Below are positions 1 through 30,970 of a stretch of DNA of 30,970 nucleotides, one piece after another. The stretch comes from a virus, in the IMG/VR virus record IMGVR_UViG_3300025128_000202, positions 1 to 30,970 of that record. One strand, 5' to 3'. Under the pieces are notes generated by a model. It was not told the DNA's origin, did no database searches, and was given only the letters and a program-made list of their open reading frames with translations. The first letter of the stretch is position 1; each line of letters starts with the position of its first letter. The position numbers were made by a program, and so were the translations under genes.

Positions 1-237
1 TGCGTGACGCGCCTTGAAAGATTTACGTCGCGCTTTTTGTTTTGCAGATTCACCCTTCTTTGGTTTACCAGCAGTTGAAACGCCTTGCTGTCCAAAACGT
101 ATCAATTTTAATTTATGACCTTCTTGGGCAAGGACCATGTGTGATTTGGTTTTATGGCCGGGTGTGCGCTTGGGTTTGTTAACACCCGCGAGATTATGTT
201 TTTTCAGAAGATTTTTTCTTCTGGTCTCATGCGCCAT
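1..237 (-). CDS. Small very basic phage protein, C-terminus cut by window edge
   Basis: Read by eye from the ATG at 237 to the window edge: 79 codons without a stop. The product is very rich in Lys, Arg and His; near the visible end is a run KARRKSFKARHA, which I recall from small conserved proteins of uncultured marine phages next to packaging or portal genes. No catalytic motif is visible. The start overlaps the 3' end of the upstream nuclease gene by 11 nt (ATGGCGCATGA), indicating translational coupling. The strong positive charge suggests nucleic-acid binding, but the function is unknown. Confidence 0.75.
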   Translation of the reverse strand, partial: MAHETRRKNLLKKHNLAGVNKPKRTPGHKTKSHMVLAQEGHKLKLIRFGQQGVSTAGKPKKGESAKQKARRKSFKARHA

Positions 238-655
238 TGCTTACCATCCTTTCTTCATACCTAGACCAGTTTCTGGTCATCACTTCAAACCATTGCTCCA
301 TACTCATCACACAATTGAAACGGTTGTCCGCTGGCCACTCAGTATTTACGGCGTACATGGGCAAGCAGACCTGTACAGGCTTACGGTTGTATTTATATAT
401 CAAAACAGGAATTTTTTCATCCGCCGATTCACATACCTGATCAAGCCAATCAGGTTTGTAGGTCCATCCATCAGCGTAATGTTTACACTCGACCGCATGA
501 TACGGGATGTCGATGTCCGCAAGGTTCTTTTGCTGGTATTGGTCTAAATTTCTTTTGCAATTAAAATTTATGTCTTGGGACTCAAGCCACCCATTTATTT
601 GCGCAACGACAGATCTTTCAAATGTAGCGCCTTTTCTCCTAGAATCCGCGCCCAT
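227..655 (-). CDS. PD-(D/E)XK nuclease, Holliday-junction-resolvase-like
   Basis: 142 aa. The N-terminal RRKGATFER segment (Glu13), then D47/D49 and the V-E-C-K segment (E56, K58), match the spacing of the PD-(D/E)XK fold of Hjc-type resolvases, where these acidic residues bind metal and Lys is catalytic. The likely role is resolving branched DNA before or during packaging, which fits its position downstream of the small terminase. No clear Shine-Dalgarno precedes ATG 655; an extended -10 (TGTTATACT, minus strand) lies 35-43 nt upstream, so the leader would be short. It could also be a general recombination endonuclease of another PD-(D/E)XK subfamily. Confidence 0.75.
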   Translation of the reverse strand: MGADSRRKGATFERSVVAQINGWLESQDINFNCKRNLDQYQQKNLADIDIPYHAVECKHYADGWTYKPDWLDQVCESADEKIPVLIYKYNRKPVQVCLPMYAVNTEWPADNRFNCVMSMEQWFEVMTRNWSRYEERMVSNGA

Positions 656-689
656 AAGGAACCATAAGAATTGATATCATCATTGCGCC

Positions 690-698
690 AGTATAACA
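690..698 (-). promoter_or_regulatory. Extended -10 promoter element upstream of the resolvase-like gene
   Basis: On the minus strand the sequence reads TGTTATACT, an extended -10 (TGn + TATACT), about 35 nt before the ATG at 655. No good -35 is seen at 17 nt. It overlaps the start of a divergent plus-strand TTGACA at 699-704. Confidence 0.4.
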
Positions 699-729
699 TT
701 GACACGCTGATACGCTACAACGGTATGGG
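699..729 (+). promoter_or_regulatory. Candidate plus-strand promoter for a small RNA
   Basis: A perfect -35 hexamer TTGACA is at 699-704. The downstream -10 is weak (GGTATG at 722-727 with 17-nt spacing, or TATGGG at 724-729). It is the only plausible plus-strand promoter I see before the strong hairpin at 800-858. The -10 is poor, so confidence is low. Confidence 0.3.
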
Positions 730-734
730 CAATG

Positions 735-858
735 AAGCCTAAGTTGCAGGTAAACGCAAACGTGCCCTACTTCCCCTACTAATGACATTCAGGGCGCACA
801 TGCCACTCTTGCCAAGGGTCTCCGGTTAATTGATGATTGGTGAGAGTGGCATTTTTTT
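735..858 (+). ncRNA. Candidate phage small RNA ending in a hairpin whose loop is anti-RBS
   Basis: No plus-strand gene precedes the terminator at 800-858, and the short frames here look non-coding. A transcript from TTGACA at 699 would be about 120 nt. The 21-nt hairpin loop contains TCTCCGGTTAATTG (819-832), the complement of the AACCGGAGA motif in front of several phage genes (start codons at 7491, 8939 and 29928, and with small differences at 4536, 5922, 7809 and 9577). This suggests a trans-acting RNA pairing with ribosome-binding sites. Purely predicted; the 5' end is a guess. Confidence 0.35.
800..858 (+). terminator. Strong rho-independent terminator, plus strand
   Basis: ATGCCACTCTTGCCAA (800-815) pairs over 16 consecutive positions, including two G-U wobbles, with TTGGTGAGAGTGGCAT (837-852). 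A T-tract through 858 follows. The loop is 21 nt. Pairing was checked base by base. On the minus strand there is no T-tract, so it acts on plus-strand transcription, yet there is no upstream plus-strand gene. Confidence 0.75.
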
Positions 859-1161
859 CATGTATTTTTTTTAGTATTGAGTGTACCAAACTCAGCTAAA
901 GCTAAGCACCAGCCGCCGATCTGCCACAGGGGGTGTACGGGTGTCCTAATTAACCAAAACTCACCAAAAAACAAGAGCTTAGGAGTCCCTTGCTACTCGG
1001 CCTGTATTCCCTCTGCTCACTGCGCGCACATTGTTGCACACATTTGCACACGCCCACACACGAAGAAAATCCTGACAAATCAATGACTTAGGGTAGATTT
1101 TGTTTTTCTGGGAATTTTTGAGCCACACGGGTCGAGGTGGCCAATTGCACTGTTATTCTTT
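859..1161. other. Noncoding gap downstream of the small terminase
   Basis: No supported gene: the plus-strand open frame at 877-1086 has no Shine-Dalgarno and no recognisable protein character. The stretch holds short CACACA-type repeats (about 1020-1065) and a loose inverted repeat TCCTAA/TTAGGA (944-982). Its position beside terS would suit a pac or cos site, but nothing in the sequence proves that. Confidence 0.4.
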
Positions 1162-1674
1162 TTAGAAGTCCTTAGCGTCTGGTTCAATTCTCTCTGCACC
1201 CAAAAGCTTGGTCAATCTCTCCTTGATATCTTCGCTGGACATCGAGTCTATGTTGGCGTTGATGTTGAGGCTCTGGGATCTACTGATGTTTAAACCAGCC
1301 AGTTGATTTAGTTCTTTGATAGCAGACACAGCCGCATTGTGATGTCCATCCTCGAATGCAGTCTCCGCAATTTTCCACAGCATCGTGCCAGTTTTCTGTG
1401 GAGTGATGGCGTACTTCTCTCGCAATTCATCTTGTTTGATTCGCACGGCCTTGGTTACTTTCGGGAACGTCTTGCCGTTTAACATTTTGTTTGCGGCTGA
1501 TGATGGAAACTCGAACCCAGCTCTTCGAGCAGCTTCTGTCTGACTGCAGGCTCCCTCAGTGTAATGCCAGACAAATGCATTCTGCATAGCAGTAATGCCT
1601 AGCTCTTCGTCCTTATCAAATTGATCAGGTATAGCTACTAACTGCGGTTTTTGTTTTCTTGGTCTTCCTGCCAT
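1162..1674 (-). CDS. terS: Small terminase subunit (TerS)
   Basis: 170 aa. It has a basic N-terminus (AGRPRKQKP), then a helix-turn-helix-like segment (residues about 38-75: AFVWHYTEG, SQTEAARRAG, SAANKMLNG), the arrangement typical of small terminases that bind pac/cos DNA. The C-terminal half is helical and probably forms the oligomerisation core (REKYAITPQK, then NAAVSAIKELNQLAG), a pattern familiar from terS annotations of the 'terminase small subunit' family. The start has a good Shine-Dalgarno (GAGGAATGA) and overlaps the upstream 62-aa gene by 37 nt. The large subunit is not in the window and would be expected beyond position 1. Confidence 0.8.
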   Translation of the reverse strand: MAGRPRKQKPQLVAIPDQFDKDEELGITAMQNAFVWHYTEGACSQTEAARRAGFEFPSSAANKMLNGKTFPKVTKAVRIKQDELREKYAITPQKTGTMLWKIAETAFEDGHHNAAVSAIKELNQLAGLNISRSQSLNINANIDSMSSEDIKERLTKLLGAERIEPDAKDF

Positions 1675-1826
1675 TCATTCCTCACGTAGTCTATGAAGAT
1701 ATCAATTGCTTCTTCACGTTCATATGGCTTTTCATTGTAGACGAGCTTTTCCTTGGTGTTAAGCGAAAACCATTTGTTGAAGTTTTGTTTAAAGTTTAAA
1801 TTTTCATCGTACTTAAAATGCCCCAT
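1638..1826 (-). CDS. Small acidic/aromatic protein upstream of terS, unknown
   Basis: 62 aa, starting MGHFKYDENL and rich in Asn, Lys, Glu and aromatic residues. I recognise no family. ATG 1826 has a strong Shine-Dalgarno (GGGGGA) seven nt upstream. The gene overlaps terS by 37 nt in another frame, so the pair forms one unit. Being directly upstream of terS suggests a packaging or regulatory accessory, but that is only context. It is preceded by the AGGTAGT repeat region, which probably contains its promoter. Confidence 0.65.
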   Translation of the reverse strand: MGHFKYDENLNFKQNFNKWFSLNTKEKLVYNEKPYEREEAIDIFIDYVRNEWQEDQENKNRS

Positions 1827-1848
1827 AAATTTCCCCCTGTTTTGTTAC

Positions 1849-1966
1849 AGGTAGTGCAGGGTATATATAACCGCGTTACTACCTATTTACTCTTCACGTA
1901 ACTGCTATTTATGCTGTTTATGTGTCTATATAAATACTCTTTAATTACTGTTACCTAACACTACCT
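1849..1966 (-). promoter_or_regulatory. Promoter region with three AGGTAGT boxes before the terS unit
   Basis: AGGTAGT occurs three times: 1849-1855 (plus orientation) and 1878-1884 and 1960-1966 (minus orientation). The first two form an inverted repeat with a 22-nt spacer that encloses an AT-rich TTATATATA core, a plausible -10 on the minus strand for the gene starting at 1826. The layout looks like an operator pair around a promoter. Factor and function are unknown. The rest of the 1827-2102 gap holds the element at 2061-2088 and otherwise nothing I recognise. Confidence 0.45.
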
Positions 1967-2060
1967 ATGACAATAAACCCAGTAGATACAAGGCTTTCAG
2001 CACAGGGTGGCATGCAGTGCATAGGTATCCATTTTCACACTTCATCCAACCAACTTTTTA

Positions 2061-2088
2061 CCGTGCCCATTTATACAGACTTATACAT
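2061..2088 (-). promoter_or_regulatory. Copy of the recurring palindromic promoter/operator element
   Basis: The minus strand reads ATGTATA-N6-TATAAAT followed by GGGCACGG. It matches 21 of 28 positions of the copy at 9636-9663 (ATGTATA-N6-TATACAT then GGACACGG). It sits upstream of the 1162-1826 packaging genes. No convincing -10 follows, so it may be an operator rather than a promoter. Confidence 0.45.
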
Positions 2089-2102
2089 CGACACGCAGCC
2101 AC

Positions 2103-2276
2103 CTAGTGCAGTGTCTCTATACCTTCCTCTGTTAACACAATATTGGCTACTTCTCCTACAATATTAAGCCCGTTTCCTTCCGCCAAAAGCTCTGCTTCAT
2201 CGCGTGTGTCGGCCACTAAATTTGGTCCGTCATGAACCACGCCGTCCCATTCAAATTCCGTTAAAAATATCCTCAT
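2103..2276 (-). CDS. Small acidic protein downstream of the primase-helicase, unknown
   Basis: 57 aa from the ATG at 2276, chosen because it follows the primase stop codon by one base (TGAAATG) and has AGGG upstream; longer starts would lie inside the primase gene. The product (MRIFLTEFEW..., then DTRDEAELLAEG) looks like a small single-domain protein with a strand followed by an acidic helix. I recognise no family. Tight coupling to the primase suggests co-expression with replication. Confidence 0.6.
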   Translation of the reverse strand: MRIFLTEFEWDGVVHDGPNLVADTRDEAELLAEGNGLNIVGEVANIVLTEEGIETLH

Positions 2277-2277
2277 T

Positions 2278-4455
2278 TCAATCCCTGTATCCATAGCTTG
2301 TGCTATCTCCTTTGAATTCGTCAGGTTTGTCATAGTCGAGGTCATAGACTTTTTTCCCGTTTGATCTCCTCGGCTCGATGCTACGTTCATGGAGAATGCG
2401 CGCCGCTTCCTTAAAATCTGGCATTCTGGGGTTAGCTATTCCCAAATCTCGCAAAAGCTTGGTCATCTGTACCGCTTTAGTGTGCTTGCTGTCAAATCGC
2501 ACGTGTTCGAGTATCAGATCCTCCACAGACGATTGTGTGCGGTAGATCTCGTTAGAATCGTTCAACATTTCACGTTCATCGGGCGACAAAAACCAATTCT
2601 TTTGTCCCGGCACGTACATGGTCTCTTTAACTTCGGCCCAGAGCTGTTGCATATCAATTCCATGGTTAAAATTGATGCTTCTGACCGGAATTACCCAGAA
2701 TCTTCGATTTCCTGACGTATCCGTCAAGAATTCACGTGCATTTACACTTGCATAGAAGGCTGTACGCCGTTGATACCGCGAAAAGCCTCTGTCATACGGT
2801 AAACGCAATTCATCGCTTCTGGCCGTCACAAATGCCTTCAGTTGATCGATATCACTCTTCTTAAAGGTAGACTCGATCTCTCCTAATTCGACAATCCAAT
2901 GGCTTACAGCGCGTTTAACACTGTCTTTGTCGCTTGGGTTGAGTGTAGCGCCCTCTAGGAGCCATCCGCTCTCGTAATTGGCCAATCTCTTGAACCAAAG
3001 TGTCTTACCCAGACCTTGAGCGCCCTGAAAGACTAGGATGCCTTCGAGTTCCACTCCATTTGGCTCACAAGCTGCCGCACAACAGCTTATCAGCCACTTT
3101 TTCATGAGCATCTCTTTGAGCGCTTCGTTGTCCGGGGAGCCAATAGTGCCCAGAAATTCCTGCACTCTGCTACGGCCATCCCAAGGCCGTGATTCCATCC
3201 ACTCCTTCACAGGATTGTATTCCTTGGCCAGAATCTTCAGGTAATCTGAAACCTTGGTGTGAGGTATGCCCATGTTAATGCATCGATTTTCAATCTCGAT
3301 CAAACTGGCATCTTCTTTGAGGTCATCGATAAAATTCATGTTAGGTATATCAATTTCCATGACTTTCTTAATTACATTGTAGACGACACGGATACCTTGC
3401 ACGGTCAGTACACCGTTTATATTCTCTTTGGTGTTCAGGAATCTCCCTGTAGAGCTTTTGCTGAAGTCGTAATCAATTGGGATGTCTATGTTTCTTAAAG
3501 TAGGTATTAACTCGCCTTGTAGCGCCTTTGTTGCGTTCTTATGGTCGTTATAGTCGCCTTTTGTCTCTGGCATCCACACATCTGCCACGCCGTGTTTTCC
3601 ACGGATCAGCTGACACGCTTTGACTGCTTCCTTTTCACCCGTGTTTGATGAGGGGTCGTTATCAGCTATAAAGATGTGCTTGCGGTCATTAAAATGCTCC
3701 CACATGACCTCTGCGACAGGCGACAGGTTGTATGCGTCAAATGCAACGACGACTGGCTGTGAGAAGTCAGCGTAGTAGGATGCGGCTGTTGCGTACCCTT
3801 CTGCATAGTTGACAACGTCACTGGTTTTTAGGATTTCACTGCCAAGAATGTAAAAGCTACCGCTTTTTTTAGAACCAGTGAGAAACTTCTTACTGCCGTC
3901 TTCACTGATGTACTGGATACCCACAATCGTCAGCTGGGAATCGTACATCGGGATCATCAACACACCCTGATCGTTCTGGCGTAGGCCGTAGGACAGGACT
4001 TGTTTCTTTTCTAGGTAGGGATGTCGCTCAACAGGGGTAGCGCGTTCCCACGAAGACTGCGCTCTCTTAGCGGCTTTGTTGTAGGTCTCGGCCTTCTTAA
4101 CTTCGGCCTGTCGTTGTAACTCCTTAATTTCTTCTCTCTGTGCATCAGTCATTTTATAGTTTTTCTGATGTTCTGGTTTAAAAACCGCGACTGGATCTGA
4201 GGCCGATATTCTGTAATCACCAATGCGTCCAAACGGTACGGCTTGGTCGGTCCACAGTTGATACCATCCGACTAGCTTTCTGGAGTTGCCCACGTTGATG
4301 TAAGCGCGCCCAATACTGCCGTCTGCAACTAATCCTTTTTTTGGATCTGCCTCCAATCCATTCTGAGATAAGAAATTAAGAAACTCGCTTCTTACGTCCC
4401 CAGAAAACGGGCGCTCGAAGTTTTTCTGATTTGGTTTCTTAATCTTTAATGACAT
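2278..4455 (-). CDS. Primase-helicase: TOPRIM domain plus VirE-type (SF3-like) ATPase
   Basis: 725 aa. N-terminal region of about 150 aa; a TOPRIM-like domain around 205-290 (Glu219 in NYAEGYATAA, D240, then IADNDPS with D265/D267); and a C-terminal virulence-associated-E-family ATPase with Walker A GAQGLGKT (478-485), Walker B IVELGEIE (521-528) and a sensor/arginine-finger stretch SVNAREFLTD...GNRRFWVIP (570-590). Families with this order prime DNA and unwind it at the phage replication fork. No N-terminal Cys4 zinc ribbon is visible, which is unusual for TOPRIM primases, though the extreme N-terminus may replace it. It is divergently transcribed from the SSB-like gene. ATG 4455 has a weak AAGAGTGG upstream. 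Confidence 0.85.
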   Translation of the reverse strand: MSLKIKKPNQKNFERPFSGDVRSEFLNFLSQNGLEADPKKGLVADGSIGRAYINVGNSRKLVGWYQLWTDQAVPFGRIGDYRISASDPVAVFKPEHQKNYKMTDAQREEIKELQRQAEVKKAETYNKAAKRAQSSWERATPVERHPYLEKKQVLSYGLRQNDQGVLMIPMYDSQLTIVGIQYISEDGSKKFLTGSKKSGSFYILGSEILKTSDVVNYAEGYATAASYYADFSQPVVVAFDAYNLSPVAEVMWEHFNDRKHIFIADNDPSSNTGEKEAVKACQLIRGKHGVADVWMPETKGDYNDHKNATKALQGELIPTLRNIDIPIDYDFSKSSTGRFLNTKENINGVLTVQGIRVVYNVIKKVMEIDIPNMNFIDDLKEDASLIEIENRCINMGIPHTKVSDYLKILAKEYNPVKEWMESRPWDGRSRVQEFLGTIGSPDNEALKEMLMKKWLISCCAAACEPNGVELEGILVFQGAQGLGKTLWFKRLANYESGWLLEGATLNPSDKDSVKRAVSHWIVELGEIESTFKKSDIDQLKAFVTARSDELRLPYDRGFSRYQRRTAFYASVNAREFLTDTSGNRRFWVIPVRSINFNHGIDMQQLWAEVKETMYVPGQKNWFLSPDEREMLNDSNEIYRTQSSVEDLILEHVRFDSKHTKAVQMTKLLRDLGIANPRMPDFKEAARILHERSIEPRRSNGKKVYDLDYDKPDEFKGDSTSYGYRD

Positions 4456-4461
4456 CCACTC

Positions 4462-4500
4462 TTGCTCAAAATATTATTATGTGTAAAATATCATACACAT
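4462..4500 (+). promoter_or_regulatory. Promoter and operator between primase and SSB-like genes
   Basis: Plus strand: TTGCTC (4462-4467), 16 nt, TAAAAT (4484-4489), a plausible sigma70-type promoter for the plus-strand replication genes. The -10 lies in an inverted repeat ATGTGTA-N8-TACACAT (4479-4485 and 4494-4500), related to the ATGTATA-N6-TATACAT element found elsewhere in the window. A factor bound here could control both divergent units. Confidence 0.5.
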
Positions 4501-4535
4501 TTATAAATCTTAATCAATTACCGGAGGGTCAAAAA

Positions 4536-5270
4536 ATGGGATTAACCGTATCAAGCGGAGGAGGCGATTACGAAAGTTTATCGTCTGGAAGGTACAAAGC
4601 TACCTGTTACAAAATAGTAGACATGGGTAGCCGAATGGAAAGTTTTCAAGGGCAACCAGAGAAGAAACGCGCAACAGTGTACTTCTACTGGGAAGTAACA
4701 CAAGTGCTAATGGGCAATGAAGGCGAGGAATTTTGGGACGACATCGCAATGACAGATGGTAGGCCGTTTAGCATTGGCAAGAAATACACTGCCTCATTGA
4801 ACGAGAATGCAACGCTACACCGGGATTTAAAGTCTTGGCGCGGTAAGCCATTTACAGCTGAAGAGCTGGCTGGGTTTGATATCAAGAACGTCTTGGGCGT
4901 GACTTGCGAGTTAGAGGTCATACCTTACAAAACTCAAGACGGATCTGAGCGCACAAAAGTAGAAGGCGTGTATAAACCGGACGGCGGAGCTAAGCGTGTC
5001 GATACTCTCAATGACAAAATGCTTTTTGACATCGATGTTTATTGTCAGGAGTTTGTCGGAGAAAGCTCAGCTGACAGCAAAGCAATGTGCGATGCGCTTG
5101 ATGACTGTGCCCCGTGGATGAAGGAAGAAATCGACAACTCGTTAGAAGTGAAAGCCGCCCGAGAGAAAGGCGGTCCAGTTGTAACACCGCCAGTTAATGA
5201 AAGTGGTGGCCTGTCAGATTTCAAAAAAAATGAAGACAATGACGAGAAAGAGGACGAGATACCATTTTAA
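4536..5270 (+). CDS. ssDNA-binding-like replication protein with acidic DEIPF tail
   Basis: 244 aa from ATG 4536, chosen because ACCGGAGGG lies nine nt upstream; the open frame extends further up but has no ribosome-binding site. The N-terminal about 170 residues are strand-rich, as expected for an OB-type fold. The C-terminus is a flexible acidic tail ending DEDEIPF-like (EDEIPF), the signature tip that SSB proteins use to recruit partners. First gene of the plus-strand replication operon, opposite the primase. Function is assigned from the tail and context, not from a recognised SSB core, so a different DNA-binding accessory is possible. Confidence 0.6.
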   Translation: MGLTVSSGGGDYESLSSGRYKATCYKIVDMGSRMESFQGQPEKKRATVYFYWEVTQVLMGNEGEEFWDDIAMTDGRPFSIGKKYTASLNENATLHRDLKSWRGKPFTAEELAGFDIKNVLGVTCELEVIPYKTQDGSERTKVEGVYKPDGGAKRVDTLNDKMLFDIDVYCQEFVGESSADSKAMCDALDDCAPWMKEEIDNSLEVKAAREKGGPVVTPPVNESGGLSDFKKNEDNDEKEDEIPF

Positions 5271-5281
5271 TAGTTTGCAAA

Positions 5282-5436
5282 AAGGATTCGTGCCAGTTCA
5301 TGCAGGTTACCATCTCCGGGCATTAGCGTGATAGGTACGGAATCCTTAAATGTTGGCAACAGGCAAGTCTCGATGCCACAGCCCGTGGGCGGTAGTAAAC
5401 ATGACTATCCACTCTACCGCCCACGTTAAATTTAAC
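5282..5436 (+). other. Highly structured leader between SSB-like and 40-aa genes
   Basis: Three self-complementary elements in a row. (1) AAGGATTC-GTGCC (5282-5294) pairs with GGTAC-G-GAATCCTT (5334-5347), about 13 bp with one bulged G and one G-U. (2) GTGGGCGGTAG (5385-5395) pairs perfectly with CTACCGCCCAC (5414-5424), 18-nt loop. (3) GTTAAATTTAAC (5425-5436) is a perfect 12-nt palindrome. No T-tract follows on the plus strand, so these are not simple terminators. The 187-nt gap codes for nothing visible. A structured 5' leader or processing element is the best guess. Confidence 0.5.
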
Positions 5437-5457
5437 CATTTTGCGAAGCGATAAGAT

Positions 5458-5580
5458 ATGGCAAAAAAAATAATTTTGGAATTTGATGAAGAAGAAGCCG
5501 AAGAAATTTTTGAGATTTTGCAAGAGTTATTAGGCAACAACGGGTCACAGGAAAGAAAAAATGACGAAGAAGAAGAATAA
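5458..5580 (+). CDS. 40-aa acidic protein, unknown
   Basis: ATG 5458 to TAA 5580. The product starts MAKKIILEFD and is very acidic, with a run of Glu in the middle (EEEAEEIFEIL) and at the C-terminus, predicted helical. It overlaps the DUF3310 gene by 20 nt in another frame, and the shared GAAGAAGAAGAA stretch gives the next gene its upstream purine-rich sequence. The Shine-Dalgarno is weak (AGCGATAAG). Small acidic proteins like this occur in marine phage replication operons. Function unknown; it is supported mainly by coding character and tight packing. Confidence 0.6.
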   Translation: MAKKIILEFDEEEAEEIFEILQELLGNNGSQERKNDEEEE

Positions 5581-5932
5581 AGTCAATTTTAAAAATGTTG
5601 ATTCTCCAGAGCATTATGTAAGGTCAGAAACAACTCTTGAAAATATTGAGTGTATAGATGCGATGGTTGCGGTTTTTGGTCTTGAGCATACACAAAAGTA
5701 TGCCGAGATCGCGGCTTTCAAGTACCTCTGGCGCATGAATAAAAAAAATGAAAATTCTGATGAAGACAAACACAAAGCCATTTGGTATCTAAGGTTTAGC
5801 ATGAATGACGATCCAAGAAATGGAGCAGATGTTCGAGAGGACGCTGAGTTTTCACAAGAAGAAGAGGATAACAACGCAACCATAACTGGACAGGCTTACA
5901 AGGATTTACCGGAGGAAGAAGATGCATTTTAA
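5561..5932 (+). CDS. DUF3310 family protein
   Basis: 123 aa. The segment VDSPEHYVRSE (about 10-20), IECIDAMVAVFG, and then the helix AAFKYLWRMNKKNENSDEDK followed by KAIWYLR are the typical DUF3310 pattern (sometimes annotated SaV-like or nucleotide-kinase-like). The biochemical role of the family is not established; it is common in phage nucleotide or replication modules. The C-terminus is an acidic extension. The upstream overlap with the 40-aa gene and downstream overlap with the nuclease gene (11 nt) place it inside the operon. Confidence 0.85.
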   Translation: MTKKKNKVNFKNVDSPEHYVRSETTLENIECIDAMVAVFGLEHTQKYAEIAAFKYLWRMNKKNENSDEDKHKAIWYLRFSMNDDPRNGADVREDAEFSQEEEDNNATITGQAYKDLPEEEDAF

Positions 5933-6695
5933 AGTAGGCGTTTACGAAAACGTATCGTACCCGGAGTATGCAGAGATTGAGGCATTCAGATCACATGATC
6001 TTACCTCTGTAATCAAGTGTCCTTACACTTGGAAACACCAAGGGCCAATGAAAGAGACTCCAGCGTTAATTGAGGGCCGTGTACAACACACTGTGTTTCT
6101 GGAGCTGGATAAGTTCGATGAAGAGTTTGTCATTGAACCAAACGTGGACCGCAGAACAAAAGTAGGCAAACAAGAATACGAAGATTTTAAGTCTGGCATA
6201 GGTAACCGCACTCCGATAAAGCAAGACATGTACGATGTGTGCATGGATAGACGTAAAATTGTTGAAGAGTTTGTTCCACGTGGAACTGACAGAGTTGAGC
6301 TGACAGTTTGTTTTTTTTGGCACAGTCATCCATTTAAAGCGCGCTTTGATTGGTACGATAACAAGAACGTCTGGGATCTAAAAACAGCGCGTGATGCGTC
6401 ACCCAGAGGGTTTAGAAGCGCAATCAATAATTTCAATTATCACATGCAAGCCGCACTTTATCTCGAAGCGGCTAGATCTGCAGAACTTCCAGCTGAGCAG
6501 TTTATGTTTTTGGCGCAAGAGAAGATGCACCCATACCCTTATGCTGTATATACGTTATCTGGTGAAGCCATAGAGTATGGAAAAGCAAAAAATGAACAAG
6601 CTTTAAAGACCTTGTTAAAGTGTAAAGAAAATGAAGACTACAAACCTTTTAACGTGTCTGGCATACAAGTGGTAGAGCTTGGTGATCTCTGGTAA
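5922..6695 (+). CDS. RecE-like PD-(D/E)XK exonuclease (DUF3799 type)
   Basis: 257 aa. Motifs in order: GRVQHTVFLE (52-61, the conserved H-x-x-x-L-E helix), E126, D143 in KARFDWY, D-L-K (D152, K154), and a Q-x-x-x-Y helix (Q176, Y180). This matches the RecB/RecE-type nuclease fold of PDDEXK_12/DUF3799 proteins, which degrade duplex DNA ends to produce single strands for recombination. A single-strand annealing partner is not seen nearby; the SSB-like protein may serve. ACCGGAGGA precedes ATG 5922. The 3' end overlaps the next gene by 17 nt. Confidence 0.8.
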   Translation: MHFKVGVYENVSYPEYAEIEAFRSHDLTSVIKCPYTWKHQGPMKETPALIEGRVQHTVFLELDKFDEEFVIEPNVDRRTKVGKQEYEDFKSGIGNRTPIKQDMYDVCMDRRKIVEEFVPRGTDRVELTVCFFWHSHPFKARFDWYDNKNVWDLKTARDASPRGFRSAINNFNYHMQAALYLEAARSAELPAEQFMFLAQEKMHPYPYAVYTLSGEAIEYGKAKNEQALKTLLKCKENEDYKPFNVSGIQVVELGDLW

Positions 6696-6876
6696 AGAAC
6701 AAGAAGCTAAGTGGGCTGAGGAAAAGAAATATTATGCGGCTCGGTTTGTCTGGACGAGAAGAAAAAAACGTACACCAAGCGCACGTTACAACTGGGAGCA
6801 GTGGTGGGAGAAAATGTTTGGCGACAACTATAGGGAATACACCGACAAACTGATAGCCAATAAAAAGGGAGCCTAA
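6679..6876 (+). CDS. Small basic Trp-rich protein, unknown
   Basis: 65 aa if TTG 6679 is used; GTG 6682 is an equally possible start. The product is rich in Lys, Arg and Trp (RFVWTRRKKR, NWEQWWEKMFG), suggesting nucleic-acid binding, but no family is recognised. It overlaps the end of the nuclease gene by 17 nt and closes the plus-strand operon. Its TAA stop lies in the loop of the bidirectional terminator at 6867-6882. Confidence 0.6.
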   Translation: MVISGKEQEAKWAEEKKYYAARFVWTRRKKRTPSARYNWEQWWEKMFGDNYREYTDKLIANKKGA

Positions 6877-6882
6877 GCTCCC
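6867..6882. terminator. Bidirectional terminator containing both stop codons
   Basis: GGGAGC-CTAA-GCTCCC, with AAAAA before it on the plus strand (T-tract for the minus strand) and CTCTAT after it. Convergent genes end here: the plus stop TAA is 6874-6876 and the minus stop TAG is 6873-6875, both within or at the edge of the four-base loop. The same stem-loop recurs at 7922-7937. Confidence 0.7.
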
Positions 6883-7190
6883 TCTATCATCCAGTCCTTG
6901 CCTACGCTGCTAAAAACCTCGGTTGCGAAATCTTTCGCATCCTGCAATTTTTTGAAGGCTCTGCATTGTGTTCGTGCGCCTTTTACAATTCCTTCTGAGC
7001 GAAGAAAGACGCCATTAATCGTGAGAAGGTATGGCCCACTTTGTTTGTGAATCTTTCCGATCCTTTTTTTTCTAGGGTCGTCAGTTTCGTAGATTACAGT
7101 TGTTTTGAATGGGCCACCGGGATCTGAAAAAGAGATCTCGGCTTCACGTTGCAACACGCCGCTTCTGAAGAGTGGTAAATTTGTTTTCAT
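6873..7190 (-). CDS. Small protein, unknown
   Basis: 105 aa from ATG 7190, which follows the stop of the upstream gene closely (TAACATG); a TTG nine nt further up is less likely. The product contains a DPGGPFKTTVIYETDD segment and a C-terminal KKLQDAKDFATEVF helix, the look of a small alpha/beta domain. No family recognised. Last gene of the operon whose first gene is at 7621-7809. Poor Shine-Dalgarno, so translation is probably coupled to the upstream gene. Confidence 0.65.
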   Translation of the reverse strand: MKTNLPLFRSGVLQREAEISFSDPGGPFKTTVIYETDDPRKKRIGKIHKQSGPYLLTINGVFLRSEGIVKGARTQCRAFKKLQDAKDFATEVFSSVGKDWMIEGA

Positions 7191-7191
7191 G

Positions 7192-7491
7192 TTATTCAAA
7201 GTTCCCGGCGTAGTCAGTCAGGACAACAAATTCATTGGAATCCTCTGATGCTGCATCGTCCAGAACCGCTGTCGAAAATCCAAAAGCGTTTAGAATTTTA
7301 GTAAATAAAAGAGTGTTTGCGTAGCCATCCACGTAATACATGAAATTTCCTTCGTCTTCATACGAGTCGAGCTTAGAATCTTTGATGACTTCAAATCTAT
7401 CAATCTTAGCAAAATAAAAGCTACGGTATGACGATGTATAAAGAAATTCAACATCGCCTATATCAAAACTTAATGTTACTTGCTTGCTCAT
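7192..7491 (-). CDS. Small acidic protein downstream of hammerhead A, unknown
   Basis: 99 aa, starting MSKQVTLSFD and rich in Asp, Phe and Tyr (YTSSYRSFYFAKIDRF). No family recognised. AACCGGAGA lies eight nt before ATG 7491. The predicted hammerhead cleavage site (between 7521 and 7520) would leave this gene with a 29-nt leader carrying only the ribosome-binding site. Tightly coupled to the next gene down (TAACATG). Confidence 0.65.
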   Translation of the reverse strand: MSKQVTLSFDIGDVEFLYTSSYRSFYFAKIDRFEVIKDSKLDSYEDEGNFMYYVDGYANTLLFTKILNAFGFSTAVLDDAASEDSNEFVVLTDYAGNFE

Positions 7492-7504
7492 CTTGTTTTC
7501 TCCG

Positions 7505-7588
7505 GTTAGTGGTTTTCCAAGATCCCGCCTCCTTCGGGATTTCGGCTGGTTACCATCCAGCCTCGTCAGTTGGAAGTTGTTCTCTAAC
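7505..7588 (-). ncRNA. Type I hammerhead ribozyme (element A)
   Basis: Read 5'-3' on the minus strand: outer helix I GTTAG (7588-7584), inner helix I TTCCAA (7575-7570), core CTGACGA (7569-7563), stem II GGCTGG/CCAGCC with a 7-nt loop (7562-7544), core GAAA (7543-7540), stem III TCCCG/CGGGA with a 7-nt loop (7539-7523), then T and the cleavage-site C (7522, 7521), inner helix I TTGGAA (7520-7515) and outer helix I CTAAC (7509-7505). Every required core base is present: CUGANGA, GAAA, the A15.1-U16.1 pair and C17. Helix I is open with an internal loop, as in natural type I hammerheads. It lies between two genes of one operon, with predicted cleavage between 7521 and 7520. Confidence 0.88.
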
Positions 7589-7600
7589 TACAGATTCCAG
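7550..7600 (-). other. Possible 16-aa leader peptide starting at CTG, overlapping hammerhead A
   Basis: TAACCGGGGAGACTGA lies just upstream, with a 15-bp core (7603-7617) identical to the sequence before ATG 9577; here the ATG position holds CTG. The frame CTG...TAA encodes 16 residues beginning LESVVREQL. The last codons run through helix I, the catalytic core and stem II, and the stop falls in loop II. It could be a translated leader or a decayed gene start. Confidence 0.3.
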
Positions 7601-7620
7601 ATCAGTCTCCCCGGTTAAAA

Positions 7621-7809
7621 TTAAGTGGTGACGCTTTCCATCGCATCAAAAAGCTCGTCAAACAAATCAAACTCGTCTTCGGTAGGCTCGGCGTATTTGC
7701 CGTCTTCGATAAGTTTGTTGATAAAATCTTCCATCTCAACAGTCATTTTTGCAGGAAATGCTTCAGCAATTTTTATCATGTCGTTGCGGGTTGTCTTCAG
7801 TCTTAACAT
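7621..7809 (-). CDS. Small acidic protein, unknown
   Basis: 62 aa from ATG 7809, preferred because ACCGGAGAT lies six nt upstream; a longer frame (start 7836) would begin in the leader hairpin. Product starts MLRLKTTRND and continues with an acidic helical half (EDEFDLFDELFDAMESV). No family recognised. First gene of the operon driven by the element at 7851-7901; hammerhead A lies after it, so self-cleavage would separate its mRNA from the two genes downstream. Confidence 0.65.
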   Translation of the reverse strand: MLRLKTTRNDMIKIAEAFPAKMTVEMEDFINKLIEDGKYAEPTEDEFDLFDELFDAMESVTT

Positions 7810-7850
7810 CTTTATCTCCGGTCTCGTGGGCCTCATTGCCCAACACAGAT

Positions 7851-7901
7851 AGTATAGCTAATTGCCGTGTCCATGTATACCTTTTTATACATATTTGTAC
7901 A
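7851..7901 (-). promoter_or_regulatory. Promoter with recurring palindromic operator, operon of 7809
   Basis: Minus strand: TGTACA (7901-7896), inverted repeat ATGTATA-N6-TATACAT (7892-7873), GGACACGG, then a -10 TATACT (7856-7851). The -35 position (TATACA, 7879-7874, 17-nt spacing) lies in the right half of the palindrome, so a bound factor would act on the promoter. The same arrangement occurs at 9619-9672 and, less perfectly, 29961-30007. A short hairpin TGGGC/GCCCA follows in the leader. Confidence 0.65.
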
Positions 7902-7918
7902 CATTATTTAAGATCAAA

Positions 7919-7940
7919 AAAGGGAGCCTAAGCTCCCTTT
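7919..7940. terminator. Bidirectional rho-independent terminator
   Basis: AAAGGGAGC-CTAA-GCTCCCTTT, 9-bp perfect stem, with A-run upstream (T-run for minus) and TTTGTTTT downstream. It ends the minus-strand operon 7944-9577. The same GGGAGC-CTAA-GCTCCC stem-loop is at 6867-6882, a duplicated terminator. Confidence 0.85.
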
Positions 7941-7943
7941 GTT

Positions 7944-8111
7944 TTATTCACACTTCGGTGATATGTCTTTGTAGTCTGGCCAGTAACCGTCGCAGACCAT
8001 CTGAGCGTAATGCTGTTCAGCCAGCACCGCGTCGTCATAGTCCATATTGCCGACGATACCCATCAGCCCCAAAAACAATATTGCTCCTGCAATTACTATC
8101 AGCTTTTTCAT
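7944..8111 (-). CDS. 55-aa single-pass membrane protein
   Basis: Found by eye: ATG 8111 to TAA 7944. N-terminus MKKLIVIAGAILFLGLMGIV is Lys-Lys followed by a hydrophobic segment, a signal anchor or uncleaved signal. The soluble part has DYDDAVLAEQHYAQMVCDGYWPDYK and ends with a second Cys. The combination D-Y-x-D-A ... Y-x-x-M-V-C-x-G-x-W-P-D-Y is familiar from small phage proteins of unknown role, with the C-terminal part presumably periplasmic. ATG directly follows the TGA of the preceding gene, and GGGAGGA is the Shine-Dalgarno. Not an endolysin or classical holin by sequence, though a lysis or superinfection role is conceivable. Confidence 0.7.
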   Translation of the reverse strand: MKKLIVIAGAILFLGLMGIVGNMDYDDAVLAEQHYAQMVCDGYWPDYKDISPKCE

Positions 8112-8372
8112 TCAGTCCTCCCTTAACGAACGAGCTACTGCATCAATGGTGTCAAAAATATCGCCATACAGAGCTGACCTTTTTGGCACATAATAATATC
8201 CCTCTGCGTCTGGATACGGGCCTTTGCCATTACCGAGAGATTGTCGGATTTGACCAACTATTTTGCCTTTAGTTTTAGGTCGTGGCTCTGAACTCATGAC
8301 CGGCAATATCTCTATGTATCCGGTATCTGCAATTTTGACATCCCTTGCAACTAGATATTTTCTTTGGTTCAT
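8112..8372 (-). CDS. Small protein with DUF-like C-terminal helix, unknown
   Basis: 86 aa, starting MNQRKYLVARD; the middle contains GKIVGQIRQSLGNGKGPYPDAEGYYYVPKRSA and the end IDAVARSLRED looks helical. I recognise no family. Good Shine-Dalgarno (TAGGAGAT) eight nt before ATG 8372. The gene is followed directly by the 55-aa membrane protein (TGAATG), so the two are translated together. Confidence 0.65.
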   Translation of the reverse strand: MNQRKYLVARDVKIADTGYIEILPVMSSEPRPKTKGKIVGQIRQSLGNGKGPYPDAEGYYYVPKRSALYGDIFDTIDAVARSLRED

Positions 8373-8387
8373 CTGTATCTCCTAAAG

Positions 8388-8939
8388 TTACAACAAATTT
8401 AATGAGGGTAGTCCCTCTGAAATTTCTTTAATTTCTTTTAGCATCCCAAATTCTTGATCTAACCTCTGAAGCATTTTTTCTTGAAAATTTGAGCTAACAA
8501 GGCTTTCTCTGTGTCCTTGGACTAAAATACCAGAATCAAAGCGCAATCCTTTTTCTAGGCTGTAGAGTAATGCCGCAATTTCGTTTTTGCGTATGTCGGC
8601 GTTTCTTTCTAAAACATTTTTAACAGTGAATGATTCTTCTACTTTTGCTTTTTCGTTAATTAGGGCGCACTCTTTTTCATGCATCTTATTTTTTCTGTCT
8701 TCCTGTAAAGAATAAGAATATTCGTTAACAGCGCTGATCAGATTCGATTTCCACTGTTCCGCAGTGAGTTGATTTATGTAACAGACCATTTCATTCTGAG
8801 GGACTTCTATATGGGGGTTCCTCGCAGATTCTTCATCTGTTTGTTCATAATAAAAATAGCCATCGCCTTGATAAATTACTAGGCTGTTGTCGCTGAACTT
8901 CGCTAGATACTTGTTTAGTTGCTTCATTGTTTTCATCAT
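8388..8939 (-). CDS. Coiled-coil-rich protein downstream of hammerhead B, unknown
   Basis: 183 aa, charged and mostly helical (NKMHEKECALINEKAKVEES, later FQEKMLQRLDQEFGMLKEIK), probably with coiled-coil segments. No family recognised. AACCGGAGA precedes ATG 8939 closely. The predicted hammerhead B cleavage (between 8962 and 8961) would give a 22-nt leader consisting of little more than the ribosome-binding site. Second gene of the operon starting at 9577. Confidence 0.65.
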   Translation of the reverse strand: MMKTMKQLNKYLAKFSDNSLVIYQGDGYFYYEQTDEESARNPHIEVPQNEMVCYINQLTAEQWKSNLISAVNEYSYSLQEDRKNKMHEKECALINEKAKVEESFTVKNVLERNADIRKNEIAALLYSLEKGLRFDSGILVQGHRESLVSSNFQEKMLQRLDQEFGMLKEIKEISEGLPSLNLL

Positions 8940-8955
8940 CTTCTCCGGTTTAGTT

Positions 8956-9010
8956 TTCCAAGACCTTGCGGTTTCGGGGCGGGAACTACCCGCCCCATCA
9001 TCAGTTGGAA
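8956..9010 (-). ncRNA. Type I hammerhead ribozyme-like element (element B)
   Basis: Minus strand 5'-3': helix I TTCCAA (9010-9005), core CTGATGA (9004-8998), one extra T (8997), stem II GGGGCGGG/CCCGCCCC with loop TAGTT (8996-8976), core GAAA (8975-8972), stem III CC/GG capped by GCAA tetraloop (8971-8964), then U16.1 and C17 (8963, 8962), helix I TTGGAA (8961-8956). A second helix I segment TTTA/TAAA can form outside. All core bases are present. The unpaired U between A9 and stem II departs from consensus and may lower activity. It shares helix I and flanking sequence with element A, and starts directly after the TAA stop (9011-9013) of the upstream gene. Confidence 0.75.
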
Positions 9011-9577
9011 TTAAAAGTTGTAATCATAAAAAGCATATGGCCGAGGGGTTAGTCCAAATCTGCTACCCTTGTAAGTCCATTTTTCCATATCACGCTTTGA
9101 GCGCCTGATGCGAAAAACAGGAGCGTCAGTATCGCTTTCATAAGTTACTTTTTGATCGCGCTGGTTTTCAACGTGACCTGAGAAGCCACCAACGTGTTGT
9201 TTGAGATGCGCTATGTCATGCGTTGCTTTCATCTCACGAACTTCAATAGTTTTGTCGCTGATTACTTTGACAATCTCGTAAGCATGAACATCTGAGTAAC
9301 CGTATTCGCTGGCATGAGTATATTTAATGACTTTTTGGTTTATTCTGTAACGATCATCAGCTTTGGCTAATTCTTGTTTCCAGTGAGCTTTATAGATGGC
9401 TGAAGCAGTATTTTGCGTGGCTATCTCATTAGCTAAATAATCCTTCCAATTTTTTACCTCTTGCTCTTTCATAGCCTCGGCTTCTTCGCGGGTTCTAACC
9501 CAGTATGAAGGCCGTTCTTCGGCGCGCCATCCGTCCTCTGTGCGTGTTTCTAGAAAATAGTAAGTAATGTCTATCAT
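9011..9577 (-). CDS. Conserved phage protein ending KGSRFGL...FYDYNF, unknown function
   Basis: 188 aa from ATG 9577, chosen because CCGGGGAGACTGAC precedes it; a longer frame to 9631 would start in a GC hairpin of the leader. N-terminal half: GWRAEERPSYWVRTREEAEA and charged helices. C-terminal half: AYEIVKVISDKTIEVREM, then a His-rich GGFSGH segment, ending WTYKGSRFGLTPRPYAFYDYNF. I recall this C-terminal pattern from many phage and plasmid hypothetical proteins; no activity is known to me. First gene of its operon, separated from the next gene by hammerhead B. Confidence 0.75.
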   Translation of the reverse strand: MIDITYYFLETRTEDGWRAEERPSYWVRTREEAEAMKEQEVKNWKDYLANEIATQNTASAIYKAHWKQELAKADDRYRINQKVIKYTHASEYGYSDVHAYEIVKVISDKTIEVREMKATHDIAHLKQHVGGFSGHVENQRDQKVTYESDTDAPVFRIRRSKRDMEKWTYKGSRFGLTPRPYAFYDYNF

Positions 9578-9594
9578 GTCAGTCTCCCCGGTTA

Positions 9595-9612
9595 GTGGGG
9601 GGCCACCCCCCC
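9595..9612 (-). promoter_or_regulatory. GC hairpin in the leader of the 9577 gene
   Basis: Minus strand GGGGGG-GTGG-CCCCCC lies between the promoter (9619-9672) and the ribosome-binding site. The sister leader (before 7809) has a smaller hairpin at the same place. A 5'-end stabilising hairpin is the simple explanation. Confidence 0.4.
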
Positions 9613-9618
9613 GACACA

Positions 9619-9672
9619 GATATAGTCTCATATTTCCGTGTCCATGTATAGCTTTTTATACATATTTGTACA
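9619..9672 (-). promoter_or_regulatory. Promoter with recurring palindromic operator, operon of 9577
   Basis: Minus strand: TGTACA (9672-9667), ATGTATA-N6-TATACAT (9663-9644), GGACACGG, then TATATC (9624-9619) as a possible -10. From TGTACA to the first G of ACACGG the sequence is nearly identical to the copy at 7865-7901. The downstream ATCTGTGT is also shared, which may mark the transcription start. Confidence 0.6.
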
Positions 9673-9673
9673 T

Positions 9674-9708
9674 ACAATAAGTGATTGATTTGCAATCAGT
9701 TTTATTGT
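9674..9708. promoter_or_regulatory. Nested inverted repeat downstream of the oxygenase gene
   Basis: ACAATAA (9674-9680) / TTATTGT (9702-9708) encloses GATTG (9683-9687) / CAATC (9693-9697). It lies after the oxygenase gene (minus) and just upstream of the 9667 operator. There is no T-tract on the minus side, so it is either an imperfect terminator or a 3'-end stabilising hairpin. Confidence 0.4.
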
Positions 9709-9731
9709 GTAAGCAAAAAGATTGTGTTTTT

Positions 9732-10457
9732 TTAGGAGATGTTGTTGATCAATTCAACAATTCTTGATTTGTCACACAGCCAAAAAACCATCAGGTATCG
9801 ATCACCCTTGCCAACGGGCAGGCCACGGTGGTTGTGCGTGAATGATGGGAAGATAAGTGCGTGTCCATTAGGCAGTGGCTTGAGTTTGCCGTGATTGTGA
9901 AACTCTGTGCCACCGCCCGTGTAGTCGCCTGTATTCAACGGAACCACCACACTGATGTCAGCACTCTCATCATGATGCCAATGGCCCATGTCCCGTTCTT
10001 CAATGTTGTAATTTGCTATTTGAATGGTAGCGGGATCTGGGCAACTGCGTTGCCAAATTGACATGATGACCGGGTTAATAATGTTGCGAACAACGAACCA
10101 CATGTTGTGGTAAAGCTGTGGACAACGCTCCATCAAAACTATTTCAGGAATTTGCCTAAGCTTGTCTTCATCTTCATTGCCCTCAAATCCAAACTCCTTT
10201 TTCATATGCTCTATCTCCTCTACCATCATCTTGCACCAGCTACGCCTGAAGATTGGCATGGTGTAGACATCAGGGAATGGATTGCTCAGCATTTTATGGA
10301 TTGGCGTTTTCTTCATTTTGCCAACACCCTTCTGTGCCGCGTACTTAGTAATGATAGGCAGAGAGTCCTGAACCGCCTTGTAAGTGTTCTGGTTTATCAT
10401 CCAGTGGCTCTGCATTGAGAGCATGTAATTTTTTAACTGATACATATGTTTGCACAT
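9732..10457 (-). CDS. 2-oxoglutarate/Fe(II) dioxygenase, prolyl-4-hydroxylase-like
   Basis: 241 aa. The C-terminal half carries the jelly-roll iron site: H161-x-D163 in GHWHHDESAD, the Gly-rich TGGGTEF strand, and a distal His in SFTHNHRGLPVGKGDR (H208/H210) followed by R220, which would bind 2-oxoglutarate. This family hydroxylates protein or nucleic-acid side chains using O2 and 2OG; phage versions have unknown substrates. The N-terminal 110 residues are helical. It is a monocistronic minus-strand gene facing two small plus-strand genes. ATG 10457 has no good Shine-Dalgarno. Confidence 0.85.
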   Translation of the reverse strand: MCKHMYQLKNYMLSMQSHWMINQNTYKAVQDSLPIITKYAAQKGVGKMKKTPIHKMLSNPFPDVYTMPIFRRSWCKMMVEEIEHMKKEFGFEGNEDEDKLRQIPEIVLMERCPQLYHNMWFVVRNIINPVIMSIWQRSCPDPATIQIANYNIEERDMGHWHHDESADISVVVPLNTGDYTGGGTEFHNHGKLKPLPNGHALIFPSFTHNHRGLPVGKGDRYLMVFWLCDKSRIVELINNIS

Positions 10458-10490
10458 TGTCGCAAATTTTTATAGAATGATCCACAATGT
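10454..10490. promoter_or_regulatory. Inverted repeat in the divergent promoter region of the oxygenase gene
   Basis: ACATTGT (10454-10460) and ACAATGT (10484-10490) flank an AT-rich TTCTATAAAAATTT stretch that could hold a minus-strand -10 (TATAAA). The right arm of the repeat includes the oxygenase start codon (10455-10457), suggesting an operator. No -35 is convincing. Confidence 0.35.
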
Positions 10491-10511
10491 TTAAATCACA
10501 AAAGTGTAAAA

Positions 10512-10694
10512 ATGGAAAATGCCGAACAAGAAGTAAATCTGAAAACTAGAAAAAGTTTGGCTCTAGATGTTCGTACTTACAACATGTTGCAAGACATTTG
10601 TAACAGCGAGACTCGAACCAAAATTGATCAGTTGAAGGTTTTAATTGAAAGAGAGCATCAGCGTCTCAATTTGGCGGAACGAGTTAGCGCGTGA
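10512..10694 (+). CDS. 60-aa helical protein, possibly a DNA-binding regulator
   Basis: 60 aa. The segment LKTRKSLALDVRTYNMLQDI followed by ETRTKIDQLKVLIEREHQRL has the look of a small ribbon-helix-helix or other two-helix regulator (short strand LALDV, then two helices), but this is a visual guess. The Shine-Dalgarno is poor. Its stop overlaps the GTG start of the next gene (GTGA), so the two are coupled. Divergent from the oxygenase gene and sharing its operator-like region. Confidence 0.6.
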   Translation: MENAEQEVNLKTRKSLALDVRTYNMLQDICNSETRTKIDQLKVLIEREHQRLNLAERVSA

Positions 10695-10948
10695 ATTTTT
10701 TTGGGCGCAATAAAAAGTTTGTTCCACAGACTTATCAGCCGGTGCTTGAAGCAAAAGAAGTTATCGAGCTTTTTTCAAGGCTTACCCTTCACCACCAAGC
10801 CGCGCTTATGCGTTTGATTTCACGAAATCTGGTTATACAGGTAAATGGTGAACAACACATGGGTTACGAGTTTAATTACGACGTAGACAACGCTGTTATT
10901 TTAGTTCAAGAGTCTGAGCCACAAGGCGAGTTGGAACTAGAGTCTTAA
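10691..10948 (+). CDS. Small protein, unknown
   Basis: 85 aa, GTG start within the GTGA overlap of the upstream gene. Starts MNFFGRNKKFV; the middle (EVIELFSRLTLHHQAALMRLI) is a helix pair, and the C-terminus is acidic. No family recognised. It ends tail-to-tail with the 896-aa gene: the two TAA stop codons share the palindrome TTAA (10945-10948), leaving no room for a terminator. Confidence 0.6.
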   Translation: MNFFGRNKKFVPQTYQPVLEAKEVIELFSRLTLHHQAALMRLISRNLVIQVNGEQHMGYEFNYDVDNAVILVQESEPQGELELES

Positions 10949-13635
10949 ACTAAGCCTGCAATGCCAGACTGTCTAGCCCTTGAACGTAGGGCAAGTTCTC
11001 TGTCCGCCGCTCTTGGCAGTATTGTGGGTGACATCGCAGGATCAAAAGCCGTTGCCATTCCAGTATCTGGCGCGTCCTCAAATAATGGCAAGTTCAATGT
11101 AGCAGGACTAGCACTATCAATTCGAGCGCCTAGATTGGGGTCTGGTTGTTGTTCCTGTATTAGCCTTAGCCTTTCATCTTCTGCGGCCCTTTCCCGTTCT
11201 ACTTGTTCCTGCAGGTCAATCGCCTGTTGCCTTGCTTCATCGCTTTCTTGCAGTAAGGCTGCAGCTGTCCCGCGTACTGATGCCTGACCCCAAAACGCAA
11301 TACGTTGATTTATATCAGAGGCAACGGTTCTCAACTCTTCAGCCTTGTTTGGATTTACAAGCGCTTCAGTAAGGAAGTCTTCATAAATGTCGGCAGTTTC
11401 TCGTTGCATTCTTTCGCCCGTTGAACCCAAAACGGCTCTTACTGGCGTTCGTATTTTGTTGGGCAACATTAAAAGTGGCTGTAACAGACTTACGTTGTGA
11501 CCTGCGTTTTGTGCCTCATCAAATATTTGTTGCCTTAATTTAGCCCACGGAACAGTAGCAGACTGTACTTGTGTTTGTAGCGACCTTACCGCTTGAAGAA
11601 TTTGTGTTACTTCAGAAAAATTAGCCAGTTCTTCTGGTTCAAATATCGCTTCATAGACTTGCGCTTGTTTTGCTAAAGACTCTCCCGTTTCTTCAAGCGC
11701 ATCCTGTCCTTGTACCCCAAGACGCGACAATAATTTGTTTGGTTGTCCAAGAGGGTTAGTGGTACTCATAACCACTTCGTCCCACTGCGTCGTTAGCCAG
11801 TCAGCTTTCATTGACTGCCAGAGCTGGGGGTCTTCAGATTGAATCACTCTTTTTAATTCTATTATTTCGTCGGGCTTAGCGTTGCCAGCAAACATGTTTT
11901 TCACAACCCTGACAGAATCTGGACCACCAACCTCCGCAGCTTTTGCCAAGTTTCTAACAATTTGCATTTGGGTAAAGTCCACAATTCCCATATCCGGGTT
12001 GTATATTTTATTTGCGTCAGCGTAGAGTGGGTTATGCGCTTTCAACCCATTATTTATGGCTTGCTTAATCTGTGGCACGATGGCGCTGAGACTTGGGTGC
12101 TTTTCTCCCATACCAGACGCTAAGGTCTCTGTCATGGCGCGTAGATCATTTTTAATGACGTTGTGTACGTCTTGAGTTGTGTTTAGTGGTTTATAGTTGG
12201 AAAACGCAATCTCTTCAGCGTCTGCCATGGTAATTGCTGGCCTTCCTGCTTGCCTATTTGCGGCGTTGGTTTCCCGTAAAATTTGTCTTGGACTAGGCCC
12301 GGTGCTTTTATCATAAAGCGCGTTTCTGATGTTTGTGAAATAAGTTCGCATGGTTGGATTTAAGTTAGGATCTTGCAACATGACGTTAATTCCCGGTAAC
12401 GGAGCGCCATCCATACTTGATCCCGGTATTGCCTCACCATTCAAAATATTGTCAATCATTCCAGCAACATCATCACTACCTGCCGCGTCAGCGGCGTAAG
12501 CTTTCTGATAAATTTCACCAGCTTCCCTAATGCGTTGTTGTTTGGCTTCTTCCAAATAATTGGTTGTAGCTTGCGCGATATTTTGGGTTGAATCTATATA
12601 TTCAGTTTGGCCAACTCTTGCTCCTCCTCGCATAATTGCTTGAGGGACATACTTGCCACTCAACAATTCATCAGCAAAGTCCCTAACCATTGTTTCAACA
12701 CGAGCCGCTCTGTCCATATAGAAACGGTGAAATTTTTGGGCAGATTCTTGCTGTTGCAAATAGCCTTGCACTTGTGAAGCTCTTCCAGCTCCAAATTGTG
12801 CCTCTGCTCTCGTTAGAGGAACGCCCCTTGCTTGTGCTAGTCTAATAATTTCATCGACATCTTCCCCACCCTCTTCCAGTATTTCTCTTAGAATGATCTT
12901 TCCTCTGGGACCGGGAAATTTATCAACCAGCCAGTGCATGCTAACTGGAAGCGTTTGCTTAATTCCTGCGCCCACTGTTCTCGCTGGAATACCAAAAGGG
13001 ACGGCTCCGAACCCAGCTGACCAAACAATGTCGTTGACCGCTGTTTCCATGTCACTTTCAGGTCCACCTAGACGCATAGAAAGGCCAGCTCTAAGCATAT
13101 TGCTTCCAGCCGTGGCAGCTGTTGAACCAGTTGCTCCTCCAGCTATCGCGCCACCCACCACTCCTGCTGGACCGAAAGGAATACCCAAAACAGCGCCCTT
13201 ACCCATGCCATACATTTGTCCTCCCACTTCGGCTGCAAAAGTAAATGCGGGTCCAACCAAACCAAAGACTTCGTCTTTATCTAGCCCAAAAGTGTCAATG
13301 ACGCTACCAAACTCTTTGTAAGATTTACCTCTATTTCCATACTTGCCAGAAATGTCGAAATAAGCGATGTCGCCATCTTCATCGATGTAATACCGAGAAA
13401 CCGGGTTTTCTGATTCTGGAAATCTTTTTTGTGCTAACCATTGAACGCGAGCAGATTCATCGTTACTCAAGCCAGCAAGAAAGGCATTGTATGCGCCGCT
13501 TTGCGATGAACTTTGTAGCTCAGCTTCTATTCTTGCAAATTCCTGCATAGCAGAGGCTTGACCAGCTGAATCGTCTGGAGCTTTAAACTGATAAATATTG
13601 TTACCAATTTGCTTTTGATAAGTTCTTTCAGCCAT
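10945..13635 (-). CDS. Large internal virion / DNA-ejection-type protein
   Basis: 896 aa. The N-terminal part (1-125) is globular. A Gly/Ala-rich hydrophobic stretch follows (about 140-180: GMGKGAVLGIPFGPAGVVGGAIAG and on), of the kind that can insert in membranes. The remainder is long, charged and helical with many Gln. The last 100 residues are low in hydrophobics. Size, composition and place at the end of the virion block fit an internal core or ejection protein of podovirus-type phages. No lysozyme or protease motif is visible. Confidence 0.6.
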   Translation of the reverse strand: MAERTYQKQIGNNIYQFKAPDDSAGQASAMQEFARIEAELQSSSQSGAYNAFLAGLSNDESARVQWLAQKRFPESENPVSRYYIDEDGDIAYFDISGKYGNRGKSYKEFGSVIDTFGLDKDEVFGLVGPAFTFAAEVGGQMYGMGKGAVLGIPFGPAGVVGGAIAGGATGSTAATAGSNMLRAGLSMRLGGPESDMETAVNDIVWSAGFGAVPFGIPARTVGAGIKQTLPVSMHWLVDKFPGPRGKIILREILEEGGEDVDEIIRLAQARGVPLTRAEAQFGAGRASQVQGYLQQQESAQKFHRFYMDRAARVETMVRDFADELLSGKYVPQAIMRGGARVGQTEYIDSTQNIAQATTNYLEEAKQQRIREAGEIYQKAYAADAAGSDDVAGMIDNILNGEAIPGSSMDGAPLPGINVMLQDPNLNPTMRTYFTNIRNALYDKSTGPSPRQILRETNAANRQAGRPAITMADAEEIAFSNYKPLNTTQDVHNVIKNDLRAMTETLASGMGEKHPSLSAIVPQIKQAINNGLKAHNPLYADANKIYNPDMGIVDFTQMQIVRNLAKAAEVGGPDSVRVVKNMFAGNAKPDEIIELKRVIQSEDPQLWQSMKADWLTTQWDEVVMSTTNPLGQPNKLLSRLGVQGQDALEETGESLAKQAQVYEAIFEPEELANFSEVTQILQAVRSLQTQVQSATVPWAKLRQQIFDEAQNAGHNVSLLQPLLMLPNKIRTPVRAVLGSTGERMQRETADIYEDFLTEALVNPNKAEELRTVASDINQRIAFWGQASVRGTAAALLQESDEARQQAIDLQEQVERERAAEDERLRLIQEQQPDPNLGARIDSASPATLNLPLFEDAPDTGMATAFDPAMSPTILPRAADRELALRSRARQSGIAGLV

Positions 13636-13637
13636 GA

Positions 13638-15191
13638 CTAGTTCAGGTTAATTACCGGCAATTCACCTGTAGAACCGCCAGCGGAAGATGTTTGTGAGTT
13701 AAGGTTGTTAACATATCCGTTGTGAAAAGTGGTGAACTCATCGATGCCACCAAACATATCGTCAGTGTCGATCTTTGCTTTCGCGGCTAGATCGTCGTCA
13801 GTTAAACCAACATAGCCTTCTATTCCCTCTGCCCTGTACAGCTCATATTGACTAATCAATTGAGCTTGATAATTGCTTTTAGCCGAACCTCTGTTATCCA
13901 CGATTCTTTCGTTTGCAAACCCGGACTCAGCAAGTTCTGCTCTTACCTCTGGCGTAAAAATCATAGAGTTAAGATTGTCGTCTGCGCCCCATTCGTTCTT
14001 GAATTTTTGCAATTCATATTGAGCGTCAGCACCAGTTATCTCTTCTTCCATGAAACGATTATAAAGTTCTCTATATTTGTTCATATAGGCTTCCGAATAA
14101 TTCATTGCAACTTGGTTAGCCCTTTTGCTTGTAATTAAAATAAAATTATTTGCTTCTTTCTCGTTAGCTATGCTTGCAACTGATTGCTGGAAAACGTCCA
14201 ATTCTTTGTTTGAAATCGCGCCCTTATATGGGCCTACAATCTCCAACACAAAACCCATTTGTGTATTTTTTAACGCCTGCCTTGCGCTAATATTTCTGTC
14301 GGAAATATAATCACCAACAATTGGCACATCATTCAAATACTCTTTTACTGCACCAACAAGTGCCGCGCCTCTACCAAATTCATCAGGGTCTATTTGATCT
14401 TGCAGGAAACTAAACTTAGCCAAGCTTTGGTTGTTGATGATTGCAGCTTCAGACTTTAGGCCAGCTTCATGCACATCGTTACTAAGTTGCCCCCAAGTTT
14501 TTTCTTCTACCGCTTTGCCTATTGTGCCAGTCATATCCATAATAGTGGAAGGCGGTTTTGGATCAGCTATAAGTTCATACCCCATCTCTGAATATCTTTG
14601 TTGGGTTATGTAGTCGTTACTACCAATGATTTTTATGGCTGTTATCTTTTTAGTATCTGGATCTATTTTAGCATATCGAATAGCGCTACCCATTTTGTCT
14701 GGGTCTCGCAACACCTGCTGCGACAGCAATTGTTGATAAAGCTTTTCTCCAGCTTGCACATCTTGTATTGCCAACGTGCCAGCCTGCATTATCATGCTTT
14801 GCATTTGGTCGAAATCTGCCTGTTTTCTCGCCCGTGCGTAGTCACTAAAATCATTAAATCCAGCCGCCAGACCAAATCCAATAGAAGGCGGAGCGCCACT
14901 TTGTGCTTGTGCTGTGAGTCCTTTTGATAAAGACGAAGCCAGATCATAGATGCTTGGTCTAGGCGCATCCTGCGTCAGTGGTTTGAGAATGTTCAAATAT
15001 CGATTATAAGATGCGTCAAAGTCAGGAACCAATGAAGGTTTGGCCTCTTCAAGCATCGCTAATCTTTGTCTGACCAAATCCATTTCTGGATCAGCGACGC
15101 TCGTATTTATTTCATTCTCTTCTTCAGGGTCCGAAAATAAATCGACATCGTTGAGATCTTCAAGTCCTATCTGTGGTATACCAATAGCCAT
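13638..15191 (-). CDS. Helical virion protein, probably internal/ejection
   Basis: 517 aa, mainly helical and acidic, with Gln/Ala-rich segments (GTLAIQDVQAGEKLYQQLLS) and a segment YDLASSLSKGLTAQAQSG typical of long ejection proteins. No catalytic motif. It sits directly between two other large virion genes with only 2-6 nt spacing, so all are co-translated. Assignment rests on position, size and composition. Start ATG 15191 has only a weak ribosome-binding site. Confidence 0.6.
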   Translation of the reverse strand: MAIGIPQIGLEDLNDVDLFSDPEEENEINTSVADPEMDLVRQRLAMLEEAKPSLVPDFDASYNRYLNILKPLTQDAPRPSIYDLASSLSKGLTAQAQSGAPPSIGFGLAAGFNDFSDYARARKQADFDQMQSMIMQAGTLAIQDVQAGEKLYQQLLSQQVLRDPDKMGSAIRYAKIDPDTKKITAIKIIGSNDYITQQRYSEMGYELIADPKPPSTIMDMTGTIGKAVEEKTWGQLSNDVHEAGLKSEAAIINNQSLAKFSFLQDQIDPDEFGRGAALVGAVKEYLNDVPIVGDYISDRNISARQALKNTQMGFVLEIVGPYKGAISNKELDVFQQSVASIANEKEANNFILITSKRANQVAMNYSEAYMNKYRELYNRFMEEEITGADAQYELQKFKNEWGADDNLNSMIFTPEVRAELAESGFANERIVDNRGSAKSNYQAQLISQYELYRAEGIEGYVGLTDDDLAAKAKIDTDDMFGGIDEFTTFHNGYVNNLNSQTSSAGGSTGELPVINLN

Positions 15192-15197
15192 AAAGAA

Positions 15198-16913
15198 TTA
15201 CACGGGGCTGCCGACTCCTGTCTGATAAGGGTATCTACCCGGATTCATGAAATTTCCAATCGAGCCAAATGCACCCAAGCCTGTTGCCAGACCTGCCTGC
15301 AACGGACTAGGCGCTGGTGTGAATTGTTGTTGCGTCTGTTGTCTGCCAGCTGTCTGTGCAGCCGTTCCAATAAACGGTAACAAGGCTTGATACTGCTGTA
15401 GCGGAGCTTGTTGCGCTTGTAGAGCGTTAGCTCGTTGTGCGTTTAACATCTGTTGCTGTAGAGCTTGTTGTTGCCCACCTAAGCCAGAAAGCATGTTAAC
15501 GCCTGCCATGCCTGCTTGTTGCGCCTGTCCGCCAAGACCTTGCATAAATCCGCCTAACCCTTGCTGAGCTTGGAATCTTTGCTGGCCGATCTGACTTTCT
15601 AGTCCTCCCATTTGACCGTATGCGCCAGAAAGAGTTTGTCCTGCTCCTAATGCAGCCTGACCCGCTCCTGCTTGCGCCTGTTGACCTGTCTGGCCATAAC
15701 CAACCAACGCTTGGCCTAACCCGGTTCCAGCGCCATAGCGCTGGCCTGCTGTCTGTCCAAGGCCACTAGCGAGTTGTTGCTGTGAACCAAATCGTTGGCC
15801 AGCCAATCCAGCCAAACCACTGGCAGCGGTTCTTGCGGCTTGCTGTCGTCTTGCAAACTCACCCATACCCGCTCTCTGAGCCTCAGAAAAGCCTCTGGAT
15901 CGAATTCCTGCTAATTCCTTAGCCAAACCCCTACCAAGAGCTTCTGTGCGCTCATCTGCGCTTAAACGCGCTCTGGAGCCAAATGCTGACTCTCCACCAG
16001 CCCTAATATTTCTGGCAGTATCTGCAATGTCAGCTATATTTGCCTGCTCTACGGCATCCTCTACGGTTTGTTGGACCACCCTGTCTTCGTAAGGATCGAA
16101 AAACTGCTTGGTTAAATCTTGGTCATAAGCGCCAGTTGTGCCTCTGAGCATCTCTTCTGACTCGCTTAACCTACCACCAAGACCTGCTGTTGCGCCTCGA
16201 CGAATGCCTTCAGTTTCGCCTAAACGTCCATACAGTCCTTCTGTTGCGCCTCTTGCCAAACCTCGTCCTTCCCCAAGAGAGCCAAGTAAACCCTCTAGAC
16301 CAGATTCGCGTAATCTTTTTTCTTCGGCAACGCCTAATTGTGTTGCGTCTAATCCTCTTAATCCGTAATCTCTTGCAGCCGTTTGGCCTGCACCTAGCTG
16401 ACCAATTCCAGTCTTGTAAGCTTGTTCTGCTGCACTTAAATATCTATCTTGTACGCCCGTTAAATCACGTGCTTGCTGTTGAGCTGCTAACTGATCAGCA
16501 GTCATGCCTGCAACTTCTTGCGGAACAATGACTGGCCTACCTTCCTCGTCAAAAAATGTTTTTTCAGCAGCTCTCATCGCGCCGGGTATAAAGCCACCCT
16601 GTCCGCCCAGACCAAACAATAGTTGTTGCAGTGCAGGATCTCTCGAAACCGTGCTGGTTTGAGCTTGCGACATGTATGGCGCTTCACCCGCAGTTTGTTC
16701 AGCCTCAACAGTTGGAGCAGGCAATGCGCCAATTCCAGCTTGTTGTTGTCGATAATTTCTTAGGTCGTCAAGGCTAATGCCGTAATAATCGGCTTCTTGC
16801 TGATCCATTTCATCTGGTGTTAGAACGGGGCCAAAGCCACCACCATAGCCACTATCCATGTAGTAAGGATCGTAATCGAAACCGCCATAGGGATTCTTTG
16901 TCGCAACGGTCAT
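15198..16913 (-). CDS. Gln/Ala/Gly-rich virion protein with short repeats
   Basis: 571 aa. Residues about 180-260 contain a degenerate repeat of R-G-A-T-x-G-L-x-G-R-L-x-E (three copies), and residues 330-520 are dominated by Gln, Ala and Gly (GLAGLAGQRFGSQQQLASGL). Low-complexity alpha-helical proteins like this are common in the tail/ejection part of marine phage genomes. GGAG 10 nt before ATG 16913 supports the start. Function not known; internal virion or ejection apparatus is likely from context. Confidence 0.6.
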   Translation of the reverse strand: MTVATKNPYGGFDYDPYYMDSGYGGGFGPVLTPDEMDQQEADYYGISLDDLRNYRQQQAGIGALPAPTVEAEQTAGEAPYMSQAQTSTVSRDPALQQLLFGLGGQGGFIPGAMRAAEKTFFDEEGRPVIVPQEVAGMTADQLAAQQQARDLTGVQDRYLSAAEQAYKTGIGQLGAGQTAARDYGLRGLDATQLGVAEEKRLRESGLEGLLGSLGEGRGLARGATEGLYGRLGETEGIRRGATAGLGGRLSESEEMLRGTTGAYDQDLTKQFFDPYEDRVVQQTVEDAVEQANIADIADTARNIRAGGESAFGSRARLSADERTEALGRGLAKELAGIRSRGFSEAQRAGMGEFARRQQAARTAASGLAGLAGQRFGSQQQLASGLGQTAGQRYGAGTGLGQALVGYGQTGQQAQAGAGQAALGAGQTLSGAYGQMGGLESQIGQQRFQAQQGLGGFMQGLGGQAQQAGMAGVNMLSGLGGQQQALQQQMLNAQRANALQAQQAPLQQYQALLPFIGTAAQTAGRQQTQQQFTPAPSPLQAGLATGLGAFGSIGNFMNPGRYPYQTGVGSPV

Positions 16914-16940
16914 GTTGGAATCACTCCAAAGCAGTAAGGA

Positions 16941-18947
16941 TTAGCTGGTAGCATTAGCGTATCTCCCGAAGACGTCCATCATTTGGTACATAAGTTGTGT
17001 GCCACGCTCTCTATCCTCAGATGCGGAAGGTACTAGCGTGAGAATTCCGTTTGGTTCTTCGTTAAGATCAAAAGATCCAGCGCCTCTAACCGCCTGCCCA
17101 GTCATAACAAACTCGCCATCGCTTAACATAGCGGGTATGTCATCTGAGGTTTCAGTTCCGGGTCCGTTTATGTAGCCGTTCATTTCCTGAAAGTCTTCCA
17201 TAGCGACATCGCCGCCGTTAGCGTATGCCATTGGGTAAATTGGCTGCATAGCTCCGCCCATAGAGGCGTTCTGTACATATTGAGATGTGACCGCTTCTTT
17301 TCTAGGACCAGCCTGTCCACCACTTAGTGTAGGAAATCTAGGCTGTAAACCAAACTCAACAGGGTTTGGTGCGTCTCTACCCATTCGTCGGGCTATCTCA
17401 GCTTCAATGTTGTATCGTCCGCCTGCGTCCATCGTGGTCAATGGAGTCATCGGGACGCCCTTGTCTTTTTTCGCTTCATCCATGGCAAGCTTGCCGAGCA
17501 TATAAGCTGGCACTCCAGCCATAGCAAGACTGCCAAGGCCACCACCGCCACCGCCACCGCCAAGGCCAAGCAAATTGCTTAAAAAGCCTCCGCTTTGTTG
17601 AACAGGGTTGCCCTGTGCATCGTACAATTGTTGTCGTGGAGCGCCGCCAAAAAAGTCACCTACTCTTCCGAAATTACCAACGCCATCTCTACCACCACCA
17701 GTAAAAAGACCGCCACCTTGCTGTTGGCTTCCTATAAGCGCATTTGCTTGTTGTTCTAATTGGAATTGTAAATCTGTATTACCAGCTTGACCAGCAGCGG
17801 CGGCTTGTTGCTGGAGTTCCGCTATATCCTGTTGTACGGCCTGTTGTCCAAGGAAAGCATCACTACCTCGCGGCGCTCCCATCATATAGCCGCCAGCTTT
17901 TTGCAAGTTACCCAAAAGACCTACGTCATCCACGCCCTTCGTGAGAAATTCTTTCGCCGTGCCAAAAAATCCTTCTCCCGGCAGACTGCCAAGGCCAGCT
18001 CTTAATGAGCTAAGTTTTGCGCCAAATCCTTGACCCGCAAATTTTGAAGCCGAACCTGCAGCGGTTCCAGATAAACTGCCTATACCGCCTAGAGCCTTAC
18101 CTACGCCGTATCCGCTCAAGCCGCCAGTAATAGCTCCTTTTAATCCTTTGCCTGCCGCAAGATTAGTAGCAGCGCCAATAGCGCCAGCAACAAGCGGACC
18201 AACACCGGGGATAAAATTAGCCAATGGCCCAGCAATGGGTGCAATTTTCTTTGCTATTTTTTTAAGAGACTTGCCGAGTTTTTTAAAGAAGCCGAACTCT
18301 TCGAGGCCAGTCATTTCATTCAAACTTGCAATACCTACGCCTGCAATAGCTTGCGCTGGGTCTATACCAGATTCTTTGAATTTTTGCTCAATTAATCCCT
18401 CTAGTTCAGGATCATCTAAAAACTCAGGGGGCAAAACAACCTCACCGGGCGCTAAGTGAGCTAACAACGTGTCTTCACCAGTGCCTGCTTGTTGTACAGC
18501 GAGAGCTTCTTTAGCTAACGGTGCGTTTGCTCCCAGAACCATTCGGCTCAAAGTTTGTTGTAGGTGAGATTTTTCATCGGGGTCAGTGCTTTGATTGATT
18601 TGTTGCATCAAAGCTTCTATACGTGCGCCTAAGTCATCTTCGCCAGTGCCTTGCATCATCATAAGTTCTTGATCTGATGTAGCGCCTTTATTCATGCTTT
18701 CAGGAGCAACATTCATATTCATTCTTTCTGGCAAAATAGGAGCGGTGAAATTTTCAGGAGCAACATTCATATTCATGCCTTCCGCATCTATAGGAGCGGT
18801 GAAATTTTCAGGCGCAACATTCATATTCATGCGAGACCTTGTGCCTCCTATTCCAGCGCCAAATGCCGAACCAAGCACAGGACCAAACGAGCCAGCAGAT
18901 TGTGCAATTTGATCTAAAAGTTTTGGTGATATTGTGTTCTCTGCCAT
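16941..18947 (-). CDS. Large Gly-rich virion protein with N-terminal tandem repeat
   Basis: 668 aa from ATG 18947 (four nt after the upstream stop); a GTG frame extends nine codons further but overlaps the upstream gene. A tandem 18-residue repeat (MNMNVAPENFTAPI...) lies near residues 40-90. A middle LLAHLAPGEVVLPPEFL, a basic helix FFKKLGKSLKKIAKKI and a hydrophobic Gly/Ala stretch follow. Near the C-terminus is GYINGPGTETSDDIPAMLSDGEFV, a motif I recall from marine phage structural proteins. The amphipathic plus hydrophobic segments suggest membrane contact during DNA ejection. Confidence 0.6.
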   Translation of the reverse strand: MAENTISPKLLDQIAQSAGSFGPVLGSAFGAGIGGTRSRMNMNVAPENFTAPIDAEGMNMNVAPENFTAPILPERMNMNVAPESMNKGATSDQELMMMQGTGEDDLGARIEALMQQINQSTDPDEKSHLQQTLSRMVLGANAPLAKEALAVQQAGTGEDTLLAHLAPGEVVLPPEFLDDPELEGLIEQKFKESGIDPAQAIAGVGIASLNEMTGLEEFGFFKKLGKSLKKIAKKIAPIAGPLANFIPGVGPLVAGAIGAATNLAAGKGLKGAITGGLSGYGVGKALGGIGSLSGTAAGSASKFAGQGFGAKLSSLRAGLGSLPGEGFFGTAKEFLTKGVDDVGLLGNLQKAGGYMMGAPRGSDAFLGQQAVQQDIAELQQQAAAAGQAGNTDLQFQLEQQANALIGSQQQGGGLFTGGGRDGVGNFGRVGDFFGGAPRQQLYDAQGNPVQQSGGFLSNLLGLGGGGGGGGLGSLAMAGVPAYMLGKLAMDEAKKDKGVPMTPLTTMDAGGRYNIEAEIARRMGRDAPNPVEFGLQPRFPTLSGGQAGPRKEAVTSQYVQNASMGGAMQPIYPMAYANGGDVAMEDFQEMNGYINGPGTETSDDIPAMLSDGEFVMTGQAVRGAGSFDLNEEPNGILTLVPSASEDRERGTQLMYQMMDVFGRYANATS
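18697..18830 (-). repeat. 54-bp tandem repeat, about 2.5 copies
   Basis: Units at 18777-18830 and 18723-18776, with a partial copy down to about 18697, encode MNMNVAPENFTAPI plus a variable four residues. In frame and nearly identical at DNA level, pointing to recent expansion. Confidence 0.75.
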
Positions 18948-18951
18948 GTTA

Positions 18952-19263
18952 TTAACTAATCGTGACCGTGACACTGCCCACGCTTAAAGTTCCTCCCAAT
19001 CCTGTTACATAAGTTTTATGCTCATATAAATTCCTAAATTCCGTGCCATCAAACGCTTGATGCACTTCCACGGTGCTGTTAAATATTATAGCACCAGTAG
19101 CAAATTGTAATGTAGAAATTTCGTCAGCGTTAAAAACTGGCGTTTTGTCTACGTCCTTTGCGCCAAGATTAATTTCTAGAACTCTAACAAGACGATTAAA
19201 AGTGTCGCCCGTAACTACTTCTTCATTCGTTATCGGTAGTCGCGTTTCTAGTATTTTTGACAT
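18952..19263 (-). CDS. Small virion protein, probable tail component
   Basis: 103 aa. Starts MSKILETRLPITNEEVVTG. Its C-terminal strand-rich segment ends GTLSVGSVTVTIS, and the protein from 23298 ends in the similar EVTITIS, a shared beta-strand ending. Immediately after the 19264 gene (stop and start adjacent). I know no family name; position in the tail block suggests a structural role. Confidence 0.6.
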   Translation of the reverse strand: MSKILETRLPITNEEVVTGDTFNRLVRVLEINLGAKDVDKTPVFNADEISTLQFATGAIIFNSTVEVHQAFDGTEFRNLYEHKTYVTGLGGTLSVGSVTVTIS

Positions 19264-21165
19264 CTATCCTCTTCGCCCAGAGGGTTGTATATCTAATCGC
19301 GTATTTCCCACCCTCCATTTATAATCTTTTTTGTTGGCCTCAATAGAATTGTCATCATCACTTTCAAAACGCAATACAACCTGTCTTGTTCTTGTTCGCA
19401 GATTCTTAAACGATGTAGCATTTGTAATTTGATTTGTCGAGTCTGTGGTAAGAGTCTCTGCGTTGTAATTTCTGCGTTTTACTACCACATTTACAGCTGG
19501 CGTGACAGATACTTCAGATGATGTAGAAAACTTGACATCTGGTATAAGCTTTTTGACAAACATAAAATTTTCGCCATCAGATAAATCAATGTCAGCGCTT
19601 TCTATAAATACGTTGTCCATTGAGTCAGAGTCATTATTAAATCCGGTTTCGTGGAAATAAGCATACCCTGCAGCTGATGTTCCGCCCGTAGCAATTGGTT
19701 TGTCTTCGATGCCAGCATCTAACCAGCTATATCTTACTAGAGAGCCAATACTCCAAGTTTGATCTTCATAATTATAAATAACGTAACGAGATATTTCGTC
19801 AGTGTCATCTTCTGACGACACGTACCAAAACCAAACTTCTGAATGCTCCGCGTTTAACGAAGCAAAGCATTTGAATGCTTGCGTCAAATTGATGTCAGAA
19901 AAAACGTAATCCTGAACGGAGCATGGCATTCTTTTGACTGAGCCATTGTAGTAATAAAAACCATTCTTACTCATAAAGAACACGCCAACAGGACTATTCA
20001 CACATGCATTCGGCGCGATAAGTCCAGCGCCCTCATTAATTAAATTCAACGCAAATGTTAAGGGAGGACCAATAAACGTCATCGAGTAAAGACTAGTGTC
20101 TGTCCAAATCAAAACTTCTTGTCTAGATTTTAATCCACCAACAATGTGAGATCCTGCGGAGAGCCTAACTGAACCAGCAGTGTTTGTTGTTGTTGGGTTG
20201 AAGTCCAATTCATTTTCGGTGTCCGAAAAAGCCACTAGCATAGGATCAATAGCACCAGACCTACTTCCGCTATCTAAAGGATCAGCCCCCAACACTATTA
20301 GATGCCTGTCCACTTCGCTCGTAATCACTTGTAAACCGAGCGTTGGCACTTTGCTTGCACCTGAGATGCCCTGTAGCTCCAAAGCTCTAACGGACGTTCC
20401 GTTATTCTCTACCCAACGATAAATGCCACCGCCTCTTGGGTTGATTATTAAATTTTCACCAAAGTTGTCGTGAGTCCACAATCTTAGTTGTCCGCTTGCT
20501 GTAATAGCAGACGACGAGCCAAACGTGCCTGCCCCCCAAGTTCCCACTCCCCAGCCAGTGCTTGGAACATAAATGTCCAGCCCGGAATTGATTTGATATG
20601 CGCCTACGGTTGAACCGCCTGAGTTTCCTGAGTCACTTGCGTTAGCTGTAACTTCTGACCCGCTAGTATCTTTGGCCGTGACCGTATAAGTATTTGTCCC
20701 GGTTACAAGAAGTATTTCATATTCTTGGTTAATAACCGCAGCAGTGATTAGTCCACCTAATGTGGCTGCGGCAGAAAAGGTGACGAAGTCTCCGGTGCTG
20801 GCCCCGTGCGCCGCATCAGTTACCGTTAGTGTCGTAGAACCATTAGTTGCGCTAAACGTGACATCGCCAGCGCTTGTTGTTGCTCGTATGGGAGTAATAT
20901 CGTTGTATGTCTCGCCCTCTTCGACATAATATTTGACGGTTGTGCCAAGACCTAAATAACGAGTTCCGCCTAAAGATATCCAGCTGTGCAATCCTCTTGC
21001 AGAGCCTAAGTATGAACTGGTTGAAAGCTTCTGCCAGCCTCCAATTTTTTCTGGTCGGCCTTTTCTGAAGCGAATAAGGTTTGCGTCTACCCATCCGTTT
21101 TCGTTCGAGTAGTCTGTTTCCTCTTTATTTATTCCCGGTTTAAAATTTAACGTCGTAAGTGGCAT
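19264..21165 (-). CDS. Tail/stabilisation protein of P22 gp10-like type
   Basis: 633 aa. The N-terminus (LNFKPGINKEETDYSNENGW, then VDANLIRFRKGRPEKIGGWQ) is the hallmark of a family annotated as DNA-stabilisation or tail-hub proteins in podovirus-type phages. The middle has Ser/Thr/Gly-rich beta sequence (about 110-200), followed by blade-like repeated strands (YRWVENNG..., LIVLGAD, SLYSMTFIG). In P22 the homologous position is the tail plug closing the portal channel. Family assignment is from memory of the N-terminal motif. Confidence 0.6.
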   Translation of the reverse strand: MPLTTLNFKPGINKEETDYSNENGWVDANLIRFRKGRPEKIGGWQKLSTSSYLGSARGLHSWISLGGTRYLGLGTTVKYYVEEGETYNDITPIRATTSAGDVTFSATNGSTTLTVTDAAHGASTGDFVTFSAAATLGGLITAAVINQEYEILLVTGTNTYTVTAKDTSGSEVTANASDSGNSGGSTVGAYQINSGLDIYVPSTGWGVGTWGAGTFGSSSAITASGQLRLWTHDNFGENLIINPRGGGIYRWVENNGTSVRALELQGISGASKVPTLGLQVITSEVDRHLIVLGADPLDSGSRSGAIDPMLVAFSDTENELDFNPTTTNTAGSVRLSAGSHIVGGLKSRQEVLIWTDTSLYSMTFIGPPLTFALNLINEGAGLIAPNACVNSPVGVFFMSKNGFYYYNGSVKRMPCSVQDYVFSDINLTQAFKCFASLNAEHSEVWFWYVSSEDDTDEISRYVIYNYEDQTWSIGSLVRYSWLDAGIEDKPIATGGTSAAGYAYFHETGFNNDSDSMDNVFIESADIDLSDGENFMFVKKLIPDVKFSTSSEVSVTPAVNVVVKRRNYNAETLTTDSTNQITNATSFKNLRTRTRQVVLRFESDDDNSIEANKKDYKWRVGNTRLDIQPSGRRG

Positions 21166-21194
21166 AGTAAAAGTCTACCACAAAAGTTTTAGTT

Positions 21195-21620
21195 TTAAGC
21201 CAAACGAATTATTGCTGCTGTAGCGTTTGCTGCCGGGAAAACCACTGTGAAATCGCCAGCTGTTGAGGTTTTGTCGCCACCAAAATCAATCGAAGCTATT
21301 GCCTTATTTCCATTCGTAGAGTTGTATAGCAAGCAGCCTCTTGCAGTGACCGTCACGTTACTGAAAACGAGGTCGCTGAAATCACATAGCGCTGTAGTTC
21401 CGCTTGTTGTCGGCGTGACATTCGTTAGTGCGCTGCCTCCTGCCGAGTAGTTCGTGCCAGAACTTTGACCCGTAGTAACATATACAGTGGTTGCTGCTCC
21501 GAGAGTTGCACTACTGGTGTAAAGAGCAAGCTTAATAGAATCTGCTCCATTAGTTAAATTATGACCTTCAACTAACAGCTCCTGTTTAAATGAGGTCGCT
21601 ATCGCGCTTGATATAGCTAT
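21195..21620 (-). CDS. Tail-region protein with apparent AUA start codon
   Basis: 141 aa, found by reading the frame by hand. The in-frame stop TAA lies five codons upstream and there is no ATG, GTG or TTG before the conserved-looking N-terminus; the only start well placed behind the perfect AAGGAGGTG (six-nt spacing) is ATA 21620, giving MAISSAIATSFKQELLVEG. I recall similar MAISSAI...SFK-type N-termini in marine phage tail proteins. The rest is strand-rich Ser/Thr/Gly sequence (LALYTSSATLG, FSNVTVTARG), fitting a virion protein. A sequencing or assembly error (ATG to ATA) cannot be excluded. Confidence 0.7.
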   Translation of the reverse strand: MAISSAIATSFKQELLVEGHNLTNGADSIKLALYTSSATLGAATTVYVTTGQSSGTNYSAGGSALTNVTPTTSGTTALCDFSDLVFSNVTVTARGCLLYNSTNGNKAIASIDFGGDKTSTAGDFTVVFPAANATAAIIRLA

Positions 21621-21654
21621 GACGCACCTCCTTTTTTATAATTTATTAACATAA

Positions 21655-21942
21655 TTATAACTCCTTAACTATCTTAGCCATGTCCTCATGGCCTTGACTC
21701 ATCAATAAGTTTATCATAGTTGTTCGATCTGAGGTAATTGCATTTTTTATGCCATACAACACTATGGTATAGATGTAATTTTGAAAAGCCTCTGCCTGTT
21801 GTCGAATATGAGGCGCGGCATCGGCTGACACTTCGCATATTTTCTTGGTAATTTGTTCAGCCCAAAATTCTGCATCATGACCTTTGTGGTTAGAGGTGCT
21901 GACAGAAACGCTACCTAACTTAATAAAGCTTTCGTTAGCCAC
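21655..21942 (-). CDS. Small helical protein, unknown
   Basis: 95 aa from GTG 21942, overlapping the previous gene by eight nt. Starts MANESFIKLGSVSVS; the rest is helical (AEFWAEQITKKICEVSADAA, QAEAFQNYIYTIVLYGIKNA). I recall this type from uncultured marine phages next to tail adaptors; no function is known to me. Good coding character and packing. Confidence 0.65.
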   Translation of the reverse strand: MANESFIKLGSVSVSTSNHKGHDAEFWAEQITKKICEVSADAAPHIRQQAEAFQNYIYTIVLYGIKNAITSDRTTMINLLMSQGHEDMAKIVKEL

Positions 21943-22654
21943 GATATGGCTCCGGTGGTCTTAGCTCTTCTGGCATATCTATGCCTGCTTTTTCCATCTC
22001 TTCTTCTATTTTCGATTGTTCGCAAACAATCCATTCTGGCTCGTTCGGAACAGCTATTATCGGATCTTCAAGCCTGTGAAAACCATATATGCGCTCTTCA
22101 ATTGGAACGCTGTGATCTAACAAGGTTGATCGATGAGATACTCCAATTTGTATTTTTGCATCCATACATTTGGCTAACCAAAACTCAGTGCAGGCTCTTC
22201 CAGCTTCTGCAAAGTGTAGACTGTGCTTGTAAGTGTAATCGATTCCAAACAAATCAATCCTTGAAACTTTATGCCAGTAAGCAAATGCAATGGTCATGGG
22301 AATAGTATTGTTTAAGTATGCGCACTTTGTGTCTTGCACTATCTGTTTAATGGGGTACAAAACCGCGCTTGGCACTCTTGGGTCTAAATCACTTGTGTAA
22401 CACGGAATGTCACATTCTGGCAAAAACTTTCTCATGATTTGAGTTTGTGTGCCAGCATCTTCAGTATCAAAAAACCGGCTTGCTGGGTCGAGCATAAACA
22501 TGCGATCTGATTTGTATACTGCGGCGGCTGAGTTGCAGGTCCACACCTCGTCCCACTCAACTGAATTTTCACGACCTATGGCATAGTCAACTTGCGAGTT
22601 TCCGAGCGCCACTATCGCTATGTGAGCGCCCTCAAGCGAATTGTTTTTTATCAT
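21935..22654 (-). CDS. Rossmann-like DUF115-type protein
   Basis: 239 aa. N-terminal IAIVALGNSQVDYAIG, then DEVWTCNSAAAVYKSDRMFMLD, and a later RIDLFGIDY strand-loop are the layout of DUF115/MptE-like or sugar/nucleotide-binding Rossmann proteins seen in phages. No catalytic residue can be assigned with confidence. It sits inside the tail block, coupled on both sides (TAATG at its start), an unusual place for an enzyme; it may modify virion or host components. Confidence 0.55.
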   Translation of the reverse strand: MIKNNSLEGAHIAIVALGNSQVDYAIGRENSVEWDEVWTCNSAAAVYKSDRMFMLDPASRFFDTEDAGTQTQIMRKFLPECDIPCYTSDLDPRVPSAVLYPIKQIVQDTKCAYLNNTIPMTIAFAYWHKVSRIDLFGIDYTYKHSLHFAEAGRACTEFWLAKCMDAKIQIGVSHRSTLLDHSVPIEERIYGFHRLEDPIIAVPNEPEWIVCEQSKIEEEMEKAGIDMPEELRPPEPYRG

Positions 22655-23301
22655 TAACTAACTCCAGATCTCAGGAGGTCGTAACGATATTCATCTCTTT
22701 GTTCGCGCCCCTCCGCTATGGTTTTCATTCTGGCAATGGCCTCTTTGAAACGTCCTTCAAACGTAGCCATTACGTCTGGAGTTTCTTTTAAGAACACTGC
22801 CGCCTCTGCGAGAGAACCATAAAGAAGAGCGTCAGGATAATCGGTGGAAAGAAAGGTTGTGCCACTATCCGATCCAGCAGTTAAAGACGCTGGTTTATAC
22901 AGATAATGTAACTCAACAGTGTAATTTGCATCAGGAATCGGAGCAACTTCAAAAGCGGTATCATCAAACAAAGAATAGTATTTTGGCATACCAGTAGTTG
23001 CAGTAGATGGTGCATATTCCTTCATGAACGAAGGGTGTTTGTAGTCTAAGTAATAATAGGTGCTACTTGAAATGATAGCCGCACTAAAAGGTGCATAAAA
23101 ATCAGTTGGCGTAGCTAAAAACCTATTGCTCGATGTGAGAGTTCCTTGCACGTTTTTACGTTGCTTCGGCAACTGAACTAGCTTGAATATTCTAGACTCT
23201 GCTTCCTTTATAAAAGTAGGCAGATGCGTCACAAAAGTGTCTTCCGTACACTCAGTGTAATCTTGAATAGCAGTCTTTAGTGTTGCGTATGTAAAGCTCA
23301 T
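22654..23301 (-). CDS. Adaptor protein, SU10/P22-type head-tail connector
   Basis: 215 aa. Helical N-terminus (TYATLKTAIQDYTECTEDTF, then FIKEAESRIFKLVQLPKQRK) followed by a strand-rich middle (FEVAPIPDANYTVELHYLYK) and a helical C-terminus (DALLYGSLAEAAVFLKETPD, FKEAIARMKTIAEGREQ). This domain order is typical of the adaptor proteins that dock under the portal in SU10-like phages. Four-nt coupling with the upstream gene. Confidence 0.7.
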   Translation of the reverse strand: MSFTYATLKTAIQDYTECTEDTFVTHLPTFIKEAESRIFKLVQLPKQRKNVQGTLTSSNRFLATPTDFYAPFSAAIISSSTYYYLDYKHPSFMKEYAPSTATTGMPKYYSLFDDTAFEVAPIPDANYTVELHYLYKPASLTAGSDSGTTFLSTDYPDALLYGSLAEAAVFLKETPDVMATFEGRFKEAIARMKTIAEGREQRDEYRYDLLRSGVS

Positions 23302-23612
23302 GATATTGTTATGGTTACCTCGCCTAGACCTACTTCAACTTCGTAGGTATCTAGTTTAGTACCAAGTATACCACTTTGCACATTTGTGTACACAACAAAG
23401 GCATTATTATCATCTTTTGTATCTGGCCTTGGGTTTTTCAGAGCTTCAGGATCAGGGCTATGAGGCTTTGGTTGCAATTGCGGATGCTTTGGAGACCACT
23501 GATCTGGCCCAACAAGCAAGCCGTCCCAAGTCATTTTCATTTTGCGCAACTTATATCTAAAACCTGTGATGTCACAAATTCCGTAAGCCTCTTTTCCGCT
23601 TGCAAACGCCAT
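23298..23612 (-). CDS. Small virion protein of the connector region
   Basis: 104 aa. Starts MAFASGKEAYGICDITGFRY and contains MKMTWDGLLVGPDQWSPKH, a pattern I recall from small proteins adjacent to adaptor genes in marine phages; role unestablished. The C-terminus (VEVGLGEVTITIS) resembles that of the 18952 product. Located between the gp4-like gene and the SU10-like adaptor, with four-nt overlap downstream. Confidence 0.65.
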   Translation of the reverse strand: MAFASGKEAYGICDITGFRYKLRKMKMTWDGLLVGPDQWSPKHPQLQPKPHSPDPEALKNPRPDTKDDNNAFVVYTNVQSGILGTKLDTYEVEVGLGEVTITIS

Positions 23613-23614
23613 AA

Positions 23615-24310
23615 CTAAGCTGAGTTATAACCGCCAAGGTTAGGCGCAACCTTAAAAGATGTTCTTGTTTCATCTTGCGCCATAGCTCTTTGAAACTCCT
23701 CTTCGTACAACTGTTTTAAAATCGGCGTTCTTTCTGGAGCTTTTTTCAAACTCATGTAGTAAGCCAAACCAGCGGTAAAGCAAGGGTAAAATCGAAAAGG
23801 CAAATCCATCGTGTTGGTTGCAGCGTCCGCATCATCAATTCTAGTTAAGACGTTCATATATATTGTGTAAGTAGAATTCTTGTCTGGCGCTGGCCAAACA
23901 GAAATAGTGGGCGTAGTTTGTTTGTTAACAAATATTTGGTTGGGCTTGCCAGTTGTGCTTTTATTCGTAATGTGAGCGTATTCAGCCCTGTTTATTTTGC
24001 TAATTGGCATATCAACATCACTACCGCCAATTGACTCCCTAACAAAAGCATCCAACACATCAATAGGAGCTGTGGCTGTTGAAGAATCAATGTTATAGGT
24101 AATTGTATCTTTAACCATGGCAACTGTTTTTTGTTTAATAGTCCACTGGTTTAAGCCCCTGTTTGACCATTCAGACAACATCAGGTTTATGCTTCTTCTA
24201 GCGGTTTTTAAATCATATCCCGTGCGAAGCTCTAGCCCACAACGCTCAAACGCTTCTTCAACGTACTCCGCTACATCTGGTTCAAAATTTTTGCTTCCTG
24301 AAACTGCCAT
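23615..24310 (-). CDS. P22 gp4-like head-tail adaptor
   Basis: 231 aa. N-terminal helices (YVEEAFERCGLELRTGYDLK, then RSINLMLSEWSNRGLNQWTI) and the strand-rich YNIDSSTATAPIDVLDAFVR, followed by a C-terminal helical part (FTAGLAYYMSLKKAPERTPI). This matches the tail accessory factor / packaged-DNA stabilisation gp4 family, which forms the ring under the portal. Its order upstream of the SU10-type adaptor suits a stacked connector. Confidence 0.75.
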   Translation of the reverse strand: MAVSGSKNFEPDVAEYVEEAFERCGLELRTGYDLKTARRSINLMLSEWSNRGLNQWTIKQKTVAMVKDTITYNIDSSTATAPIDVLDAFVRESIGGSDVDMPISKINRAEYAHITNKSTTGKPNQIFVNKQTTPTISVWPAPDKNSTYTIYMNVLTRIDDADAATNTMDLPFRFYPCFTAGLAYYMSLKKAPERTPILKQLYEEEFQRAMAQDETRTSFKVAPNLGGYNSA

Positions 24311-24985
24311 CTAATCCTCGTATAAGTTATCAAAAGTTATTACAGGATCTAAATAACTCTCATGCCCTTCCGCGCTGTGAGTCCACTGTGAAGGCTTGAA
24401 GTCAGGAGCGCCTTCTCCAGTAACCCACAAAGCTGGGCTTGTTGCTCTAACCCTATTGTTAGGTAATGCAACTAAATTGCCTTTCCATTGGCAATCTTCA
24501 GTTATATATAATACATGACTTTGTTTATGTTGGGCAGAATCATCTGCAATATCAGAATCGGTGTAGTCAACGGTAAACAAATATTTTGCTTGGTAAAATT
24601 CTCCGTTAATTTTTGCAACCCAAGGAGAAGAGCTTACTCTGTCCATAACGGTGACCGCGTGATTTCTGGACTCACAGTCCCACGGTTGCGCCAAATGATC
24701 TTCCATCGGTTTTGGAAAGTCTTCCATGGGTATATCAAAAACCATGCCCTGTATAGGCATTCGTGCCCACATAGCCCCGCCGTGTATGTTATTTTCATCG
24801 TTGTCGTCGCAATCTGCTTCGCAACCAGTAAATACCACTTGGAAACTTAATGATCTATCGGGAATGGTGTTAACAGCAATGGCCAGAGCATGGATATACT
24901 CGTCGTGGTATTTTTCGTGATTATGAGTAAACTCACGCCGAATCCAGCATTTAAAATGAGGAATATTGCTGATCAAATATGGCAC
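24311..24985 (-). CDS. Conserved phage protein of the virion block, unknown
   Basis: 224 aa from GTG 24985. Starts MPYLISNIPHFKCWIRREFT and continues with a strand-rich domain (LSFQVVFTGCEADCDDNDEN, then GGAMWARMPIQGMVFD) and aromatic-rich C-terminal half. Two close Cys (CEADC) and several His could bind a metal. I recall similar proteins in uncultured marine phages but no function. Weak ribosome-binding site; it follows the short repeat protein. Confidence 0.6.
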   Translation of the reverse strand: MPYLISNIPHFKCWIRREFTHNHEKYHDEYIHALAIAVNTIPDRSLSFQVVFTGCEADCDDNDENNIHGGAMWARMPIQGMVFDIPMEDFPKPMEDHLAQPWDCESRNHAVTVMDRVSSSPWVAKINGEFYQAKYLFTVDYTDSDIADDSAQHKQSHVLYITEDCQWKGNLVALPNNRVRATSPALWVTGEGAPDFKPSQWTHSAEGHESYLDPVITFDNLYED

Positions 24986-25003
24986 TGGATGTCTTTTGCG
25001 CCG

Positions 25004-25174
25004 TTACTTAACTGAGCCGCCTTTACTTTTTCTCATCAGAGTTCCGCCTTTACTTTTTCTCATCAGAGTTCCGCCTTTACTTTTTCTCATCAGAGTTCCG
25101 CCTTTAGACTTTCTCATTATTGATCCGCCCTTAGACTTTTTGTTAATTGAATAACCTTTTGTTGATTTGTACAT
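25004..25174 (-). CDS. 56-aa basic repeat protein (MRKSKGGTL repeats)
   Basis: ATG 25174 to TAA 25004; GGGAG seven nt upstream. After MYKSTKGYSINKKSKGGSI come MRKSKGGTL three times and a last MRKSKGGSVK. Ten or so Lys/Arg-Gly-Gly units make it strongly basic and flexible. No family recognised. It shares the basic KxGG style with its two upstream neighbours, forming a trio of small basic virion-block proteins. Confidence 0.7.
   Translation of the reverse strand: MYKSTKGYSINKKSKGGSIMRKSKGGTLMRKSKGGTLMRKSKGGTLMRKSKGGSVK
25017..25151 (-). repeat. 27-bp tandem repeat, three identical and two degenerate units
   Basis: Units 25017-25043, 25044-25070 and 25071-25097 are identical; 25098-25124 and 25125-25151 are diverged. 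Each encodes nine residues of the repeat protein. Identity between copies suggests recent duplication. Confidence 0.85.
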
Positions 25175-25185
25175 GATTGCTCCCG

Positions 25186-25479
25186 TTAAATTCTGCCAAA
25201 CAAGCCCATGTTTGACTGTTTTTCTATTTTACCACCAGTTTTGGCGAATGTTTTTACATTAGTTGGTTTTCCACCAACACCTTGTTTTTTTGATCTTTTT
25301 CGAGCAACCGCAGATCTAATTTCATTTTTAGACATTGTGTTAGCACGTGACCTTGGCACACATTTTGGGTAAGACCTTTTGCTAGAAGTTGAACCTCTCC
25401 CACAAGATTGGTATTGGCCGTTTTTCTTCGATGCGCCAATGTCAACCCAATCTTCTTTAAACCATTTTGTTAAACTCAT
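25186..25479 (-). CDS. Small basic phage protein (DUF6321-like)
   Basis: 97 aa. N-terminal MSLTKWFKEDWVDIGASKKN followed by CGR, RSYPKCVPRSRA and SAVARKRSKKQG, a pattern conserved in marine phages and, I believe, described as DUF6321 (from memory). Two Cys separated by about 15 residues might bind zinc. The C-terminal tail TGGKIEKQSNMGLFGRI matches that of the next gene. ATGA overlap with the upstream gene. Function unknown; basic charge suggests nucleic-acid contact or virion-internal location. Confidence 0.7.
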   Translation of the reverse strand: MSLTKWFKEDWVDIGASKKNGQYQSCGRGSTSSKRSYPKCVPRSRANTMSKNEIRSAVARKRSKKQGVGGKPTNVKTFAKTGGKIEKQSNMGLFGRI

Positions 25480-25694
25480 TTTCTGCCAAACAGACTCATG
25501 TTAGTTATTTTCTTTATGCTTCCACCTGTCTTAGCATTTTTTGTTCCGCTATAAGTGCCACCACGCTTTTTGTAAGTTTTTACTAAATAAGCATTTGCAT
25601 AAGCAGACGGGTAAACGTCAAATTTTCTTTTGGTTTCAGCTTTAACTTGCTGATAAAGTTTTTTGTTCTTAACATTGTCAGGGGTTTTGCTCAT
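25476..25694 (-). CDS. Small basic phage protein (DUF5872-like)
   Basis: 72 aa. Segments LYQQVKAETKRKFDVYPSAY, ANAYLVKTYKKRGGTYSG are characteristic of a small basic family common in phages and large viruses (I believe DUF5872, not checked). The tail GGSIKKITNMSLFGRK is nearly the same as that of the 25186 product, so the two may bind the same partner. No known biochemical role. Confidence 0.7.
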   Translation of the reverse strand: MSKTPDNVKNKKLYQQVKAETKRKFDVYPSAYANAYLVKTYKKRGGTYSGTKNAKTGGSIKKITNMSLFGRK

Positions 25695-25699
25695 GCAAT

Positions 25700-26803
25700 C
25701 TACCTTGGTCCGCGCAACCCTGAAAAGCCACTTCCTATATTTGAAAAGCCCATTGGAATGTTAAATTGTGGATTTGTCCTTGGTACAGCTGGAGTAGACA
25801 TTGGCGCTCTTAACTGCGATTGCGTTGCTCTCCACTCGTTCAAATCATCTCTATAACCGGCTCTGTCCTCTTCATCATAATCACGACGATTAGGCCGTGG
25901 GCCTAACATTGGAAGTGGAGGAGGAGCTACAGCCTGCCTAGTCGGCACAGGCATAGGCTGGGGCATGCTTTGCATTGGAGAAGGCATAAACGGCTGTACC
26001 GGTGGTGGCTGCATAACCGAAGCAGGCATAGGCACGGGTAGTTGCATTACCGGCGACGGTGGTAGCTCAGTTGGCCTGCCGACAACTTGCGGAGGCATTA
26101 CGTGAGGTTGTGCTACCGGAGGTGGTGGTGTCATTGGCCTTGTAACTTGTGAAGGCATTACAGGCGGTGATTTGTACGCCTTAGAAATTCCCGGCATACC
26201 CGGTATCATCATTGACAATCTTTCGGTTTTGCCACTTTTGTAGTCGTCCATTTCTTCCCGAAACTCTGTTGCACTGTCAAAATCCCTTCGTTGTGGCATT
26301 GGTTCTGCCATGGGAGTTTTTGCTAATCCAAATCTTTTCAAAAACGCACCCCGATCTTCATCTCCCAATCCCTGATAAACATCAAAAATTGATTGAGGCG
26401 CAACTGACGGCTGTCGCATTGGTTCAAATTCTCTACGCAACGCTCCAATACCTCTATTATCCCCACGTAAAAAATTAAACTGCGAAGGTCCAAATCTATT
26501 GCCCATAAAAGGCATTGGCCTTCGTTGATAGGGATTAAACTGCGAAAGCATTAGACTTCGTTGATAGGGATTAAACTGCGAAAGCATTGGCCTTCGTTGA
26601 TAAGGATTAAACTGCGGAAGCATTCGCCTTCGTTGATAAGGATTAAACGGAGGGGGGCGAAACCCCCCGCCGCCAAACCTACTCATCTGAGGTAACATTT
26701 GAGGTCTGAATCCACCAAACAAACCGCCTAGTCCGCCCATGTTTCGCATGCGCGACCTTGCTGCCATTATTCGTGAAGTCATATCTCCCGGCATTTGGCT
26801 CAT
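25700..26803 (-). CDS. Pro/Met/Gln-rich low-complexity protein with FNPYQRRP repeats
   Basis: 367 aa. N-terminal Gly/Arg/Phe-rich region, then 12-residue repeats of the form F-N-P-Y-Q-R-R-P-M-L-S-Q (about 50-100), a short ordered middle (IFDVYQGLGDEDRGAFLKRFG) and a long Pro-rich region (200-310) with MPxP and PPP motifs. Largely disordered. In the virion block between head-decoration genes and the basic trio, so probably a structural or scaffold-like protein. No family recognised. Confidence 0.6.
   Translation of the reverse strand: MSQMPGDMTSRIMAARSRMRNMGGLGGLFGGFRPQMLPQMSRFGGGGFRPPPFNPYQRRRMLPQFNPYQRRPMLSQFNPYQRSLMLSQFNPYQRRPMPFMGNRFGPSQFNFLRGDNRGIGALRREFEPMRQPSVAPQSIFDVYQGLGDEDRGAFLKRFGLAKTPMAEPMPQRRDFDSATEFREEMDDYKSGKTERLSMMIPGMPGISKAYKSPPVMPSQVTRPMTPPPPVAQPHVMPPQVVGRPTELPPSPVMQLPVPMPASVMQPPPVQPFMPSPMQSMPQPMPVPTRQAVAPPPLPMLGPRPNRRDYDEEDRAGYRDDLNEWRATQSQLRAPMSTPAVPRTNPQFNIPMGFSNIGSGFSGLRGPR
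26521..26648 (-). repeat. 36-bp tandem repeat within the Pro-rich gene
   Basis: The 20-base start of the unit recurs at 26521, 26557, 26593 and 26629, exactly 36 bp apart, each coding for 12 residues with FNPYQR. Confidence 0.85.
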
Positions 26804-26812
26804 GAGATAATC

Positions 26813-27217
26813 CTAATCGTACTTCTTTATCATCTCCAAAATAATCATGTAACTGTCTCCACTGGAGTGACCCACAGTTGTGAAGTCAATGTCTCCGGTT
26901 TTGCCAGATCCAGCGTTATTTGGGATGGCGGTAAAATTATCGTAATACTCGTCACCAGTTGAATCCGCAGGCAATCCAACCAAAAGAACGCTTGAAGTCG
27001 CATCAAACTCAAGCTTTACGGACATACCTACAGTAGCCCAATAAATCCTTTGAATATGAACCTCAGTGCAAGCTACACCATCTGAGTTGGAAGCCAAGGC
27101 AGACACATCTACTTTTTTTACCGCACTCTCGCCACTGCCGTCAGACACGTTAGTGAACCGCATTACTGCAGTTCTCTCGCCGTCTTGTATAGTTTGTGAA
27201 GCTACAGCATCAGCCAT
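26813..27217 (-). CDS. Small beta-rich virion protein
   Basis: 134 aa. Strand-rich and acidic (RTAVMRFTNVSDGSGESAVK, then GMSVKLEFDATSSVLLVGLP). I recall this type from marine phage head/tail regions. GGAGGTGAGAT precedes ATG 27217. Immediately downstream of the LamG-like protein, so likely a decoration or head protein. Confidence 0.65.
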   Translation of the reverse strand: MADAVASQTIQDGERTAVMRFTNVSDGSGESAVKKVDVSALASNSDGVACTEVHIQRIYWATVGMSVKLEFDATSSVLLVGLPADSTGDEYYDNFTAIPNNAGSGKTGDIDFTTVGHSSGDSYMIILEMIKKYD

Positions 27218-27227
27218 ATCTCACCTC

Positions 27228-27938
27228 CTACAGTTCAGTAACTGCGGTGCGTTCTTTGTAAGCGCCAATATAATCAACGGTCAAAGTTTTTGCTGCCGCA
27301 GCGCCATTTTGTATTCCAAATGAAAGAGTTAACTCTTCGTTGTCTGGCACGTTTGTGCTAACTACCGTACCGGCTAAAACATTGTTTTGGAAAACGTGAA
27401 ACTTCTGATCTTTCGGATCATATACAAATCCGACAGTCATGAAAGTATCATCGGCCAGCGCGGTGGAAAGATCTAACGTCGATTGAGTGCTATCTTTTTC
27501 AACGATAAAAGTAACAGTTGTACCTCCATCTGATTTCAAAAAGAAAATGCCATCGGTTACGTCTAACGGAGATGTGTCCGTAAGTTGTAAGCCAGCTACA
27601 ATGTCAGATTGCGTTGCATCATTGGTTTTAAACCTCATGTTGAACGCTAATTGCTTACCAGCTTCGTACTTGAAGCCTTCTTTGACTAACTGGAAAAAAT
27701 CATTGTCATTATCGCCAGCAGCGTTGGTTACTAACAAAAGACCGCCATCGCCATCAGCTAATGCTTCTGTTGCAGACCCAGTTCCGTCTTCTGTTGTGGT
27801 AATTGTCCAATCGGACGCTAAGTAAGTATCAAAGTCATTGAAATAACCATGGTACTTATGGGGTGCTGGAGCTTTTAATTTACCTAATGTTCCATCAGCT
27901 GAAACATTGGTTACTCCGCTAGTAAAGTGTGTTGTCAT
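27228..27938 (-). CDS. Concanavalin/LamG-like virion protein, probable decoration
   Basis: 236 aa. N-terminal 30 residues look like a capsid-anchor extension; the rest is a beta-sandwich pattern (FNDFDTYLASDWTITTTEDG, FNMRFKTNDATQSDIVAGLQ, MTVGFVYDPKDQKFHVFQNN, LSFGIQNGAAAAKTLTVDYI) typical of concanavalin/LamG-like domains on phage capsids. Strong AGGAGG before ATG 27938. First gene of the long virion unit after the promoter region; it may bind host surface glycans, but the ligand cannot be told. Confidence 0.65.
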   Translation of the reverse strand: MTTHFTSGVTNVSADGTLGKLKAPAPHKYHGYFNDFDTYLASDWTITTTEDGTGSATEALADGDGGLLLVTNAAGDNDNDFFQLVKEGFKYEAGKQLAFNMRFKTNDATQSDIVAGLQLTDTSPLDVTDGIFFLKSDGGTTVTFIVEKDSTQSTLDLSTALADDTFMTVGFVYDPKDQKFHVFQNNVLAGTVVSTNVPDNEELTLSFGIQNGAAAAKTLTVDYIGAYKERTAVTEL

Positions 27939-28020
27939 GCTACAGTCCTCCTAAATTAGACCAGCAACCGGCCCATCCGATTGCCATAGAGACTGATTTA
28001 GTATAACACCAAAAAAACAT
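27939..28020 (-). promoter_or_regulatory. Promoter region and leader for the long virion block
   Basis: On the minus strand, after the terminator at 28031-28052, TATACT follows a T-rich stretch and could be a -10; the -35 is poor. The leader contains CTAAAT and ATTTAG, complementary to each other, the second next to the AGGAGG Shine-Dalgarno, so partial occlusion is possible. The block needs a promoter here because the helicase unit is terminated just upstream. Confidence 0.4.
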
Positions 28021-28030
28021 AATCATATAA

Positions 28031-28052
28031 AAAAGGGGCCGAAGCCCCTTTT
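28031..28052. terminator. UUCG-tetraloop terminator after the SNF2 gene
   Basis: AAAAGGGGC-CGAA-GCCCCTTTT. On the minus strand the loop is TTCG closed by C-G, the very stable C(UUCG)G tetraloop, followed by a T-run. It ends the helicase transcript at 28072. Confidence 0.85.
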
Positions 28053-28071
28053 GCTCAATAATACCTAAATG

Positions 28072-29928
28072 TTATGAATAAATTTTTAGGTATTCGGTTT
28101 CCAACCCCGCCTCAAGAATTTGCCTTTTGTACTTTCTTAATATGACCTTTGCTGCATGCTGTTGTGCTGGTGACCATGTTTTTTGCTGGCTCAAAGAATA
28201 ACCAAAAGTTGCATCAATTTTATTGAAACCCTGACCATCTTTAGCCTTCACTCCATCGCATCTTGTAGCAACAGCTTGAACAAAACTTTGTAAGCTCTTA
28301 ACCACTTCTGTAGCAAGAGGTTTAGGCTGTTTGCTCAATTTAGGACCAGTAACATCAATTGCGATGTCTTCTATTTTAATTTCTTCATTAACAATCACAT
28401 CATCAAGTGACTCATTTTGAATGTTCATTTTCTTTACAATAACTTTAGCAAGTCGAGCATCTATTGTTCCATCGACAACTAAATGCTGTACAAGCACTGA
28501 GTTCCTCTGTCCCATTCGGTGGCAACGATCTTCGGCTTGCAAAACATCTCCAGAAACCCATGAAAGTTCCGCGAACACAACGTGGCTTGCGGCATGCAAC
28601 GTCAGCCCTGTCCCAGCTGCACCAATTGTTCCAACAAATATCTCAGCATTACCATTTTGAAACTCATTAACCGCTGAGTCACGTTGCTCTTGTGTGTTTG
28701 ATCCAGTCAATGTTACGACCTGTTTTCCAGCTTTTTGCAAGCCATCTTTTATTCCTTCAACAACATCTCTGTGGTGCGCCATCACAACAACCTTATGCGG
28801 TATGGACGCTACGTGATCAACAACATCTTGTACTTTTTGAAGTGCAGTTTCGTGCCTGACATTGCTCATTTTTTCAAAATCAATGTCTTCTGCAGAAATA
28901 TTGGCGGAAGCTTCAGCTAAGCTTTCAAACTCTCGCGTAATAGAATTGGTATATTTGTCGTTTGGCAAAACAATAATTTGTCTGGTTTTCTCAGGAAGAT
29001 CTTTTAAGACTTGATCTTTTTTCCTGCGAACCATAATAGATTGTCGCAAAAGACGTTGTAGTTCTTCTAAATTTGTTGCGCCATCAAAATGCCATCCAAA
29101 TCTATCTTTATATGCACCAGCAAATTTTTGTGCAAAGCTAAAATAGTTTCCAAACACTTCTGGCAAAAGATAGCCAGCTATAGGCTGTAGCTCGATAGGT
29201 CTGTTTGGTATTGGCGTTCCAGTTAAAGCAATTTTTCGATCAGCTTCAAGCCTGCCAACAACTTTTTTCTCTTTTTTTGAATATTTACCAGTTATCGCAA
29301 TACTACGTTGTGCTTTTGGAGATTTGATGTAATGTGCCTCATCTAAAATGACTAATCCCCATTTTCTTGAATGCAAATCCTTCGAGTGCTTTTTCAAAAC
29401 ATCGTAATTAATGATTACAACATCCGGGTTTGCAGGAATTTTCTCACCGCCACCATTAACTATTTGTATGTCGCGCTCAGAGACCAGCCATTTTTCAAGC
29501 TCTCTTTTCCAATTGATTTTTAGGGAGCATGGGCAAATTACTAAAACGGTTTCAGGTGTGGTTGCGTTAATTACACCAATTGCTTGAATGGTTTTGCCAA
29601 GACCCATCTCATCTGCAATGCAAGAAGCAGGTCTTTGTATGGCATATGCAATACCCGCTTTTTGAAAGGGTCTATACTCAAGACCTGAAGGAACCGGAAT
29701 ATTGATATCGCTATCTTCAGCGTTGGAATCGTTAATAGCTTTATCATTATCTCTAAAACGAGTCACCGTCCACTGATCATTAACTTTGCGCACTGAGTAA
29801 CCGGCTTTTTTTACAGCTTCTTTTTTCTCGCGCCATACATACCAAAACTCAGGGGTAGGATTAGCGGTGCTGATGAAACGGCCATCTGTGTGGACCGTTT
29901 CTTTTGACCAATCTAGCTTCAGTTCCAT
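28072..29928 (-). CDS. SNF2-family helicase (SMARCAL1-like)
   Basis: 618 aa from ATG 29928, supported by AACCGGAGATAAAC upstream; a TTG further up is unlikely. Motif I DEMGLGKT (106-113), motif II DEAH (196-199), motif III LTGTPIPN (235-242), C-terminal lobe with motif V GTIGAAGTGLTL (about 433-444) and motif VI QAEDRCHRMGQ (464-474). All residues needed for ATP hydrolysis are present. SNF2 proteins translocate on duplex DNA and remodel DNA structures; SMARCAL1-like members anneal or regress forks. It lies between the capsid and virion genes but has its own promoter and terminators. Confidence 0.9.
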   Translation of the reverse strand: MELKLDWSKETVHTDGRFISTANPTPEFWYVWREKKEAVKKAGYSVRKVNDQWTVTRFRDNDKAINDSNAEDSDINIPVPSGLEYRPFQKAGIAYAIQRPASCIADEMGLGKTIQAIGVINATTPETVLVICPCSLKINWKRELEKWLVSERDIQIVNGGGEKIPANPDVVIINYDVLKKHSKDLHSRKWGLVILDEAHYIKSPKAQRSIAITGKYSKKEKKVVGRLEADRKIALTGTPIPNRPIELQPIAGYLLPEVFGNYFSFAQKFAGAYKDRFGWHFDGATNLEELQRLLRQSIMVRRKKDQVLKDLPEKTRQIIVLPNDKYTNSITREFESLAEASANISAEDIDFEKMSNVRHETALQKVQDVVDHVASIPHKVVVMAHHRDVVEGIKDGLQKAGKQVVTLTGSNTQEQRDSAVNEFQNGNAEIFVGTIGAAGTGLTLHAASHVVFAELSWVSGDVLQAEDRCHRMGQRNSVLVQHLVVDGTIDARLAKVIVKKMNIQNESLDDVIVNEEIKIEDIAIDVTGPKLSKQPKPLATEVVKSLQSFVQAVATRCDGVKAKDGQGFNKIDATFGYSLSQQKTWSPAQQHAAKVILRKYKRQILEAGLETEYLKIYS

Positions 29929-29960
29929 GTTTATCTCCGGTTTTTTCAATCTATATGCTT

Positions 29961-30007
29961 AATATACTTGATTCCGTGTCCATGTGCAACTTTATGTACA
30001 TATGTAT
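29961..30007 (-). promoter_or_regulatory. Promoter for the SNF2 gene with diverged operator
   Basis: Minus strand: TTGCAC (29989-29984), 17 nt, TATATT (29966-29961), a strong sigma70-type match. ACATGGACACGG (29985-29974) and the flanking ATGTACAT are shared with the recurring operator, but its palindrome is imperfect here (ATGT...ACAT). Confidence 0.65.
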
Positions 30008-30019
30008 TTAGGCATAAAA

Positions 30020-30041
30020 AAAGAGGGCCGAAGCCCTCTTT
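30020..30041. terminator. UUCG-tetraloop terminator after the major capsid gene
   Basis: AAAGAGGGC-CGAA-GCCCTCTTT. On the minus strand the loop is TTCG closed by C-G, followed by T-rich sequence. The same design as the terminator at 28031-28052, suggesting duplication or convergent use. Confidence 0.85.
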
Positions 30042-30079
30042 CTCAGTAGTTGAGTTATAAACCCTACTGTTGGTTCAAG

Positions 30080-30970
30080 TTAGGCACCTTGTGACCCGTA
30101 GCAACCCCTCCAGTCAGAAAATCCGAACGAGAACCGCTCCCTAGCCTTATAGCGCAGATTTCCTGTGGTGAAGTCTGGTTCCATCTGAGTTTCCATCGCT
30201 GTTCTTTGGAAACCCTTTAGACCTTCACCTGCCTCTGTGACACTTGTGAGCAAGAAAAACGCATCTGGATCGCTCAGATAATGGTTAATAGTATAACCAC
30301 CAGAAAGAACGCCCGTGTTTCTAATTGCGTTAATGTCATTGTCAGCAGTTCCAGATCTACCGGGTGAGTTCAGGATTCTATCAGCGATAAACGACAATTG
30401 AGGTGGTATTACCAGCTTCGTTGCGTTAACCGAGATAGTCAGTCCTTTATCGTCTGTGAAGGTGCTTATGGATATTAGCGCATCTTCGAGTGACGTCTCG
30501 TTGAGATCTGCCATGGTTGTTGCTCTGTTCGCAGCAGTTCCACCACCCGCAAGTGGGTGAGCTGTATTGATCAGAGAAACGCCATCGCCACCAGTATGTG
30601 ATGAACTAAAAGCATTGTTTAAGACATCACTTGCCATGGTCTCTTTCGTATGCGCCATGCTGCGCGCTAGGGCTTTGACGTATCGTTTGCCCAAGGAGTC
30701 GTAAAGATTATCTTCTACTGCCTCCTGTGTTAATGCGAAAGCGAGACTGACGGTCGAATGTGTATATCTTGAGGTAAATGACTCATTTGCATTATCAAAA
30801 GCCACCCCTCCACCTTCTGTTTTTATTGGTGCGCCGCTAAAAGAAGTAATCAACACCTCTTCTTCAAAGGCACGTTGAGAATCTTCCATAGGGAAAATGT
30901 CCGCGTACTCTTGATCGTATGAATCATACGACATGCCGAAGAGAGAGTTCAGGCCCGGTTCTAGCTCTTT
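30080..30970 (-). CDS. Major capsid protein, HK97-fold type, N-terminus cut
   Basis: 296 codons visible; the frame stays open through the edge (last codons before the first ATG read ...LEPGLNSLFG), so the ATG at 30934 is probably internal and the true start lies beyond the window. Segments MSYDSYDQEYADIFPMEDSQ, then FEEEVLITSFSGAP and SRYTHSTVSLAFALTQEAVE are typical of HK97-fold major capsid proteins related to Mu gpT and SU10 groups, with the N-arm, E-loop and long helix order. The C-terminal FGFSDWRGCYGSQGA is also family-like. Abundant structural protein; followed by its own strong terminator at 30020-30041. Confidence 0.8.
   Translation of the reverse strand, partial: KELEPGLNSLFGMSYDSYDQEYADIFPMEDSQRAFEEEVLITSFSGAPIKTEGGGVAFDNANESFTSRYTHSTVSLAFALTQEAVEDNLYDSLGKRYVKALARSMAHTKETMASDVLNNAFSSSHTGGDGVSLINTAHPLAGGGTAANRATTMADLNETSLEDALISISTFTDDKGLTISVNATKLVIPPQLSFIADRILNSPGRSGTADNDINAIRNTGVLSGGYTINHYLSDPDAFFLLTSVTEAGEGLKGFQRTAMETQMEPDFTTGNLRYKARERFSFGFSDWRGCYGSQGA

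Follow-up and report, generated by a model that had tools for sequence, protein, structure and literature searches.

What hammerhead ribozymes do in bacteria and phages is an open question (PMC6155905), and it is raised here by a hammerhead motif, element A, that lies between two small genes of an uncultured virus. The window, the whole 30,970-nt stretch of DNA analysed, carries this motif with the following parts.

7510..7575, minus strand: element A, type I hammerhead ribozyme, from stem I to the pseudoknot strand (descriptor; covariance model, 73.6 bits)
7575-7570 (UUCCAA) with 7520-7515 (UUGGAA), minus strand: stem I, 6 bp (sequence)
7563..7569, minus strand: core CUGACGA (sequence)
7544..7562, minus strand: stem II and loop II, arms GGCUGG (7562-7557) and CCAGCC (7549-7544), 6 bp, loop AUGGUAA (sequence; homolog covariation)
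7543-7541, minus strand: G12A13A14 (sequence)
7522..7543, minus strand: GAA, A15.1-U16.1 (7540-7522), then stem III UCCCG/CGGGA, 5 bp (sequence; covariation)
7534-7528, minus strand: loop III AAGGAGG
7520..7521, minus strand: predicted cleavage, C17 (7521) ^ U (7520) (hammerhead consensus)
7492..7520, minus strand: 29-nt leader of the 3' product, Shine-Dalgarno (SD) GGAG at 7503-7500 (sequence)

Judged by its sequence, element A was confirmed as a complete type I hammerhead ribozyme and a real observation. The core C3U4G5A6N7G8A9 and G12A13A14 are present, together with three stems, the A15.1-U16.1 pair and an H17 that is not G, and stem I is open while stems II and III are closed by loops, as in type I. 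The sequence-only reading, which had placed a canonical hammerhead of type I, its core intact and its stems I, II and III 6, 6 and 5 bp long, in a phage operon of small genes, with cleavage at 7521^7520 and a 29-nt leader that carries a ribosome-binding site, was borne out in these respects; the cleavage site is a prediction that agrees with the hammerhead consensus, and the leader is 29 nt long because the downstream ATG lies at 7491. Folded alone, the 61-nt RNA of element A had the hammerhead as its minimum free energy structure (-21.5 kcal/mol). In its 106-nt context stems II and III formed, and stem I was set against a competing pairing with a slightly better fold.

A strict hammerhead descriptor found element A as the sole site in the 31-kb window. 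A slightly relaxed descriptor found both element A and a second site, element B (9010..8956 without its pseudoknot strand), and gave no matches in ~3.1 Mb of reversed control.

8951..9010, minus strand: element B, second type I hammerhead (relaxed descriptor; covariance model, 41.8 bits)
8962^8961, minus strand: predicted cleavage of element B
8988-8985 (UAGU) with 8954-8951 (ACUA), minus strand: pseudoknot of element B

Element B has one additional U (8997) between A9 and stem II. The same extra U recurred in 11 of the 198 distinct viral hammerheads among the matches listed, always followed by G10.1, and one of its carriers (L174) is a near-identical copy of the window. Across 175 sequences, comprising the window and viral loci retrieved by pattern scans, the relaxed descriptor found 249 hammerheads in 159 sequences among the matches listed and none when the sequences were reversed, a count that describes structure and not prevalence because the loci were selected by patterns. 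Counts from the first IMG/VR pattern scan are to be read as "at least". The stem I and core of element A are common to the matches of that pattern by construction, since the collection patterns came from element A.

To score the window independently, the covariance model R1 was built from an alignment (A1) of 30 viral hammerheads that left the window out. On the window it gave 73.6 bits for element A (E = 8e-19) and 41.8 bits for element B (E = 1e-9), and the best noise reached 11.6 bits. In A1, 97.6% of cells were paired and two-sided changes occurred in 17 of 21 pairs; the covariation score was 0.574, compared with 0.168 for shuffled and at most 0.111 for slid alignments, and all four helices were supported, pseudoknot included. 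The search patterns had set some A1 positions in advance, and the covariation was carried by the free ones: three pairs of stem II (15-31, 17-29 and 18-28), stem III, the pseudoknot strand and, among pattern-2 hits, stem I.

Rfam at the gathering threshold returned no match for element A. With relaxed settings the best match was RAGATH-1-hammerhead (RF03152), at 21.4 bits against a gathering threshold of 56.3 (E = 0.85), and Hammerhead_1 (RF00163) gave no match to element A; with scores below the gathering threshold, element A is not placed in either family. The sequence-only reading had proposed an Rfam hammerhead search of the minus strand, with a missing match as refutation. The search gave no significant match although the ribozyme is real, so the absence of an Rfam match was a badly chosen criterion, and a common group of viral hammerheads escapes Rfam screening. 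Close relatives of element A were not found by blastn against INPHARED, nor were hammerheads found in ten cultured phages (nine capsid-protein relatives and one blastn lead). In 85,000 prokaryote genomes one pattern had no matches and another had two, of which one, in a metagenome-assembled genome (L186), is a real hammerhead and the other, in Paenibacillus, is a chance match.

Two tertiary contacts could be drawn for element A, one of which had been proposed by the sequence-only reading as a 5-bp outer helix of stem I.

7510..7513 (ACCA) with loop II 7555-7552 (UGGU), minus strand: pseudoknot of element A (complementarity; pair counts)
7588-7584 (GUUAG) with 7509-7505 (CUAAC), minus strand: letters of the outer stem I helix

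The letters of the outer helix are present, but they are not conserved, and we rejected this helix as a contact. Its 5' arm lies inside a ~39-nt stretch that is missing at a 97%-identical twin ribozyme in locus L104, and no counterpart was seen at element B, so the helix is incidental. The contact that the sequences support is a predicted pseudoknot that joins loop II to the strand following stem I. At least four Watson-Crick pairs between loop II and the 3' flank were present in 42 of 66 distinct ribozymes, compared with 13.9 expected and a maximum of 26 in 500 permutations, and other ribozymes paired with different letters (UUGC/GCAA, UGGC/GCCA, UAGC/GCUA, UGAU/AUCA). Elements A and B both have the pseudoknot as defined by Perreault 2011, with ≥4 bp from a loop to the 3' flank of the open stem.

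The position of element A between two genes had been called unusual, but intergenic placement is the rule for viral hammerheads, as was published in 2011 (PMC3088659). Among the matches listed, a start codon with an SD lay downstream of 238 of 249 viral hammerheads (median 29 nt from the cut, quartiles 25-34) and a stop codon lay upstream of 227 of 249 (median 0 nt from stem I). With tighter limits, 199 of the 249 among the matches listed (80%) had both, compared with 4% of random same-strand and 2% of antisense positions; gene calls came from a simple script, and the contigs include many that are fragmentary and related to one another. Counted as distinct relatives, ~200 among the matches listed lay nearly all between a stop and a start codon. 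The stop upstream of element A is 45 nt from the ribozyme, and that of element B directly abuts stem I. In 49 of the 249 viral hammerheads among the matches listed, the upstream gene has the UGA of the catalytic CUGA as its stop codon.

The AAGGAGG of loop III had been read as a perfect SD that could be used or masked by folding; its use as a functional start was not supported. GGAGG in loop III occurred in 12 of 198 distinct ribozymes among the matches listed compared with ~3 expected, a modest excess that comes mainly from one related group. In the window the motif leads only to a UUG with a 4-codon ORF, which cleavage would part from its SD.

Each of the two ribozymes in the window is preceded by the first gene of an operon.

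7839..7901, minus strand: promoter-region repeat ahead of the element A operon, 84% direct repeat of 9610-9672, promoter-like at 7879-7851
7621..7809, minus strand: 62-aa gene of family c13, upstream of element A
7602..7617, minus strand: putative fossil leader, behind the 62-aa gene and ahead of element A; its 16 nt match the leader at 9579-9594 exactly (repeat D9)
7192..7491, minus strand: 99-aa gene downstream of element A, without family match
6873..7199, minus strand: ~104-aa gene, last in the operon of element A
6862..6883, minus strand: hairpin closing the operon of element A, identical to that at 7917..7940 (repeat D4)
9610..9672, minus strand: promoter-region repeat (63 nt) upstream of the operon of element B
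9011..9577, minus strand: 188-aa gene of family c26, upstream of element B, with a stop codon that abuts stem I
8388..8939, minus strand: 183-aa gene downstream of element B, with a 22-nt leader
7917..7940, minus strand: terminator-like hairpin closing the operon of element B

The promoter-region repeat with ACATGGACACGG stands upstream of three phage operons (7839-7901, 9610-9672 and 29970-29985). The first-gene leader CACUAACCGGGGAGA (9579-9598) resembles the cleavage leader of element A, CACUAACCGGAGA (repeat D5), and the geneless leader copy at 7602-7617 reads as the possible trace of a lost gene. A search for relatives of the 99-aa gene found none.

Elements A and B both lie within a variable zone with the following borders.

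9732..10457, minus strand: 2OG-Fe(II) oxygenase, one border of the zone
5922..6695, plus strand: exonuclease-like gene, the other border (homologs annotated exonuclease VIII / PD-(D/E)XK)

The same borders were found in 19 ribozyme-bearing contigs, and the small genes between them varied. A hammerhead directly followed the 62-aa family in the window and in L027, L006, L094, L137 and L141, and the genes behind the hammerhead differed where they were readable. In L104, L014 and L037, too, a hammerhead comes after the homologs of the 188-aa gene. The DNA of this gene hardly differs between the window and L104, with a promoter and hairpin leader upstream of it in the window, and another gene and a hammerhead, the one 97% identical to element A, upstream of it in L104. 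Homology between the two loci runs from the SD leader to the 3' side of stem I of the next hammerhead and stops there; in that next hammerhead, stem II and the pseudoknot differ between the loci yet pair in both.

An unbiased sample of the zone was obtained from relatives of the oxygenase protein, chosen blind to ribozymes. Hammerheads were present in 6 of the 72 complete zones, with 7 copies, all co-directional and none outside the zone. The hammerhead is therefore not essential, as relatives of the zone mostly lack it, and close phage relatives differ in its presence or absence at this one zone. Zones with a hammerhead were among the longest, at 1.7-3.3 kb, and those without measured 0-2.1 kb (P = 5e-5 for 49 distinct zones, sequences not independent). 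Where only one of two compared junctions had a hammerhead, the neighbour was the same in 18 of 269 downstream-gene comparisons, against ~49% without hammerheads, and in 18 of 111 in the other neighbour comparison, against roughly two fifths. Junctions with a hammerhead at both compared loci were only modestly less syntenic than others. As these comparisons read, gain or loss of a ribozyme would usually accompany a changed neighbour gene. In 180 of 293 near-identical ribozyme pairs, neither flank was recognisably homologous.

Several phages had 2-7 hammerhead copies in one zone, and most loci had one copy. In loci L121-L172, the same 4-nt stem I was found in 46% of comparisons within genomes and 8% between genomes, hinting at possible duplication or gene conversion. 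We also observed a hammerhead variant (L012:1153-1237; L064:9648-9733, minus strand; L099:1902-1986 and 2562-2647; L188; L194) with two tandem hairpins and a conserved AGGUAGCAGURAUGCC instead of stem III. Rfam gave no match for the variant, and the replaced part could be a ligand-binding or tertiary module.

We consider it probable that A and B are active type I hammerheads that cut the polycistronic mRNA in cis after its first cistron and would insulate the next gene; cleavage of the phage mRNA between cistrons is very likely. Each operon runs from its own promoter region through a first gene, the hammerhead and one or more further genes to a terminator-like hairpin. Cleavage of the fold, which is stabilised by pairing of loop II with the nucleotides that follow stem I (the pseudoknot), would give the first cistron a 3' end structured by stems II and III and bearing a 2',3'-cyclic phosphate, and would provide the next cistron with an SD and a short 5'-OH leader of its own (29 nt for element A, 22 nt for element B). 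A cargo gene behind a hammerhead would then have a defined 5' end regardless of the preceding gene, and this independence is why such insulation would suit a zone of constantly exchanging genes. Structure, covariation, position and the exchange of neighbours are what the sequences show, and cleavage in the cell, insulation and a benefit are what we infer. It is a more tentative idea, possible but short of an even chance, that hammerheads are natural mRNA insulators carried along at the joints between cargo-gene cassettes that are exchanged in a plasticity zone of the phage, where they would replace the promoter and leader of newly inserted genes and so make the cassettes plug-and-play.

These observations could also be read in other ways. 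Ribosomes finishing the upstream gene might keep the ribozyme unfolded, making it a translational coupling switch that is cleaved only when that gene is poorly translated. Stops that abut stem I (median 0 nt), as at element B, and that coincide with the UGA of CUGA (49 of 249 among the matches listed) agree with such a switch, but the stop of element A is 45 nt upstream and tight phage gene packing equally explains stops near stem I, and we regard the switch as rather unlikely. Less likely still, the hammerheads might chiefly be DNA joints, short conserved modules that aid homologous recombination of cassettes, with cleavage of minor importance. Near-identical ribozymes between unrelated genes (180 of 293 pairs) and the end of window/L104 homology at the 3' end of stem I would be expected of joints; compensatory changes would be needless, yet stem II, stem III and the pseudoknot stay paired, and neither the strand nor the place with respect to stop and start varies.

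Release of single-gene RNAs by neighbouring ribozymes, followed by circularisation or splicing as in rolling-circle or ligation schemes, is very improbable: the 2-7 copies per zone in several phages and the stem I that copies in one genome often have in common (46%, against 8% between genomes) are in its favour, but most loci have one copy, and Perreault et al. sought spliced or circular products and found none (PMC3088659). A chance look-alike or a decayed, inactive ribozyme has marginally the smallest probability, since the missing Rfam match at the gathering threshold is opposed by the R1 E-values, the intact core, the covariation and the absence of control matches.

The movement of hammerheads together with interchangeable cargo genes points to a specific role that can be tested; the reading that we prefer is that of cis-cleaving insulators between cistrons. 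In one genome a gene follows a promoter, in another the same gene follows a hammerhead, and the question of role therefore becomes a simple reporter experiment. Over prior work in the open-access literature, the present analysis adds a link to exchangeable cargo, which the locus comparisons support, and the suggestion that the cut may insulate the next gene.

Hammerheads flanking single phage genes, and the processing of phage mRNA by them, were described in 2011, with clustered hammerheads in prophages of Azorhizobium, Agrobacterium and Clostridium scindens and in phages PaP3 and Bcep176; related clustered bacterial hammerheads cleave themselves in vitro and in E. coli (PMC3088659). The hammerheads of the window resemble that set in lying between or flanking single genes, in the pseudoknot of a loop with the 3' flank, and in the proposed mRNA processing. 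Cleavage was shown for the 2011 set, whereas it is predicted here, and our hammerheads come from contigs of uncultured viruses, match hardly anything in 85,000 prokaryote genomes, and sit at the joints of a defined cargo zone. With Hammerhead_1 (RF00163) and the RAGATH-1 hammerhead (RF03152), element A shares the core, three stems and an open stem I, but those models do not capture its loops and pseudoknot flank. RiboJ, a synthetic-biology insulator, consists of a hammerhead and a hairpin before the ribosome-binding site and normalises the 5' UTR (PMC7536230). The position of the window hammerheads fits this design, with a hammerhead directly before the ribosome-binding site that would leave a defined 5' end. 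They differ from RiboJ in being natural, in lying between two cistrons of one operon and in having no separate hairpin behind, and their insulating effect is a proposed one. In phage T7, RNase III sites between genes allow the polycistronic mRNA to be cut between cistrons, leaving protective hairpins. There the cut is made by a host protein enzyme, whereas here the RNA is predicted to cleave itself.
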